Part shown: in pieces, positions 1 to 64,000 of the stretch
Layout of the letters: every line of letters starts with the position of its first letter
Numbering within the stretch: the first letter of the stretch is position 1
Assembly (NCBI RefSeq): GCF_006974145.1
Contig: NZ_CP039456.1
Coordinates: 434,001-498,000, forward strand
Direction: 5' to 3'
From: Changchengzhania lutea
GTDB lineage: Bacteria > Bacteroidota > Bacteroidia > Flavobacteriales > Flavobacteriaceae
Length of the DNA stretch: 64,000 nt
Notes under the pieces: generated by a model
Told to the model about the DNA's origin: nothing
The model's input: only the letters and a program-made list of their open reading frames with translations
Database searches by the model: none
Translations under genes and position numbers: made by a program

Positions 1-254
1 TCGAACACGACAACATCTGGATTTAGCACTTTTATAAAATCATCAAAGCTTGAATCATTGAGCGCAATCGACTCTTGATTTACGTTTTCACTTTCTAAAT
101 CAAAAGCATTTTGCGTTTTAGCACAAGGGCTTGCAAAGGTTATTTTATAATTTTGGGATTGAAAGACAGCAATCAACTGCATCATCCTGCTACCCGCAGC
201 AGAACTTTTTGGCTCCGGCCATACAAAACCTATGATTAAAAGTGTTTTTGTCAC
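1..254 (-). CDS. Glycosyltransferase (N-terminal part, cut by window edge)
   Basis: Only the first 84 codons are inside the window; the gene runs off the left edge. The likely start is a GTG at 254-252, giving a product that begins VTKTLLIIGFVWPEPKSSAA. The hydrophobic beta strand followed by a WPEPKSSAAGSR stretch resembles the N-terminal Rossmann strand and loop of GT4/GT-B type glycosyltransferases of Bacteroidota. The catalytic half is not visible, so donor and acceptor cannot be guessed. Confidence 0.55.
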   Translation of the reverse strand, partial: MTKTLLIIGFVWPEPKSSAAGSRMMQLIAVFQSQNYKITFASPCAKTQNAFDLESENVNQESIALNDSSFDDFIKVLNPDVVVF

Positions 255-328
255 TATTTTGATTTAATTTTATGATGATGATTATGCGATTCTCCCTATT
301 ACCGAAATGACTCGAAACCGAAACCGAA

Positions 329-371
329 ACTGCAAACTGAGACTGCCCACTGAATACTGCAAACTGAGACT
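329..371. repeat. Two copies of a 16-bp direct repeat
   Basis: The 16-mer ACTGCAAACTGAGACT occurs at 329-344 and exactly again at 356-371, with a related ACTG-rich spacer. Just upstream (about 314-330) there are three copies of CGAAAC. This is low-complexity intergenic sequence between two minus-strand genes; no function is apparent. Confidence 0.7.
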
Positions 372-387
372 AATACTGAAGAACTTC

Positions 388-864
388 CTACTCAGGAACT
401 GGCTCCAAACTATACTTCAATCTTACCATGTTTGCCCAATCCACCATCGATTTTATCTGCGCTTCACTTAGCTTCGCCTCAGAGTGCGTCCATGTATATG
501 AATTTAAAGGCATATCTTTATGCTTAACCATATCGATAAGTTCTTCTAATTTATGATCTTTACGTTTTATGGAATTCCCTTCCCAATTAGACATGTTAAA
601 ATGCTTTTTTCCATCCTTCACATGATGTGCTAACCAATAATTTACAGGCGTTATATGGTTATACCATGGATAACGTGTGACATCACTATGGCAATCGTAG
701 CAACTTTCTTTTAAAATAATTTGAATATCCTCTGGTGGATTGGTTTCTGCAAGAAATGCATTAATAGATTGCAAATCGCCCTCATTCCTTTCTGGTCTAA
801 AAAATTGGGCAATTATAAACACTACAACGAGAAACCAAAACCCTTTTTTTATTATCTTCATCAT
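388..864 (-). CDS. Haem-binding domain protein, membrane-anchored
   Basis: A 158-aa protein with an N-terminal hydrophobic segment (about residues 8-22) that would export or anchor it at the periplasmic face. A c-type haem motif CYDCH lies at residues 55-59, followed by the family-typical SDVTRYPWYNHITPVNYW stretch, in which His and Tyr/Trp residues could supply the second axial ligand. This matches the haem-binding (Haem_bd) family common in Bacteroidota, where partners are usually unknown. A second Met follows the first, so the start is uncertain by one codon. It is divergent from the next gene, with 41 bases between them. Confidence 0.8.
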   Translation of the reverse strand: MMKIIKKGFWFLVVVFIIAQFFRPERNEGDLQSINAFLAETNPPEDIQIILKESCYDCHSDVTRYPWYNHITPVNYWLAHHVKDGKKHFNMSNWEGNSIKRKDHKLEELIDMVKHKDMPLNSYTWTHSEAKLSEAQIKSMVDWANMVRLKYSLEPVPE

Positions 865-905
865 GTCGTGAAACGTTTTCTGTGATAAAAATAATCAAAT
901 ATTAA

Positions 906-1481
906 ATGACAACAGAGGAATTCTATAAAGAGTTAAGCTACGTTGATGCCTCTCGCGCCAATAGACTAAAATATGCCCAATTGGTATTAGATGACATGAG
1001 TTTATTCCCTAAACTCATAGACATTCTATGCAGGGTAAATGATAAAGTTTCCTGTCGTGCAGCTTGGGTGCTTGAATATGTGTGTGCCGAATATATTTAT
1101 GCCATAGTCCCCTATTTAGAACGTTTTACTGACAATCTTAAAACCATTCATTTAGATTCTGCTATTAGACCCGTTGCAAAAATTTGTGAAATGATAGCCA
1201 AGGCATATTTCTCTAAAAATTTCAGTGTGATAAAAAAACTACTAAAACCTCTACATAAAGAGCGTATTATTGAAGCTTGTTTTGATTGGTTGATCAATGA
1301 TGGGAAAGTGGCACCAAAAGCATATGCAATGGAAACCTTGTACCTTTTCGGGTTAGACTATACATGGATTCATCCTGAATTAAAAATGATATTAGAACAA
1401 GGTTTTCAGAAGCAAAGCGCTGGTTTTAAAGCACGAGCCAAACGCACACTCAAAAAAATCAATAAGAAGTTAAAATCTTAA
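906..1481 (+). CDS. Conserved helical protein of unknown function (HEAT-like)
   Basis: A 191-aa protein with no signal peptide or membrane segment. The sequence is almost entirely amphipathic helices (for example LFPKLIDILCRVNDK and CRAAWVLEYVCAEY) with a very basic C-terminus, as in small HEAT/Armadillo-like proteins. I recognise no catalytic motif. It lies two genes upstream of purB, but it has none of the fumarase-superfamily signatures and should not be called adenylosuccinate lyase. The stop overlaps the stop region of the convergent DUF1028 gene by four bases. Confidence 0.7.
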   Translation: MTTEEFYKELSYVDASRANRLKYAQLVLDDMSLFPKLIDILCRVNDKVSCRAAWVLEYVCAEYIYAIVPYLERFTDNLKTIHLDSAIRPVAKICEMIAKAYFSKNFSVIKKLLKPLHKERIIEACFDWLINDGKVAPKAYAMETLYLFGLDYTWIHPELKMILEQGFQKQSAGFKARAKRTLKKINKKLKS

Positions 1482-2458
1482 AGTTGCATAACTGTTTGTA
1501 ATTCTGAATCAGAAATTAATAAAAGTTTACTTTTTACCAAACGTGCCGTTAGCGTTTTCCAGTTTTTATCTTCTTCAAAAATAGATTTTAATAGCGTGTG
1601 CGCTTTATTAAACTCTTTGTTATTCAATAAGTTTATACCGTACCAATATTTCATTTCTAAATTATCAGGAAATAACTTTTGGGCATTTAAATACAAGGTT
1701 TCTGCCTTTTTAGAATTGCCCGCTTCCATGGCCAAATCACCGCGATTCATAAAATCATAAGCTTTATGGATTTTTATTAGACGTTCTAATTCAGCAATTG
1801 GGTTGTCATTATCTTCAACGCGTAAATCCATAATAATATCTTCCCACGAATTTCCAGTGGCTTCACCTTTAACAATCAAAATGGCAGCCGATTGCTTTCC
1901 GCGAATATCTCCTTTTTCAGCCTCTGCAGCTTTTAATGCCTCCAAAATACGTTCACTAAGTGTTCCTTCTGTGGTTTCAAATGCATTTGCCATAGCATCC
2001 CAAACCGTATTATTGAGCATCATATTGGCTTGTACTGAAAAATATTTTCCTTGACGGTGTCCCGCTTCCTCAATACAAGAACTACCGGTGTGCGTCGCAA
2101 CCTCACCTTTATTATTTAAAAAAGCCACTTGCCTATACATTTCTCCCTCATCATTAGCTAACAAAGCAGATAAGGCTTGATTAGGTGACAACCCCTCTGC
2201 CATTAAAGCCAGTCCCTTTGGTCCGTAAGCCGGATTAACAAAAGATTGTGTTGCTACAACGCCAACACCAGCCTTACCGTAAGTAACAACGCTACCCACA
2301 CTAAACCAATGGCTTTGAACCGCGACACCCATATCACCAGTAATAGAATCTTTTGCTACAATAGAATACGTATGCGCAAATGGCTCTGAATTTTTATAAA
2401 CCTGTGAAAAAAGAATTTGAAAACCAACTAGAGATAAAAATAGAAATGTATTTTTCAT
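1478..2458 (-). CDS. DUF1028 (Ntn-hydrolase-like) protein with TPR-like tail
   Basis: A 326-aa protein with a signal peptide (residues 1-18, ending near LFSQ). Residues of about 28-220 match DUF1028: HTYSIVAKD at the mature N-terminus, then MGVAVQSHWFSVG and a GVGVVATQSF stretch. The family has an N-terminal-nucleophile hydrolase fold with no settled substrate. The last ~100 residues contain TPR-like helices (AETLYLNAQKLFPDN, LEMKYWYGINLLNN). It is probably periplasmic. It sits convergent to the preceding gene and divergent from purB. Confidence 0.8.
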   Translation of the reverse strand: MKNTFLFLSLVGFQILFSQVYKNSEPFAHTYSIVAKDSITGDMGVAVQSHWFSVGSVVTYGKAGVGVVATQSFVNPAYGPKGLALMAEGLSPNQALSALLANDEGEMYRQVAFLNNKGEVATHTGSSCIEEAGHRQGKYFSVQANMMLNNTVWDAMANAFETTEGTLSERILEALKAAEAEKGDIRGKQSAAILIVKGEATGNSWEDIIMDLRVEDNDNPIAELERLIKIHKAYDFMNRGDLAMEAGNSKKAETLYLNAQKLFPDNLEMKYWYGINLLNNKEFNKAHTLLKSIFEEDKNWKTLTARLVKSKLLLISDSELQTVMQL

Positions 2459-2548
2459 TTATGAATTTTAATCTCAAATATAATAAATTTAGATTTCAAT
2501 TAAGCTTGTATAATAACACAATAACTTCGGTCTTCTAACTTTCTTTCC

Positions 2549-2556
2549 TATCTTTG
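2549..2556 (+). promoter_or_regulatory. Candidate -7 element of purB
   Basis: TATCTTTG fits the Bacteroidota -7 consensus TAnnTTTG and lies 22 bases before the purB start codon. I see no good -33 TTG at the usual distance. Confidence 0.5.
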
Positions 2557-2578
2557 AGACTTCAAAAACTCACAACTC

Positions 2579-3922
2579 ATGTCATTATCATCGCTTAATG
2601 CTATATCTCCAATTGATGGTCGCTATAGAAACAAAGTCAACGAATTAGCAGCATTTTTTTCTGAAGAGGCACTTATTAAATACCGTGTACTTATAGAAAT
2701 AGAGTATTTTATTGCGTTGTGTGAAATTCCTTTACCTCAGCTTGATGGCGTAGATAACAATAAATTTAAAGATTTAAGAGCCATTTATTCTAACTTTTCT
2801 ACGGAAGATGCCTTAGTTATAAAAAAAATAGAAGCCGTCACCAATCATGATGTTAAGGCGGTAGAATATTTTATTAAAGAAAAATTTGATGCCTTAGGCT
2901 TGGCACCTTATAAAGAGTTTATCCATTTCGGATTAACCTCCCAAGATATTAATAATACAGCCATACCGTTAAGCATAAAGGAAGCTATTAACGAGGTTTA
3001 TGTGCCTGAATATTTAAAGGTTCTCAATACACTTAAATCGTTGGCGAATGATTGGGCAGATATTTCGATGTTAGCCAGAACACATGGGCAACCGGCATCT
3101 CCTACCCGATTGGGAAAAGAAATAAACGTATTTGTGGTTCGCCTTGAAGAACAATTTAATTTATTGAATGATATCCCGAGTGCAGCAAAATTTGGTGGCG
3201 CAACTGGTAATTTCAATGCGCATCATGTGGCATATCCCGATGTGGATTGGAAAGTATTTGGTGGTCATTTTGTACAGGAAAAACTAGGACTACAACACTC
3301 GTTCCCGACTACTCAAATAGAACATTACGATCATTTAGCAGCTCTTTTTGATAGTTTAAAACGTATTAACACGATATTGATTGATTTAGACCGTGATATA
3401 TGGACTTACGTTTCTATGGATTATTTTAAACAAAGAATTAAGGCCGGCGAAGTTGGTAGTTCGGCCATGCCACATAAAGTCAATCCGATTGATTTTGAAA
3501 ATAGCGAAGGTAACTTAGGGATGGCAAATGCTGTTTTTGAGCATTTATCTGCCAAATTGCCTATTTCTAGATTACAACGCGATTTGACCGACAGTACTGT
3601 TTTAAGAAATGTTGGCGTGCCACTAGCACACACGATTATTGGTTTTAAAGCTACTATAAAAGGATTGGGGAAATTACTTTTAAATGAACCTAAGTTTGCT
3701 GCAGACTTGGAGAATAATTGGGCTGTGGTTGCCGAGGCCATTCAAACGATATTGCGAAGAGAAGCTTATCCTAATCCATACGAAGCTTTAAAAGGCTTAA
3801 CGAGAACCAACGAAAAGATAAACCAGAATTCTATTGCAAACTTTATTGACACCCTAGAAGTTAGCAACACAATAAAAGAAGAATTGAAACGTATTACTCC
3901 AAGTAACTATACAGGTATATAA
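2579..3922 (+). CDS. purB: Adenylosuccinate lyase
   Basis: A 447-aa protein of normal length for the fumarase/aspartase superfamily. It cleaves adenylosuccinate to AMP and fumarate, and SAICAR to AICAR and fumarate, in purine synthesis. Visible signatures are the N-terminal AISPIDGRYRNKV, HFGLTSQDINNT (about residues 119-130), the TRTHGQ-type motif as LARTHGQPASPT, and the flexible-loop signature GSSAMPHKVNP (about residues 291-302), which carries the catalytic Ser. The ATG at 2579 follows a TAnnTTTG element. A small membrane-protein gene follows after five bases and may be co-transcribed. purL lies elsewhere in the window, so the pathway genes are not clustered. Confidence 0.97.
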   Translation: MSLSSLNAISPIDGRYRNKVNELAAFFSEEALIKYRVLIEIEYFIALCEIPLPQLDGVDNNKFKDLRAIYSNFSTEDALVIKKIEAVTNHDVKAVEYFIKEKFDALGLAPYKEFIHFGLTSQDINNTAIPLSIKEAINEVYVPEYLKVLNTLKSLANDWADISMLARTHGQPASPTRLGKEINVFVVRLEEQFNLLNDIPSAAKFGGATGNFNAHHVAYPDVDWKVFGGHFVQEKLGLQHSFPTTQIEHYDHLAALFDSLKRINTILIDLDRDIWTYVSMDYFKQRIKAGEVGSSAMPHKVNPIDFENSEGNLGMANAVFEHLSAKLPISRLQRDLTDSTVLRNVGVPLAHTIIGFKATIKGLGKLLLNEPKFAADLENNWAVVAEAIQTILRREAYPNPYEALKGLTRTNEKINQNSIANFIDTLEVSNTIKEELKRITPSNYTGI

Positions 3923-3927
3923 AATTT

Positions 3928-4134
3928 ATGTTAAGCAATAAACAATCTCTAACACTATGCGGGCTAATGGCTATAGGTATTTTTGTTTGCGGAATTTTGG
4001 ATATTCTGGATAATTTTATTGTATTAACGCTACTTACTATTGTATTTCTCATCATCCTTTTAAACTTACTGTATACAAAATATAAAATGAATGAAAATCA
4101 TTCAGATATTAAAAATCCTGCTAACAAAAGTTAG
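3928..4134 (+). CDS. Small two-helix membrane protein, unknown
   Basis: A 68-aa protein with two predicted membrane helices (about residues 8-27 and 29-48) and a short polar tail. It starts five bases after the purB stop, which suggests co-transcription. No family recognised. Its stop codon lies inside the terminator hairpin at 4106-4149, so the last codons and the stem share bases. Confidence 0.6.
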   Translation: MLSNKQSLTLCGLMAIGIFVCGILDILDNFIVLTLLTIVFLIILLNLLYTKYKMNENHSDIKNPANKS

Positions 4135-4149
4135 CAGGATTTTTAATAT
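4106..4149. terminator. Bidirectional terminator, 20-bp perfect stem
   Basis: Two perfectly complementary 20-base arms (4106-4125 and 4130-4149) enclose the loop AAAA. The GC-rich core TCCTGCTAAC is flanked by A-runs and T-runs on both sides, so it can terminate the purB operon on the plus strand and the DUF4252 operon on the minus strand. Confidence 0.9.
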
Positions 4150-4171
4150 CCAATTTTTTATATCTCTTCTT

Positions 4172-4714
4172 TTATTTGAAGAAATCCACGACACCCTCAA
4201 GTTGAGAGGTATCAAAATCTGCAGTCTGTAAAGCACTCACTAAAGTGGCCATTTTTTCAGGACTCATATCATCTCCTAGCACGCGCACAATAGCAAAACC
4301 TAATTCTTTTGAGCTTCCAAAAACGATGACCTCATCCGCTTCATCATCATCCCCAATATATTTAACGATGACTTTATTGCCTTTGTCGCTAAACTCCATT
4401 AAATCATTGTACTTGTCATCTTTTAAGATGGCTTTTACCTTTGATAATTCCGCATTAAAGGTTTCCGCATTAGTACTGTCTGACTTGTAACCTAGAAAAT
4501 TTAGTCGGCTTACAGAATTGTAAGCTTCTTTCTGTTCTTCGGTAAATTGAGACTGGTCTAATTTTACCATAGATAATGGAATGTCCTGTGAAATAAAATT
4601 ACCCGACTCCTGATTGTCTACAAAATAAGTTTGCAAACTTTCACCGCTATTGCAGCTTTCTAAAGTGAAAGCTGCAATTAGGGTTAATAGTAAATATTTG
4701 ATTGTTCGTTGCAT
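4172..4714 (-). CDS. DUF4252 lipoprotein
   Basis: A 180-aa protein with a lipoprotein signal (LESC, acylated Cys at residue 21). The mature part resembles DUF4252, small Bacteroidota proteins without an assigned function: IPLSMVKLDQSQFTEE, then a KVIVKYIGDDDEADEVIVFG strand pair. It follows another DUF4252 gene after 16 bases, in the operon behind an ECF sigma factor. Such proteins are often targets or regulators of their sigma factor, but that is inference here. Confidence 0.75.
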   Translation of the reverse strand: MQRTIKYLLLTLIAAFTLESCNSGESLQTYFVDNQESGNFISQDIPLSMVKLDQSQFTEEQKEAYNSVSRLNFLGYKSDSTNAETFNAELSKVKAILKDDKYNDLMEFSDKGNKVIVKYIGDDDEADEVIVFGSSKELGFAIVRVLGDDMSPEKMATLVSALQTADFDTSQLEGVVDFFK

Positions 4715-4730
4715 GGTTGATGATGTTATA

Positions 4731-5297
4731 TTATATTTTTTTCTTCTCTAAATGCTTCCCACCTGGAATGTTCATTTTATCTGTAAGCTTAGAGATTTCG
4801 TTTAAATCGATGTCTCCTGTAAGTGATACGACTACCGTTTCAATATGTCTTTGTTCGCCGTTAATTTCAACACCATTGCCTTTCATAGCTTTATCGATAC
4901 CGCTTACAAAGATTAAAAGTTCTTTTACGTGGTCTGCATCTTTGCCTTCCTTAACATAAAACTTAACTTCTGTTCCATCGTCCTTTACTTCCATTAATTC
5001 TTCTAATGAACTAGAACGTGATTTTACCCATTTGGTAATGTCTGCTGAAATAGTTTTGTTATCCGTAACAATAGTTCTAAAACTGGTGATGCTTTTCACC
5101 ATGTCCATATAAGCTCGTGCTTCTGCATCTTCAATATCCATACCCATTTTGGCTATCATTTGAAACATTTTAGGTTTAATAGATACATACGTGACATCTG
5201 AGTTATCGCTATATTTTTCAAATATATTGCTCTGTGCCATTCCAGTTATTGGTAACAACATTATTACCATTACTAACACGATCATTTTGTTTTTCAT
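4731..5297 (-). CDS. DUF4252 protein, exported
   Basis: The reading frame opens at 5324, but the ATG at 5297 starts directly at a good signal peptide (MKNKMIVLVMVIMLLPITGM, cleavage near AQS) and is preferred. The ~188-aa product contains SDVTYVSIKPKMFQMIAKMG and later DHVKELLIFVSGIDKAMKGN, which match DUF4252. It is the paralogue of the next gene downstream and lies third in the sigma/anti-sigma operon. Function unknown. Confidence 0.75.
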   Translation of the reverse strand: MKNKMIVLVMVIMLLPITGMAQSNIFEKYSDNSDVTYVSIKPKMFQMIAKMGMDIEDAEARAYMDMVKSITSFRTIVTDNKTISADITKWVKSRSSSLEELMEVKDDGTEVKFYVKEGKDADHVKELLIFVSGIDKAMKGNGVEINGEQRHIETVVVSLTGDIDLNEISKLTDKMNIPGGKHLEKKKI

Positions 5298-5329
5298 TGT
5301 ATTTAATTTATTTAAAGTTTTCATTGTTA

Positions 5330-5803
5330 TTAGTTTTTAAAAATTATACTTGTTGCATTTTCAATTTCGTTAAGATACCCCAATGTAGAGGCACCTTTAC
5401 TAACTTCATTAAGATAGCCAATGGTATTGGCACCTTTATTAAAGCTTTTGGAAATCATTTCTAAAGATTTTGACACTTCGTTAAAAGCTATTTCCGGGTC
5501 ATTAATAGTACCTAAATTGTCACTAGTATTTATGGCTCCAAAATAGACACCCAACATAATTACTGCAATTGCTGCAACGGATAACCATTTGTAATTGAAT
5601 TTACTTCTAGTTTTTAATGGCACCGCTTTAGTGTATTGCTCTTGTTGGCTTACTACAAAGTATTCGAACATGGGTTTGTACATTTCTAAGTGAGGCGCTA
5701 CGGTTTCGTTTACAAAATAGTGTTTTAACCGTTGCTCTTCCTTTAATGAGGTTTCTCCGTTCTCGTACTTCTCAAGTAATTTTTCTATATCATTTAATAC
5801 CAT
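5330..5803 (-). CDS. Probable anti-sigma factor, single-pass membrane protein
   Basis: A 157-aa protein: a cytoplasmic helical N-terminus (LEKYENGETSLKEEQRLKHY), one membrane helix (about residues 76-93, WLSVAAIAVIMLGVYFGA), then a short periplasmic tail. The start overlaps the end of the ECF sigma gene by 14 bases, which suggests translational coupling. It lacks a HRHCxxC zinc motif, so it is not a ZAS-type anti-sigma. The tail carries two copies of a 13-residue unit, KGANTIGYLNEVS and KGASTLGYLNEIE. Confidence 0.7.
   Translation of the reverse strand: MVLNDIEKLLEKYENGETSLKEEQRLKHYFVNETVAPHLEMYKPMFEYFVVSQQEQYTKAVPLKTRSKFNYKWLSVAAIAVIMLGVYFGAINTSDNLGTINDPEIAFNEVSKSLEMISKSFNKGANTIGYLNEVSKGASTLGYLNEIENATSIIFKN
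5366..5443. repeat. 39-bp in-frame tandem duplication
   Basis: Two neighbouring 39-base units (starting at 5366 and 5405) encode the 13-residue repeats KGAxTxGYLNEx in the periplasmic tail of the anti-sigma candidate. The copies have diverged at several bases, so the duplication is not very recent. Confidence 0.7.
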
Positions 5804-6299
5804 AATTATGTGTATTAGTTAATTTTTCTCTTATTGTTTTTCTTGCTCTAGATAAGGTTACGCGTACTGCTGTATTGTTCATATCAAGCATTTTGGCAAT
5901 CTCATCGTAATCGTAATCTTCTATATCCCTTAATTGAATAACCAAGCGTTGTTGCTCTGGTAAATCTCCAATTATTTTTGACACCCAACTTACACTGTCC
6001 TTTTGTTCAATCTGTGTTTGTAAGGGTGTGTTTTTTTCTTCATAATTACTATGGACGATTTTTAAATTTTGTGCTTGTTTAGATTTTAATTTATCAAAAC
6101 AAAAATTCTTTGTCATGGTCATAGAAAAAGCTTCAACATTTTTATAGCCTTGAATCTTTTTTTTATTATTCCACAATTTCAATAATATCTCCTGCGTGGC
6201 ATCTTCCGCTTCTTCCGTAGATATGAGCAATCGTTTGGCTAAACGAAAGACCTTATCTTTAAAAGGCATTACAATATTTAAAAACTCTGTCTGAGTCAT
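5790..6299 (-). CDS. ECF RNA polymerase sigma factor
   Basis: A 169-aa sigma-70 family protein with region 2 (FKDKVFRLAKRLLISTEEAEDATQEILLKLWNN) and region 4 (LPEQQRLVIQLRDIEDYDYDEIAKMLDMNNTAVRVTLSRARKTIREKL), the usual length for the ECF group. It is first in a minus-strand operon with an anti-sigma candidate and two DUF4252 proteins. Flavobacterial ECF factors of this layout usually respond to envelope or metabolic stress; the signal here is unknown. Confidence 0.92.
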   Translation of the reverse strand: MTQTEFLNIVMPFKDKVFRLAKRLLISTEEAEDATQEILLKLWNNKKKIQGYKNVEAFSMTMTKNFCFDKLKSKQAQNLKIVHSNYEEKNTPLQTQIEQKDSVSWVSKIIGDLPEQQRLVIQLRDIEDYDYDEIAKMLDMNNTAVRVTLSRARKTIREKLTNTHNYGIK

Positions 6300-6651
6300 C
6301 TTTAATTGGTTTGGTTGCTAAAAAATAGTTAGTTAGGCTATTTGATATTACGACGAACGATAAACTGTTTTGTTACATCTGATTAAAAAAACAATTCGAA
6401 ATTAAAAAAAGTATGCTTCGCAAATTACACAACATAACTAGAAATACTTGTATTAATAGAACTCTTCAGACACTTAGTTTTTCTTGATTAAAAATAAGTA
6501 AGTAAATTTACAGTTTAATAGTATAGAAATATCTAAATTGTTTCGTTTAAGAAAAATACATATGAAACGAGCATGCTAAAAGCATTATCACCCAATGGAA
6601 TGATTAATAGCGAACAGCATGTGTCCTATAAAAAACAATACATATAAACAC
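6300..6651. other. Intergenic region, nothing recognised
   Basis: This 352-base divergent gap between the ECF sigma gene (minus) and the S41 peptidase gene (plus) must hold promoters for both. I see no strong TAnnTTTG match, no stable hairpin and no small gene with a convincing product. Confidence 0.5.
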
Positions 6652-8115
6652 ATGAAAACTTTGAAGCCCCTAATTATTCTTTTAATAGTATCCTTTATTA
6701 GTACAAGTTGCTTTAAGGATAATGATGATAATCTTATTTCTCCAAACGGTGTAAAAGATTTTGTTTGGAAAGGCATGAATTTATATTATCTATATAAAGA
6801 AAACATTCCAGAACTGTCAAATGATGCTTTTGGTATTAATACCATTAATAACAGGTATGGTGTTACTGCAAGCTATGAGAGTTTTTTAGAGGGGTTTTCT
6901 TCCCCTGAAGCCTTATTTACAAGTTTAAAATACCAACCTGAAACCGTTGACCGGTTTAGTTGGATTGTAGATGATTATTTTGAATTAGAGCGCCAATTTA
7001 ACGGTATTTCTAAAACTAATGGCATGGAATTCAGTTTATATGCTTCTCCAAATACTTCCAATGGCGTTTTTGGTGTGATTAGACTGGTTCTTCCTAATAC
7101 GGACGCTGATAATAAAAATTTAAAAAGAGGCCATATTTTTTATGGGGTTGATGGTATCAACCTCTATTATAACTCAGCTACAGATAATAACTTTTCATTA
7201 TTTAATTCAGACACCTACACCCTAAACCTTGGTGTTGTAAATGATAATGGCACACCAGAAACCGATGACGATACTATTGATTCTAGTGGAGAAAGCATCA
7301 CGATAAGTAAAGCTGAATACACCGAAAACCCAGTATATAAAACTGATATTTTAAATATTGGGGGAGAGAATATTGGTTATCTTATGTACAATGGTTTTGT
7401 TAACAATTTTGAAACAGAACTTAACAATGCTTTTGGAGAATTCAAGTCCAACAATATTCAGCAATTAGTATTGGATCTACGCTATAATCCTGGTGGGAGA
7501 GTGAGTACCGCTACCCTTTTAGCAAGTATGATTACAGGGCAATTCACTGGAGATATTTTTGAAAAATTGATCTATAATGATAACTTACAGAATAATAATA
7601 CAACCTATAATTTTTCTAATAATTTTAATGGTGGAAGCTTAAACAATCTTAATCTCAATAAAGTATATGTACTTACTACTGATAGATCTGCATCTGCCAG
7701 CGAAGGTTTAATTAATGGTTTAGACCCATATATAGAGGTTATTCAAATTGGAGACAATACTACTGGAAAAACACAGGCATCCATTACTATATATGATTCA
7801 GCCGATTTTGGCAGACAAGGTGCCAACCCAAGTCATACCTACGCTATGCAACCGCTAGTTGCCATTGGTGTAAATAAGAACAATTTAGCCGTACCAAGCA
7901 CGGGTTTAGTACCAGAAATTCCTTTAAAGGAAGATGCCTTTAATTTAGGTGTTTTAGGTGATGTGAATGAACCCTTATTAGCAGCGGCATTAGCAGAGAT
8001 CGAAAACGGAACGGGCAAAATGCAGTCTATTACATTTAAAGTACGCACCCCTTTAAAACTATTAAAGGATAGCAATGATTTTTACCCTAATAAAGGTGGA
8101 ATGATTATAGATTAA
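6652..8115 (+). CDS. S41 family (C-terminal processing) peptidase, lipoprotein
   Basis: The ATG at 6652 begins a clean lipoprotein signal (lipobox STSC, Cys at residue 20); the frame is open from 6619 but that extension is polar. The mature protein has an N-terminal helical region and a PDZ-like segment, then the S41 catalytic domain: LDLRYNPGGRVSTATLLA, the Ser-bearing TDRSASASEGLINGL (about residue 347) and a GKTQAS motif supplying the Lys. About 487 aa. It is probably an outer-membrane or periplasmic serine protease; substrate unknown. Confidence 0.88.
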   Translation: MKTLKPLIILLIVSFISTSCFKDNDDNLISPNGVKDFVWKGMNLYYLYKENIPELSNDAFGINTINNRYGVTASYESFLEGFSSPEALFTSLKYQPETVDRFSWIVDDYFELERQFNGISKTNGMEFSLYASPNTSNGVFGVIRLVLPNTDADNKNLKRGHIFYGVDGINLYYNSATDNNFSLFNSDTYTLNLGVVNDNGTPETDDDTIDSSGESITISKAEYTENPVYKTDILNIGGENIGYLMYNGFVNNFETELNNAFGEFKSNNIQQLVLDLRYNPGGRVSTATLLASMITGQFTGDIFEKLIYNDNLQNNNTTYNFSNNFNGGSLNNLNLNKVYVLTTDRSASASEGLINGLDPYIEVIQIGDNTTGKTQASITIYDSADFGRQGANPSHTYAMQPLVAIGVNKNNLAVPSTGLVPEIPLKEDAFNLGVLGDVNEPLLAAALAEIENGTGKMQSITFKVRTPLKLLKDSNDFYPNKGGMIID

Positions 8116-8143
8116 CGTACTTCGAAATTTTAAATAACTTCAT

Positions 8144-8860
8144 TTGAAAAAACACAAAACCTACTTCAATTGGAGTTCTGGCAAGGATTCTGCATTAGCA
8201 CTCTACCACTTACTACAAGACGAACATTATGCCGTAGATGAATTAATCACTACGGTTAGCAGTCATTACAACCGCGTATCTATGCACGGGCTTAGAAAAG
8301 AGTTATTGATTGCGCAAACCAATGCCCTTAATATTAAAGCGAGTATTATTGAACTTCCAGAAATGCCAAGTATGGCCGTTTACGAGCAGAAAGTGACCGA
8401 AATCGTTTTGAGATTGAAAAAAGAAGGCTTTACCTATAGTGCATTTGGCGATATATTTCTTGAAGATTTAAGAAGTTATCGAGAAAATCAATTGGCAAAA
8501 GTGGGTTTGAAAACGGTTTTTCCTATTTGGAAAAGAGATACGAAGGAACTGTTAAATGAATTCTTGGACTTAGACTTTAAAACCATTATTGTGTGTGCCA
8601 ATTCTAAATATTTTAATAAAGACTTTGTTGGTACTATTATCGATAAGCATTTTATTGACAATTTACCAGAAGGTGTGGATCCTTGCGGGGAAAACGGCGA
8701 GTTTCACACCTTTTGCTTTGACGGCCCTATTTTTAAAAAGCCGATCCCGTTTACTATTGGTGAGAAAGTATATCGTGAATATGACAATCCAAACACGGAC
8801 GATGCTATCTGCAAAAGTGATAAATATGGAGTTTGGTATTGCGATTTAATTCCTGAATGA
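8144..8860 (+). CDS. Dph6-like PP-loop ATP pyrophosphatase
   Basis: A 238-aa protein starting with TTG at 8144. The N-terminus FNWSSGKDSALALYHLL holds the PP-loop SSGKDS that binds ATP in adenine-nucleotide alpha hydrolases. Later motifs (YSAFGDIFLEDLRSYREN, GVDPCGENGEFHTFCFDGP) match the bacterial relatives of diphthine-ammonia ligase. Bacteria lack diphthamide, so the true substrate is unknown. It is cytoplasmic and stands alone, with a strong hairpin behind it. Confidence 0.85.
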   Translation: MKKHKTYFNWSSGKDSALALYHLLQDEHYAVDELITTVSSHYNRVSMHGLRKELLIAQTNALNIKASIIELPEMPSMAVYEQKVTEIVLRLKKEGFTYSAFGDIFLEDLRSYRENQLAKVGLKTVFPIWKRDTKELLNEFLDLDFKTIIVCANSKYFNKDFVGTIIDKHFIDNLPEGVDPCGENGEFHTFCFDGPIFKKPIPFTIGEKVYREYDNPNTDDAICKSDKYGVWYCDLIPE

Positions 8861-8864
8861 TAAA

Positions 8865-8897
8865 AGACCTGTCAGGTTTTAAAAACCTGACAGGTCT
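8865..8897. terminator. Terminator hairpin of a repeat-like type
   Basis: Arms AGACCTGTCAGGTTT and its complement enclose a short A-rich loop directly after the PP-loop ATPase stop codon and before the convergent receptor gene. The core ACCTGTCAGG is similar to hairpins at 24737-24813, so this may be a dispersed repeat acting as a terminator. Confidence 0.8.
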
Positions 8898-8929
8898 AAA
8901 TTTAATGAGAACCTAAAATAATTCTAGGT

Positions 8930-10801
8930 TTAAAGATTTATATTCAATCCTAAATTCACATTTCTACCTTTCGTTGTATATCCTAAAATTTCAAGGTAAT
9001 CTTCGTTGAACACGTTAGTAAGACTTGCAAAAAGTTTCACTTTATTATTTATTAGTTTCTGACTGAAATATAAATCAACTAAAGAAAACGACTGCAATTC
9101 AACATTTTCAAACGTTTCAAAATCCAAATCTGTCCTACTTTCAACAAATTGATAGTTTAGGGATATATAGGTCTTATTAGACAAATTATATCCCAAATTG
9201 GCATTGGCTTTATGCTTTGGAACCCGCAAACGAATGCCATTTTTTAATTCTGTAAAGGTATAGTTAGCACTAAGAGAAAAATCTTTAATTACACCAACTT
9301 CTGCTTCAAATTCAAAACCTTGAACGGTAGCATCAGCGCTTGCATTTTCATAATTAGACGTGTAAATAATGGTGTTTTCCTCTTTTCTGTTAAAATAAAC
9401 CCCGTTTACCCGAAATCCTTTTTTAGTGTTATATTCAAAACCGCCTTCCGTAGTTAGGTTTTCTTCAGGCTCCAAATTAGGATTGGCTCCGAAAAAACCA
9501 AACAATTGTGATAAATTAGGGGCGATAAATGAGGTCGCATAAGACCCAAAAAATTTGGCGTATCCAGATTTAACAGGAATTGTGTACGACGGATTTAGGC
9601 TATACACAAAATGTGAACCATATTCACTGTGATTGTTTAAACGTGCTCCTGCATTTAGGTTTAAACCAAAATCTGAAACATAAACAACATTCAAATATGG
9701 ATCGGTATTGGTGAAACTTTCATCGGTTGTAAACAAGCTTTTATAATCGGCAAAATTTAGTCCTACTATAGTATAAAGTTTTTCATTAAAAACATATTTA
9801 TTGAATGCATCCAACACCAGACTTTCAGCTTCATTAGTTGATCCAAATTCAGAAATTGTTTCTCTGTTTATTTTTGCGAATGCTGCATTCACTTGAAAGC
9901 TTCCATTGTCATATTCAAACTTAGGCGCTAAGCCAAAACGGGTTTGCTCCGATATATATTTATCATCTGTATCAGCAAATACATATGTTGGTGCAGGAAA
10001 TCCATCGATATCTGTTTTAAACTTATCATAACTTCCAAATGCGGTAATTTGAAAAGCATCATTTACTTCGTAACTAATTTTTAAATTGGTATTAAACCTT
10101 GAAAACGCGTCTTTTTCAAGGTTATTGGATTTTGCTGCCGAAATTCCATCAACAAAACGGTTACCAAAACTTGCTAAATAAGTTAATTTGTTCGAAGTCC
10201 CGTTTACGGATACATTATTTGTGAAACTTGACCCATTATAATTTAAATCGTCCTGGGTTTGATTCGTCCCAACAGCAGTCAAAAAACTTCCTGAAATGGT
10301 TTTCGCTGAAGCTTTTTTAGTAGTGATATTTATTACGGCTGTGGCTGCTGCATTGCCGTAAAGTGTACTCGCAGCACCTTTAATAACCTCAATAGATTCA
10401 ACGGTATTTAGATCTAACAAACGTAAATCAAAATCATTGGCAACACCTGATGGATCATTGACTTGAACACCATCAATAAGTACTAATACTTGCCTGTTGT
10501 TACCACCTCTAACAAAATAGCCTAAATTTTGACCTTCGACACTTCTACTGCCGTTAATTTCAATACCACTTTTAGTATTGATTAATTCTGAAACCGTTCG
10601 TCCTTGGTTATTCTCGATGTCCTTTTTGGAAATTTTAATAACCGTTTTTCCAGAATTTTCGCGTTTTAATTTAAAACGTGAATCAGTAACAACTACTTCT
10701 TCTAATTGTTGTACTTGCGTTGAATCGATTTGCTGTTGGGCAGCACCGATCATTGATATACCAAAACACAGTACACCAAAAATGTTTGTTTTTTTGTTCA
10801 T
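8930..10801 (-). CDS. btuB: TonB-dependent receptor, probable vitamin B12 receptor
   Basis: A 623-aa outer-membrane receptor. Signal peptide (residues 1-21), TonB-box-like EEVVVTDSRF, plug domain (about 50-170, with YFVRGGNNRQVLVLIDGVQV and GAASTLYGNAAATAVINI), then a 22-strand barrel ending in the terminal strand GRNVNLGLNINL with an aromatic-poor end. The length fits BtuB rather than the ~800-1000-aa SusC type. Substrate assignment rests on context: a cobalamin riboswitch lies directly upstream on the same strand and a divergent binding-protein/permease/ATPase operon follows. It brings cobalamin or a related corrinoid across the outer membrane. Confidence 0.9.
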   Translation of the reverse strand: MNKKTNIFGVLCFGISMIGAAQQQIDSTQVQQLEEVVVTDSRFKLKRENSGKTVIKISKKDIENNQGRTVSELINTKSGIEINGSRSVEGQNLGYFVRGGNNRQVLVLIDGVQVNDPSGVANDFDLRLLDLNTVESIEVIKGAASTLYGNAAATAVINITTKKASAKTISGSFLTAVGTNQTQDDLNYNGSSFTNNVSVNGTSNKLTYLASFGNRFVDGISAAKSNNLEKDAFSRFNTNLKISYEVNDAFQITAFGSYDKFKTDIDGFPAPTYVFADTDDKYISEQTRFGLAPKFEYDNGSFQVNAAFAKINRETISEFGSTNEAESLVLDAFNKYVFNEKLYTIVGLNFADYKSLFTTDESFTNTDPYLNVVYVSDFGLNLNAGARLNNHSEYGSHFVYSLNPSYTIPVKSGYAKFFGSYATSFIAPNLSQLFGFFGANPNLEPEENLTTEGGFEYNTKKGFRVNGVYFNRKEENTIIYTSNYENASADATVQGFEFEAEVGVIKDFSLSANYTFTELKNGIRLRVPKHKANANLGYNLSNKTYISLNYQFVESRTDLDFETFENVELQSFSLVDLYFSQKLINNKVKLFASLTNVFNEDYLEILGYTTKGRNVNLGLNINL

Positions 10802-10824
10802 TTAATGAATAATTACTCGAGAAT

Positions 10825-10840
10825 CGTATAGATCTATACG
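10825..10840. promoter_or_regulatory. 16-bp perfect palindrome between riboswitch and btuB start
   Basis: CGTATAGATCTATACG reads the same on both strands. It lies 24 bases before the btuB start codon and 44 bases after the riboswitch core. No T-run follows, so it is not a classical terminator; it could be part of the expression platform that sequesters the translation start, or a protein site. Confidence 0.45.
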
Positions 10841-10881
10841 CAAACTTTTATCCCGAAAGTTTAACTTATTTTGTTTTGAAA

Positions 10882-11050
10882 ATGGCAGGTCTCCTGACTT
10901 GCGTCTTCATGCTGGTCTTCCCAAAGAATGTTCTTCAGTGACTTGAAGTTGAACATGAAGCTGAATAGCTTACAGTTGCGGGAACAGTTCTGGAATTAAT
11001 AATTAATATTGCACCAGATTCCCTTTTAATTCCTTCAGTTAAAACTGAAT
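10882..11050 (-). ncRNA. Cobalamin riboswitch
   Basis: Read on the minus strand, the segment has the conserved parts in the right order: GGGAATCTGGTGCAA, then TTCCCGCAACTGTAAG, then AAGTCACTGAAG, TTGGGAAGAC, and the terminal block AAGTCAGGAGACCTGCC at 10884-10900. These are the hallmark sequences of the AdoCbl-type riboswitch core. It ends about 80 bases before the btuB start, so it represses the receptor when cobalamin is plentiful. The divergent transport operon has no second copy. The 5' boundary is approximate. Confidence 0.96.
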
Positions 11051-11116
11051 AAAACCAAATTTCGTTGCAAAAATAAACATTCTGTTTAATCTTTCATTAA
11101 AAACATTAAATAATAT

Positions 11117-11124
11117 TACTTTTG
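11117..11124 (+). promoter_or_regulatory. Candidate -7 element of the btuFCD operon
   Basis: TACTTTTG fits TAnnTTTG and lies 20 bases before the TTG start of the binding-protein gene. It lies outside the riboswitch, so this operon appears to be transcribed independently of it. Confidence 0.4.
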
Positions 11125-11144
11125 AAGCAATTAAAATAGCAACA

Positions 11145-12287
11145 TTGAAAAACTCAATTCTCCTAATATTAATTTTCTTATTGGTTTCCTGTAAAAGCGA
11201 ACCTAACAAGCAATTCATCGAATCAGATACAGTTCATTCATTAGCCTTAAAATATGCGAAGGGCTTTTCAGTTGTAGATTATAAAACCTTCAAGGTCTTA
11301 GAAATTAAAAATCCTTGGCCACAGGCTAAAAAAAGCTATCGCTACGTTTTGATAAGTCATGAAAATGCGGCCAAAACAAGTTTTATGAAAGATGAATACG
11401 ATGCCATCATTCTTACCCCCATTGAAAAAATAGTGGTGACTTCAACGACACATCTTCCTGCTTTAGAATTATTACATGTAGAACAGACCCTAGTTGGATT
11501 TCCTGGAACAGATTTTATTTCATCTGAAAACATAAGACTTCGGGTTGAAAATAAACGGATTAGGGAACTCGGTAAAAATGAAAGCTTAAACACCGAAATT
11601 TTATTGGAATTGAACCCAAATGTCGTGATTGGTTTTGGCATTGATGGCAATAACCGCTCCTTAGAGACCATAAAAAAATCGGGGATTCCTGTTATTTTTA
11701 ATGGCGATTGGGTCGAACATTCGCCACTGGCCAAAGCAGAATGGATTAAGTTTTTTGGTGCTTTATATAACAAGCAAAAAGTAGCCGATTCCATTTTTAA
11801 CAGCATCGAAAAAGAATATTTAAAAGCAAAAGATATCGCTAAAAATGCAAAAATAAAACCCACTGTTTTAAGTGGTGCCATGCATAATGATATTTGGTAT
11901 TTACCAAATGGGACCAGTACCGAAGCACAACTTTTAGAAGACGCGTATGTAAATTATTTATGGAATGATACAGAGGGCTCCGGGAGTTTACAACTTAACT
12001 TTGAATCGGTCTATGTAAAAGCCAAAGATGCCGATATCTGGTTAAGTCCGTCAAACTATTCCAGTATGGAAAACCTAAAAAACGCCAATGAGCATCACGC
12101 GATGTTTAAAGCTTTTCAAAATAAAAATGTCTATTCATTTACAAACACCACAGGGAATTCTGGTGGGGTTTTGTATTACGAATTAGGCATGACTAGACCC
12201 GATATGGTGCTTAAAGATCTTATAAAGATCTGCCATCCAGAATTGTTAGAACATTATGAACCCATTTTCTTTAAACGTTTAGAATAA
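11145..12287 (+). CDS. btuF: Periplasmic cobalamin-binding lipoprotein (BtuF-like)
   Basis: A 380-aa substrate-binding protein with a lipoprotein signal (LLVSC, Cys at residue 16), starting at a TTG; no in-frame ATG precedes the lipobox. The two-lobe cluster A-II fold is suggested by IVVTSTTHLPALELL, then NTEILLELNPNVVIGFG and KKSGIPVIFNGDWVEH. It belongs to the BtuF/FhuD/FepB group that feeds FecCD-type permeases. Cobalamin is inferred from the adjacent riboswitch-controlled receptor; a haem or siderophore ligand is less likely. The next gene starts at the base after its stop codon. Confidence 0.85.
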   Translation: MKNSILLILIFLLVSCKSEPNKQFIESDTVHSLALKYAKGFSVVDYKTFKVLEIKNPWPQAKKSYRYVLISHENAAKTSFMKDEYDAIILTPIEKIVVTSTTHLPALELLHVEQTLVGFPGTDFISSENIRLRVENKRIRELGKNESLNTEILLELNPNVVIGFGIDGNNRSLETIKKSGIPVIFNGDWVEHSPLAKAEWIKFFGALYNKQKVADSIFNSIEKEYLKAKDIAKNAKIKPTVLSGAMHNDIWYLPNGTSTEAQLLEDAYVNYLWNDTEGSGSLQLNFESVYVKAKDADIWLSPSNYSSMENLKNANEHHAMFKAFQNKNVYSFTNTTGNSGGVLYYELGMTRPDMVLKDLIKICHPELLEHYEPIFFKRLE

Positions 12288-13319
12288 TTGTCAGATAGAA
12301 ACACATATCAAGTTCCGTTTATAGTGTCCATAGCTATTTTAATTGCATGCTTCTTTGTAAACATCAGTTTAGGATCGGTCTCCATTCCCTTAGAAGACGT
12401 TTTTAATAGCCTTATTGGAAGTTCGACCCAACAAGATACGTGGCAACATATCATTATAAATTACAGATTACCAAAAGCACTAACCGCTATAATTGTGGGT
12501 TCTGGCTTAGGTATTTCAGGACTATTGATGCAAACGTTATTTAGAAACCCATTAGCTGGTCCGTTTGTGCTGGGTATTAGTTCTGGCGCCAGTTTGGGCG
12601 TGGCATTGGTTATTTTGGGCTCTGGGTTATTTGGTGGTGTTTTTGCAACATTGTTTGTATCAAAATGGGGTCTTGTTATTGCCGCCAGTTCAGGTAGTTT
12701 TTTGGTTTTATTGGCGGTATTAATGGTTTCTATAAAAATTCGGGATACCATGGCCATTCTCATTATTGGACTTATGTTTGCCAGTATCACGGCAGCTATA
12801 GTAAGTGTGCTCTCCTATTTTGGTTCCGCCGAAGAACTACAACAATATATATTTTGGGGTTTTGGCAGTCTCGGAAATTTATCATGGGAAGACCTTTTTA
12901 TTCTATTTGTTATTTATAGTTTAGGTATCTTCATGAGCATCGTATCCATCAAGCCCTTAAACACCTTACTTTTAGGTGAAAATTATGCCAAAAGTTTGGG
13001 CTTGGATATTAAAACGAGTCGTTTGATCATCATTATTGCAACCAGTTTATTAGCGGGAACCATTACGGCTTTTGCAGGTCCCATAGCCTTTATAGGGTTA
13101 GCAATACCACACATCACCAGACAAGTGTTTAACACCTCTAACCATAAGGTATTATTGCCTGCTGTATTTATTTTTGGAGCTATGGTGATGCTGGTTTGTG
13201 ATACCATTGCGCAATTGCCTAATAGTGATTTTACATTGCCCATTAATGCCATAACATCCTTGGTTGGTGCACCCGTTGTGATTTGGTTGTTAGTTAGAAA
13301 ACGGAAAATGGTGTTTTGA
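12288..13319 (+). CDS. btuC: FecCD-type ABC permease (BtuC-like)
   Basis: A 343-aa inner-membrane permease with about ten hydrophobic helices. Family motifs are LPKALTAIIVGSGLGISGLL, MQTLFRNPLAGPFVLGIS and, near the C-terminus, the coupling region TAFAGPIAFIGLAIPHITRQ, which contacts the ATPase. It begins with TTG at 12288, directly after the btuF stop, so the two are translationally linked. It ends at the border of a heptamer array. Confidence 0.9.
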   Translation: MSDRNTYQVPFIVSIAILIACFFVNISLGSVSIPLEDVFNSLIGSSTQQDTWQHIIINYRLPKALTAIIVGSGLGISGLLMQTLFRNPLAGPFVLGISSGASLGVALVILGSGLFGGVFATLFVSKWGLVIAASSGSFLVLLAVLMVSIKIRDTMAILIIGLMFASITAAIVSVLSYFGSAEELQQYIFWGFGSLGNLSWEDLFILFVIYSLGIFMSIVSIKPLNTLLLGENYAKSLGLDIKTSRLIIIIATSLLAGTITAFAGPIAFIGLAIPHITRQVFNTSNHKVLLPAVFIFGAMVMLVCDTIAQLPNSDFTLPINAITSLVGAPVVIWLLVRKRKMVF

Positions 13320-13320
13320 A

Positions 13321-13390
13321 ATAGAGAATAGAGAATAGAGAATAGAGAATAGAGAATAGAGAATAGAGAATAGAGAATAGAGAATAGAGA
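13321..13390. repeat. Ten perfect tandem copies of a heptamer (VNTR)
   Basis: Seventy bases consist of exactly ten copies of ATAGAGA. The array fills most of the 85-base gap between the btuC stop codon and the GTG start of the ATPase gene, ending 14 bases before that start. Perfect short tandem repeats change copy number by slippage, and here they would alter the leader length of the ATPase gene. Confidence 0.95.
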
Positions 13391-13404
13391 AAATTTATAA
13401 ATTA

Positions 13405-14199
13405 GTGGCAGACAAAACACAACATATCATCTTAAAAACTGAAGATTTATCGATCGGCTATGCTTCTAAAAAAGCAAATACCATGGTTGCTTCCCATATA
13501 AATATTGAACTACAGAGAGGCGAATTAGTGGGTCTCATTGGGGCCAATGGCATTGGTAAATCGACGTTATTAAGAACCTTGACCCATGTTCAAAATCCAT
13601 TGGGCGGTTCCATTAAACTCAATGATAAAGATATTTCAACATATGACGCTTTAGATCTGGCAAAAGTGATGAGTTTGGTTTTAACCGAACCCATTGCCTC
13701 TAAAAATCTGTCAGTTTTCGAGTTGGTCGCATTAGGCAGGCAGCCTTATACCAATTGGGTGGGGAATTTATCTTCTAAGGACATGGCTGTAATCACGCAA
13801 GCCCTTGAACAAACAAATATCGAGGCTTTAAAAAACAAAAAATGTTTTGAACTAAGCGACGGCCAATTGCAAAAAGTCATGATTGCAAGAGCATTAGCCC
13901 AAGACACCGATTTGATTATATTGGATGAACCGACGACGCATCTGGATATGTACCATAAGGCTTATATTTTAAAATTGCTTCAAAAATTGGCCAGAGAAAC
14001 CAATAAGACCATTTTATTCTCATCACATGAAATAGACCTAGCCATCCAGTTATGTGACACGTTGATCGTGATGACTGACGATCGGGTATTTTCAGACGCA
14101 CCCTGCAAGCTTATAGAGCAAGGTGTTTTTGAAACCTTATTTCCAAAGGATTTAATTGCTTTTGATGAAAAAACGGGGAGTTTTCGGGTGAAAAAGTAA
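13405..14199 (+). CDS. btuD: ABC transporter ATP-binding protein (BtuD-like)
   Basis: A 264-aa ATPase. Walker A GANGIGKST at residues 46-54, Q-loop near TEPIASKN, signature LSDGQLQKVMIARALAQ, Walker B LIILDEPTTHLD, and the switch His in LFSSHEIDLA. The signature reads LSDGQ instead of LSGGQ, a known tolerated variant in this subfamily. The start is GTG at 13405, which follows the heptamer array. With the two genes before it, it completes a B12 importer. Confidence 0.9.
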   Translation: MADKTQHIILKTEDLSIGYASKKANTMVASHINIELQRGELVGLIGANGIGKSTLLRTLTHVQNPLGGSIKLNDKDISTYDALDLAKVMSLVLTEPIASKNLSVFELVALGRQPYTNWVGNLSSKDMAVITQALEQTNIEALKNKKCFELSDGQLQKVMIARALAQDTDLIILDEPTTHLDMYHKAYILKLLQKLARETNKTILFSSHEIDLAIQLCDTLIVMTDDRVFSDAPCKLIEQGVFETLFPKDLIAFDEKTGSFRVKK

Positions 14200-14293
14200 A
14201 ACATAGCGAGTTGTAGAGAACCGTCCAAAACTTAGTCTTCTTCTTTTTTACTTCCAACTTAAAAAATTATCTTTGATTTTATTTCTTTGATAA

Positions 14294-15613
14294 ATGAACG
14301 ACAACCTTATTCTTATTCTTGCCATACTTGTATCTGCTGGCATTGGCGCCTATTTAGGTATGCTATTCACAAAACTTAAAAGTAAGGGTGAAAAAAGTAC
14401 GCTCGAAGAACGCCAAAACCAAATGCGTTTGACTATTGAGGGTTTAAAGGAAAACCTGGCTAAGGTTGAAAGTGAACGGGACGCTATGCGTGATGAAAGA
14501 GATGTGTTAAATACCGAATTAACAAGAAAAGATACAGAATACATAAACCTACAACAACAAAGCTTAAAACGCGATGCTGAAATTGAAGAGCGCCAAGAGC
14601 AACTTAGAAAGGACTTTGAGCTTTTAGCGACGAGAATTCTTGATGAAAAATCCGAAAAATTTACCCTTCAGAATAAAGAAAACATCAAAAACATTCTAAA
14701 TCCGCTTCAAGAGAAAATTAAAGTTTTTGAAGAAAAAGTAGACTTAACCCAAAAAGAAAGCATCAGTATGCATTCCGCTCTAAAGGAACAGTTGTTGGGC
14801 TTAAAAGACTTAAATCAGCAAATGACCAAGGAAGCCACCAACCTAACCCGAGCTTTAAAAGGGGATAGTAAGATGCAAGGAAACTGGGGCGAATTGGTTT
14901 TAGAACGTGTCCTTGAAAAGTCTGGTCTAGAAAAAAATCGCGAGTATTTTGTACAACAAAGTTTTACCCTCGAAGATGGATCTCGCGTACTTCCCGATGT
15001 CGTGTTACATCTTCCTGATGGTAAAAAAATGGTGATTGATTCTAAGGTCTCTTTAACAGATTATGAGCGTTTGGTCAATGCAGAAGATGATGACAAGCCT
15101 TTGTTTCTAAAAGCCCACGTCAATTCTATTAAAAAACATGTCGATCAACTTTCAGAAAAAAATTATCAGGATTTGTATGATATAGAATCGCCAGATTTTG
15201 TGCTCATGTTTATACCTATTGAACCTGCTTTTGCCATTGTAGTTCATGAGGATAATGCTATATATAACAAAGCTTTTGAGAAGAATATTGTAATCGTGAC
15301 ACCTTCTACCCTTTTGGCTACCCTACGTACCATTGATAGTATGTGGAACAACGAGAAACAGCAGCAGAATGCCATAGAGATTGCAAGGCAGGCTGGTGCG
15401 CTGTATGATAAATTTGAAGGGCTGGTGAAGGATTTAACAGGTATTGGAAAAAAAATTGATTCGGCCAAAGTAGATTATTCTGCCGCCATGAATAAACTAG
15501 TTGAAGGTAAGGGCAACCTGATAACCAGTGTTGAAAAACTTAAAAAGATGGGAGCAAAAGCAAAAAAAGCACTTCCTGAAGCCATACTCAAACGTGCCAA
15601 CGATAACGAATAA
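14294..15613 (+). CDS. rmuC: DNA recombination protein RmuC
   Basis: A 439-aa protein: an N-terminal membrane helix (residues 4-22), a long coiled coil (about 30-190, rich in E/K/R/Q), then the RmuC nuclease-like domain with KGDSKMQGNWGELVLERVLE, VLPDVVLHLPDGKKMVIDSKVSL and FVLMFIPIEPAF. The PD-(D/E)XK-like core is visible as D...DSK. RmuC limits inversions at short inverted repeats in Escherichia coli. It appears to be a single gene or the first gene of a loose cluster. Confidence 0.92.
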   Translation: MNDNLILILAILVSAGIGAYLGMLFTKLKSKGEKSTLEERQNQMRLTIEGLKENLAKVESERDAMRDERDVLNTELTRKDTEYINLQQQSLKRDAEIEERQEQLRKDFELLATRILDEKSEKFTLQNKENIKNILNPLQEKIKVFEEKVDLTQKESISMHSALKEQLLGLKDLNQQMTKEATNLTRALKGDSKMQGNWGELVLERVLEKSGLEKNREYFVQQSFTLEDGSRVLPDVVLHLPDGKKMVIDSKVSLTDYERLVNAEDDDKPLFLKAHVNSIKKHVDQLSEKNYQDLYDIESPDFVLMFIPIEPAFAIVVHEDNAIYNKAFEKNIVIVTPSTLLATLRTIDSMWNNEKQQQNAIEIARQAGALYDKFEGLVKDLTGIGKKIDSAKVDYSAAMNKLVEGKGNLITSVEKLKKMGAKAKKALPEAILKRANDNE

Positions 15614-15627
15614 TAAAAAAGCGAACC

Positions 15628-15975
15628 ATGAAAACCCTAATTAAAATCAGTATTGCCATAGTATTTATTCTCATCGGATTTTTCAGTTTTGTCTACTTTG
15701 TGTATTACAGCGAAGGGGTTAGAGCTGGAAAGTTGGTCAAGTTCAGTAAAAAAGGCGTCCTTTTTAAAACCTGGGAAGGCGAAATTAGTCAAGGGGTTTC
15801 AGACTCTCAAATTTTTATTTTTTCTGTAGAAGAAGATGAGTCCCAGGTTATAGAAGACCTAAACGAATTTCAAGGTGACTATGTAAAACTGTATTATTTT
15901 GAGCGCTATAAAAAACTGTTTTGGTTGGGAGACACCAAATATTTTATAACCAAAGTGGAAGAAGAAAAAGACTAA
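15628..15975 (+). CDS. Small membrane-anchored protein, unknown
   Basis: A 115-aa protein with one N-terminal membrane helix (residues 7-30) and a small globular domain containing SKKGVLFKTWEGEISQG and an acidic end. It resembles short conserved Flavobacteriaceae proteins without an assigned role. It lies 14 bases after rmuC and five bases before the thioesterase gene, so the three are likely co-transcribed. Confidence 0.7.
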   Translation: MKTLIKISIAIVFILIGFFSFVYFVYYSEGVRAGKLVKFSKKGVLFKTWEGEISQGVSDSQIFIFSVEEDESQVIEDLNEFQGDYVKLYYFERYKKLFWLGDTKYFITKVEEEKD

Positions 15976-15980
15976 ATAAC

Positions 15981-16517
15981 ATGTTCAAGCACATAAAAGA
16001 ATCGCAAATTACCATTTCGGAACTCATGTTGCCCTCACACTCTAATTTTAGTGGTAAAATACATGGCGGCTATATTTTAAATTTGATGGATCAAATTGCG
16101 TTCGCTTGTGCCTCCAAACACTCCAGACATTATTGCGTCACAGCGTCTGTTAATAAAGTAGACTTTTTAAACTCTATTGATGTTGGCGAATTGGTCACGC
16201 TCAAGGCCTCTATTAATTATACGGGAAGAACTTCGATGGTGGTTGGCGTGCGAGTGGAATCTGAAAACATAAGAACTGGAGAAAAGAAACATTGTAATTC
16301 GTCATACTTTACCATGGTAGCTAAAGATGAAGATGGTAAAAACGTGCCTGTTCCTGGTTTAATTTTAAATTCCGAAGAATCGGTAAGGCGTTTTTCCAGA
16401 AGCATAAAAAGACAAGAACAAATGAAAAACAGATCGAATAATTTTAAGGCTTCTGAATTTAAAATGAATGAGCATTTAAAATTACTTACAACTCAAAATG
16501 TAAACGTTGAACTTTAG
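15981..16517 (+). CDS. Acyl-CoA thioesterase (hotdog fold)
   Basis: The ATG at 15981 is chosen over the earlier in-frame ATG at 15921, because that extension would overlap the preceding gene and lacks family similarity. The 178-aa product has the hotdog pattern of YciA/BACH-like thioesterases: LMLPSHSNFSGKIHGGYILN with the catalytic Asp in LNLMDQIAFACASKHS, then VTASVNKVDFLNSIDVGELV. It hydrolyses acyl-CoAs in the cytoplasm; chain preference cannot be read. Confidence 0.88.
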   Translation: MFKHIKESQITISELMLPSHSNFSGKIHGGYILNLMDQIAFACASKHSRHYCVTASVNKVDFLNSIDVGELVTLKASINYTGRTSMVVGVRVESENIRTGEKKHCNSSYFTMVAKDEDGKNVPVPGLILNSEESVRRFSRSIKRQEQMKNRSNNFKASEFKMNEHLKLLTTQNVNVEL

Positions 16518-16525
16518 GCTAAAAC

Positions 16526-19042
16526 TTAAAAATATACCCTAAAAACAGCATTGGGTGTTATTCCTAAAGAATTTTGAACGGTCTCAACAACTTCGTCGTT
16601 ATTAACACGATAAAAATTATTAATCTGGTTTTCCTTGTCTAAAACGTTCCAGATTGAAACACCTAAATTGGCCTTAGCATTACTTCCTAACTTAAAATTA
16701 TAAATTGCCGAAACATCTAAACGCACATAATCCTCTAAATTTGAAGCATTTGTTGCTCCAAAATTTACCTCATTATTTATAATGTCATTACCCAAAACTG
16801 GTCGCGTTGTTGGCTTACCAGAATGCCAATTTAAGCCTGCCGAAAATTTTAAATTATTAAGCTTATAGGCTGTACCTAGTGTAAATGTTTGGGTTATATC
16901 ATAATTACTTGGAAAATAATTGGCTTCTAAATCGTTAAAATAGTAACGGTTATACATATAAGAATAGCTTAGCCACGTATTAAACGTATTAAGTTGTTTT
17001 CTTAATAAAAAATCTACGCCTTTAACATCATACTTGCCTTTACTTTTAACAAATTCATATTGATTTTGAAACCCTTGACTTTGGGTGGTAATACCATTTA
17101 CAACTTTATAAAAACCATCAATATCAATCAACCAGCCCTTATTGCTATAGTTTATTCCTGTAGAAATTTGTTTACTTGTAATAACAGGGATATCTTGATT
17201 ATTTGATAATTGCCATCTGCGCTTTTCTATTCCTAAAAAATCATTCTGAAAATTTATGACTTGCGATGTATTTTGATGCTTATATTCACCTAAAACCTCT
17301 AGTGAAAAATACTTGAGAAATTGATGGCTGAAATTGAGTCTTGGCTCCCAAATTGATTGTTTAAATTTGCCAATATAATTATACCTAAGCCCTAGATTTA
17401 AATTGGTTTTTTTGTTAAACGATTTATAATCAAATTGATAAAATACGCCATGGGTTCTAAGAACTTCAGAAACCAAATTTCTGAATCGGGGTACATCAAC
17501 ATCATCTAAATTGGTTATCTCTGTCTCTACAAAATGATAACCACCTAAAAACTTGAAGTAATCATTTAATTTATAATTTGTTTTAAGTTTTATGCTCGTT
17601 TCAGACACTATATTTTCTTGTAAGAAACGTTGCGAATCCAATACGTTAACATTTACCGCTTTTAATTTATAATCGGTTTCATAAACTTCAAGCTCTGTTT
17701 TAAATTTACTGCTCCATGTCCTAATATAATGCAAGGCTCCCGCGATACTTTTTTGTATTAATTGGCTTTCACGAGACTCTAGCTCATCGTTTATTGTGGC
17801 GTTTTCATTAAACTGAAGTTGGTTATGCACGTTAATAAAATTAAGTCGAACTTCATCAGCATCACTAATCTTATAAACCCATCTCAAGGAGGTGTCATAA
17901 AAATCGAAAGTTTCATCGGTATTTGTTATGGTTGTGGCGTTGGTAGTTACTTCAGTATTTTGTGAAATTCTATCAAAAAACGCAGTATATGTTGGTGTTT
18001 CAACAAAATCGCTAATAGATTTTCTTGCGGCAATCTGTATGGATGAAGCATCATTAATTGGAATATCTACAAACCCACTAAGGTTGGTTAAATTAACTTC
18101 TGCAACGCCTTCAAATTCATTATTTATATATCTCTCGGTTTGCATAGCAATAGTTCCTGAAACACCATCGGTATAACTCACATCACTTCCGTTTTTTCTT
18201 AAAAAAACAGTTTGGGTTATATGTGGATTATACATGGAAATAAGGCCGAAAAAATGACCAGATTGATACATTTTTATGCCATCCCAAAGAATCAGATTTT
18301 GGTCATGTGTCCCTCCGCGAATATTAATATTGGAAACCGTTTCATTTATACTTTGTATGCCCGGAAAAGCCTGAACAGACTGTAAAACATCTTCATCTAT
18401 TAATCCCGGGAGGATATCAAAATCAGAAAAGTTTATTTCATAGGATCCGTCACTTAACTTATCAATTCCGCTGGTGATATAATTTGAAATGATAACCTCT
18501 GATAAGGATTGAAAATTTGGTCTTAAAAAAATAGCTTCACAATCTAACCCTGTAAATTCATTTAATGTTATTGTTATGGTTTTATAACCCAAAAAACGAA
18601 TGGTAATGGGCTGTGCCATATTTTCAATTTTAATTTGAAAAAAACCCTTTTCATCCGTTATGGTAGAATGGCTTAATGTTTGAATAGTTGCTGCAACAAG
18701 GGGCTGGAAGTTCGTTTTATCTTTAATATAGCCACAAAACACGAACACTTTTTTAGGTGTAACTAAAACGATGCTTTTGCTCATTATTGAAAATGATAAG
18801 CCTGTTTTTGTTTCTAGATAAGTTAGAGCTTCTGTAAAGGATATACGTTTGGAAGGTGGTATTAAAAAAATGTTTTCTATAGTATCTTCGGCATAATTAA
18901 ATGGCATGTTATAGCGCTCTTGCAGTAAGTTTATAACATGTGCTAATGATTCTTGTTTATTAGTATTTTGCGCATAACTACTAAAAAAAACAAAAAGTAA
19001 TAAACTAAAGAAAATTATTTTTTTTTTAATTCTACTCGCCAT
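16526..19042 (-). CDS. TonB-dependent receptor with STN domain (FecA-type)
   Basis: An 838-aa outer-membrane receptor. Order of domains: signal peptide (1-24), STN-like domain (about 30-100, HVINLLQERYNMPFNYAED), carboxypeptidase-regulatory-like beta domain (about 112-185), plug (about 190-300, with INIRGGTHDQNLILWDGIKM) and barrel. The STN domain and the FecR and FecI genes upstream mark it as a transducing receptor that signals its own substrate. No SusD-like partner follows, which argues against a polysaccharide locus. It overlaps the end of fecR by 11 bases. Substrate unknown. Confidence 0.92.
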   Translation of the reverse strand: MASRIKKKIIFFSLLLFVFFSSYAQNTNKQESLAHVINLLQERYNMPFNYAEDTIENIFLIPPSKRISFTEALTYLETKTGLSFSIMSKSIVLVTPKKVFVFCGYIKDKTNFQPLVAATIQTLSHSTITDEKGFFQIKIENMAQPITIRFLGYKTITITLNEFTGLDCEAIFLRPNFQSLSEVIISNYITSGIDKLSDGSYEINFSDFDILPGLIDEDVLQSVQAFPGIQSINETVSNINIRGGTHDQNLILWDGIKMYQSGHFFGLISMYNPHITQTVFLRKNGSDVSYTDGVSGTIAMQTERYINNEFEGVAEVNLTNLSGFVDIPINDASSIQIAARKSISDFVETPTYTAFFDRISQNTEVTTNATTITNTDETFDFYDTSLRWVYKISDADEVRLNFINVHNQLQFNENATINDELESRESQLIQKSIAGALHYIRTWSSKFKTELEVYETDYKLKAVNVNVLDSQRFLQENIVSETSIKLKTNYKLNDYFKFLGGYHFVETEITNLDDVDVPRFRNLVSEVLRTHGVFYQFDYKSFNKKTNLNLGLRYNYIGKFKQSIWEPRLNFSHQFLKYFSLEVLGEYKHQNTSQVINFQNDFLGIEKRRWQLSNNQDIPVITSKQISTGINYSNKGWLIDIDGFYKVVNGITTQSQGFQNQYEFVKSKGKYDVKGVDFLLRKQLNTFNTWLSYSYMYNRYYFNDLEANYFPSNYDITQTFTLGTAYKLNNLKFSAGLNWHSGKPTTRPVLGNDIINNEVNFGATNASNLEDYVRLDVSAIYNFKLGSNAKANLGVSIWNVLDKENQINNFYRVNNDEVVETVQNSLGITPNAVFRVYF

Positions 19043-19937
19043 GAATAATTACCAGATTTGAAGTACTCATTACGTAAGTCATATTCATGGGTTGCGTAAT
19101 CCCAATAAGGGCTTCTTCAAGATTATCATGAGGAAAACCTCCTGTGAACAATCTATTTACATCTATGTTTTTAAAAGTAACTTCAATGTTATATTGCCGT
19201 TCTAATTCAGATAAAACCTCTTTAATAGGAATAGCATTAAACTCGCTCATATTATTCGTCCATTTTGGTGAGGCGACCAAAGTTTTTCCGTTTGAAAACT
19301 TACCATCCAATATTAGATAGATATCACCAGCTAATAATTGTCTGACTATGGTATCTGAAACAACTTTTACTATGCCTTCAAAGCATTTCACTTCAAAATA
19401 ATCCTTGCGCTGTTTTACATTAAATTGAGTCCCAACAACCGTTACAATGCCACTACTGGTCTTTACATCAAAAGTTTTTCCTTTCGCTACTTTAAAGTAG
19501 GCCTCTCCGTTTAATGTCAAAATCCTGTTTTTATCCCAGTTTCTAGTATTATATTCAATTGAAGATAGTACATTTAACTCAACTTCTGACCGGTCTGGAA
19601 GTTCCACACGCGTTTTTTGGCTAGCTAAAGTTTCCACAATTGTGGTGGTGTTGAAAAAAAAGGTAAAGTATACCCCCAATGCAACAACAATAATACTTGC
19701 TATCTTCAAAAAAGGGTTTATCCAATTTATTTTTTTCACTGCTTTTTCAGAAGACTTGTATTGCGCTTTTAATGTATTAAAATCATCCATTTTGTGAGCA
19801 TGAGATGCTTTAAAATACTTTGCACTATCAATTATATATCGATTTAGAAAGGCGTCATCTAGCTTCTCGAATGCTTGTTTTTCAGCATCTGTAAGTGTTT
19901 CTTTCAGCCATTTTTTTATTAAGTACTCTTTATCCAT
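19032..19937 (-). CDS. FecR family anti-sigma / sigma regulator
   Basis: A 301-aa protein with a cytoplasmic N-terminus, one membrane helix (about 82-103) and a periplasmic FecR domain (TRVELPDRSEVELNVLSSIE, LTLNGEAYFKVAKGKTFDV, VGTQFNVKQRKDYFEV). The C-terminal ~70 residues form an STN/DUF4974-like domain (VLSELERQYNIEVTFKNID). It relays the receptor signal to the sigma factor encoded just upstream. One arm of the 26-bp inverted repeat occupies most of its 47-base leader. Confidence 0.93.
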   Translation of the reverse strand: MDKEYLIKKWLKETLTDAEKQAFEKLDDAFLNRYIIDSAKYFKASHAHKMDDFNTLKAQYKSSEKAVKKINWINPFLKIASIIVVALGVYFTFFFNTTTIVETLASQKTRVELPDRSEVELNVLSSIEYNTRNWDKNRILTLNGEAYFKVAKGKTFDVKTSSGIVTVVGTQFNVKQRKDYFEVKCFEGIVKVVSDTIVRQLLAGDIYLILDGKFSNGKTLVASPKWTNNMSEFNAIPIKEVLSELERQYNIEVTFKNIDVNRLFTGGFPHDNLEEALIGITQPMNMTYVMSTSNLVIIHGE

Positions 19938-19958
19938 CTATCCTTAACTTTAATATAT

Positions 19959-19984
19959 AACAACTTCATCCTTGAATCTCCTGA
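19959..19984 (-). repeat. 26-bp inverted repeat, left arm
   Basis: This copy lies between the sigma stop codon (19985) and the fecR start (19937). Read on the minus strand, it begins TCAGGAGATTCAAGG and ends GATGAAGTTGTT. It is the exact reverse complement of the segment at 20562-20587. Confidence 0.95.
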
Positions 19985-20509
19985 CTATTTTATTTTGAAT
20001 CCTTGTAATTCTTTCTTTAGAATATTAAACGCACTATAAATTCTATATTCAACGACCTTTTGGGTAACTCCTAAAAGTTCTGCAATTTCACTGTGTTTTT
20101 TTCCTTCTACTTTATTTAATAAAAAGGCTACCCGTTGTTCCTCGCTTAAATTTCCTAAAATATTTTGATACTGTTGTAAAAATTGTTCTTTTTCTAAAAT
20201 AAACTCTGGAGACTCGTTCGTATGATTTTTTGGCTTTTCCAAATGATATTTTAACACTACTTTTTGATGCTTAATATCGTTTAACATCATGTTATTGGCT
20301 ACAGTATATAAAAACGATTTAGCTTTATTTAATGTGACCTTTTTACAATTATCCCACAGTTTTATAAAGGCATCTTGGGCTTTATCGGCAGGGTTATATT
20401 GTTCACCATATTTGTAATACAAGAAGTTTTGCAAGTCTTGTGCATAGGTATTGTAAATACGTTCGAAAACAGCGTCTTCGCAAATATTGTCGTTAAGTTC
20501 TTTTGGCAA
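19985..20509 (-). CDS. FecI-type ECF sigma factor
   Basis: A 174-aa sigma-70 family protein with region 2 (FERIYNTYAQDLQNFLYYKYGEQYNPADKAQDAFIKLWDNCKK in one stretch of the N-terminal half) and region 4 (LSEEQRVAFLLNKVEGKKHSEIAELLGVTQKVVEYRIYSAFNILK). With FecR and the STN receptor it forms a complete surface-signalling cassette. The gene and its upstream region lie exactly between the two arms of a perfect 26-bp inverted repeat. Confidence 0.92.
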   Translation of the reverse strand: MPKELNDNICEDAVFERIYNTYAQDLQNFLYYKYGEQYNPADKAQDAFIKLWDNCKKVTLNKAKSFLYTVANNMMLNDIKHQKVVLKYHLEKPKNHTNESPEFILEKEQFLQQYQNILGNLSEEQRVAFLLNKVEGKKHSEIAELLGVTQKVVEYRIYSAFNILKKELQGFKIK

Positions 20510-20561
20510 GGTGTTTTTGGTTTTAAAATCTAAAGTTAGACAAAAAAATTATTAAAAAGTT

Positions 20562-20587
20562 TCAGGAGATTCAAGGATGAAGTTGTT
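20562..20587 (+). repeat. 26-bp inverted repeat, right arm
   Basis: Read on the plus strand it begins TCAGGAGATTCAAGG and ends GATGAAGTTGTT, an exact copy, inverted, of 19959-19984. It lies upstream of the acidic lipoprotein gene at 20625, so each arm is in the same orientation relative to the gene it precedes. Confidence 0.95.
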
Positions 20588-20624
20588 TCATTACTAAAAG
20601 CCCTAAACAGAAAGCCTAACAATC

Positions 20625-21698
20625 ATGAAAATACTGTTAAAAAGAATCTTGTTTTTTTATTTGGCAACATTGCTTGTATTTATTTCTTGCAGAACTGAAG
20701 AATCCGAAATTATAGAAACACCACCCGAGGATATTTTAACATCAAACGCTTTGGTAGCAAGTTTAATGCAAAAAACATCAATTAATGATGGATCAAATGA
20801 TAACATTATTGATTATGCTAATTGTTTCAATGTTAAATTACCCATTACTGTAACAGTAAACGGAGAAGAAATTCCTATAAACTCTGAAGAAGACTTCAAA
20901 ATAATAGAATACATTTTTGATGATTCTGATGATGATGTAGATGTTCTTACTATTACGTTCCCAATACAAATAATTCTTAACGATTTTAGTGAAGTCATTA
21001 TAAATAACTATACCGAATTAGCTAGCTATTCCATTAACTGCAATGGCGAAAATGAAGCTGATGACGATATTGAATGTTTAAATTTCAAGTACCCCATAAC
21101 TGCCTTTCTATATAACGCCAATGATGAAATTATTGACTCTATACAAATAAACTCTGATAGTAATCTATATAATTTTATTAAGGATTTGGATACGTTTGAC
21201 CTGGTATCTATAAACTTCCCTATAACCGTAGCCCTTTTAGATGGTACTGAATTTATTATTAATAATTTAACTGAATTAGAAAACACCATTAAAGCTTATG
21301 AAGATTATTGCGATGAAGATGACGACTATGATTATAATGATGATGATTGTAATAATTGCAACACCAATGAACTGATTGATTTTTTAACCAATTGCCCCGG
21401 TTGGACTGTAGATAAATTAGAACGCTATGGTAATGATTATGATGATGCCTATGATGGCTACACATTCAATTTTTTAAATGATGGAACAATCTCCGTTTCT
21501 TGGTCAAGCACTACCGTAAATGGCACTTGGACGGCTGCGGGTACAGGAAATAATATTACAGTAACTATAAATATCCCAAGTTTACCATATTGTAATAATG
21601 ATTGGGTATTACATGAAATATCTGACTATTCTAAAACCAAAATCGATTTAAGAGTTGGTGATGATGATAGGTTAAGGTATTATAACAATTGCAATTAA
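20625..21698 (+). CDS. Acidic repeat lipoprotein, unknown
   Basis: A 357-aa lipoprotein (lipobox FISC, Cys at residue 22). The mature part holds three related beta modules, each with a pattern like KLPITVTVNGEEIPINSEED or INFPITVALLDGTEFIINN followed by an acidic run, and a Cys near each module. A very acidic linker (DDDYDYNDDDC) leads to a C-terminal lipocalin-like domain (WTVDKLERYG, YTFNFLNDGTISVSW, NGTWTAAGTGNNI). Metal or calcium binding by the acidic segment is possible but unproven. It is transcribed away from the sigma/receptor cassette and may be part of its regulon. Confidence 0.75.
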   Translation: MKILLKRILFFYLATLLVFISCRTEESEIIETPPEDILTSNALVASLMQKTSINDGSNDNIIDYANCFNVKLPITVTVNGEEIPINSEEDFKIIEYIFDDSDDDVDVLTITFPIQIILNDFSEVIINNYTELASYSINCNGENEADDDIECLNFKYPITAFLYNANDEIIDSIQINSDSNLYNFIKDLDTFDLVSINFPITVALLDGTEFIINNLTELENTIKAYEDYCDEDDDYDYNDDDCNNCNTNELIDFLTNCPGWTVDKLERYGNDYDDAYDGYTFNFLNDGTISVSWSSTTVNGTWTAAGTGNNITVTINIPSLPYCNNDWVLHEISDYSKTKIDLRVGDDDRLRYYNNCN

Positions 21699-21744
21699 TA
21701 AAATAAGCTAGTAGAAATACTTTAATGAAAAAGAAAAATTTCAA

Positions 21745-21770
21745 TTATCAAATGGTTAAGCATTTGATAA
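21745..21770. terminator. Hairpin after the acidic lipoprotein gene
   Basis: Arms TTATCAAATG and CATTTGATAA enclose a six-base loop. It is AT-rich and has no T-run, so it may be a processing or stability hairpin in front of the stronger one at 21779. Confidence 0.5.
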
Positions 21771-21778
21771 CTAGCTCA

Positions 21779-21807
21779 AACTGCTTCAGTTAATAACTGA
21801 AGCAGTT
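21779..21807. terminator. Terminator hairpin before the redox operon
   Basis: Arms AACTGCTTCAGTT and AACTGAAGCAGTT form a 13-bp stem with loop AAT, followed by ATTTAAATT. It separates the acidic lipoprotein gene from the operon that begins at 21825, only 17 bases downstream. Confidence 0.75.
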
Positions 21808-21824
21808 ATTTAAATTAAAAAGCT

Positions 21825-22205
21825 ATGAAAAAAAAATGGTTTATATTAATAATACTAATCCTTCTAGCTATTGTAAGCTACAATTATATTTATAAAAACC
21901 ATCGTGACATAGCTAATGAAACATCTCATTTTAAACTAACAGCAGCAGATATATCAAGCGAATTTGCAATAAACCCAACAAATTCTGAAATCAAATACCT
22001 CAACAAAACCATAGAAGTAACAGGTACAATAACAAACCTAAACCCCAACAATCTTACCTTAAATAATAAGGTGTTTTGCCAATTTTCAAATCGCATTCAA
22101 AAAACACTATCAAACAATTCCCAAATCAAAGTTAAAGGACGTTTTATAGGCTATGACGATTTATTAGAAGAAATCAAATTAGACCAATGTACTATTATAC
22201 AATAA
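21825..22205 (+). CDS. OB-fold (tRNA_anti-like) exported protein
   Basis: A 126-aa protein with an N-terminal membrane/signal helix (residues 4-24). The remainder resembles the tRNA_anti-like OB-fold family: DISSEFAINPTNSEIKYLNK, IEVTGTITNLN and IKVKGRFIGYDDLLEEIKLD. In Bacteroidota such proteins are periplasmic and of unknown role; the name reflects fold, not tRNA binding. It is first in a run of five closely spaced plus-strand genes. Confidence 0.75.
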   Translation: MKKKWFILIILILLAIVSYNYIYKNHRDIANETSHFKLTAADISSEFAINPTNSEIKYLNKTIEVTGTITNLNPNNLTLNNKVFCQFSNRIQKTLSNNSQIKVKGRFIGYDDLLEEIKLDQCTIIQ

Positions 22206-22220
22206 TTTAAAATAATTACT

Positions 22221-22796
22221 ATGAAAACAAAATTACTAACACTATTTTTTTTAGGAATAATAAGTGTAAACGCACAAATAACGCATAATCTAGATTGGAG
22301 AATTGGTATCGGAACAAGTATAGATTTAACCATTGATACTGGGGATACTGTTATTTGGACCTGGACCGATAGCGCACCTCATACCGTAACCAATAAATCT
22401 GGTAGCGCAGAAGTTTTTGATAGTGGAACAATTACAGGAAATGAAATGACTTATTCCAAAACGTTTACAGTTGTAGGAACAAACCCATACCAATGTGACA
22501 TTCACCCTGGAAGTATGGCAGGTACAATAACAGTAGAAAATGCTCTAGGAATTGATGATTTTTTATTAAACAGCTTTTCTATTTCACCTAATCCTGCACG
22601 TTCTTATATTAAGTTAGATTCACCTTCACAATTAATTATCGATAATGTAAAGGTATTTGATGTTTTGGGAAAAGAAATTTATTCAAAAAATAAATTAGAA
22701 GAGCAAATAAATATATCAAATTTTAGCAAAGGCATATATATACTAAAAGTTTCATCCCTAGGAAAAATAAAAACAATCCGTTTGATAAAAATCTAA
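22221..22796 (+). CDS. Cupredoxin (plastocyanin-like) protein with T9SS sorting tail
   Basis: A 191-aa exported protein (signal to about residue 18, VNAQ). Residues 20-106 form a plastocyanin-like domain: GDTVIWTWTDSAPHTVTNKS and NPYQCDIHPGSMAGTITV. Candidate type 1 copper ligands are H54, C92, H95 and M99. A C-terminal type A sorting domain follows (SISPNPARSYIKL, VFDVLGKEI, SKGIYILKVSS, KTIRLIKI), so the protein should cross the outer membrane by type IX secretion and be attached to the surface or released. It sits 15 bases after the OB-fold gene. Confidence 0.88.
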   Translation: MKTKLLTLFFLGIISVNAQITHNLDWRIGIGTSIDLTIDTGDTVIWTWTDSAPHTVTNKSGSAEVFDSGTITGNEMTYSKTFTVVGTNPYQCDIHPGSMAGTITVENALGIDDFLLNSFSISPNPARSYIKLDSPSQLIIDNVKVFDVLGKEIYSKNKLEEQINISNFSKGIYILKVSSLGKIKTIRLIKI

Positions 22797-22831
22797 TTTA
22801 TAAATATCATTTTACTATTAAAACCAATCCA

Positions 22832-23680
22832 ATGAAATATACTTTAATAGCACTTTTTCTTATCCCAATAATAACCTTTTCCCAAAACGATTTATTAGAC
22901 GAAATTGATTCAGATTCGACGGGTTCAGATTATGCAACGGCCGCCTTTAAAGGGCTAAAGATTGTTAATTTTGAATCCACAAAACTAGTCGCAAAAAAAG
23001 ACTTCACCTTTATTGTATCGCATAGATTCGGTAGCCTTAAAAATGGTATAGATACCTTCTTCGGTCTTGATGAAGCCGTAACGCGCTTAAATTTTGTTTT
23101 TGGAATTACTGATGGATTAAATATTGGTGTTTCAAGAAGTTCTTTTTTAAAGATTTATGATGTTTCCTTTAAATATAGACTCCTTAGACAGAAAGAAGGC
23201 GGATTCCCATTTACAGTTGTAGGATATAATTCTATTCTAATAAATACTGCTTTAGATAAGGACAATTTACCTTTACTTGAGTTTAAACATCGCTTAGGAT
23301 ATACCGCGCAATTATTGATATCCAAAAAAATAGATTCTAATTTATCAGTGGAAATAGCACCTACTTTCTTCCATGATAATTATGTAGTGGTTAACGAACA
23401 AGATAATTCGCAATTTGCAGTAGGCCTTGGAGGGCGCTATAAACTTACCAAACGCTGGTCCTTAAATGCAGATTACGGTTGGCACTTAAACAGAGTGAGT
23501 AATTCCCCGTTCAAAAACCCGTTATCTGTGGGAGTAGATTTGGAAACTGGAGGGCATGTATTCCAGATGCATTTTACCAATGCCCAAGCTATGAACACCA
23601 ATGGTTTTTTAGGCCAAGGAACTGGCGATTGGGGAGATGGTGATATCTATTTTGGATTTAATTTAAGCAGACAATTTTAA
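22832..23680 (+). CDS. DUF5777 family beta-barrel protein
   Basis: A 282-aa exported protein (signal to TFSQ at about 18). The rest is made of alternating short strands ending in an aromatic-rich outer-membrane signature (GDIYFGFNLSRQF). The pattern AAFKGLKIVNFESTKLVAKKDFTFIVSHRFG matches DUF5777, a Bacteroidota family that often lies beside cytochrome and YceI genes. Likely an outer-membrane barrel; transported species unknown. Confidence 0.8.
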   Translation: MKYTLIALFLIPIITFSQNDLLDEIDSDSTGSDYATAAFKGLKIVNFESTKLVAKKDFTFIVSHRFGSLKNGIDTFFGLDEAVTRLNFVFGITDGLNIGVSRSSFLKIYDVSFKYRLLRQKEGGFPFTVVGYNSILINTALDKDNLPLLEFKHRLGYTAQLLISKKIDSNLSVEIAPTFFHDNYVVVNEQDNSQFAVGLGGRYKLTKRWSLNADYGWHLNRVSNSPFKNPLSVGVDLETGGHVFQMHFTNAQAMNTNGFLGQGTGDWGDGDIYFGFNLSRQF

Positions 23681-23699
23681 TAATTTTAACATTAATACT

Positions 23700-24065
23700 A
23701 TGAAAAAGACACTTTACACAGGAATTTTATTATCAGCACTACTTTTTAGCTGTAGCAGTTCTAGTAACGACGATTTAACTGATGCACCAGACCCAAATCC
23801 AAATCCTGGAGCTAAAATCACTTACAATGCAAATATTAAATCTATTATGTCTGGTAATTGTACCTCTTGTCATGGGAGTACACCAACAAATGGGGCGCCT
23901 ATGTCCTTAACAACCTATTCGCAAGTAACAAATGCTGTGCAAAACAGGGGCTTGATTGCAAGGATAAATAGCGTTTCCAATCCTATGCCACAAAACGGAT
24001 TAATGCCTCAGAACACAAGAGATACCGTTCAACAATGGGTTGATGATGGCCTTTTGGAAAATTAA
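23700..24065 (+). CDS. Cytochrome c-like lipoprotein
   Basis: A 121-aa lipoprotein (LLFSC, Cys at 18) with a Pro/Asp-rich tether. The single haem motif CTSCH lies at residues 54-58 after ITYNANIKSIMSGN, and NPMPQNGLMPQN offers a Met axial ligand. The pattern is that of small lipid-anchored monohaem domains. With the cupredoxin encoded two genes before it, it suggests electron transfer at the outer membrane. Confidence 0.85.
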   Translation: MKKTLYTGILLSALLFSCSSSSNDDLTDAPDPNPNPGAKITYNANIKSIMSGNCTSCHGSTPTNGAPMSLTTYSQVTNAVQNRGLIARINSVSNPMPQNGLMPQNTRDTVQQWVDDGLLEN

Positions 24066-24074
24066 TTTGATGAG

Positions 24075-24596
24075 ATGAGAAAGCTACTATTTTTATTTGC
24101 CCTAATACATTTAAATTGCTTTGCGCAAAATAAATACTTAACAAGAACCGGAACCGTTGGTTTTGAGGCATCTGTTGCATCATTTGAAGAAGTTAAAGCA
24201 ACCAATAGTTCGGCTACGGCAATTATTAATTCTGAAAATAATGAATTTGCAGCTTTAGTTTTGGTAAAAGGCTTCCGATTTAAAAATGCGCTTATGGAAG
24301 AGCATTTTAATGAAAATTATGCCGAATCTGATAAATATCCCAAAGCGACTTTTAAAGGAAAAATAATTGGTGAATCAAACAATTATCAAATAGATGGAAC
24401 CTTGTCATTTCATGGAAAATCCAAACAAATACATGCGATCCCTATAAGGTGTTTAGTCAAAAATGAAATAATTAAAATTTCTGGAGACTTTGATGTTAAT
24501 GTTTCCGATTTTGATATCAAAATCCCTAAGATAGTTCAGGACAAAGTTTCTGAAAGTGTTCATGTTTCATTTGCTTTTGACCTCAAAAAGAAATGA
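24075..24596 (+). CDS. YceI family protein
   Basis: A 173-aa exported protein (signal to CFAQ, about 17). YceI lipocalin-like motifs are visible: GTVGFEASVASFEEVKATNS, HFNENYAESDKYPKATFKGK and a C-terminal DFDVNVSDFDIKIPKI. Family members bind isoprenoid or other hydrophobic molecules, such as quinones. It starts ten bases after the cytochrome gene, as the last gene of the operon. Confidence 0.9.
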   Translation: MRKLLFLFALIHLNCFAQNKYLTRTGTVGFEASVASFEEVKATNSSATAIINSENNEFAALVLVKGFRFKNALMEEHFNENYAESDKYPKATFKGKIIGESNNYQIDGTLSFHGKSKQIHAIPIRCLVKNEIIKISGDFDVNVSDFDIKIPKIVQDKVSESVHVSFAFDLKKK

Positions 24597-24880
24597 AGAG
24601 GCTGTCTGAAAGCGTTTTTTAATGTCATTCAGAACAATCGCTAAGCATCTTAATTAGTTAATTAATAATCTGAGTTCAATTGATATTCAAAATTCAAAAA
24701 CTTGAATTTCAACAACAAATAATTCTTTTTCATATCCTGCAAGGTCTTATTTTGACCTTGTAGGTATTAGAATTAAAAAATAAACCTGCAAGCTTTTGAA
24801 AACCTTGCAGGTTATTAATGTCTTATCTTTTCTTAGATGCTTCATTTTCATTCAGAATGACACTTTTTAGACAGCCTTTT
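24597..24880. repeat. Composite palindromic intergenic region
   Basis: The 284 bases between the convergent yceI and carB genes are built from nested inverted pieces. Outer pair: AGGCTGTCT at 24599-24607 with AGACAGCCT at 24869-24877. Next: a GTCATTC block near 24623 with GAATGAC near 24855, and AAGCATCT at 24643-24650 with AGATGCTT at 24835-24842. The centre holds two hairpins: CCTGCAAGGTC/GACCTTGTAGG (about 24737-24763) and AACCTGCAAG/CTTGCAGGTT (about 24783-24813). It probably ends both transcripts and looks like a degenerate mobile palindrome. Confidence 0.7.
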
Positions 24881-27733
24881 TTATTTACTTAAATACATTT
24901 TCCGTCTGGAATACAAATCGTAAAAGGCATCATCCTTTAAACTATCAATAAACAAAATACTTTCCCCAGTACTTTTCATTTCTGGCCCCAATTTTTTGTT
25001 CACATTAGGAAACTTATTAAATGAAAAAACAGGTTGTTTGATAGCATAACCGTCTAATTTTGGTTTAAAGTCAAAGTCGGTTACTTTATTTACACCAAGC
25101 ATGACCTTAGTAGCGTAATTTACATAAGGCTCTCCGTAGGCTTTCGCAATAAATGGCACTGTTCTAGAAGCTCTAGGATTGGCCTCAATAATGTAAACCA
25201 TATCGTCTTTAATAGCGAATTGAATATTTATTAAGCCAACGGTATTTAATGCTAAGGCAATCTTATGAGTATGATCGATAATTTGTTGCATTACCAAATC
25301 TCCAAGGTTAAATGGCGGTAATAAAGAGTTACTATCGCCTGAATGAATGCCACAAGGTTCAATATGCTCCATGATACCAATAATATAAACATTCTCTCCG
25401 TCGCAAATGGCATCAGCCTCTGCTTCAATAGCCCCTTCTAGGTAATGATCCAGTAGTAATTGATTTCCTGGCATCGCACCTAACAATCCAACCACATGTT
25501 CTTCCAGCTCCTTTTTATTAATAACAATTTTCATACCCTGACCTCCAAGAACGTAAGACGGCCTCACTAAAATAGGAAAATCCAAAACATCCGCAATTGC
25601 TGCAGCTTCATCCGCCGTAGTTGCAATATCAAACTCGGGATACGGAATATTATTTTCTTTCAGTAAATTAGAGAACAGCCCTCTGTCTTCAGCTAAATCT
25701 AAGGATTCAAAACTGGTTCCAATTATTTTAACACCATACTTCGTTAATTTTTCAGCAAGTTTTAAAGCGGTTTGACCACCAAGTTGCACAATAACGCCTT
25801 CTGGTTTTTCATGCTTTATGATGTCATATATATGTTCCCAAAATACGGGTTCGAAATACAATTTATCAGCCGTGTCAAAATCTGTAGACACAGTTTCTGG
25901 GTTGCAGTTAATCATGATGGTTTCATAACCACATTCCGCAGCAGCCAAAACGCCGTGAACACAACAATAATCAAACTCAATGCCTTGACCAATTCTATTT
26001 GGTCCAGATCCTAAAACAATAATCTTCTTCTTATCGGTTACTATACTTTCATTTTGAGCAAAACGGTTTCCATCTGCCGTTTCCATATCACTTTCAAATG
26101 TTGAATAGTAGTATGGTGTTTTCGCTTCAAACTCTGCCGCACAGGTATCAACAAGTTTGTAAACCCTATTGACACCCATTTCTTCGCGCTTGTTGTAAAC
26201 CTCACTTTCTAGGCATCCTAACATATGTGCAATTTGTCGATCACCATAGCCCTTTTGTTTAGCCTCTAGCAACAAATCTTTCTGAATGGTATTGATATTA
26301 AATGTAGAAATTTCAATTCTCAACTTATGTAATTCCTCATATTGCTTTAAGAACCACATATCAATCTTAGTGATTTCATGAATTCTACTTAGCGGAATTC
26401 CCATTAGGATAGCATCATAAATTATGAATACACGGTCCCAGGAGGCATTCGTTAACTTTTCAATAATTTGCTCGTAGTTTTTATTTTCTTTGCCATCTGC
26501 ACCGAGCCCGTTTCTTTTAATTTCCAAAGATTGGGTCGCTTTATGAAGTGCTTCCTGAAATGAACGGCCAATGCCCATAACCTCACCAACAGACTTCATT
26601 TGTAGACCTAAAGTTCTATCGGAGCCTTCAAATTTATCAAAATTCCAACGTGGTATTTTTACGATGACATAATCTAAAGTCGGTTCAAATAAAGCCGATG
26701 TTGATTTTGTGATTTGATTTTTAAGTTCATCTAAATGATAGCCTAAGGCTAATTTCGCGGCAATTTTCGCAATAGGATAACCGGTCGCTTTACTCGCTAA
26801 TGCTGAAGAACGTGATACTCGGGGATTAATTTCAATGGCAATAATATCTTCATTTTCATCAGGACTAACGGCAAACTGCACGTTGCACCCTCCTGCAAAA
26901 TCACCAATACTACGCATCATGTGAATGGCCATATCGCGCATTCTTTGATACGTTCGATCACTCAATGTCATGGCCGGTGCCACAGTAATCGAATCACCGG
27001 TGTGAATCCCCATAGGATCCATATTTTCAATTGAGCAGATAATAACAACATTATCATTCGAGTCCCGTAGCAATTCCAGCTCATACTCCTTCCAACCTAT
27101 TAAAGCTTTATCAATCATTACCTCATGGATTGGAGAAATCTCTAAACCACGTCTCAAAAGCTCATCAAAATCTTCTTCTTTATACACAATCGCTGCACCA
27201 TCTCCTCCTAAAGTAAATGACGCTCTAATAACCAAAGGAAATCCAAACTCTTGGGCTATTTCCTTGCCTTTTAAATAAGAGGTTGCCGTAGCTTGAGGCG
27301 CCATAGGAATCCCTATTTTAAGCATTAATTCGCGAAACTGCTCTCTATCCTCGGTTATATTAATCGCATCAATATCAACCCCAATAATTTCGACACCAAA
27401 ATCTTTCCAAATTCCTTTTTCGTCCGCCTCAATGCATAAATTAAGTGCCGTTTGTCCACCCATGGTTGGTAAGACTGCATCAATTTGTGGATGTTCTTTT
27501 AAAATTTGAATTAACGATTTGGTCGTGAGCGGCAACAAATAAATATGATCGGCCATGGAAGGATCGGTCATAATCGTTGCTGGATTAGAATTAATCAAAA
27601 CAGTTTCTATGCCATCTTCGCGTAGCGATCTTAAGGCTTGAGACCCTGAATAATCAAATTCGCATGCTTGCCCGATAATAATAGGGCCAGAACCAATAAT
27701 TAAAATAGATTTAAGTTGTGAATTTTTTGGCAT
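24881..27733 (-). CDS. carB: Carbamoyl-phosphate synthase, large subunit (short form)
   Basis: A 950-aa protein made of two ATP-grasp halves, each with a pre-ATP-grasp domain: LIIGSGPIIIGQACEFDYSG near the start and VLGSGPNRIGQGIEFDYCCV near residue 575. It makes carbamoyl phosphate from ammonia (delivered by CarA), bicarbonate and two ATP, for pyrimidines and arginine. The usual bacterial enzyme has ~1070 residues; this one stops after the second FNKFPNVNKKLGPEMKSTGE motif, so the C-terminal MGS-like allosteric domain is absent. carA is not in the window. Confidence 0.96.
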   Translation of the reverse strand: MPKNSQLKSILIIGSGPIIIGQACEFDYSGSQALRSLREDGIETVLINSNPATIMTDPSMADHIYLLPLTTKSLIQILKEHPQIDAVLPTMGGQTALNLCIEADEKGIWKDFGVEIIGVDIDAINITEDREQFRELMLKIGIPMAPQATATSYLKGKEIAQEFGFPLVIRASFTLGGDGAAIVYKEEDFDELLRRGLEISPIHEVMIDKALIGWKEYELELLRDSNDNVVIICSIENMDPMGIHTGDSITVAPAMTLSDRTYQRMRDMAIHMMRSIGDFAGGCNVQFAVSPDENEDIIAIEINPRVSRSSALASKATGYPIAKIAAKLALGYHLDELKNQITKSTSALFEPTLDYVIVKIPRWNFDKFEGSDRTLGLQMKSVGEVMGIGRSFQEALHKATQSLEIKRNGLGADGKENKNYEQIIEKLTNASWDRVFIIYDAILMGIPLSRIHEITKIDMWFLKQYEELHKLRIEISTFNINTIQKDLLLEAKQKGYGDRQIAHMLGCLESEVYNKREEMGVNRVYKLVDTCAAEFEAKTPYYYSTFESDMETADGNRFAQNESIVTDKKKIIVLGSGPNRIGQGIEFDYCCVHGVLAAAECGYETIMINCNPETVSTDFDTADKLYFEPVFWEHIYDIIKHEKPEGVIVQLGGQTALKLAEKLTKYGVKIIGTSFESLDLAEDRGLFSNLLKENNIPYPEFDIATTADEAAAIADVLDFPILVRPSYVLGGQGMKIVINKKELEEHVVGLLGAMPGNQLLLDHYLEGAIEAEADAICDGENVYIIGIMEHIEPCGIHSGDSNSLLPPFNLGDLVMQQIIDHTHKIALALNTVGLINIQFAIKDDMVYIIEANPRASRTVPFIAKAYGEPYVNYATKVMLGVNKVTDFDFKPKLDGYAIKQPVFSFNKFPNVNKKLGPEMKSTGESILFIDSLKDDAFYDLYSRRKMYLSK

Positions 27734-27787
27734 TGTACGTTGAAGGATTTATATAGTTAACAATATTTTATCTGGTTAGAAGGTATA

Positions 27788-27818
27788 AAAAAAGGTGTTA
27801 CACCTAAGCAACACCTTT
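27788..27818 (-). terminator. Terminator behind rpmH
   Basis: On the minus strand AAAGGTGTT and AACACCTTT form a stem around a ten-base loop, followed by a T-run. It lies 24 bases downstream of the rpmH stop and before carB, so carB is likely to need its own promoter. Confidence 0.75.
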
Positions 27819-27841
27819 AAAATATCAATAATGATCAATCA

Positions 27842-28003
27842 TTATTTTTTATGTCTTGTTTCTGTTGAAACAGAAAGTTTTTTTCTTCCTTTAGCTCTTC
27901 TACGAGCAAGAACCTTTCTTCCGTTTGCAGAAGCCATTCTTTCTCTAAAACCGTGTTTGTTTCTTCTCTTTCTCTTTGATGGCTGAAACGTTCTTTTTGG
28001 CAT
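27842..28003 (-). CDS. rpmH: 50S ribosomal protein L34
   Basis: A 53-aa gene read by eye on the minus strand. The product begins [19 protein letters not shown] and continues through [20 protein letters not shown], the universally conserved L34 sequence, ending with a short Ser/Thr/Lys tail. Expression is supported by a near-ideal flavobacterial promoter at 28070-28100. dnaA and rnpA do not flank it, as is common outside classical oriC arrangements, so no origin is implied here. Confidence 0.98.
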
Positions 28004-28069
28004 TGTCTTATTTTTTAAATCTGAATTGTAATTGTTTTATTAGTTTTAGTCTTTATTTAAAACTGAGGG

Positions 28070-28100
28070 CAAATATACAAAGACTTTTTACTTTGGCAAA
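28070..28100 (-). promoter_or_regulatory. rpmH promoter (TTTG-N19-TATATTTG)
   Basis: On the minus strand, TTTG at 28100-28097 and TATATTTG at 28077-28070 are separated by 19 bases, which matches the Bacteroidota -33/-7 consensus. The -7 element ends 66 bases before the start codon. Confidence 0.8.
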
Positions 28101-28292
28101 TGTTATTTTAAAAAAAATCGTATATAAATTTAATGAGAAAAGAGTACAGTATATTTGGCTTAAATGCTATGTTTTTGGCTATTCATTATGAAGATATTTT
28201 AATAAAAAATTAGTTTCTTTGCACTCATATAGTAATGTGGACGAGGATACAGAATCAATTCGCGTCGAAAACACCTAAAAGACAACACACAC

Positions 28293-28871
28293 ATGTTCAA
28301 TAAAATCATAAAACTTATTATAGCGGCGGGCATCATTGCCTTTGCTGTTTTTCAATTTACAGAAGGTTTTATAGGGAATGGTATTATGCTTATTCTGCTC
28401 TCTTCAATATTTATATTTCTATATTTTAAAAACGAATTTATACTATTGGCATTTTTAAGACTGCGGAAACAAGATTTTGAAGGTGCTAAAAGATGGCTGA
28501 ACAAGATTAAAAACCCAGAAGCTGCTTTGGTTAAAAAACAACAAGGTTATTATAATTACCTTCATGGCATCATGGTATCTCAAAGCAATATGAACGATGC
28601 TGAAAAATATTTTAAAAAGGCTATTTCTTTAGGGCTTTCCATGGATCATGATTTGGCCATGGCTAAATTGAATTTAGCAGGTATTGCGTTTTCAAAGCGT
28701 AGAAAAGTAGAGGCCAAAAAATTACTTGCCGAAGCTCAAAAATTGGATAAACAAGGCATGTTGACCGATCAGATAAAAATGATGAAAGACAATATGAAAC
28801 GTGCCCAAATGCCTAACCAGCACTATGGCACTGGCGGGTCTGCTAGATCACAACGCGGACGCATGCGCTAA
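28293..28871 (+). CDS. Membrane-anchored TPR protein
   Basis: A 192-aa protein with two N-terminal membrane helices (about residues 5-22 and 28-46) and a cytoplasmic helical part with TPR-like units (DAEKYFKKAISLGLSMDHD, AMAKLNLAGIAFSKRRKVEA, KKLLAEAQKLDKQ). The C-terminus is basic and Gly/Arg-rich. Probably a scaffold; partners unknown. The preceding 289-base gap carries the divergent rpmH promoter and no gene that I can support. Confidence 0.7.
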   Translation: MFNKIIKLIIAAGIIAFAVFQFTEGFIGNGIMLILLSSIFIFLYFKNEFILLAFLRLRKQDFEGAKRWLNKIKNPEAALVKKQQGYYNYLHGIMVSQSNMNDAEKYFKKAISLGLSMDHDLAMAKLNLAGIAFSKRRKVEAKKLLAEAQKLDKQGMLTDQIKMMKDNMKRAQMPNQHYGTGGSARSQRGRMR

Positions 28872-28873
28872 TA

Positions 28874-29803
28874 TTATTTCACGGTCGTGTAATACCCGTC
28901 CTTAGGAATATCTAAGGTATACACTTTTCTGGATTTATTATTCAGATGTGGTTCACGCAACCACGGGTTGTGAAGTTTTAAGATTTTATAGTTAATCCCA
29001 AAACTTTTTGCAAGGCTTGAAAAGTCGGTAACAGCGGTATCAATTTCTACTTGATAAGTCGGCACATTACTGTACAGATCTTTTTCCCTAAAATTAAAAC
29101 CGTATGTTTTGGGGTTAGACAATATTTCCTTTAGAGCCACAATTCTAAAGAGGTAGCGCCCTGTTTCCTCACCTAATAATAAATCGTAATAATCGTTCAC
29201 CTGCTGCTCTTCTAAACGTCTTGCTACGCCAGTATTTCCGGCATTGTACGCAGCAGCAGCGAGTGTCCATGATCCTAATCCCTCTTTGGCTTCAAGTAAA
29301 TATTTGCAAGCTACTTCGGTCGCTTTTTCAAGATGATAACGCTCATCAACATTGTCATTAACCTCTAATCCGTTTTCCTTACCCGTGGCTTTCATGATTT
29401 GCCAAACACCTCGTGCTCCAGCTGGAGAAACGGCATTACTCAATCCGCTTTCAATAACTGCCAAATACTTAAAATCGTCTGGAACACCATGCTTTTTTAA
29501 AATAGGTTCTATGACTGGAAAGTACTTTTTTGCACGCTTAAACATGAGCAAGCCATTAGATTGCCAATAAGTGTTTACTAAAAGTTCTCTATCCATACGT
29601 TCCAAAATATCTGGATTTCCAAGTGGCACGGGTTCTCCCGCAAAACTCAAATCATCTGGAACTTGAAGTGCATAGACGTTATAATCATTAATTAATTTCT
29701 TCTCGAAATTTTCATCTGTAGGTGCATCTTGTAGGGCATAAATAAATAAGGCTGATAAACTTAATAATCCTACAAATGCCAAGGCTTTCTGTACTATCTT
29801 CAT
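28874..29803 (-). CDS. Lytic transglycosylase (SLT/MltD-like, GH23)
   Basis: A 309-aa exported protein (signal/anchor residues 5-25). The SLT domain spans about 85-215 with catalytic Glu in YLAVIESGLSNAVSPAGARG, then VWQIMKATGKENGL and LAAAAYNAGNTGV. The C-terminal ~70 residues (VDTAVTDFSSLAKSFGINY onward) resemble a single LysM-like peptidoglycan-binding unit. It cleaves glycan strands with formation of 1,6-anhydro-MurNAc. The stop lies two bases from the convergent TPR gene. Confidence 0.9.
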   Translation of the reverse strand: MKIVQKALAFVGLLSLSALFIYALQDAPTDENFEKKLINDYNVYALQVPDDLSFAGEPVPLGNPDILERMDRELLVNTYWQSNGLLMFKRAKKYFPVIEPILKKHGVPDDFKYLAVIESGLSNAVSPAGARGVWQIMKATGKENGLEVNDNVDERYHLEKATEVACKYLLEAKEGLGSWTLAAAAYNAGNTGVARRLEEQQVNDYYDLLLGEETGRYLFRIVALKEILSNPKTYGFNFREKDLYSNVPTYQVEIDTAVTDFSSLAKSFGINYKILKLHNPWLREPHLNNKSRKVYTLDIPKDGYYTTVK

Positions 29804-29852
29804 CTTTAAAAAGTTTTGTTTAAAGTTATAAAAAATATCTGATTCGCAAGAC

Positions 29853-30518
29853 CTAGTTCCCTAAAATTAACTTGGGCAAGTTTTCGTTAAACCATTTAAA
29901 CTTATTGAGAATCATAATATGCGTCCCTCCTTTTACGGTTATGCACTCCCCAATGTATTTAATAGGAAACACTGGATCATTATCACCATGGATATGAATC
30001 ATCTCTTGTGGAAACTCATCTTGATTCCAACACACCATCTGTTCTATGGCCCAACTTAAATACGTAGCATCACTCACTGATAAATATTTTTTGTAGAGTT
30101 CTAGACGTTTTTTTACGTTACTTCCAAAGGCATATTTCGAAAACAAATCAATATTTGACGCTAATTGCATGGGCAGTAATTTATAAGCCTTGGTCTTTTT
30201 TGCCAATAACATGCGTCTTGGTAATTCGTTGCTCGATTTAACACTAGATACAATAATGAGTTTACGGATGTTTATATGTTTATTCATTTCCTGAACCAAG
30301 ATCCCTCCAAATGAAACCCCTAATAAAACCACATTATCATGCTTCACTTTTAAAGACAATCGCAAGGCATAGGCACTTAATGATTCTTTAGGTATAGGAA
30401 TCAACCATTCTAGCAGGTGTAGCTCAAATTGGTTTTTTGGTAATTTGATGTTTTCAAAAATCTTAGGGCTTGCAGCCATACCAGGCATTAAATACACATG
30501 TATTATCTCTTGAATCAT
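29853..30518 (-). CDS. Alpha/beta hydrolase
   Basis: A 221-aa protein without signal peptide. The fold is suggested by YLMPGMAASPKIFENIKLPK, the nucleophile elbow GVSFGG (Ser between Val and Phe), an Asp in HGDNDPVFPIKYIG and a late His in VKGGTHIMILNK, which together complete a catalytic triad. Likely an esterase or thioesterase; substrate unknown. It is divergent from the small acetyltransferase gene. Confidence 0.82.
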   Translation of the reverse strand: MIQEIIHVYLMPGMAASPKIFENIKLPKNQFELHLLEWLIPIPKESLSAYALRLSLKVKHDNVVLLGVSFGGILVQEMNKHINIRKLIIVSSVKSSNELPRRMLLAKKTKAYKLLPMQLASNIDLFSKYAFGSNVKKRLELYKKYLSVSDATYLSWAIEQMVCWNQDEFPQEMIHIHGDNDPVFPIKYIGECITVKGGTHIMILNKFKWFNENLPKLILGN

Positions 30519-30563
30519 AAGGTTTTAAGTCCGTTTAAATTTTATAGTCCCGATATTATTTCG

Positions 30564-30571
30564 TAACTTTG
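30564..30571 (+). promoter_or_regulatory. Candidate -7 element of the small acetyltransferase gene
   Basis: TAACTTTG fits TAnnTTTG and lies 62 bases before the ATG at 30634. A TTG at the -33 position is not evident. Confidence 0.4.
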
Positions 30572-30633
30572 CACTGCAAATTTATATAAATAGTTCCCAC
30601 TATTTATCACCCCTAAGTAATAAAATATAAGCC

Positions 30634-30930
30634 ATGATTGATGTAGCAGAATTAGTAGATAATGATTTTTTACGCCAGTTTGAAATCAAAGTTGATGACC
30701 ATCTAGCTAAAATCGAGTACTCCTTACAAGACCGAAAGATTTTTTTAACCAAGCTTATTATTCCTGAACAAATTAAGGATGAAGATTTTAGCAAGGAATT
30801 TTTAAAGGCCGTTTTTGAACATATTGAAGCACGTAATTTAAGCGTGGTGCCAACAAGTCCGGAAATAGCAAAATTTGTTAGAGGCAATAGAAAGTACAAA
30901 CGCATGTTACCTGTTGGATTACGAATCTAA
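30634..30930 (+). CDS. Small GNAT-like acetyltransferase (COG2388/YjdJ type)
   Basis: A 98-aa cytoplasmic protein, the length of the short single-domain N-acetyltransferases of the YjdJ group. The sequence shows a strand-rich first half (FEIKVDDHLAKIEYSLQDRK), a core helix (FSKEFLKAVFEHIEARNLSV) and a conserved P-x-C/S-P-like VPTSPEIAKFVRGN ending. Substrate unknown. A strong terminator follows. Confidence 0.75.
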   Translation: MIDVAELVDNDFLRQFEIKVDDHLAKIEYSLQDRKIFLTKLIIPEQIKDEDFSKEFLKAVFEHIEARNLSVVPTSPEIAKFVRGNRKYKRMLPVGLRI

Positions 30931-30949
30931 CTTTAAACTAAAAGATATA

Positions 30950-30982
30950 AAAAAATCCAAAATTTTCATTTTGGATTTTTTT
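30950..30982. terminator. Terminator of the small acetyltransferase gene
   Basis: Arms AAAAAAATCCAAAA and TTTTGGATTTTTTT enclose the loop TTTTCA and end in a T-run. It closes the transcript just before the bounded element at 30989. Confidence 0.85.
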
Positions 30983-30988
30983 GTTTAC

Positions 30989-31306
30989 TGAACTCATTTA
31001 AACTTTCTGATTGAGGCGAAAATTAGTCATTTTGTGACCAGATGAAGGCTTTTTTGAGTTGCATAGCATCGCTACGGAACGAAAAAAAGATAAAAAGTGC
31101 GTGCAAAAGGACAATTTTTTATTTTTAGCCAAATAAAAAATTTCTTGAAACCGACTATCCTCGAGGCAGAGCCATAGAGGTATTTCGCCGGTTTCATTTT
31201 GACCTTTCGGCCAAAAACCGAAATTTTGTATTTTACCTCGCCCGGAAAACCCCGAGGCAGAGCCGTCGGGGAATTATTTAGATTAAAAAAGTTTAAATGA
31301 GCTCAC
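30989..31306. repeat. ~318-bp non-coding element bounded by imperfect inverted repeats
   Basis: The ends are GAACTCATTTAAACTTT (30990-31006 region) and, inverted, AAAGTTTAAATGAGCTC (31288-31304), differing at one base. No open frame inside is convincing. Two internal hairpins share the core GGC-AGA-GCC: one with outer arms CCTC/GAGG near 31158-31180, inside a larger GAAACCG/CGGTTTC stem (31146-31197), and one with outer arms CCCCGA/TCGGGG near 31247-31270. The right end touches the mtaB stop codon. It resembles a MITE-like or REP-like element rather than a gene. Confidence 0.6.
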
Positions 31307-32628
31307 TATATAGCTAAGCTTTCTACGAATTCCAATCTTACTAAACCATCATCAATGGCGGTAAGCTCAACCTCATGCAAGGTGTTTACCAATTCTGGGT
31401 TCCAAGGTGTTTTTACCTTGACATAGTTTTCAGTAAAACCATGAATATAACCGGCTTTATTTTCACTTTCAAACAAAACGGTTCGTGTACTTCCCAATTG
31501 ACTTTCATAGAACGCACGCCGTTTTTTAACGGATAATCCACGCAACATTTTACTGCGCTTGGTTCTCACATTGCTTGGAACTATGCCAGCCATATCAGCC
31601 GCTTCGGTATTATCACGCTCTGAATAGGTAAACACGTGTAAATACGAAATATCCAAGTCTGTCAAAAAATTATAGGTCTCTAAAAAATGGGCATCCGTTT
31701 CACCCGGAAAACCGACAATCACATCCACACCAATACAGGCATGTGGCATGACTTCTTTTATCTTCAATACGCGATCTACATACAATTCACGCATATAACG
31801 GCGTTTCATCTTTTTAAGAATCGTATTGCTCCCACTTTGCAAAGGGATATGAAAATGTGGAACAAAAGCTCTAGAATTTGACACTAGATCTATGGTTTCG
31901 TTTTTCAGTAAATTGGGTTCTATAGAAGATATACGCAAGCGTTCAATACCTTCTACCTTATCCAATGCTTTCACTAAATCTAGAAAGGTGTGCGCGTGCT
32001 TTTTGTTTCCAAATTCCCCTTTACCGTAATCCCCAATATTTACACCGGTCAATACGATTTCCTTAATATTCTGTTTAGAGATTTTGTAGGCATTCTGTAT
32101 GACATTTTCCAAAGCATCACTTCTGGAAATACCTCGTGCTAACGGAATGGTACAATAAGTACATTTATAATCGCAGCCGTCCTGTACTTTTAAAAATGCC
32201 CTTGTTCTATCGCCTATAGAATAAGAGCCTACGTAAAAATCGGCGTCTTCAATCTCGCAGGAATGCACTTCACCAAAATCATTTTTAGATAAATCATTGA
32301 TATAATCAGTGATTTTAAATTTTTCGGTAGCCCCCAAAACCAAATCTACGCCATGAACATCTGCCAATTCTTGCGGTTTTAATTGGGCATAACAGCCAAC
32401 CGCAGCAACAAAAGCATTAGGGTTATGCTTTTGCGCTTGTTTTACAACCGTCTTAAAACGCTTATCGGCATTCTCAGTCACAGAACAGGTATTTATGACA
32501 TAGATATCGGCATATTCCGAAAAATCGACACGATCAAAATCTTCGTCATTAAAATTTCTTGCTATTGTAGAGGTTTCTGAAAAATTCAGCTTACAGCCTA
32601 AAGTATAAAACGCTACTTTTTTATTCAT
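31306..32628 (-). CDS. mtaB: tRNA t6A37 methylthiotransferase
   Basis: A 440-aa radical SAM enzyme that converts t6A to ms2t6A at position 37 of tRNAs reading ANN codons. Domains: UPF0004 (1-~110, with FYTLGCKLNFSET and three Cys for the second cluster), radical SAM core with CDYKCTYCTIPLARG (CxxxCxxC, about residues 151-158), and a C-terminal TRAM-like segment. The start is ATG at 32628. On the minus strand TAAATTTG at 32702-32695 is a plausible -7 element. Confidence 0.95.
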   Translation of the reverse strand: MNKKVAFYTLGCKLNFSETSTIARNFNDEDFDRVDFSEYADIYVINTCSVTENADKRFKTVVKQAQKHNPNAFVAAVGCYAQLKPQELADVHGVDLVLGATEKFKITDYINDLSKNDFGEVHSCEIEDADFYVGSYSIGDRTRAFLKVQDGCDYKCTYCTIPLARGISRSDALENVIQNAYKISKQNIKEIVLTGVNIGDYGKGEFGNKKHAHTFLDLVKALDKVEGIERLRISSIEPNLLKNETIDLVSNSRAFVPHFHIPLQSGSNTILKKMKRRYMRELYVDRVLKIKEVMPHACIGVDVIVGFPGETDAHFLETYNFLTDLDISYLHVFTYSERDNTEAADMAGIVPSNVRTKRSKMLRGLSVKKRRAFYESQLGSTRTVLFESENKAGYIHGFTENYVKVKTPWNPELVNTLHEVELTAIDDGLVRLEFVESLAI

Positions 32629-32717
32629 TTAGTATTTAAGGTTTCCAAAGAGATAGAAATCTCATTATATTTACCAGATTTCATTTAAAGACTGCAAATT
32701 TACAACTAATTACTTAC

Positions 32718-34346
32718 ATGATAAAACGCATTTCCAAAAGAACAATAAACTATATATCAGCAGTTTGTATGTCTGTAATTGTAATGTCTTGCGAAAATAC
32801 GAGCGATAAAAATAATGCACATTTGGTTTTTAGATATAATGAACATAAAAATATAGGTTCATTAGATCCCGCATTCTCTAAAGATTTGGCTGATATTTGG
32901 GCCACGAACCAGTTATTTAATGGCTTAGTGCAAATGGACGACAATTTAAATATCAAGCCTTGTATTGCCAAAGATTGGACGATTTCCGAAGATGCCCTCA
33001 CCTACTCTTTTACAATTCGAAATGACGTGTATTTTCACAAACATGAAGGTTTTAGAAATGATTCTACAAGACCAGTTATAGCCGACGATTTTGAGTATAG
33101 CTTCAACCGATTGATTGACAAACAATTAGCTCCCCCTGGGAGTTGGGTATTCAATAAAGTGGACAGTTTTAAGGCGGTTAACGACACCCTATTCCGGATT
33201 ACTTTAAAACAGGCCTTTCCTGCATTTTTAGGACTGTTGTCAATGAAATATTGTTCCGTTGTTCCTAAAGAGATTGTGACGCTTTATGGTACAGATTTTA
33301 GAGCGCACCCTATTGGTACAGGACCGTTTTTATTTAAACGGTGGGAAGAAAACCTGAAACTCATCTTCAGAAAAAACAAGCACTATTTTGAACAGGATAG
33401 CAACGGAACAAAACTGCCATACTTAGAGGCGGTAGCCATTACATTTTTACCGGACAAGCAAAGTGAGTTCCTTCAATTTGCGCAAGGTAATATTGACTTT
33501 GTATCGGGATTGGATGCCTCCTATAAGGATGAAATATTAACAGCTACTGGCGAACTTCGTCCAAAATATGCGGAACGTGCCAAGATGATTCGTGGGCCGT
33601 ATTTGAATACTGAATATTTGGCATTCTATATGGATTCTGAAATCCCAGAAATGCAATCTGAGCTTATACGACAAGCCGTAAATTATGGTTTTGACAGGAA
33701 AAAGATGATGATTTATTTACGCAACGGGGTCGGCATTCCTGCTAATGGTGGCTTTATCCCAAAGGGGCTGCCGGGTTTTAATGAGACTGTTGGTTTTACC
33801 TATCAGCCCGAAAAGGCCAAACAACTTATTGCTCAATTTAAAAATGAAACGGGTCATAATTCACCAGAAATAACGATTACGACAACCAGTAATTATTTGA
33901 GCTTTTGTGAATATATTCAACGTGAATTGCAAAAAACAGGACTTATTGTTAATGTAGATGTTATTCCTGCGGCAACCTTAAAAGATGCTAAAGCCAATGG
34001 GAAATTGGCGATGTTTAGAGCCAGTTGGATTGCCGATTATCCAGATGCCGAGAATTACCTATCACTCTACTACAGTAAAAATTTTGCACCTAACGGACCA
34101 AATTATACCCACTTTAAAAATCAACAATTTGATACTTGGTATGAACAAGCCTTTACAGAAACCGATACTAAAAAACGTGAGTTACTATATTCGAAAATGG
34201 ATTCATTAATCATGGAAAAAACACCGATAGTGCCTTTATTTTATGATGAAGTGGTACGTTTTACAAGAAAGGAAGTTACTGGTTTAGGTATTAACCCCAT
34301 AAACCTGTTGGATTTGAGGCGTGTTAAAAAAGCTATTCGAAAGTAA
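32718..34346 (+). CDS. Peptide/nickel-type ABC substrate-binding lipoprotein
   Basis: A 542-aa lipoprotein (VMSC, Cys at residue 25) of the SBP_bac_5 family. Signatures: NEHKNIGSLDPAFSKDLADI, LVQMDDNLNIKPCIAKDWTI, VIADDFEYSFNRLIDK, and the conserved IGTGPFLFKRWEEN and AMFRASWIADYPDAENYL. It probably binds oligopeptides. No permease or ATPase lies beside it, as is usual for orphan OppA-like lipoproteins in this family of bacteria. It overlaps the end of the convergent PD40 gene by 14 bases. Confidence 0.9.
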   Translation: MIKRISKRTINYISAVCMSVIVMSCENTSDKNNAHLVFRYNEHKNIGSLDPAFSKDLADIWATNQLFNGLVQMDDNLNIKPCIAKDWTISEDALTYSFTIRNDVYFHKHEGFRNDSTRPVIADDFEYSFNRLIDKQLAPPGSWVFNKVDSFKAVNDTLFRITLKQAFPAFLGLLSMKYCSVVPKEIVTLYGTDFRAHPIGTGPFLFKRWEENLKLIFRKNKHYFEQDSNGTKLPYLEAVAITFLPDKQSEFLQFAQGNIDFVSGLDASYKDEILTATGELRPKYAERAKMIRGPYLNTEYLAFYMDSEIPEMQSELIRQAVNYGFDRKKMMIYLRNGVGIPANGGFIPKGLPGFNETVGFTYQPEKAKQLIAQFKNETGHNSPEITITTTSNYLSFCEYIQRELQKTGLIVNVDVIPAATLKDAKANGKLAMFRASWIADYPDAENYLSLYYSKNFAPNGPNYTHFKNQQFDTWYEQAFTETDTKKRELLYSKMDSLIMEKTPIVPLFYDEVVRFTRKEVTGLGINPINLLDLRRVKKAIRK

Positions 34347-35247
34347 CATAATAAATATCATCATCGCCTTTCCCTTTTAATCGTTTGGAAGCGATATATC
34401 CAGACTTATTGGTAGCATTCAATACAACACTAATATCATCCTTAACACTATTAATGGGTTGGGGCATTTTTTTTGCTTTTTCAAAGGTGCCGTCAGGATT
34501 CATTTTACTGGAATATAAATCAAAACCTCCAAAACCATTGGGTCTATCTGAAGAAAAATACAAGGTATGATCAGCACCCATAAACGGAAACATTTCCCGA
34601 CTATACGAATTCACCTTAGCACCTAAATTTTCGGGTTTACTAAAGGTATTATCTTCTAGAACATTCACTTTAAAAATATCTGATTTGCCTTTGGTGGTCT
34701 GTTTCCCGTCTCTAATATTCGCTATAAAATATAAAGTTTTGCCATCAGCACTAAACGCCGGATGCCCATAAGAATATCGAGGGATACAAAACGGTAACAC
34801 AGTAAAATCTGTCCATCCTTTTCCTTCAATATATTCACCAACTTTTATAGTAAAATTTGTGACCTTAAAACGCCCTTTGGGTTTGTCGTTGGCATTATAA
34901 TGCGTCGTTAAATACAGATGTTTACCATCATTTGAAAATGTCGCACTTGTAATATGCGCAATGTCTTCCTTTGGATCAATATCTAGTAATTCTTCATTAC
35001 TAATTTCACCGCTATCAGATAACAAACCTGTAAAAATGGTTAATACAGGATTCCCACCAACCCTTTTAATTTTTCCCTTTTTGTTTAATAAATAAGAGGT
35101 GTAAACCACTTTATTAGATTGATAATATTTTAAGCCATAATGTGGCCTTTCATCATTAATCTTCAAATTGTTGCAGGTATATTTTTCGATCTGGGAACCG
35201 CCTAGAAAACAACTTAGCAAACTTAAAATAACAATTAAGAACTTCAT
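34333..35247 (-). CDS. PD40 beta-propeller exported protein
   Basis: A 304-aa protein with a signal peptide (about residues 1-19). WD40-like PD40 repeats are visible: ATFSNDGKHLYLTTHYN, PAFSADGKTLYFIANIRDG, FMGADHTLYFSSDRPNGFGG and VVLNATNKSGYIASKR. Such propellers often form the N-terminal part of OmpA-like proteins, but here no OmpA domain follows. Likely periplasmic, binding partner unknown. Confidence 0.82.
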   Translation of the reverse strand: MKFLIVILSLLSCFLGGSQIEKYTCNNLKINDERPHYGLKYYQSNKVVYTSYLLNKKGKIKRVGGNPVLTIFTGLLSDSGEISNEELLDIDPKEDIAHITSATFSNDGKHLYLTTHYNANDKPKGRFKVTNFTIKVGEYIEGKGWTDFTVLPFCIPRYSYGHPAFSADGKTLYFIANIRDGKQTTKGKSDIFKVNVLEDNTFSKPENLGAKVNSYSREMFPFMGADHTLYFSSDRPNGFGGFDLYSSKMNPDGTFEKAKKMPQPINSVKDDISVVLNATNKSGYIASKRLKGKGDDDIYYVTFE

Positions 35248-35287
35248 TTACAGCTATTTAATTTTGACTAAAGATAATAAAACCTAT

Positions 35288-36463
35288 TTACTCACGTCTA
35301 TATTGTTTAGTTTCTTCAAAAATGTGCTCTAAGATGGCTTTGTCTATATCTGTAAATTTTATCTTACGTCTGGACATTACAACTTCAGCTACTTCAAAGG
35401 CTTTTTTAGTAAGGTATGTTGTAAACCCGTTACTACCTCCCCAACTAAAACTTGGTATAAAATTTCTAGGAAATCCACTCCCGAAAATATTAGCACTTAC
35501 GCCAACAACCGTGCCCGTATTAAACATCGTATTGATACCACATTTACTGTGATCGCCCATCATGAGTCCACAAAACTGCAAACCAGTTCTAGCAAAACCT
35601 TCAGTTTGGTAATCCCATAACCGTACTTCGGCATAATTATTTTTTAAATTAGAGTTATTCGTGTCGGCTCCTAAATTACACCATTCACCAATTACAGAAT
35701 TTCCTAAATAACCTTCATGACCTTTATTAGAATTTTCGAAAATTACCGAATTAGTAATTTCTCCTCCTACTTTACTACTAGGACCTATAGTAGTTGGTCC
35801 ATATATTTTAGCCCCCATTTTTATTACAGCAGCTTCACATAATGCCAATGGTCCGCGAATTAAACTGCCTTCCATAATTTCTGCGTCTTTTGCAATATAT
35901 ATAGGCCCTTTACTGGCGTTTAACGTAGTAAACTCTAATGTAGCACCTTCTTCTATAAAAATATTCTCAGGTGCAATACAATTATTACTTGCTGGAATAT
36001 GTTGTGAACTTCTGTCCTTCGTAATGAGATTGAAATCTTCTTGAATAGCCTCTCCATTTTTTGAGAATATATCCCAAGTGTTTTCTATTTTAATGGTATC
36101 GCCCGAGAATTCTAAAGCTTCAAAGGTTTCAAAGTTAATATTGTCTTGTGCTTCTTTTGTATAGAACGCGATTACATCTTCATCTTGAAAAATCACCTGA
36201 TTCTCAGCTAGATCCCTGATCATTTCTACCAATTCTAGATTAGGAAGATACGAGGCATTAATCATCACATTATCGTCCATTTCAACCATCGGGTACTTAT
36301 CCAATAGATAATCTTCGGTAACTGTTGTCGTGGTTGTATCTAAAAATCTTTCCCACTTTTCCCTAATTGTTAATATCCCAACACGTATATCGGCCACAGG
36401 GCGTGTAAATGTAAAAGGCAGTAAATTATTTCGTGACGGGCCGTCAAACAATATATAATTCAT
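35288..36463 (-). CDS. GlmU-like sugar nucleotidyltransferase with LbH repeats
   Basis: The frame opens at 36493, but the family N-terminus MNYILFDGPSRNNLLPFTFT starts at 36463, which is chosen. The ~391-aa product has a reduced N-terminal nucleotidyltransferase-like domain (RPVADIRVGILTIREKW) and a C-terminal left-handed beta-helix with hexapeptide repeats (TIGPSSKVGGEITNSVIFEN, GEWCNLGADTNNSNLKNNYA). Database names include putative sugar nucleotidyltransferase or GlmU family. Substrate unknown; the classical GlmU dyad is not complete. Confidence 0.85.
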   Translation of the reverse strand: MNYILFDGPSRNNLLPFTFTRPVADIRVGILTIREKWERFLDTTTTTVTEDYLLDKYPMVEMDDNVMINASYLPNLELVEMIRDLAENQVIFQDEDVIAFYTKEAQDNINFETFEALEFSGDTIKIENTWDIFSKNGEAIQEDFNLITKDRSSQHIPASNNCIAPENIFIEEGATLEFTTLNASKGPIYIAKDAEIMEGSLIRGPLALCEAAVIKMGAKIYGPTTIGPSSKVGGEITNSVIFENSNKGHEGYLGNSVIGEWCNLGADTNNSNLKNNYAEVRLWDYQTEGFARTGLQFCGLMMGDHSKCGINTMFNTGTVVGVSANIFGSGFPRNFIPSFSWGGSNGFTTYLTKKAFEVAEVVMSRRKIKFTDIDKAILEHIFEETKQYRRE

Positions 36464-36518
36464 AAAACAGTTAAAAGTGTTATTCTTTATCAAAAGTAGG
36501 GTAATTAGATAAAATAAA

Positions 36519-36546
36519 AAAGCCTTTCAATTAACTGAAAGGCTTT
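36519..36546. terminator. Terminator behind rpmE2
   Basis: Arms AAAGCCTTTCA and TGAAAGGCTTT enclose a six-base loop in the gap between rpmE2 and the GlmU-like gene. A- and T-runs flank the stem. Confidence 0.8.
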
Positions 36547-36570
36547 AAATATATTATAATCGTACTAAGC

Positions 36571-36822
36571 TTATTTTTTAAACTTAGCGTATTTGTTTTT
36601 AAATTTATCAATACGACCAGCAGTATCAACTAATTTAGATTTACCGGTATAATATGGATGTGATGTTCTTGAAATCTCCATTTTTATTAATGGATACTCC
36701 ACACCGTCGACCTCTAAAGTTTCGTTAGTATCTGCAGTAGATTTTGTTAAAAACACATCTTCATTAGACATATCTTTAAATGCTACTAATCTATAATTTT
36801 CTGGGTGTATACCTTTTCTCAT
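36571..36822 (-). CDS. rpmE2: 50S ribosomal protein L31 type B
   Basis: An 83-aa protein beginning [20 protein letters not shown], with [20 protein letters not shown] and a C-terminal [14 protein letters not shown]. The absence of the CxxC zinc motif marks the zinc-free type B (C-) form. The gene is monocistronic, with its own promoter at 36859-36888. Confidence 0.96.
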
Positions 36823-36858
36823 CGCTAAATGCTTTTATTCTTTTCAATTTTGGAAGTG

Positions 36859-36888
36859 CAAATTTAAGTATTTTTTACAAATTCACAA
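36859..36888 (-). promoter_or_regulatory. rpmE2 promoter (TTG-N19-TAAATTTG)
   Basis: On the minus strand TTG at 36888-36886 and TAAATTTG at 36866-36859 are 19 bases apart, a full match to the Bacteroidota promoter consensus. The -7 element ends 36 bases before the start codon. Confidence 0.75.
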
Positions 36889-36933
36889 TGCTTTTTAATA
36901 ATTTTTATTTACTTCTATAATGTAACGTTTTTC

Positions 36934-36941
36934 TATCTTTG
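36934..36941 (+). promoter_or_regulatory. Candidate -7 element of the DUF4199 gene
   Basis: TATCTTTG fits TAnnTTTG, 39 bases before the ATG at 36981. It overlaps the alternative TTG start at 36939, which therefore cannot be translated from this promoter. Confidence 0.5.
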
Positions 36942-36980
36942 AATACTAACTTACAAACTAACCTTATAAAATCACATTTT

Positions 36981-37511
36981 ATGGAAAACACTTCAAAATC
37001 TATAGCTACTAATTATGGTTTATATTTGGGTGCTTTATTAGCACTACTTACCGTTTTGGCTTATGCTGTTAACCTGGAACTCTTAACGAATACCTGGTAT
37101 GGCATCTTTATTTTAATAGCAATTATTGTTTTGGGCATCATTTCCGTTGCTAAAGTTAAACAAAACAATAGTGGTTTTGCCTCCTTTAAGGAAGCCTTTA
37201 CTGCTTATTTTATTACTGTAGTTATCGGTTTAGTTATTAGCACTGCGGTGTCTTATTTGTTATTCAACTTTATTGATACGGGTGCAGCAGACATTTTAAA
37301 AGAAAAAACCATTGAAAAAACGGTGCAAATGATGGAAGGCTTTGGAACTCCTACGGATGCCATTGCAGATATGGTTGATGAAATGGAAGCACAAAATCAA
37401 TATTCGATCGGCAATATTTTAAAAGGTTTAGCAGGTTATCTCGTATTCTTTAGTATTATTGGTTTAATAGTTGCCGCTGCCATGAAAAAAAGTAATCCAG
37501 ACACAGAATAA
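36981..37511 (+). CDS. DUF4199 membrane protein
   Basis: The ATG at 36981 is chosen because the longer form would start inside the promoter. The ~176-aa product starts MENTSKSIATNYGLYLGALL and has four membrane helices (roughly 12-30, 38-56, 75-95 and 145-165), with a charged loop before the last. This is the DUF4199 layout, a Bacteroidota family of unknown function. It stands 32 bases before a glycosyltransferase gene, a pairing commonly seen in Flavobacteriia. Confidence 0.85.
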   Translation: MENTSKSIATNYGLYLGALLALLTVLAYAVNLELLTNTWYGIFILIAIIVLGIISVAKVKQNNSGFASFKEAFTAYFITVVIGLVISTAVSYLLFNFIDTGAADILKEKTIEKTVQMMEGFGTPTDAIADMVDEMEAQNQYSIGNILKGLAGYLVFFSIIGLIVAAAMKKSNPDTE

Positions 37512-37543
37512 ATTCAGTATTTTTGACTCATAAATACTTTTGA

Positions 37544-38503
37544 ATGAATATATCTGTAGTCATACCACTACTTAACGAACAAGACTCTTTAAAAGAATTA
37601 CATGATTGGATTGCAAAAGTTATGCAGTCCAATCATTTTTCTTATGAAATCATTTTTATAGATGATGGTAGCACAGATAAATCTTGGGAGGTCATCACCC
37701 AATTGGGAGCTCAAAACCCATATGTTAAAGGTATTCGCTTTCTAAAAAATTTCGGAAAATCCCAGGCGCTTCATGCAGGCTTTGAAAAAGCTAAAGGAGA
37801 TGTTGTTATCACTATGGATGCCGATTTACAGGACAACCCAGACGAGATTCCAGAACTTTATGATATGATTATCAATGATGGATACGAGTTAGTTTCGGGT
37901 TGGAAAAAGAAACGCTACGATTCTGTAATCTCAAAAAATTTACCTTCAAAACTTTTTAATTGGGCTGCACGCAAAACCTCTGGCGTAATCTTAAATGATT
38001 TTAATTGCGGTTTAAAAGCGTATCAATTAGATGTTGTTAAAAATATTGATGTCAATGGTGAAATGCATCGCTACATCCCTGTACTCTCTAAGAATGCAGG
38101 TTTCACTAAAATCGGTGAAAAAATAGTACAACATCGAGCTAGAAAATATGGCGAAACCAAATTTGGAATGAACCGCTTTATACATGGCTTTTTAGATCTA
38201 ATTACTATTTGGTTTTTATCCCGTTTTGGTAAACGCCCCATGCACCTATTCGGTGCTTTAGGCTTCATCATGTTTGCTATTGGATTAGGCTTTGCCCTGT
38301 ATTTAGGTATTGACAAACTGTTCCTAAATCCGTTTGGTAGGCTAATTACACAACGTCCACAATTTTATATTGCTTTAGCGACCATGGTTATTGGTACACA
38401 ATTTTTTGTTGCTGGTTTTTTAGGCGAAATTATTTTAAGAACAAAACAGGACAAAACACGCTATAATATTAAAGACGAACTCAATTTAGATGGAATACCT
38501 TAA
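37544..38503 (+). CDS. GT2 glycosyltransferase, DPM1/GtrB type
   Basis: A 319-aa protein with a cytoplasmic GT2 domain (NISVVIPLLNEQDSLKEL, FIDDGSTDKSWEVI, and the metal-binding ITMDADLQDNPDEIPELYDM) and two C-terminal membrane helices (about 233-255 and 268-292). This layout matches enzymes that transfer a sugar to undecaprenyl or dolichyl phosphate. The sugar is unknown. It probably forms an operon with DUF4199. Confidence 0.9.
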   Translation: MNISVVIPLLNEQDSLKELHDWIAKVMQSNHFSYEIIFIDDGSTDKSWEVITQLGAQNPYVKGIRFLKNFGKSQALHAGFEKAKGDVVITMDADLQDNPDEIPELYDMIINDGYELVSGWKKKRYDSVISKNLPSKLFNWAARKTSGVILNDFNCGLKAYQLDVVKNIDVNGEMHRYIPVLSKNAGFTKIGEKIVQHRARKYGETKFGMNRFIHGFLDLITIWFLSRFGKRPMHLFGALGFIMFAIGLGFALYLGIDKLFLNPFGRLITQRPQFYIALATMVIGTQFFVAGFLGEIILRTKQDKTRYNIKDELNLDGIP

Positions 38504-38592
38504 AAATGCCGGCGTTTCCTTCAAAATAATAGCTTTTTAAAACATATTCTTTTTCAATTGTTTACTTTTGAAAAAACATTTCTTTTTATAAT

Positions 38593-40323
38593 ATGATTCA
38601 TATAGAACCTAAAATTTTAGACCGAATAAATGCTTGGTTAACCCCAACATTTGATGACAAAACACAAGCGACTATTAAAGAAAGCATTGCTCATAACCCA
38701 AAAGATATTCAAGAAAGTTTTTACAAAGACTTAGAATTTGGAACAGGTGGCATGCGTGGCATTATGGGTGTTGGCACTAATAGAATCAATAGATATACGT
38801 TGGGAAAAAGCACGCAAGGTTTAAGTGATTATTTACATAAATCATTTCCAAATGAAACGCCAAAAGCGGTTATAGCTTATGATTGTAGACACAATAGCAA
38901 ATCATTGGCCAAAGTGGTTGCCGATGTGTTTTCTGCAAATAATATTGAAGTGTTTTTATTTGAAGATTTAAGACCTACGCCAGAGCTATCATTTGCTGTA
39001 AAACACCTAAACTGTCATTGTGGTATTGTGTTAACGGCATCGCACAACCCACCAGAATATAACGGTTATAAAGTGTATTGGCAAGATGGCGGACAATTAG
39101 TACCGCCTCATGACGATGCTATTATTAAAGTTATTAACGATTTAGATTACGCCGACATAAAATTTGAAGCTAACAATAATCTTATAAAGTATATAGGAAA
39201 AGATGTTGATGAGGCCTTCATTGAAGCTTCCGTAAAAAATGGAAGCTTTAATACTTCCGCGGAAGCGAAAGATGATCTCAACATTGTGTTCACCTCGCTT
39301 CACGGAACATCAATCACCGCTGTTCCAGAAACGCTTAAAAGGGCTGGATATAAGAAAGTGCATCTTGTAAAAGAACAAGAAGTGCCAGATGGTGATTTTC
39401 CAACCGTAAAATCTCCAAACCCAGAAGAACCAGCAGCTTTAAAAATGGCTTTAGATCTAGCTAATGAGGTGCATGCTGATATTGTAATAGGGACAGATCC
39501 AGATTGTGACAGACTTGGTGTGGCAGTGCGCAATAACGAGAATGAACTCCAACTCCTTAATGGGAATCAGACCATGTTAATGATGACTGCTTTTCTGCTT
39601 AAGCATTGGAAATCTGATGGCAAAATCAAAGGCAAAGAATTTATTGCCTCAACCATAGTGTCTACGCCTATGCTCAATAATTTAGCAGCAGCTTATCAAG
39701 TAGAAAGTAAAATTGTTTTAACAGGCTTTAAGTGGATTGCAAAACTCATTAAAGATTTTTCTGAACTCGATTTTATTGGTGGTGGCGAAGAAAGTTTTGG
39801 TTTTATGGTAGGTGATTTTGTACGGGATAAAGATGCCGTAACGTCAACACTTTTGGCCTGCGAAATTGCCGCCCAAGCAAAAGCAAAAGGAAGTTCTATG
39901 TTTAAAGAGCTTATCGATTTATATGTAGAACACGGTTTTTACAAAGAACGCTTGGTATCGATAACTAAAAAGGGTATTGAAGGTGCTCAAGAAATTAAAC
40001 AAATGATGGTGGATGCACGCGAGAATCCGCTTCAAATCGTTAATGGTTCTAAAGTTATTAAAATTGAAGATTATCAATTATCCATTTCAAAAAATAGAAT
40101 TACGGGAGAGGAAACCGCTATTGATATTCCAAAATCCAATGTATTAATTTATTATACGGAAGATGGCAGTAAAATAGCCTTGCGCCCAAGTGGAACCGAG
40201 CCTAAGATAAAATTTTATATTAGTGTCAATACCTCTTTAGAATCGGCGAGCGCTTTTAAGGAAACCGAAGCCAAATTGGAAGCTAAAATTGATGCCATAT
40301 TAAAAGATATGAAACTTAATTAA
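38593..40323 (+). CDS. Phospho-sugar mutase (PGM/PMM)
   Basis: A 576-aa alpha-D-phosphohexomutase. The N-terminus shows [20 protein letters not shown]; the catalytic Ser lies in [14 protein letters not shown], the metal-binding loop is [13 protein letters not shown], the sugar-binding loop GGGEESFGF, and the phosphate-binding loop [12 protein letters not shown]. The length suits the long bacterial PgcA-like group, which interconverts glucose- or mannose-1- and 6-phosphates. A TACTTTTG element at 38563-38570 is a plausible -7 box. The stop overlaps the start of the exporter gene by one base. Confidence 0.94.
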
Positions 40324-42158
40324 TGAAGCATTTTTATAATATTTTAAAATATGCAAAGCCTTATAAAGGGTATGCCATAGGACACATTATTTCTAATGTG
40401 TTTTTTGCTTTATTTGGCGCCCTATCGTTCATTGCATTAATTCCGATGCTCGATGTCCTTTTTAAGGAACCCGTTAAAGGAACTGCCAGCATTTTAAAAA
40501 AACCTATTTACGAAGGCATTGGCCAATTAGATACGTTTTATAAGGACTTTATGGCGCATCAAATTCATTTATACGCGCAGGACGATAAATCTAAAGCGCT
40601 TCTATTAGTAATAGTTTTTATTATTATATTATTCCTACTAAAAAATGTCTTTGGCTATTTTGCCAATTACTTCATGGTATTTTTACGCAATGGTGTGGTT
40701 AGGGATATTAGAAATAACGTCTATAAAAAAACTGTCGAATTACCACTGTCTTATTTTTCAGAACAAAAAAAAGGGGATATCATGGCGCGCGTTACCGGTG
40801 ATGTAGCCACCTTACAATATTCCTTATTACCTGTTTTAGAACTTATTGTAAGAGAACCATTAAGCATCATTTTTACCATTGTTATGATGCTTATAATAAG
40901 TGTCAAACTTACCATTTTTGTATTTATATTTATCCCGATTTCTGGCGCTATTATTTCAAGAATTGGAAAGAGCCTGAAGAAAAAATCCGACCGTGTTCAA
41001 GTAGAACAGGGCGTGACACTATCTACCTTAGAAGAAACATTAACCGGGCTTCGTATTATAAAAGGCTTTAATGCTCAAGATAAATTTTACAACAAATTCA
41101 ATGATTCCACATCTCGGTTTTATCACTTTTCAAATAAATTACTTAACCGACAAAATTTAGCCTCACCTGCCAGCGAATTTTTAGGCATCTTGGTGATTTC
41201 AATTCTTTTATGGTATGGCGGCCAATTGGTATTGGTTGATAAATCGCTTGATTCCAGCTCCTTTATAGCCTATATGGGATTGGCATATAATATTCTGGTT
41301 CCTGCAAAAGCCATTTCGAGAGGGCTCTATAATATTAAACAAGGTAACGCTGCCGCGGAAAGAATTCAGGAAATTATTGATACTAAAAACCCACTAAAAG
41401 ATAAAGAAAACGCCATTGTAAAAAACAGCTTCGATACCGAAATCGTTTTTGATAATATCTCGTTTAAGTATGAAGACGAATACGTTTTAAAGAATTTCAC
41501 CTTAACTATTCCGAAAGGGCAATCGGTGGCATTGGTTGGACAATCTGGTAGCGGTAAATCGACTATCGCTAATCTAATTACTCGTTTTTACGATGTTAAC
41601 CAAGGGCGGGTTTTAATTGATGGGTTAGACATTCGTGATTTAACAACAGATTCATTACGAAGTCAGTTGGGGATCGTTACTCAGGATGCTATTTTATTCA
41701 ATGATAGCATCAAAAATAATTTAAAGTTAGGCAATGACCAGGCAACAGATGATGATATTATAGAAGCTCTGAAAATTGCCAATGCATGGGAGTTTGTAAA
41801 AGACTTGCCACAAGGCATTGAAACTAATATTGGTGATTCTGGCAATAAACTTTCTGGCGGACAAAAGCAACGCCTTAGTATTGCACGTGCCGTTCTTAAA
41901 AGCCCACCTATCATGATATTGGATGAAGCCACATCGGCTCTTGACACAGAGAGCGAACGTTTAGTACAAGTGGCTTTAGAGAACATGATGAAAAACAGAA
42001 CCTCCATAGTAATTGCACACCGGTTATCCACCATTCAAAACGCCAATGAAATTATAGTGTTAAACAAAGGAGAAATTGCCGAACAAGGCAAACATTCGGA
42101 GCTTATAGCCAAAAACGGTATTTATAAAAAGTTGGTGGATATGCAAAGTTTCGAATAA
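40323..42158 (+). CDS. MsbA-like ABC exporter
   Basis: A 611-aa half-transporter: six membrane helices in about residues 15-320, then an ATPase domain with Walker A VGQSGSGKST, signature LSGGQKQRLSIARAVL and Walker B IMILDEATSALD, and switch IVIAHRLSTI. The sequence resembles lipid A or multidrug exporters; which substrate is used cannot be read. It is coupled to the phosphosugar mutase by a one-base overlap and is ended by the hairpin at 42181. Confidence 0.92.
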   Translation: MKHFYNILKYAKPYKGYAIGHIISNVFFALFGALSFIALIPMLDVLFKEPVKGTASILKKPIYEGIGQLDTFYKDFMAHQIHLYAQDDKSKALLLVIVFIIILFLLKNVFGYFANYFMVFLRNGVVRDIRNNVYKKTVELPLSYFSEQKKGDIMARVTGDVATLQYSLLPVLELIVREPLSIIFTIVMMLIISVKLTIFVFIFIPISGAIISRIGKSLKKKSDRVQVEQGVTLSTLEETLTGLRIIKGFNAQDKFYNKFNDSTSRFYHFSNKLLNRQNLASPASEFLGILVISILLWYGGQLVLVDKSLDSSSFIAYMGLAYNILVPAKAISRGLYNIKQGNAAAERIQEIIDTKNPLKDKENAIVKNSFDTEIVFDNISFKYEDEYVLKNFTLTIPKGQSVALVGQSGSGKSTIANLITRFYDVNQGRVLIDGLDIRDLTTDSLRSQLGIVTQDAILFNDSIKNNLKLGNDQATDDDIIEALKIANAWEFVKDLPQGIETNIGDSGNKLSGGQKQRLSIARAVLKSPPIMILDEATSALDTESERLVQVALENMMKNRTSIVIAHRLSTIQNANEIIVLNKGEIAEQGKHSELIAKNGIYKKLVDMQSFE

Positions 42159-42180
42159 TTACAAAACCTTATAAATGCAA

Positions 42181-42216
42181 AAAAGGATAGAGATTTGGGC
42201 TTCTATCCTTTTTTTT
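42181..42216 (+). terminator. Terminator of the mutase/exporter operon
   Basis: Arms AAAAGGATAG and CTATCCTTTT enclose a 12-base loop and lead into a run of T. The rest of the gap to 42449 is AT-rich; it contains a weak hairpin (TTTTATCG/CGATAAAA, about 42310-42345) and otherwise nothing I can name. Confidence 0.85.
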
Positions 42217-42449
42217 TGTTCATTGTTAGATTTGGGGCAACTAACAACATAAGTAGGTTTCTGTGACAAACATAATACAAATAAGTAGTTCTCACAAGAA
42301 AAAATGTATTTTATCGTAATTAATTCACGCTTAATCGATAAAATATTATATAAATTACTCAATATCAGATTTTTACATAATCAATAAAAATATACTTTTT
42401 TTCCTTTAAACTTTTGGTACTTTTAAGTGTCTAAAATGAAAGCGTTTTT

Positions 42450-42992
42450 GTGAACGACGAAGCACAATTTATAGAAGATTTACAATCTAATTCCAATAAA
42501 GAACAAGCCTTTAAAGCTTTAATAAGCCTTTATAAAGAGCGGTTATACTGGCATATTCGTCATATTGTAAAATCTCATGATGATGCTGATGATGTGCTTC
42601 AAAACACCTTTATTAAGGTTTATAAAAACATTCAAAACTTTAAAGGGGATAGCAAATTATATTCCTGGATGTATCGCATTGCAACTAATGAATCAATTAC
42701 CTTTATTAATAAAAATACCAAACGATTACAGGTAAGCAATGAAGATGTGCAACAATTCGCTATTAATAACTTAGCAAGTGACGTGTATTTTGAAGGCGAC
42801 CAAATTCAATTAAAATTACAACAGGCCATCGCCACCTTACCTCCAAAACAGCAATTAGTATTTAATATGAAATACTTTCAGTCTATAAAATATAAGGATA
42901 TGGCAGACATTCTTGAAACAAGTGAAGGTGCTTTAAAGGCATCCTACCATATTGCGGTTAAAAAAATCGAAGACTATCTAATCAATAATTAA
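42450..42992 (+). CDS. ECF RNA polymerase sigma factor
   Basis: A 180-aa sigma-70 family protein starting with GTG at 42450. Region 2 is visible as LYWHIRHIVKSHDDADDVLQ followed by NTFIKVYKNIQNFKGDSKLY, and region 4 as LPPKQQLVFNMKYFQSIKYK with DMADILETSEGALKASYHIA. This is a general ECF factor, not FecI-type, since no FecR or receptor follows. Next come a membrane protein and a small periplasmic protein, which are probable regulators. Confidence 0.93.
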   Translation: MNDEAQFIEDLQSNSNKEQAFKALISLYKERLYWHIRHIVKSHDDADDVLQNTFIKVYKNIQNFKGDSKLYSWMYRIATNESITFINKNTKRLQVSNEDVQQFAINNLASDVYFEGDQIQLKLQQAIATLPPKQQLVFNMKYFQSIKYKDMADILETSEGALKASYHIAVKKIEDYLINN

Positions 42993-43024
42993 ACTATTAA
43001 TGAAGATTTAAGTCTTATTGGTAA

Positions 43025-43522
43025 ATGAAAAAGAAACGAATACATAATATCAAGCAGTCAGGATTTAAAACTCCTGAAGATTACTTTTCCAATCTGGAAG
43101 ATGTGATATTACATGATATAAAACTGAAAGCTAATATTTCAGATGCCGGTTTTAAAATGCCAGAAGCTTATTTAAATTCTATAGAATCGTCAGTAATAAA
43201 GAAACTTTCACATGAAGATGGACCAAAAGTTATTCAGCTGTTAAGTAAAAGGAATCTTCTATATGTTTCAGCAATTGCTGCCACTATATTGTTGCTTTTT
43301 AATCTATCTATTTTTGAAACCAAATCAAATTGGGATTCCATAGATACAGAGACTGTCGAGAATTATATGTTGAATGAAGATATAAGTGTCTACGAACTAG
43401 CGTCATTATTTACAGAAGATGAACTTGCTGAAAACAATTTTATCCAAACTGATATAAATACAGAACAACTTGAAACGTATATTTTGAACCATTCAGATAT
43501 TGAGGTTTTAATTATTGAATAG
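43025..43522 (+). CDS. Probable anti-sigma factor, single-pass membrane protein
   Basis: A 165-aa protein with a cytoplasmic N-terminal ~70 residues containing two related segments (SGFKTPEDYFSNLEDVILHD and AGFKMPEAYLNSIESSVIKK), one membrane helix (about residues 80-97) and an acidic periplasmic tail. The duplicated FKxPExYxxxxE pattern is typical of flavobacterial proteins downstream of ECF sigma factors. Its anti-sigma role is inferred from position. Confidence 0.7.
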   Translation: MKKKRIHNIKQSGFKTPEDYFSNLEDVILHDIKLKANISDAGFKMPEAYLNSIESSVIKKLSHEDGPKVIQLLSKRNLLYVSAIAATILLLFNLSIFETKSNWDSIDTETVENYMLNEDISVYELASLFTEDELAENNFIQTDINTEQLETYILNHSDIEVLIIE

Positions 43523-43530
43523 AAAACGAT

Positions 43531-43989
43531 ATGAAAAAAATAACATGTATCTTAATCTTTTTGCTCACATTCATGACTGTTTCAGGGCAAAACAGAGATA
43601 ACAAAAGAAATGCTATTAAAGCATTAAAAGTGTCATTTATAACAGAACGTTTAGATTTATCTGTAAATGAAGCAGAGAAATTTTGGCCAGTTTATAATGC
43701 CTACGAAGATGAATCCTTAAAAATTAAACATGAAGACCTCAGGCATACCAGAAGAGAGATTAAAGAAACTTATCAAACGATTAACGATGAGAGAGCACAA
43801 GAACTTTTGGATAAATTAATAGCATCGGAAAATGCCTTGCATAATTTAAAGAATCAACTTATTGATGATTTGAAGCAGGTCATCTCTCCGCAGAAAATTA
43901 TATTATTAAAAGTAGCCGAAGAAGAGTTTAACAGAAAGCTTTTTGAACGATTAAAGAAACGGCGTCAAGAATTTAGAAATAAAGATTAA
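43531..43989 (+). CDS. Spy/CpxP-like periplasmic sensor candidate
   Basis: A 152-aa exported helical protein (signal to VSGQ, about residue 19). The sequence ITERLDLSVNEAEKFWPVYN is the LTxxQ-like motif of Spy/CpxP relatives, followed by long charged helices. Similar proteins in flavobacteria are named sensor of ECF-type sigma factor. It starts eight bases after the preceding gene. A role in sensing envelope stress is inference. Confidence 0.75.
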   Translation: MKKITCILIFLLTFMTVSGQNRDNKRNAIKALKVSFITERLDLSVNEAEKFWPVYNAYEDESLKIKHEDLRHTRREIKETYQTINDERAQELLDKLIASENALHNLKNQLIDDLKQVISPQKIILLKVAEEEFNRKLFERLKKRRQEFRNKD

Positions 43990-43995
43990 ATCGTT

Positions 43996-45042
43996 TCATT
44001 CTTTAAATATCAACTTAGATATTCTGCCTTGTCCAGCTGCATAAGCAATACTGTCATTTAAAAATCGAACGGTATAAAAGCCTTCGTTGCTTAAATGTCT
44101 CCAAGTGTTTCCCGCATCACTGCTAAAGTCAATCCCCTTAAAGCCAACAGCCACCAACTCTTTAGCCTTTCTGTTAGGTACATATTGGACACAACTTCTA
44201 TAACCGGGAGATTTACCGTCTGCAACTACTATCCAGTTTTTACCGCCATCAACAGTCTTCATTTTGTTAGACATATTATTTTCTGGTTTGGTATAATCGC
44301 CACCAATGGTAAATCCATTGAGTTCATCATAAAAATCTATAGAGTACATCCCAGTTGTTGGCGTTCCTTGAACCATAGGCGTGTTATAAACCTGCCATGT
44401 TTCACCTTTGTCCGGTGAGTGCAAAATTCTACTGGACATGCCTCCTGTGGCAATCCAGGTTCGATTTCCAACTATAGCAATGTTACTATTGCTCGCCGCA
44501 AAAGCAGCTTCTCCACTTTTAACTTTCGGTAGTTTACCACAAGGCATTTTAGACCAAGTATTTCCGCCATTTCGTGTTATAATTATACTCATACAATCAT
44601 CAGTAGGGTCGCCTATAGCAATACCTTCTTGGTCGTTCCAAAACGACATAGCATCATAAAAAACTTTAGGGTGTTTTTCTTTATACGTCAACTTCATATT
44701 CCCATCTTCACCTGTTTTATAAAGTAGCGCAGGGTTTTCAATGCTGAGCATAAAAAAATCTGAAGAAGTATGACCCACTGCTCTAAAGTGAAGATCTAAA
44801 CGATCATGGGTCTGCTTAGAAAGCATCCATTTTTTAGTGTTGACATTATAAAGACCAAACGCGCCATTATTAGCAGCGAAGGCTAAACTTCCATCGTTCA
44901 GCAATTCAATCGCTCTAATGCTGAGTAATGAATCTCGTAGTATGGTTTCTATTTCAACAGAATTAATTAGTCTAGGTTTTAATGACACTTCTTTTTTACA
45001 AGATAAAATCGAAATAAACATTAAAATGAAAATACGGTACAT
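43996..45042 (-). CDS. YCF48/BNR-like beta-propeller lipoprotein
   Basis: A 348-aa protein with a lipoprotein signal (LSC, Cys at about 15). Repeated blades of the form GNTWSKMPCG, PDKGETWQVYN, GGKNWIVVADG and AGNTWRHLSNEG are BNR/Asp-box repeats, as in photosystem II assembly factor YCF48-like and sialidase-like propellers. Catalytic sialidase residues are not evident, so a binding or scaffold role is more likely. It is convergent with the sigma-factor operon. Confidence 0.8.
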   Translation of the reverse strand: MYRIFILMFISILSCKKEVSLKPRLINSVEIETILRDSLLSIRAIELLNDGSLAFAANNGAFGLYNVNTKKWMLSKQTHDRLDLHFRAVGHTSSDFFMLSIENPALLYKTGEDGNMKLTYKEKHPKVFYDAMSFWNDQEGIAIGDPTDDCMSIIITRNGGNTWSKMPCGKLPKVKSGEAAFAASNSNIAIVGNRTWIATGGMSSRILHSPDKGETWQVYNTPMVQGTPTTGMYSIDFYDELNGFTIGGDYTKPENNMSNKMKTVDGGKNWIVVADGKSPGYRSCVQYVPNRKAKELVAVGFKGIDFSSDAGNTWRHLSNEGFYTVRFLNDSIAYAAGQGRISKLIFKE

Positions 45043-45118
45043 ACGTTTATAATTTGAGTAAAAATACTAAAGCTCTAATGAATTGAGATATAAACACCAA
45101 ACAAATAAACTTTTAGCG

Positions 45119-45126
45119 TAACTTTG
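45119..45126 (+). promoter_or_regulatory. Candidate -7 element of the methyltransferase gene
   Basis: TAACTTTG fits TAnnTTTG and lies 18 bases before the ATG at 45145, arguing against the upstream TTG start at 45124 that overlaps it. Confidence 0.5.
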
Positions 45127-45144
45127 CACCCTTATTTAAATAAA

Positions 45145-46359
45145 ATGCGATTACACAGAAATTTATGCTTTGCGGTTATTGATGGTCTAACCTTGATTTT
45201 TAACGAAGGAAAGTATGCAGACAAAGTCATTCAACAACTTTTAAAACGCGATAAACGCTGGGGTGCACGAGATAGGGGTTTTGTTGCAGAAACCACCTAT
45301 GATATGGTGCGTTGGAAACGACTTTACGCCGAAATTGCCGAAGTTAAAGAACCCTTTGACAGAGACAACCTTTGGCGTATGTTTGCGGTTTGGGTAACTC
45401 TAAAAGGGATAAAATTACCCGATTGGAAATATTTTGAAGGCACACCGCTACGAAAAATTAAAGGCCGTTATGACGAACTTTCTAAAATCAGAAAATTCAA
45501 AGAATCCATTCCAGATTGGATGGATGACATCGGACGAAAAGAACTAGGTGATGCGGTTTGGGGCAAAGAAATTACTGCTTTAAACCAACAAGCTGATGTT
45601 ATTTTAAGAGTCAACACGCTTAAGACAACTAAAGAAAAACTCCAGACTGAATTATTCGATTTAGAAATTGAAACCGAGTTTTTAGATAATCACCCAAGCG
45701 CACTAAAATTAAAAGAACGTGCCAATGTATTTCAAACCGAAGCTTTTAAAAATGGCCATTTTGAGGTACAGGATGCGTCATCGCAACTAGTGGCAGAGTT
45801 CCTAAATGTAAAACCTGGCATGCGCGTGGTAGATGCCTGTGCTGGTGCTGGCGGAAAAACATTGCATATAGCGTCTTTAATGGAAAATAAAGGACAAGTG
45901 ATTGCCATGGATATTTATGAGAATAAGCTGAATGAGTTAAAACGCCGTGCCAAGCGAAATGGCGCTCATAATATAGAAAACAGGGTCATTGACTCTACCA
46001 AGCCCATCAAAAAACTTTATGACAAAGCAGATCGTGTCTTAATTGATGCGCCATGCTCTGGATTAGGTGTATTACGTAGAAACCCTGATGCTAAATGGAA
46101 ACTGCAGCCCGAATTTATTGACAAAATCAAAAAGACACAACAAGAGATCTTACAGCAATATTCTAGAATGGTTAAAGTTGACGGCCAATTAGTATATGCA
46201 ACCTGCTCGGTGTTGCCTTCTGAAAACCAAGAACAAGTTGATACTTTTTTAGGTTCTGAAGCTGGGACTAATTTTTCTTTAGTAAAAGACAAAAAAGTGT
46301 TAGCGCATAATTCTGGTTTTGATGGGTTTTACATGGCGCTTTTGGAGCGGAAAGCGTAG
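45145..46359 (+). CDS. RsmB/RsmF-type rRNA m5C methyltransferase
   Basis: The start at 45145 gives MRLHRNLCFAVIDGLTLIFN; the upstream frame lies on the promoter. The ~404-aa product has an N-terminal helical domain and a SAM-dependent RNA m5C methyltransferase core: VVDACAGAGGKTLHIASLME, the first catalytic Cys in VLIDAPCSGLGVLRRNPDAKW and the second in LVYATCSVLPSENQEQV. It methylates cytosine-5 in 16S rRNA; the exact position is not predictable. Confidence 0.9.
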   Translation: MRLHRNLCFAVIDGLTLIFNEGKYADKVIQQLLKRDKRWGARDRGFVAETTYDMVRWKRLYAEIAEVKEPFDRDNLWRMFAVWVTLKGIKLPDWKYFEGTPLRKIKGRYDELSKIRKFKESIPDWMDDIGRKELGDAVWGKEITALNQQADVILRVNTLKTTKEKLQTELFDLEIETEFLDNHPSALKLKERANVFQTEAFKNGHFEVQDASSQLVAEFLNVKPGMRVVDACAGAGGKTLHIASLMENKGQVIAMDIYENKLNELKRRAKRNGAHNIENRVIDSTKPIKKLYDKADRVLIDAPCSGLGVLRRNPDAKWKLQPEFIDKIKKTQQEILQQYSRMVKVDGQLVYATCSVLPSENQEQVDTFLGSEAGTNFSLVKDKKVLAHNSGFDGFYMALLERKA

Positions 46360-46411
46360 TGCCATATTAGTCTGAATTTGTTTCAAATTCTTATGTTGAA
46401 CTACTAGTTGA

Positions 46412-46434
46412 GATTCTGAAATAAATTCAGAATG
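46412..46434. repeat. Short hairpin of a dispersed repeat type
   Basis: Arms ATTCTGAA and TTCAGAAT enclose ATAAA after the methyltransferase gene. The following 12-mer TTCAGAATGACA (46426-46437) also occurs at 24851-24862, so the segment seems to belong to a dispersed family. Confidence 0.55.
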
Positions 46435-46470
46435 ACAATAATTCATTATCTTTGAATAAAGCTCAATGCC

Positions 46471-46704
46471 ATGGATATACAAACAAGAAAACTAGAATTT
46501 ATCCAAGAGTTCCTTAAAATTCAAAGTGAAGAGGTTATTGAACGTCTTGAAAAACTTTTAAAAAAGGAAAAAAAATCATCATACAGCGATGAAGTAAACC
46601 CAATGACTTCTGAAGAGCTAAACAATAGAGTTGCAGAATCTGAAGCTGATTTTGAAAATAACCGCTACAAAAAAAGCTCTGACCTTATAACCAAATACAA
46701 ATAA
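46471..46704 (+). CDS. Antitoxin of a type II toxin-antitoxin pair
   Basis: A 77-aa acidic protein: a helical N-terminus (LEFIQEFLKIQSEEVIERLE), a Lys-rich stretch, then MTSEELNNRVAESEADFENN, as in the addiction-module (Unstab_antitox-like) antitoxins. Its stop overlaps the toxin start by one base, the standard antitoxin-first arrangement. No DNA-binding motif is obvious. Confidence 0.8.
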   Translation: MDIQTRKLEFIQEFLKIQSEEVIERLEKLLKKEKKSSYSDEVNPMTSEELNNRVAESEADFENNRYKKSSDLITKYK

Positions 46705-47021
46705 TGTCATTTCAAATTATTTGGTCTGAATTTGCAGAAATTCAACTTGATGATATTTTTGAATACTACCAAAAATCAGCTGGTATAAATATTGCTAAAA
46801 AGCTACTTATCGAAATCATTGACGAACCCAATAAACTTATTGAAGCACCTTACATCGGCCAAAAAGAAGAATTGCTAAAAAACAGAGATATCCATTACCG
46901 ATACTTAGTCTTTAAAAACTATAAATTGATTTATTCAATTGATGGAGAAAAGCGATTCATCAAAATAGCTGATGTTTTTGATACAAGACAAAATCCACCA
47001 AAAATTAAACGTGCTAAATAA
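46704..47021 (+). CDS. ParE/RelE-family toxin
   Basis: A 105-aa basic protein of the RelE/ParE fold: FQIIWSEFAEIQLDDIFEYY, AKKLLIEIIDEPNKLIEAPY, HYRYLVFKNYKLIYSIDGEK and KIADVFDTRQNPPKI. The ending DTRQNP is typical of ParE. The usual target is DNA gyrase (ParE) or the ribosome (RelE); which applies is undetermined. It is translationally coupled to the antitoxin and next to a broken membrane-protein gene. Confidence 0.88.
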   Translation: MSFQIIWSEFAEIQLDDIFEYYQKSAGINIAKKLLIEIIDEPNKLIEAPYIGQKEELLKNRDIHYRYLVFKNYKLIYSIDGEKRFIKIADVFDTRQNPPKIKRAK

Positions 47022-47082
47022 ATATGGTTTGTTTTAAAATAAAGTCTGACTAGTAATAACCATATCAAAAGAGACTTAAAAA

Positions 47083-47730
47083 ATGAAATTTAATTTTGAC
47101 AACTTAAAAACTAATCACCTTCTATTAGTTATATTGGTAATAATTTTTTTATTTCCTTTAATTTATAAAATACCAGCTTTTAATGATTTTTTTGATTATT
47201 CCAATTCTGGAGAAATAGGAGATACTATCGGAGGAATAACATCTCCTTTTATAAATGGACTATAAGCTATTTTAGTTTTTCTAGCTTTCAAAGCACAAAT
47301 AAGAGCAAATGAAATTTTTAAAAGTCAAGAATATGCTAGAAACATATTAGAGCAAATAAAAATCATTCAAGAAGACAAAATTGAAATTGAAAAGAATATA
47401 ATATCATTGACAAATCATTACAAATTTTTATCTCAACCTATTGATATGAAAATTTTAAATGTTATCAATAAAGTAATCTATTTTACATCAGAGATTCGAT
47501 TAGCATATGAACTTATAGAAATGCATACAGAAGACAAAGATTTTATGTATAGAAAATTATACTATTTGTATGTTATTAGGTATAAAGATTTATTTTCGAA
47601 CTTAGAAAACCAAATTGAAGAAATCCTGATACATATACACAAAGATTATGAATTTAATGTAGCAGAACTTATGATTGAAATTCAGTATTTAAATGAAAAT
47701 TTAAGTGATGTAAATAAATACAAGAAATAA
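47083..47730 (+). pseudogene. Membrane protein gene interrupted by one in-frame TAA
   Basis: Codons from the ATG at 47083 are open to 47262, where TAA (47263-47265) follows GGA CTA; the same frame then continues without a stop to TAA at 47728-47730, for a total of 215 residues with the stop as residue 61. The N-terminal part has a membrane helix and the motif EIGDTIGGITSPFINGL; after the stop comes AILVFLAFKAQIRANEIF and a coiled-coil-like stretch. The layout (helix, GDxxGG-type loop, helix, coiled coil) resembles putative phage abortive-infection membrane proteins. A CAA-to-TAA change would explain the stop. Confidence 0.75.
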
Positions 47731-47788
47731 TCAGTTCTTTTCACATGTTCAAAAATCCTTAATAACTCATAATATGCTGAATTATATT

Positions 47789-47823
47789 TTTGCTTAAAAT
47801 TCCACTAAAAAGAAGTAAATTTG
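47789..47823 (+). promoter_or_regulatory. purL promoter candidate
   Basis: TAAATTTG at 47816-47823 is a full TAnnTTTG match, 34 bases before the ATG. TTTG at 47789-47792 stands 23 bases upstream, slightly long for a -33 element. Confidence 0.6.
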
Positions 47824-47856
47824 CACTTTCTTTAAATACACACAAATCAAGACCTA

Positions 47857-50800
47857 ATGATTCATTTCTTTGGAAACGTAACCAGCAAAGTATTTGCTGT
47901 TCAAACAACAAAAGAATTATCAACTGAAACCATTTCGAAATTAACATGGCTTTTTGGCAATCAACCAAAAATAGAACAAGCATCTTTAGATACTTTTTTT
48001 GTTGGTCCTCGTGCTGCTATGATAACGCCTTGGAGTACCAATGCGGTAGAAATTACTCAAAATATGGGTATTTCAGATATCATTAGAATTGAGGAATTTG
48101 AAGCAGTTTCAGAAGATTTTAAGGATTTCGATCCCATGATTTCTGAGAAATTCAACGGATTAAATCAAGACTCATTTACCATTGATGTTAAGCCTGAACC
48201 TATTCTCAATATTGAAGATATTTCAGCTTACAACCAACAAGAAGGCTTATCATTAAGTGATGAAGAAGTTAACTATTTGGAAGGCGTTGCAACAAAAATT
48301 GGTCGCCCATTAACAGATTCTGAAGTATTTGGATTCTCACAAGTAAATTCGGAGCATTGTCGCCATAAAATATTTAACGGAACTTTTGTGATTGATGGTG
48401 AAGAAAAATCAAGCTCACTTTTTAAGCTTATTAAAGAAACATCTAAACAACATCCAAACGATATTGTTTCGGCCTATAAAGATAATGTAGCTTTTATAAA
48501 AGGTCCGAGAGTGGAACAATTTGCTCCTAAACGTGCCGATATTCCAGATTATTACACCACACAAGATTTTGAATCTGTGATTTCGCTTAAAGCGGAAACA
48601 CATAACTTCCCTACTACGGTTGAGCCTTTTAATGGTGCTGCAACAGGTGCTGGTGGAGAAATTAGAGATAGACTTGCTGGAGGCAAAGGATCGCTTCCTT
48701 TAGCTGGAACTGCGGTGTATATGACATCGTATTCGCGTTTGGAAGAAAACAGACCTTGGGAAGAAAAATTTAAAGCTAGAGATTGGTTATACCAAACTCC
48801 AATGGATCTTTTGATAAAAGCCTCTAATGGTGCATCAGATTTTGGTAATAAATTTGGACAGCCACTTATTTGTGGTTCGGTATTAACTTTTGAACATAAC
48901 GAAAATTCAGCTTCGAGTGAATCGGCACCAAGAAAATTGGGCTACGATAAAGTGATTATGCAAGCTGGAGGTATTGGTTATGGTAAAATTGATCAAGCTT
49001 TAAAAGACACCCCAAAAACTGGTGATAAAATCGTTATTCTTGGTGGCGAAAATTACAGAATTGGTATGGGTGGTGCTGCGGTATCAAGTGCTGATACAGG
49101 TGTATTTGCTTCGGGTATCGAGTTAAATGCGGTACAACGTTCTAATCCAGAAATGCAAAAACGTGCTGCCAATGCCGTTCGCGGCATGGTAGAAAGTGAA
49201 GAGAATTTCATTGTTTCCATTCATGATCATGGAGCTGGTGGACATTTAAATTGTTTGTCTGAACTGGTTGAAGATACTGGTGGAAAAATAGATCTAGACG
49301 CCCTTCCTGTTGGAGACCCAACATTATCTGATAAAGAAATTATTGGTAACGAATCTCAAGAACGCATGGGCTTGGTTATTGCCGAAAAGCATATAGAAAC
49401 GCTTAAAAATATTGCTGACCGTGAACGTTCCCCAATGTATACTGTTGGAGAAGTTACTGGTGATAATCGTTTTACATTCGAATCTAAAACTAAAGGCAAC
49501 AAACCTATGGATTTAGCCCTGGAAGATATGTTTGGCAGTTCACCTAAAACCATCATGACTGATAAAACAGTTGAGCGACATTATAAAAACCCAAGATACA
49601 AAACCAAGAATTTACAAATATATTTAGAGCAAGTTTTACAATTGGAAGCTGTAGCTTGTAAAGACTGGTTAACAAATAAGGTAGATCGTTGTGTTGGCGG
49701 TAAAGTTGCCAAACAACAATGTGTTGGTCCTTTACAAATTCCGCTAAACAATGTTGGTGTTATGGCACTAGATTATAACGGAAAGGAAGGGATTGCGACG
49801 TCGATTGGTCACTCCCCTATTTCTGGATTAATTCATCCAGGAGCTGGTAGTAGAAATTCAATTACAGAAGCTTTAACTAACATCATTTGGGCACCTTTAA
49901 AAGATAATTTAGCTTCAGTTTCGCTTTCGGCAAACTGGATGTGGCCTTGTAAAAATGAAGGTGAAGACGCTAGATTATATAAAGCTGTTCAAGCCATTTC
50001 AGAATTTTCGATAGATTTAGGAATTAACGTTCCCACAGGAAAAGATTCGCTTTCCATGAAACAGAAATATAAAGATGGTGAAGTTATTTCTCCGGGAACC
50101 GTTATTATATCAGCTGCTGGAAATTGTAATGAAATCTCTAAAGTTGTAGAACCTGTTTTACAACAAAATGGAGAAAACATCTACTATATTAATATCTCTC
50201 AGGATCATTTTAAATTAGGTGGAAGTTCTTTTAACCAAGTTTTAAATACCATTGGTAATGAAGCTCCAGATGTAAAAAATTCAACTTTTGTAAAAGACGC
50301 ATTTAATACCATTCAAAATTTAATTAAAGCGGATAAAATTTCTGCTGGACACGATGTAGCTTCTGGTGGATTAATTACTACGTTGTTAGAACTATGTTTT
50401 GCTGATATTAATTTAGGTGCAGATTTTGATGTTTCTGCTTTAAATGAAGAAGATTCAATAAAAGTTTTATTCTCTGAAAATTCAGGAATTGTTTTTCAAG
50501 GTGATGCTTCAATAGAAACAGTTTTGTCAGAAAATAATATTGCCTTTTTTAATATTGGAACAGTAAATAACTCTGCAACTCTGAATATCAAAAATAATGA
50601 AGATCATTTCTCTTTTGATATCGCTAAGATGCGAGATGTTTGGTATAAAACATCCTATTTATTAGACCAAAAACAAACGGCAAACAATTTAGCTAAAGAC
50701 CGGTTCGATAATTACAAAAGTCAACCTTTACAATATACATTCCCAAAACATTTTACTGGGAAGCTTAATGACGTCATTGCGAACGCAGTGAAGCAATCTC

Positions 50801-51600
50801 ATCCTAATGAAAAGATTGCCGCGTCGCAAACTCCTCGCAATAACGGTAAGCGTCCCAAAGCAGCAATACTACGCGAAAAAGGATCTAATTCTGAGCGCGA
50901 AATGGCAAATGCGATGTATTTAGCTGGTTTTGATGTAAAGGATGTGCACATGACCGATTTAATCTCTGGTCGAGAAACTCTTGAGGACATTCAGTTTTTA
51001 GGAGCTGTTGGTGGTTTTAGTAATTCGGATGTTTTAGGCTCTGCTAAAGGTTGGGCTGGCGCTATTAAATACAATGCAAAAGCAAATAAAGTTATTAAAG
51101 ATTTCTTCGCAAGAGAAGATACGTTGTCCGTTGGAATCTGTAATGGCTGTCAACTTTGGATGGAATTGGACCTCATCAATCCGGAGCATGACCTTCATGG
51201 AAAAATGCACCATAATGAGTCTCATAAGCATGAAAGTTCGTTTACTTCTGTTAAAATTCAAGATAATAAATCTGTAATGCTTTCTACTTTGGCAGGCAGC
51301 ACTTTAGGGGTTTGGATTTCCCATGGTGAAGGGAAATTCAGTTTACCTTATACAGAAGACAAATATGAAATAGTGGCAAAATATGGCTATGAAGCCTATC
51401 CTCATAATCCAAATGGATCTGATTTTAATACGGCCATGCTATGTGATAAAACAGGTCGCCATTTAGTAACCATGCCACATATAGAGCGTTCAACATTCCA
51501 GTGGAACTGGGCGAACTATCCAGAACGTAGAAAGGACGAAGTATCGCCTTGGCTTGAGGCTTTTGTAAATGCCAGATTATGGATTGAAAAGTATTCATAA
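47857..51600 (+). CDS. purL: Phosphoribosylformylglycinamidine synthase
   Basis: A 1247-aa large-type PurL that uses glutamine and ATP to convert FGAR to FGAM in purine synthesis. Domain order: N-terminal PurS-like region, linker with HCRHKIFNGTF, two AIR-synthase-like halves (SLKAETHNFPTTVEPFNGAA near residue 245), and a class I glutaminase domain with catalytic Cys in LSVGICNGCQLWMELDL. Residues of about 972-997 (VIANAVKQSHPNEKIAASQT) interrupt the linker before the glutaminase domain and are coded by a palindromic repeat at 50772-50845. Without it the length is normal. Confidence 0.95.
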   Translation: MIHFFGNVTSKVFAVQTTKELSTETISKLTWLFGNQPKIEQASLDTFFVGPRAAMITPWSTNAVEITQNMGISDIIRIEEFEAVSEDFKDFDPMISEKFNGLNQDSFTIDVKPEPILNIEDISAYNQQEGLSLSDEEVNYLEGVATKIGRPLTDSEVFGFSQVNSEHCRHKIFNGTFVIDGEEKSSSLFKLIKETSKQHPNDIVSAYKDNVAFIKGPRVEQFAPKRADIPDYYTTQDFESVISLKAETHNFPTTVEPFNGAATGAGGEIRDRLAGGKGSLPLAGTAVYMTSYSRLEENRPWEEKFKARDWLYQTPMDLLIKASNGASDFGNKFGQPLICGSVLTFEHNENSASSESAPRKLGYDKVIMQAGGIGYGKIDQALKDTPKTGDKIVILGGENYRIGMGGAAVSSADTGVFASGIELNAVQRSNPEMQKRAANAVRGMVESEENFIVSIHDHGAGGHLNCLSELVEDTGGKIDLDALPVGDPTLSDKEIIGNESQERMGLVIAEKHIETLKNIADRERSPMYTVGEVTGDNRFTFESKTKGNKPMDLALEDMFGSSPKTIMTDKTVERHYKNPRYKTKNLQIYLEQVLQLEAVACKDWLTNKVDRCVGGKVAKQQCVGPLQIPLNNVGVMALDYNGKEGIATSIGHSPISGLIHPGAGSRNSITEALTNIIWAPLKDNLASVSLSANWMWPCKNEGEDARLYKAVQAISEFSIDLGINVPTGKDSLSMKQKYKDGEVISPGTVIISAAGNCNEISKVVEPVLQQNGENIYYINISQDHFKLGGSSFNQVLNTIGNEAPDVKNSTFVKDAFNTIQNLIKADKISAGHDVASGGLITTLLELCFADINLGADFDVSALNEEDSIKVLFSENSGIVFQGDASIETVLSENNIAFFNIGTVNNSATLNIKNNEDHFSFDIAKMRDVWYKTSYLLDQKQTANNLAKDRFDNYKSQPLQYTFPKHFTGKLNDVIANAVKQSHPNEKIAASQTPRNNGKRPKAAILREKGSNSEREMANAMYLAGFDVKDVHMTDLISGRETLEDIQFLGAVGGFSNSDVLGSAKGWAGAIKYNAKANKVIKDFFAREDTLSVGICNGCQLWMELDLINPEHDLHGKMHHNESHKHESSFTSVKIQDNKSVMLSTLAGSTLGVWISHGEGKFSLPYTEDKYEIVAKYGYEAYPHNPNGSDFNTAMLCDKTGRHLVTMPHIERSTFQWNWANYPERRKDEVSPWLEAFVNARLWIEKYS
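50772..50845 (+). repeat. In-frame palindromic repeat inside purL
   Basis: The outer arms CGTCATTGCGA and TCGCAATAACG pair with one mismatch; the inner arms AGCAATCT and AGATTGCC also pair. The 74-base segment encodes about 25 residues (starting VIANAVKQSH) between GKLND and GKRPKAAILREKG, where PurL proteins normally have a short linker. Such CATTGCGA.../...TCGCAATG repeats are known as dispersed intergenic palindromes; here one is translated. Confidence 0.8.
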
Positions 51601-51676
51601 CTAAAATAAACTTTAAGAAATATTTTAGCTTTCTTAATGGCTTCTCTTCAATTTTAAAAGTTAAATTTTATTCATA

Positions 51677-51710
51677 AAAAATGCGCTTTCATAAAGTGAA
51701 AACGCATTTT
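51677..51710. terminator. Terminator between purL and the MFS transporter
   Basis: Arms AAAAATGCGCTTTCA and TGAAAACGCATTTT form an imperfect hairpin with A- and T-runs, between two convergent genes. Confidence 0.75.
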
Positions 51711-51738
51711 CGTTGACTAATTTAAATATAAATAAAAC

Positions 51739-52995
51739 TTAAGCAAATGCTACAGTCTCATCAATCTTTTTATAAGCTTTTGTAACCGTTCTTTTCATCA
51801 ATAACGAAACTATAAAAGCTATTATAAATAAACCTGCAAATACTTTTAATGTAATATCAAGAGATCCTGTGGTATCCTTAACCACATCATAAATTGTAGG
51901 GCCAACAACCCCTGCTAATCCCCAAGCCGCTAAAATCATACCGTGTATGGCACCCAACTGTTTTGTACCGAATAAATCTCCCAAAAAGGCTGGAAGTGTT
52001 GCAAAACCACCACCATACATGGTAATTACCGTAAATAGAACAATTAAGAATATGAGTTCCGTGGTCATTTGCGGTAGAAAGAAAAATGCCAGTATTTGAA
52101 AACCAAAGAAGATGATATAGGTATTGGCTCTCCCTAAATAGTCTGAAAGACTGGACCACATAATTCTACCTAGCCCATTAAACACCCCAATTAAACCAAC
52201 AATACCAGCAGCTTCCATAGGTGTGTAATTTAATTTCTCTTGCATCATGGGGCTTGCAGCAGAAATAATAGCGATCCCACATGAAATATTTATAAACATC
52301 ATAATCCAGATGTAATAAAAACGTGTTGTTTTTAAGGCAGCATTGGCATCAATATTTGCCATATCTGCTTTTAAAACTTTACCCTGGCCAGGTTTAAAGC
52401 CTTCGGGTATGTAACCTTCTGGAGGGCGTTCGATATATCTAGCAGAAGATAATATCAATATCATGTAAATAACACCTAAAATATAAAAGGCATTTGATAC
52501 GCCAACGCTATCAAAAAGCGATTGCATCACTGGACCGAATATTAAAGCTGCAAAACCAAAACCCATAATAGCCATTCCGGTAGCTAAACCGCGTTTGTCT
52601 GGAAACCATTTTACCAAAGTGCTTACCGGTGTGATATAACCAAGCCCTAAACCAATGCCTCCAATAACGCCATAACATATATAAAAGAGTATTAATGACT
52701 CTAATTGAACGGCTAAACCTGAACCTAAAATACCAATACCATAAAACAATCCTGCTGTGGTTCCGCTTACTTTTGGCCCTACTCTTTCAACCCAACGTCC
52801 TAAAAACGCTGCTGATAGACCCAATAATAATATAGCGATTTTAAAAGCCCATTTTATAACGCTACCATCCACATCAAAAATATCCTTTACAGGGTTTGTC
52901 ATTACCGAATATGCATACACCGACCCAATTGAAATGTGGATTCCAACAGCCGAAGCGGCAATTAACCAACGGTTTTTAAGTTTTTGTGTTTTCAT
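51739..52995 (-). CDS. MFS transporter, OFA (oxalate/formate antiporter) family
   Basis: A 418-aa inner-membrane protein with twelve predicted helices. OFA family marks: the N-terminal NRWLIAASAVGIHISIGSVY, GIGLGLGYITPVSTLVKWFP and a FGFAALIFGPVMQ stretch. It lies 40 bases after the pyruvate formate-lyase activating enzyme gene on the same strand, so formate or another carboxylate is a plausible substrate. This is inferred from context, not from the sequence alone. Confidence 0.85.
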   Translation of the reverse strand: MKTQKLKNRWLIAASAVGIHISIGSVYAYSVMTNPVKDIFDVDGSVIKWAFKIAILLLGLSAAFLGRWVERVGPKVSGTTAGLFYGIGILGSGLAVQLESLILFYICYGVIGGIGLGLGYITPVSTLVKWFPDKRGLATGMAIMGFGFAALIFGPVMQSLFDSVGVSNAFYILGVIYMILILSSARYIERPPEGYIPEGFKPGQGKVLKADMANIDANAALKTTRFYYIWIMMFINISCGIAIISAASPMMQEKLNYTPMEAAGIVGLIGVFNGLGRIMWSSLSDYLGRANTYIIFFGFQILAFFFLPQMTTELIFLIVLFTVITMYGGGFATLPAFLGDLFGTKQLGAIHGMILAAWGLAGVVGPTIYDVVKDTTGSLDITLKVFAGLFIIAFIVSLLMKRTVTKAYKKIDETVAFA

Positions 52996-53035
52996 GATTA
53001 TATTTCATTATAGTGTTGTTTATGCCAACACGGCA

Positions 53036-53785
53036 TTAATTTATTTTAACTTCCTTAAAGTAATCTTTAAGAATATTTGTAGCAGCTTGCAGTTCTTCAT
53101 CGGTATTTTCGCGAGCTTCTTTTAACTGATAATCCGAGCCCAAAGCTTCCCACTTATGGATACCTAATTTATGATAAGGTTGAATTTCAATTTTCTCAAT
53201 AGTTTTATAATCCTTAAAATGCTTACCCATGGCGTGCAATAACCCTGGCTTATTGGTTATTTCTGGAATTAACACATAGCGTAACCACATTTTTTTACCT
53301 GATCCTTCTCTGTGTTTTGCAAAATCGAACGCTATTTGTTTTACGGACTGTCCGGTTATATATTGATAGCCTTCCTCCGTCATGTGTTTAATATCTAACA
53401 TGACCAAATCTGCATAATCATCAATCAAGCTTTTTGAAAAATGATTTAATATTCTGCCATTAGTATCAATATTGGTGTGAATACCTTCTTCTTTCAGCCT
53501 TTTAAAAAATGGAATCAATGCTTTTGATTGCAATAAAGGTTCGCCCCCAGATACGGTAACACCTCCTTTTTTTCCGAAGTAAGACTTCATCTTAATAGCC
53601 ATTTGTACCAAGTCTTCAACAGGGTACTCTTTACCTCCAGAGGTTTCAATAGAGTCTGGATTATGGCAATACAAGCATTTTAATTTGCAGCCTTGCAAGA
53701 ATATAACCATACGAATTCCTGGTCCATCGTGAGTCCCAAAAGATTCAATAGAATGTACTCGTAATATGTTTTCGGCAGTTTTGAT
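53036..53785 (-). CDS. pflA: Pyruvate formate-lyase activating enzyme; non-canonical start
   Basis: The enzyme installs the glycyl radical on PflB. The ATG at 53710 would give only MVIFLQGCKLKCLYCHNPDS, lacking the conserved RVHSIESFGTHDGPGIR block, but this block is encoded in the same frame just upstream (53758-53711). The frame is open back to a TGA at 53788-53786 and contains no ATG, GTG or TTG before the conserved block. The best candidate is ATC at 53785-53783, giving 249 aa beginning (M)KTAENILRV, with CxxxCxxC at residues 33-40. Either ATC is used, or an ATG was lost, or the base is an error. Confidence 0.85.
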   Translation of the reverse strand: MKTAENILRVHSIESFGTHDGPGIRMVIFLQGCKLKCLYCHNPDSIETSGGKEYPVEDLVQMAIKMKSYFGKKGGVTVSGGEPLLQSKALIPFFKRLKEEGIHTNIDTNGRILNHFSKSLIDDYADLVMLDIKHMTEEGYQYITGQSVKQIAFDFAKHREGSGKKMWLRYVLIPEITNKPGLLHAMGKHFKDYKTIEKIEIQPYHKLGIHKWEALGSDYQLKEARENTDEELQAATNILKDYFKEVKIN

Positions 53786-53804
53786 ATGTCAATGTTTTTA
53801 AAAT

Positions 53805-53847
53805 AAGCATCTGAAAAAGAAGTTTCATCTTCATAATTCAGATGCTT
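53805..53847 (-). terminator. Hairpin between pflB and pflA
   Basis: Arms AAGCATCTGAA (53805-53815) and TTCAGATGCTT (53837-53847) form an 11-bp stem with a 21-base loop, followed on the minus strand by ATTTTAAAA. It could partly terminate pflB transcripts or protect their 3' ends. Confidence 0.6.
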
Positions 53848-53865
53848 TCAAAATATTAATATAAA

Positions 53866-56091
53866 CTACATAGATTCGTGGAAAGATCGTGTAATAACTT
53901 CCATTTGCTGTTCTTTGGTTAATCTTACAAAGTTGACAGCATAACCAGATACACGAATGGTTAATTGCGGGTATTCTTCTGGGTGCTCCATAGCATCCAA
54001 CAGCGTTTCCTTATTCAATACATTCACATTTACATGTTGTGCATTTCTTGAAAAATAGCCATCTAAAGTGCTTGCTAAATTTTCTATTTGCTCTTCACTA
54101 GTAGCACCTAATGACTTAGGTACTATAGAAAATGTATTTGAAATACCATCTAGAGAATCTTTATAATCAATTTTAGCTACTGAATTTAATGACGCAATAG
54201 CGCCATGAGAATCACGACCATGCATTGGGTTAGCCCCTGGTGCAAAAGGGATCCCTTTTGCTCTACCATCTGGTGTTGCCCCAGTTTTCTTACCGTAAGA
54301 CACATTAGATGTTATGGTTAATACAGACATGGTTGGTTCTGCATTTTTGTATACTGGTAATTTTTTCAATGCGTTGTTAAAGTCGGCAACCGCATTTGCA
54401 GCTAAAGTATCTACTCTATCATCATCATTACCATAGCAAGGGAATTCACCTTCAATTTTAAAATCAACAGTTAAACCATCTTCATTTCTAATAGGTTTTA
54501 CTTTGGCATATTTTATTGCTGAAAGTGAATCTGCAACAATTGATAAACCTGCAATACCATAAGCTATATTGATTTTCGGATTGGTATCAACTAAAGCCAT
54601 TTGTGCTTTTTCGTAATAGTATTTATCATGCATGTAGTGGATAATGTTCATAGAATCATTATAAACACGTGCCACTTCTTTCATTGCTATTTTGAAGTTT
54701 GCCATGACTTTATCGAAATCTAAATACTCACAATTACAAGGTTCGATACCATGAACCATTTGCACTCCGGTTTCTTCACAACGCCCACCGTTAATGGCCA
54801 ATAATAACGTTTTAGCTAAGTTTGTACGTGCACCGAAGAACTGAATTGATTTTCCTAATTCTTGGTAAGACACACAACATGCAATTCCGTAATCATCAGA
54901 CCCTCTACTCTTTCTCATTAAGGCATCATTTTCAAACTGAATTGAAGACGTATCAATAGCTACTTTTGCACAATAATCTTTAAAGTTTTGTGGCAGATCT
55001 TCAGACCAAAGAATCGTCATATTTGGTTCTGGTGAAGCGCCTAAATTATATAAGGTTTTTAGGAAACGGTATGATGTTTTAGTGACTTTAGTTCTTCCGT
55101 CATCAAACATACCGCCGATAGCTTCGGTTACCCAAGTTGGATCTCCTGCAAATATATCATCATAAGCACCCATTCTTAAGTGGCGTACCATTCTTAATTT
55201 CATTACAAACTGATCGATATATTCTTGGGCTTCTACTTCTGTAATCAAGCCTTCTTGTAAATCGTTCTCAATATAAATATCTAAAAACGTAGACACATTC
55301 CCTAAGGACATTGCTGCACCATCTTGTTCTTTTACAGCTGCCAAATAGGCCATATACGTCCACTGTACAGCTTCTCTTGCCATTTCTGCAGGACGTCCTA
55401 AATCTAAATCATATTTAGCACCCAATACAATCATTTCTTTTAACGATCTGATTTGTTCTGAAACTTCTTCACGCAAACGGATGACAGCCTCTGTCATTTG
55501 GCCTGTAATATTTTCTAGATCTTGTTTTTTAGATTCAATTAAAAAATTGATTCCATAAAGCGCTACGCGACGATAATCTCCAATTATTCTACCTCTAGCG
55601 TAATTGTCTGGTAGGCCAGTTAAAAACCCTAAAGAACGGAATTTTTTAATCTCTGTGGTATACGCATCAAAAACACCATCGTTATGAGATTTCACATATT
55701 TTGAAAATAACTCTGTAATGGCATCGTTAGGTTTAATACCATGTTCTGATAATGCTTTTTGAACTACTTTAAAACCTCCAAAAGGCTTCATGGCCCTTTT
55801 TAAAAGTTCATCTGTTTGTAAGCCAACAATAACTTCGTTAGCTCTATCAATATAGCCAGCATTAAACGCACTAACTGTTGAAATAGTTTCTGTATCTACT
55901 GAGCGTACTCCATTATTTTGTCTTTCTTCTTTAGTAGCTTCTTTACATAAATCCCATAACTTTTGGGTTTTTTGGCTTGGGCCAACTAAAAATTCCTGTG
56001 TGCCGTGGTAGGGCGTTATGTTATTAACAACAAAATCTCTTACGTTGACATTTTCAGTCCAAATTCCGTTTTTAAATTGTTTTACTTCCAT
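53866..56091 (-). CDS. pflB: Pyruvate formate-lyase (formate C-acetyltransferase)
   Basis: A 741-aa glycyl-radical enzyme converting pyruvate and CoA to acetyl-CoA and formate. The paired active-site Cys are C405-C406 in [12 protein letters not shown]. The glycyl-radical loop [12 protein letters not shown] carries Gly at residue 716, near the C-terminus. N-terminal residues [18 protein letters not shown] are typical of PFL rather than diol dehydratases. It is followed by pflA and an OFA transporter. Oxygen destroys the radical form, so the organism is expected to live at least partly without oxygen. Confidence 0.97.
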
Positions 56092-56145
56092 TGTTTTATC
56101 AATTAATATTTTGAAAAAAAAATTCTATGTTCACTTTTAAAAGAA

Positions 56146-56188
56146 CAAAGGTAAATTCAGTTTACAGATAGAAATGTGACATTTGTCA
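56146..56188 (-). promoter_or_regulatory. pflB promoter with a Crp/Fnr-like operator
   Basis: On the minus strand TACCTTTG at 56153-56146 matches TAnnTTTG. A palindrome TGACATTTGTCA lies at 56177-56188; extended, it reads TGTGACATTTGTCAGT, like Crp/Fnr-family sites. Its centre lies about 41 bases upstream of the start point expected from the -7 box. This is the class II activator position. No good -33 TTG is present, consistent with an activated promoter. Confidence 0.5.
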
Positions 56189-56546
56189 GTTAAACTATGA
56201 AAGAGGAGGTTTTTGAAGAAGAAGTTTTTACGAAAACGTTTGAAAAACCAAGAGCTTATTGACAACTATTTACGTTTTAAGCCTCATCACTAAACATAAT
56301 GCAAAAAGGATATGGTTTAAATTGAATTTCTACGACACTTTTCGGAATTTAATTGCAATTTTCATAAAAAACATCAAATTTCAATTTTTTTTAGGTTGAA
56401 GATTTGTATCGTATTTCAACGATGATTTGAAAGAATGCATTGCATACAAATATCTAAATTTTGAATAATGAAGAAGGGTTATGGTTTGGTTATAATCGTG
56501 GTGTAATAATACCATTTAGTTCATTATATAATGACGATTATGCAGG

Positions 56547-56580
56547 AAACCCCGAGAAAACTGGTTTTCTCGGGGTTTCA
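56547..56580 (-). terminator. ppdK terminator
   Basis: Two 15-base arms (GAAACCCCGAGAAAA and its complement) enclose loop CTGG, 20 bases after the ppdK stop. It is a GC-rich, very stable stem. Confidence 0.9.
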
Positions 56581-56599
56581 ATAAAACAAATAATCGCTA

Positions 56600-59329
56600 T
56601 TAATTAGTTTGTTTTATAGCTGCTTGTGCAGAAACCAATCGTGCGATAGGCACTCTATACGGTGAGCAACTTACGTAATCCATTCCTGTATTATAGCAGA
56701 ATTCTACAGAACTTGGTTCACCGCCATGTTCGCCACAAATACCAACTTTTAAATTAGGTTTAACACCTCTACCAAGTTCAGTTCCCATTTTGACTAACTG
56801 TCCTACACCTTCCTGATCTAAAACTTCAAACGGATCTACTTTCAAAATACCTTTTTCTATATAGATTGGTAAAAATTTACCGGCATCATCACGAGAATAT
56901 CCAAAAGTCATTTGGGTTAAATCGTTGGTTCCAAAAGAGAAGAAATCGGCCTTTTCCGCAATCAAGTCGGCCATTAAAGCTGCTCTTGGAATTTCGATCA
57001 TTGTACCCACTAAATACGCAATAGTATCCTGTCGTTCTTCAAAAATTCGGCTTGCTGTATTTCGTATTATTTGCTCTTGAGATTCAAACTCTTTAACCGT
57101 TCCGACCAAAGGCACCATAATTTCTGGTTTACAGATAATGCCCCTTTCTTTTAAATTGAGTGCTGCTTCTATAATAGCACGGGATTGCATTTCCGTAATT
57201 TCAGGATAGGTAATTCCCAATCTACAACCTCTATGCCCGAGCATAGGATTGAACTCTTCCAATTCTGCCACTTTATTTTTAACCGCTTGTAACGAGATAT
57301 GCATCTCTTCAGCAAGGTCTTTTTGTGTTGCCAATTGATGCGGCACGAATTCATGTAACGGTGGGTCCAGCAAACGAATAGTAACTGATAGACCTTCCAT
57401 AGCTTCAAAAATACCTTCAAAATCGGCACGTTGCATGGGAAGCAACTCTTCTAAAGCCTGTTTTCTGCCTTTTACCGTATCGGCTAAAATCATTTCGCGC
57501 ATTGCTTTTATTCTATCAACCTCAAAAAACATGTGTTCCGTTCTGGTTAACCCAATGCCCTGTGCTCCAAAATTACGAGCGACTTTAGCATCTTTCGGAC
57601 TATCCGCATTCGTGCGTACTTTCATCACAGCATACTTGTCTGCCAACTCCATAACTTCAGCAAACTCACCACTAAGTTCGGGTTCCATGGTTGCCACTTT
57701 ACCTTCAATAATATTACCTGTTGAACCGTTTAATGACATCCAATCACCTTCATGATATTCATGGTCGCCCACAGTAAGTATCCTTCTTTTATAGTTAATT
57801 TTTAAAGCACCTGCGCCAGAGATACAACATTTCCCCATACCACGGGCAACAACAGCAGCATGTGATGTCATACCACCTCGTGCCGTTAAAATACCTTTGG
57901 CAATGTTCATACCTTCCAAATCTTCAGGAGAGGTTTCAATACGAACCAAAATACTGTTTTTGTATTTATCGGCTTCATCTGCAAAAAATACAATTTTACC
58001 CGTAGCAGCACCAGGAGATGCCGGTAAGCCCTGTGCAATAACATGAGCTCTTTTTAAGGCTGATGGATCAAAAATAGGATGCAATAATTCGTCAAGCTTA
58101 TTAGGTTCTAAAAGAAGTAGTGTTTCTTTTTCATCTATCATATTCTCTTTCAATAAATCCATCGCAATTTTAACCATGGCAGCTCCAGTACGTTTACCAT
58201 TTCGGGTTTGCAGAATCCAAAGTTTTCCATCTTGAATGGTAAATTCCATATCCTGCATATCACGATAATGCTTTTCTAAAGTATCTTGATAAGAATCAAG
58301 TTCTTTAAAAATAGATGGCATTAACTCTTCTAAAGACGGATAATTCTCTGCTCTGTCCATTTCTTCAATTTTGGCCAATTCTGCCCATCGTTCCGAGCCT
58401 AATTTTGTTATTTGCTGTGGTGTTCTTACACCCGCAACCACATCTTCACCTTGTGCATTAATTAAATATTCGCCATTAAATACATTTTCACCTGTACCGG
58501 CATCTCTGGTAAAACATACGCCTGTACCAGAATTATCACCCATATTACCATAAACCATAGCTTGCACGTTTACAGCCGTTCCCCAATCTGCTGGATACCC
58601 ATTCATGTTTCTATAATAAATGGCGCGGTCACCGTTCCAACTATTAAATACAGCTATGATAGCGCCCCAAAGTTGATCCCAAGGATCTGTTGGAAAATCA
58701 TGTCCCGTACGTTTTTTAACAGCATCTTTAAAATCGTAAACTAAATCCTTTAAATCTTGAATACTAAAATCGGTATCTAAATCAATACCTCTTTTTTCTT
58801 TGAGATGTTCCATAATTTCTTCAAAAGGGTCGATATCTTCTTTTGAAGCTGGTTTCATTCCCAAAACGACACCACCGTACATTTGAATAAAACGTCGGTA
58901 AGAATCCCAGGCAAATTGTTCGTTATTGGTCTTTTTTGCTAAACCTAATACAACGTCGTCATTCATTCCTAAATTTAATACGGTATCCATCATACCAGGC
59001 ATAGAAACTCTGGCTCCCGAACGCACTGAAATTAACAAAGGATTTTCCTTATCTCCATATGAAGTCCCCATTAAAGACTCAATATTTGCAATAGCGGCTT
59101 CAACTTCGTCTTTAATCATACCCACTACAGTGTCTTGACCTAATAAATTATATTCTGTACAAACTTCTGTTGTAATTGTAAATCCTGGCGGTACTGGTAT
59201 ACCAATGGCACTCATTTCTGCTAAATTTGCACCTTTACCGCCTAAGAGGTTTTTCATTTTGCTGTTACCATCTGCTGTTTTGTTCCCAAATTTGTAAACT
59301 CTTGTTTTTACGTCTTCTAACATGTCCAT
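56600..59329 (-). CDS. ppdK: Pyruvate, phosphate dikinase
   Basis: The frame opens at 59371, but MDMLEDVKTRVYKFGNKTAD at 59329 is the family N-terminus and is chosen. The ~909-aa enzyme interconverts pyruvate, ATP and Pi with PEP, AMP and PPi. Domain order: ATP-grasp nucleotide domain (KNLLGGKGANLAEMSAIGIP), a swivelling phosphohistidine domain with catalytic His in GGMTSHAAVVARGMGKC, and the PEP/pyruvate barrel with VGICGEHGGEPSS. Placed next to pflB, it suggests joint control of pyruvate/PEP fate. Confidence 0.96.
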   Translation of the reverse strand: MDMLEDVKTRVYKFGNKTADGNSKMKNLLGGKGANLAEMSAIGIPVPPGFTITTEVCTEYNLLGQDTVVGMIKDEVEAAIANIESLMGTSYGDKENPLLISVRSGARVSMPGMMDTVLNLGMNDDVVLGLAKKTNNEQFAWDSYRRFIQMYGGVVLGMKPASKEDIDPFEEIMEHLKEKRGIDLDTDFSIQDLKDLVYDFKDAVKKRTGHDFPTDPWDQLWGAIIAVFNSWNGDRAIYYRNMNGYPADWGTAVNVQAMVYGNMGDNSGTGVCFTRDAGTGENVFNGEYLINAQGEDVVAGVRTPQQITKLGSERWAELAKIEEMDRAENYPSLEELMPSIFKELDSYQDTLEKHYRDMQDMEFTIQDGKLWILQTRNGKRTGAAMVKIAMDLLKENMIDEKETLLLLEPNKLDELLHPIFDPSALKRAHVIAQGLPASPGAATGKIVFFADEADKYKNSILVRIETSPEDLEGMNIAKGILTARGGMTSHAAVVARGMGKCCISGAGALKINYKRRILTVGDHEYHEGDWMSLNGSTGNIIEGKVATMEPELSGEFAEVMELADKYAVMKVRTNADSPKDAKVARNFGAQGIGLTRTEHMFFEVDRIKAMREMILADTVKGRKQALEELLPMQRADFEGIFEAMEGLSVTIRLLDPPLHEFVPHQLATQKDLAEEMHISLQAVKNKVAELEEFNPMLGHRGCRLGITYPEITEMQSRAIIEAALNLKERGIICKPEIMVPLVGTVKEFESQEQIIRNTASRIFEERQDTIAYLVGTMIEIPRAALMADLIAEKADFFSFGTNDLTQMTFGYSRDDAGKFLPIYIEKGILKVDPFEVLDQEGVGQLVKMGTELGRGVKPNLKVGICGEHGGEPSSVEFCYNTGMDYVSCSPYRVPIARLVSAQAAIKQTN

Positions 59330-59546
59330 AATACTAAAATTGTGATAATTAAATCCCAAAGTTATTCCCAATAAAGACTTATTTCAATGATAAAAGTCAT
59401 AAAATAATAAACATCAATTAGCGATACTATTTTAGCATATTCTCATAATAAGCACGCTATATTTAATATTTACATCTTTTTTAAGCATAATTTGATAATC
59501 TTATTTAATTTCATACTTTGCATCTCTAGAAACTTTTTAACAGCAA

Positions 59547-61316
59547 ATGACCGAAGTAACCCGCATTTTCGATTTTCCACATTACCAACTAGAAACCTAT
59601 AATTTAGAAAAATCCTTAACCACTAAATACGATGGTGAATGGCAATCCATTTCAACTAAAGACTATATAAATCAAGCCAACGCCATAAGCAGAGGCCTGT
59701 TGCGATTAGGCATCAAGAAGGACGATAAAGTTGCGGTAATCTCTTCTACAAACAGAACCGAATGGAATATTGTAGACATTGGAGTCCTTCAAACTGGCGC
59801 TCAAAATGTGCCTATTTATCCAACCATTGCTGCGGAAGACTATGAATACATCTTGAATCATGCTGAAGCTGATTATTGTTTCGTTTCAGATATTGAAGTG
59901 TTAAAAAAACTAAATAGTATTAAATCGAATACGAAACTCAAAGGCGTGTATACTTTTGATGGCATTGAAGGAGAAAATCACTGGAAGGAATTGTTAGATT
60001 TAGGTCATGATGAAAGCAATCAAAATGAAGTTGAAGCCAGAAAGGAATCCGTTAAACCTAATGACCTAGCGACCTTAATATACACTTCTGGAACCACAGG
60101 AAAACCTAAAGGCGTCATGTTGTCCCATAAAAACCTAGTATCCAATGTTTTAGATAGTGAACAACGTGTCCCTTTTCGCTATGGCGAATCTAAAGCATTG
60201 AGTTTCCTTCCAATTTGCCATGTCTTTGAACGCATGATTTTATATTTATATCAGTACTGCGGCGTCGAAATATATTTCGCAGAATCTATTGAGAAAATGA
60301 GTGATAATCTCAAGGAAATTAAGCCCAATGTGATGACTGCTGTTCCTAGATTATACGAAAAGGTTTATGATAAAATAATAGCAAAAGGGAGTGACTTAAC
60401 CGGTGTAAAAAAGGCACTGTTCTTTTGGGCGGTCAATCTGGGCTTAAAATTTGAACCCTATGGACAAAATGGCTGGTGGTATGAAACACAACTTAAATTA
60501 GCTCGAAAATTAATATTTAGTAAATGGCAAGAAGGTCTTGGTGGCAATTTGGAGCTTATGGTTTCAGGAAGCGCCGCATTACAACAACGCCTTACTCGTG
60601 TTTTTGCAGCTGCTGGATTACCCATCATGGAAGGTTATGGTCTCACCGAAACATCGCCTGTAATATCAGTTAATGATCTTAGAAATGGTGGATTCAGAAT
60701 TGGTACTGTTGGAAAAATTATCAATCATGTTGAAGTTAAAATTGCAAATGATGGTGAAATTTTAGCTAAAGGTCCAAATATCATGTTAGGCTATTATAAG
60801 GATCCAGAAAAAACAGCCGAAGTCATGACTGGCGATTATTTTCATACCGGTGATATTGGCGAAATTGACGCCGATGGTTTTCTTAAGATTACCGATCGTA
60901 AAAAAGAAATGTTTAAAACTTCTGGCGGAAAGTACGTAGCACCAGCACTTTTAGAAAATGAATTTAAACAATCACGCTTTATTGAGCAAATCATGGTTAT
61001 AGGTGAAGGTGAAAAAATGCCAGCTGCGCTCATACAAATTAATAATGAATTTGTAGAGGAATGGGCGAAACGCCATGATTTGAGTTTTCAAAATAAAGAC
61101 GATTTGATTTCTAATGAGCAGTTGCATGAACGCATTCAGGAAGAAATTGATTCCGCCAATGAGAAATTTGGAAAATGGGAGCAAATTAAAAAGTTTGAAA
61201 TTACCCCAGATAATTGGACTATTGAGGACGGGCATTTAACCCCTACCCTGAAAATGCGCCGCAAGATTATCAAAGAAAAGTACGCTACACTTATAGAAAA
61301 AATATACAGACCTTAA
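59547..61316 (+). CDS. Long-chain acyl-CoA synthetase
   Basis: A 589-aa member of the AMP-forming family, which activates fatty acids with ATP and CoA. Motifs: LIYTSGTTGKPKGVMLSHKN (P-loop), the fatty-acid gate region, YGLTETSPVISVNDLRNGG, TGDIGEIDADGFLKITDRKK and the catalytic Lys region TPTLKMRRKIIKEKY. It is probably part of the beta-oxidation set that continues with the MarR regulator and the dehydrogenase/hydratase. Confidence 0.93.
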   Translation: MTEVTRIFDFPHYQLETYNLEKSLTTKYDGEWQSISTKDYINQANAISRGLLRLGIKKDDKVAVISSTNRTEWNIVDIGVLQTGAQNVPIYPTIAAEDYEYILNHAEADYCFVSDIEVLKKLNSIKSNTKLKGVYTFDGIEGENHWKELLDLGHDESNQNEVEARKESVKPNDLATLIYTSGTTGKPKGVMLSHKNLVSNVLDSEQRVPFRYGESKALSFLPICHVFERMILYLYQYCGVEIYFAESIEKMSDNLKEIKPNVMTAVPRLYEKVYDKIIAKGSDLTGVKKALFFWAVNLGLKFEPYGQNGWWYETQLKLARKLIFSKWQEGLGGNLELMVSGSAALQQRLTRVFAAAGLPIMEGYGLTETSPVISVNDLRNGGFRIGTVGKIINHVEVKIANDGEILAKGPNIMLGYYKDPEKTAEVMTGDYFHTGDIGEIDADGFLKITDRKKEMFKTSGGKYVAPALLENEFKQSRFIEQIMVIGEGEKMPAALIQINNEFVEEWAKRHDLSFQNKDDLISNEQLHERIQEEIDSANEKFGKWEQIKKFEITPDNWTIEDGHLTPTLKMRRKIIKEKYATLIEKIYRP

Positions 61317-61394
61317 ATATTGAGGTTAGTATCAAATTCATTTCTAATAAGTTATATTGATTATAAGATAAAAATAACTTCCAAAATTTATTAT

Positions 61395-61416
61395 TTTATT
61401 ATGCGTGCATAATAAA
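61395..61416. promoter_or_regulatory. 22-bp palindromic operator of the MarR operon
   Basis: The palindrome has 10-base arms (TTTATTATGC and GCATAATAAA) and centre GT. It lies just upstream of TATATTTG (61424-61431), a perfect TAnnTTTG box, and 33 bases before the MarR start, so a repressor bound here would block RNA polymerase. Confidence 0.8.
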
Positions 61417-61423
61417 TTTTTCC

Positions 61424-61431
61424 TATATTTG
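61424..61431 (+). promoter_or_regulatory. -7 element of the MarR operon
   Basis: TATATTTG matches TAnnTTTG and is 17 bases before the ATG. The leader would be short, about 13 bases. Confidence 0.7.
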
Positions 61432-61448
61432 GTCACCAACCCATTTAT

Positions 61449-61910
61449 ATGAAAGATAAAACCATAGAGTATATTTTAAGAACAACTTGGCTAGCGGTAC
61501 AGAAAATGTACAACGAGGAAGCTGCGAAGTTTGAAAGTACCATGGCAACGGGATTTACACTGTTAAGTATAGATCCTGAAAAAGGCACGCCTTCAACAGC
61601 ATTAGGACCCAAAATGGGCATGGAAGCCACCAGCCTTTCAAGAATCTTAAAAACTATGGAGGAAAAGGGTTTAATTGAGAGACATCCCAATCCAGATGAC
61701 GGACGTGGTGTCATTATTAGCTTAACCGATTTTGGTATTGAAAAAAGAGCATATTCCAAGGAAAAAGTACTGACATTTAATGAGGCTGTAAAGAATCATA
61801 TTTCGGAAGAAAAACTGAAGCATTTTTATGAAGTCTCAGAAACCATCAATGAATTAATAGCTAACAAAAAGATTTTCAATCAAAAAGAAATATCGAGTTC
61901 GAAGATTTAA
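61449..61910 (+). CDS. MarR family transcriptional regulator
   Basis: A 153-aa winged-helix protein. The core reads ATGFTLLSIDPEKGTPSTAL, then LGPKMGMEATSLSRILKTME as the recognition helix, and LIERHPNPDDGRGVIISLTD as the wing. It binds most likely to the palindrome at 61395-61416 and represses its own operon, which includes the dehydrogenase/hydratase gene 22 bases downstream. An acyl-CoA effector is plausible from this context. Confidence 0.9.
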   Translation: MKDKTIEYILRTTWLAVQKMYNEEAAKFESTMATGFTLLSIDPEKGTPSTALGPKMGMEATSLSRILKTMEEKGLIERHPNPDDGRGVIISLTDFGIEKRAYSKEKVLTFNEAVKNHISEEKLKHFYEVSETINELIANKKIFNQKEISSSKI

Positions 61911-61932
61911 AATAGAATAGTAGTTTAAAAAT

Positions 61933-64000
61933 ATGAGCAAACGTAGAATTAAAAAAGTAGCCATAATTGGTTCAGGCATCATGGGAAGTGGCATTGCTTG
62001 TCACTTCGCCAATATTGGAGTAGACGTGTTGTTACTGGACATTGTTCCAAGAGAATTAACAGACGTAGAAAAAGATAAAGGCTTAACATTAGAAGATAAA
62101 GTGGTAAGAAACCGTATTGTAAATAATGCGCTAGCCACCTCTTTAAAATCAAAGCCCTCACCCATTTACCATCCAAAATTTGCTAATCGCATTACCACGG
62201 GTAATTTAGAAGATGACATCTCAAAAGTGGCACATGTCGATTGGATCATGGAGGTTGTTGTTGAGCGACTTGACATCAAACAGAAAGTATTTGAAAATCT
62301 TGAAAAGCATAGAACGCTTGGCACATTGATTACATCCAATACGTCTGGGATTCCTATAAAATTCATGAGTGAAGGACGTAGTGAAGATTTTCAGAAGCAC
62401 TTTTGCGGTACCCACTTTTTTAATCCAGCACGCTATTTAAAGTTATTCGAAATTATTCCTGGTCCAAAAACATCTCAAGATGTTTTAGATTTTCTAAATA
62501 TTTACGGTGAAAAGTTCTTAGGAAAAACTTCGGTTGTTGCTAAAGATACACCTGCCTTTATTGGCAATAGAGTTGGAATTTTTAGCATCATGAGTTTATT
62601 TCATACCGTTAAGGATTTAGACCTAACCATCGAAGAAGTTGATAAATTAAGTGGTCCTGTTATAGGTAGACCAAAATCGGCCACCTTCAGAACCGTTGAT
62701 GTGGTTGGTTTAGACACCTTGGTCCACGTTGCCAATGGGATTAGGGAAAATTGTCCGAAAGACGAGCAACTAGAATTATTCCAACTACCAGATTTTATCG
62801 GTACCATGATGGAAAACAAATGGTTGGGAAGCAAGACAGGTCAAGGTTTCTATAAAAAGAACGTCTCTAAAGATGGACAAAAAGAAATCTTATCCCTCGA
62901 TTTAAATACCTTGGAATATCGATCGGCTAAACGTGCGAAATTTGCAACTTTAGAGTTAACAAAAACCGTTGATAAAGTTGTTGACCGTTTTAAAATACTG
63001 GTATCTGGAAAAGATAAAGCTGGTAAATTTTACAGAAAAAGTTTCGCGGCATTATTCGCTTACGTTTCAAATAGAATACCAGAAATCACCAATAATTTAT
63101 ATAAAATAGATGATGCCATGAAAGCCGGTTTTGGCTGGGAACATGGTCCTTTTCAAATTTGGGATGCCATTGGTGTCGAGAAAGGCATCGAAATGATGAA
63201 AGCAGAAGGTTTAGAACCTGCGGCTTGGGTTAATGAGATGTTGGCATCTGGAAGTTCATCCTTTTACACGGTTAAAAATGGCGCTACCTATGCTTATGAT
63301 ATTCCGAATAAGACACAAGAAAAAATTCCTGGTCAAGATGCCTTTATCATTTTAGATAACATCAGAAAATCGAAAGAAGTTTTCAAAAATTCTGGTGTGG
63401 TAATCGAAGATTTAGGTGACGGTATTTTAAATTGTGAATTCCAATCTAAAATGAACACCATTGGTGGTGATGTTTTAGCAGGATTAAATAAAGCAGTCGA
63501 TTTAGCAGAAAAAAACTTTGAAGGTTTAGTGATAGGAAATCAAGGTGCCAATTTCTCAGTTGGTGCAAATATTGGTATGATTTTCATGATGGCTGTAGAG
63601 CAAGAATATGATGAATTAAACGCTGCAGTCAAATATTTTCAAGATACGATGATGCGCATGCGTTATTCTTCAATTCCAACAGTTTCTGCGCCCCATGGTA
63701 TGTCGCTAGGTGGTGCTTGTGAGTTATCCATGCATGCCGATAAAGTTGTGGCAGCAGCCGAAACATATATTGGTTTAGTTGAGTTTGGCGTGGGCGTTAT
63801 TCCAGGTGGTGCCGGTTCTAAAGAAATGGCTTTAAGAGCTTCAGATACATTTAATAAAGGGGATGTAGAATTGAATGTATTACAGGAATACTTCTTAACT
63901 ATTGGTATGGCTAAAGTGGCTACATCAGCTTATGAAGCTTTTGATATGGGCATCCTTCAAAAAGGAAAAGATGTTGTCGTTATTAATAAAGACAGACAAA
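61933..64000 (+). CDS. 3-hydroxyacyl-CoA dehydrogenase / enoyl-CoA hydratase fusion (3' end outside window)
   Basis: The frame is open from the ATG at 61933 to the window edge (689 codons). Order: NAD-binding dehydrogenase domain (VAIIGSGIMGSGIACHFANI, then EVVVERLDIKQKVFENLEKH), dehydrogenase C-terminal domains (FNPARYLKLFEIIPGPKTSQ; VAKDTPAFIGNRVGIFSIMS), and an enoyl-CoA hydratase domain near the end (NQGANFSVGANIGMIFMM, APHGMSLGGACELSMHADKV). The order dehydrogenase-then-hydratase is the reverse of E. coli FadB/FadJ and is common in Bacteroidota. It is a beta-oxidation enzyme, with MarR upstream. Confidence 0.93.
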   Translation, partial: MSKRRIKKVAIIGSGIMGSGIACHFANIGVDVLLLDIVPRELTDVEKDKGLTLEDKVVRNRIVNNALATSLKSKPSPIYHPKFANRITTGNLEDDISKVAHVDWIMEVVVERLDIKQKVFENLEKHRTLGTLITSNTSGIPIKFMSEGRSEDFQKHFCGTHFFNPARYLKLFEIIPGPKTSQDVLDFLNIYGEKFLGKTSVVAKDTPAFIGNRVGIFSIMSLFHTVKDLDLTIEEVDKLSGPVIGRPKSATFRTVDVVGLDTLVHVANGIRENCPKDEQLELFQLPDFIGTMMENKWLGSKTGQGFYKKNVSKDGQKEILSLDLNTLEYRSAKRAKFATLELTKTVDKVVDRFKILVSGKDKAGKFYRKSFAALFAYVSNRIPEITNNLYKIDDAMKAGFGWEHGPFQIWDAIGVEKGIEMMKAEGLEPAAWVNEMLASGSSSFYTVKNGATYAYDIPNKTQEKIPGQDAFIILDNIRKSKEVFKNSGVVIEDLGDGILNCEFQSKMNTIGGDVLAGLNKAVDLAEKNFEGLVIGNQGANFSVGANIGMIFMMAVEQEYDELNAAVKYFQDTMMRMRYSSIPTVSAPHGMSLGGACELSMHADKVVAAAETYIGLVEFGVGVIPGGAGSKEMALRASDTFNKGDVELNVLQEYFLTIGMAKVATSAYEAFDMGILQKGKDVVVINKDRQ

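Follow-up and report, generated by a model that had tools for sequence, protein, structure and literature searches.

Within the window, by which we mean the whole 64,000-nucleotide stretch of Changchengzhania lutea DNA that was analysed (contig NZ_CP039456.1, positions 434,001 to 498,000), the genes for an ECF sigma factor, a FecR-domain protein and a TonB-dependent receptor lie next to one another on the minus strand, and all three have Pfam matches above cut-off. A gene for an acidic lipoprotein diverges from the sigma gene on the plus strand and is followed by several further genes. The genes and predicted elements of the locus, in window coordinates, are the following.

16526-19042, minus strand: TonB-dependent receptor with a FecR_C/STN-like N-terminal stretch (CarbopepD_reg_2 and Plug above cut-offs)
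19032-19937, minus strand: FecR-type anti-sigma factor (FecR and FecR_C above Pfam cut-offs)
19956-19984, minus strand: left arm of an inverted repeat plus 3 nt, predicted ECF promoter for fecR and the TonB receptor (conserved motif, N13 spacing)
19979-19984, minus strand: -35 part of the left arm, TCAGGA
19956-19964, minus strand: -10 part of the left arm, GTTGTTATA
19985-20509, minus strand: FecI-type ECF sigma factor gene with a TTG start (Sigma70_r2 and Sigma70_r4_2 above Pfam cut-offs)
20531-20538, minus strand: predicted housekeeping -7 box TAACTTTA (TAnnTTTR) for the sigma gene
20562-20587, plus strand: right arm of the repeat, predicted ECF promoter for the divergent lipoprotein operon (conserved outward motif in relatives)
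20562-20567, plus strand: -35 part of the right arm, TCAGGA
20582-20587, plus strand: -10 part of the right arm, GTTGTT
20625-21698, plus strand: divergent acidic lipoprotein, a partner kept in related loci
21825-24596, plus strand: genes after the lipoprotein (Pfam: tRNA_anti-like, cupredoxin with a T9SS tail, DUF5777 barrel, cytochrome c-like, YceI)

The N-terminus of the receptor gave matches to FecR_C (E 3.5e-4) and STN (E 0.03) that both fall below the curated cut-offs, and the Pfam match of the cytochrome c-like gene likewise lies below its own. The order of the genes at 21825-24596 is kept in most close loci, and these genes are possibly on the same transcript as the lipoprotein. The genes for the cupredoxin, the DUF5777 protein, the cytochrome c-like protein and YceI accompany the lipoprotein in close relatives, whereas in distant ones they were mostly not found there, a distribution that may point to a redox or metal function. 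Homologs of the lipoprotein itself consist of about 21% D+E and carry the N-terminal Cys in 78 of 79 cases, and a Pfam search assigned it to no family. Because the structural matches of its model (mean pLDDT 77, pTM 0.48) are weak, being lipocalin-like with none at E 0.001 or better, no function is claimed for this protein. An Rfam search of positions 16000-25000 did not find an RNA element.

The sigma gene is framed by a perfect 26-bp inverted repeat. The initial annotation had described the arms, at 19959-19984 and 20562-20587, as exact reverse complements enclosing the whole sigma gene and some 52 bases upstream of it, with the left arm abutting the stop codon, and the coordinates bear this description out: the left arm begins immediately after the sigma stop codon and reads toward fecR, and upstream of sigma 52 nt separate its start codon from the right arm, which is directed at the lipoprotein. 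Among inverted repeats with arms no more than 1 kb apart this is the longest perfect one in the window, its 26 bp comparing with longest repeats of 12-19 bp in 30 simulated control windows (first-order Markov, composition as in the window); ungapped extension carries the arms to 33 nt at 91%. The annotation had also raised the prospect of further copies of the 26-mer across the genome, which would make it a dispersed repeat. We reject this identity, since only the two arm sites came up in the 4.13-Mb genome when as many as three mismatches were allowed, and the 26-mer is absent from the 59 other genomes searched. A reading of GGATGAAG within the arms as an upstream ORF was dropped as well, the ATG not being kept in the spacers of relatives.

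For comparison, 80 related Flavobacteriaceae loci were gathered from public genomes via an alignment of the sigma factor, whose orthologs share 66-83% identity. The lipoprotein lies divergent upstream of sigma in 79 of the 80, the one locus without it (L108) ending at a contig edge, and fecR lies downstream of sigma in the same direction, again in 79. In the single locus without fecR, from a Winogradskyella MAG, the usual place of that gene is occupied by an element at the sigma 3' end (L055:5556-10522), in which a tyrosine-integrase-like gene comes first. Almost all 80 loci carry, in the same two places, two outward copies of the motif TCAGGA-N13-RGTTGTTnTA. Across the 79 comparable loci AGGA and TTGTT are nearly invariant at both sites and the 13-nt spacer is variable; the right arm of C. 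lutea departs from the terminal nTA, with TCATT after GTTGTT. The left-arm element ends 18 nt before the fecR ATG, and the distance from the motif to the first ATG of fecR is mostly 17-20 nt across relatives. At a spacing of 13 the motif has 119 matches in 0.81 Mb of related loci, 104 of them flanking sigma and 15 elsewhere, and at spacings of 9-12 and 14-17, or reversed, it has none in the same sequence. Ten of the 15 matches elsewhere precede lipoprotein genes, two of these being the divergent lipoprotein itself. A pattern with 14 spacer bases, run on the genome, was set aside: it missed the known sites, and its 14 matches were about as many as in the control.

We consider it highly probable, from the conservation of these sequences and from their place before just those genes that a FecI-type sigma factor would be expected to control, that the inverted repeat is the enclosed sigma factor's target promoter, present twice and in divergent orientation. 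Of the two readings proposed in the initial annotation, the duplicated cis-element that would link the lipoprotein to the sigma regulon is supported by the conserved -35 and -10 motifs at both sites. The other, a DNA inversion switch in which a recombinase acting on the arms inverts the enclosed 603-bp segment and so reverses the sigma gene, could appeal to the perfect 26-bp arms that enclose exactly the sigma gene and to the many tyrosine integrases elsewhere in the genome, but it finds no support in the related loci and we judge it very improbable. The orientation of sigma with respect to fecR and the lipoprotein is constant wherever these were found, with no turned-round sigma seen among the 80 loci; the arms of most relatives are only partly complementary, the promoter core alone being kept; and after a flip both promoters would still point outward, so that little would be switched. 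The accompanying remark, that no recombinase is evident in the window, is borne out for tyrosine integrases, inasmuch as none of the 24 matches to PF00589 in the genome falls in the window and the nearest is about 172 kb away. Invertible promoters of the Bacteroidales (for example PMC8748976, PMC4747536) similarly have short inverted repeats around a segment beside surface-protein genes; there the segment inverts, whereas here the repeats are conserved promoter motifs and the orientation is constant. A pair of divergent target promoters would account for an inverted repeat that resembles a phase-variation site without being one. It is scarcely credible that the sigma gene is the cargo of a small mobile element of which the arms form the terminal repeats; inverted arms do stand at both ends of one gene, but the genome holds a single such pair, the segment sits at the same place in 80 related genomes, and what the relatives' arms share is the promoter core only.

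Two paralogous sigma-fecR-receptor systems are present in the same genome, each with a divergent and apparently related acidic lipoprotein. These systems, L168 (contig 2804500-2810500) and L169 (1826500-1832500), each have an outward promoter-like pair of their own. Their outward elements differ in the -35, which is GGTAGGA (GGTAGG..) or GTAGGGT; one system has a similar -10 (CTGTTATA), and the other has GTCTTA at this place; paralogous systems of the relatives also show an outward pair, mostly with a similar -10. Across relatives, in a small sample that was listed and not scored, three types of sigma recognition helix (EYRIYSAF, EKRIYGAL and EKRMxxAL) go with three types of -35. These patterns bear on a further possibility, namely that the arms are operators through which another DNA-binding regulator acts on the two flanking operons. 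Operators conserved before each operon would have much the same appearance, but the layout is -35/-10-like with rigid spacing, the -35 half changes in step with the sigma recognition helix from paralog to paralog, and inspection of the conserved cassette revealed no gene for another regulator, all of which leaves the operator explanation improbable. If the arms are sigma-dependent promoters, as we prefer, they provide a concrete promoter sequence for an uncharacterised family of cell-surface signalling systems that occurs across the Flavobacteriaceae with several members per genome, and, since the -35 changes by sigma paralog, they make the regulons predictable.

The sigma gene itself is preceded by a TAnnTTTR box in 71 of the 80 loci, as against about 15 in shuffled sequences, and in C. 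lutea this box (TAACTTTA) falls in the stretch that separates the sigma start from the right arm. The flavobacterial primary sigma factor has TAnnTTTG as its -7 consensus (PMC9723704). The recurrence of the box upstream of sigma in relatives suggests that the sigma factor is probably made by housekeeping transcription from its own promoter inside the segment. Because both predicted sigma-dependent promoters point away from the sigma gene, the gene would stand outside its own regulon, with its anti-sigma factor and receptor inside. In the circuit that we propose, the sigma gene would be transcribed from this housekeeping-type promoter and the TonB receptor/FecR pair would release the sigma factor, by analogy with the FecI-FecR-FecA and Has systems. 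RNA polymerase with the released sigma factor would then start at both arms and transcribe outward. Minus-strand transcription from the left arm would cover fecR and the receptor gene; plus-strand transcription from the right arm would cover the acidic lipoprotein gene and perhaps extend to the redox-protein genes beyond.

Such a circuit is a well-conserved case of a known kind, with a modestly unusual evolutionary twist. The FecI-FecR-FecA system of E. coli (PMC9249621) likewise combines an ECF sigma factor, a FecR-type regulator and a TonB-dependent receptor, and its sigma gene is transcribed by the housekeeping sigma factor, as is predicted here. In E. coli, fecI and fecR share a transcript and are not autoregulated, with FecI acting at the fecA promoter, whereas fecR in C. 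lutea stands behind a predicted sigma promoter. In the haem uptake system of Serratia marcescens, HasI drives hasS and hasR, not hasI (PMC9249621); the circuit proposed here would resemble this system in having a FecI-type sigma gene that is not autoregulated and a sigma factor that acts on the genes for its anti-sigma factor and receptor, and in Serratia, too, a common -35 sequence was found before both targets. Unlike the HasI/HasS/HasR arrangement, the locus described here has its anti-sigma and receptor genes in line behind one predicted promoter and a second, identical one facing a lipoprotein operon, and the -35 and -10 sequences differ. Within the same phylum, a -10 of TGTT is reported for probable ECF promoters in Bacteroides thetaiotaomicron (PMC12596196). 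The non-canonical -30/-10 promoters linked to the ECF factors SigW-1 and SigH-1 of this species (PMC12596196, PMC7366714) share the TGTT-type -10 with the arms; they belong to other sigma groups with other targets, and the parts of these two papers that we drew upon describe neither a TCAGGA -35 nor a flanking pair.

Promoter function explains the blocks shared between the arms, but not the identical spacer. We think it moderately probable, on comparative grounds, that the perfect identity of the arms results from recent copying of one arm onto the other, by template switch or gene conversion, which would be the last step in the history of the circuit and would explain a match that extends even to the variable 13-nt spacer. 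Mean spacer identity within a locus is 5.70 as against 5.08 (sd 0.15) in shuffled pairings, and eight of 79 loci reach an identity of at least 11/13 where shuffles give 0.84, figures to be read with the proviso that the shuffles ignore phylogeny and that close species pairs are not independent. The case for copying is accordingly of moderate strength. Under the column frequencies of the upstream arm, the probability of the C. lutea spacer arising there is about 4e-8 (P). The arms are perfect in L013, L051 and L074 as well, with a sequence particular to each locus, and a comparison of two Xanthomarina loci shows differences at the same two spacer positions in the one arm as in the other. A yeast study has described how template switching between inverted repeats homogenises their arms, with spacers of at most 70 bp (PMC8604942), a far shorter distance than the approximately 600 bp that separates the arms here.

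With promoter function granted, the identity of the arms might instead have arisen by selection for equal strength or by chance, an explanation that we hold to be less likely though by no means far-fetched: the promoter function of the core is well supported, and near-identical spacers are found in only 8 of the 79 loci. It sits poorly with the identity of low-information spacer positions in C. lutea (G000), L013, L051 and L074, where the sequence is different each time, and with the Xanthomarina pair, whose differences recur at matching positions of the two arms. Copying, if it occurred, would make this locus a natural example of how two promoters with 600 bp between them can become identical. 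Rather unlikely, in our estimation, is the stronger proposition that the arms evolve in concert, such that repeated copying would keep both outputs of the sigma factor matched in strength and might occasionally flip the sigma segment as a side effect.

The motif also occurs beyond the arms. The genome contains a third exact match, which lies between genes at contig position 3642276, with the ATG of a CHRD lipoprotein gene 94 nt after its start, whereas the ten one-mismatch matches in the genome all (10/10) lie inside genes. The regulon in this genome probably includes this distant CHRD lipoprotein, and its predictable members would be fecR and the receptor, the lipoprotein operon and the CHRD lipoprotein. 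The CHRD-domain lipoprotein gene lies at L174:77-614, and an RND-type-looking efflux operon adjoins it on the other strand. A literature search returned no usable information on CHRD lipoproteins or on ECF239/ECF240. In eight related loci (L052, L068, L069, L072, L088, L096, L100 and L110) a lipoprotein of 235-237 aa (FTDFRISIRDVVFKNDDD...) follows another copy of the motif, 2-4 kb from sigma; the 237-aa lipoprotein of these other loci was not found in the C. lutea genome. In genome G005, motif copies at L172:988-1016 and L173:1288-1316 stand before a His-rich 124-aa protein and a VCBS/FG-GAP-like repeat protein, both of them possible further members of the regulon.
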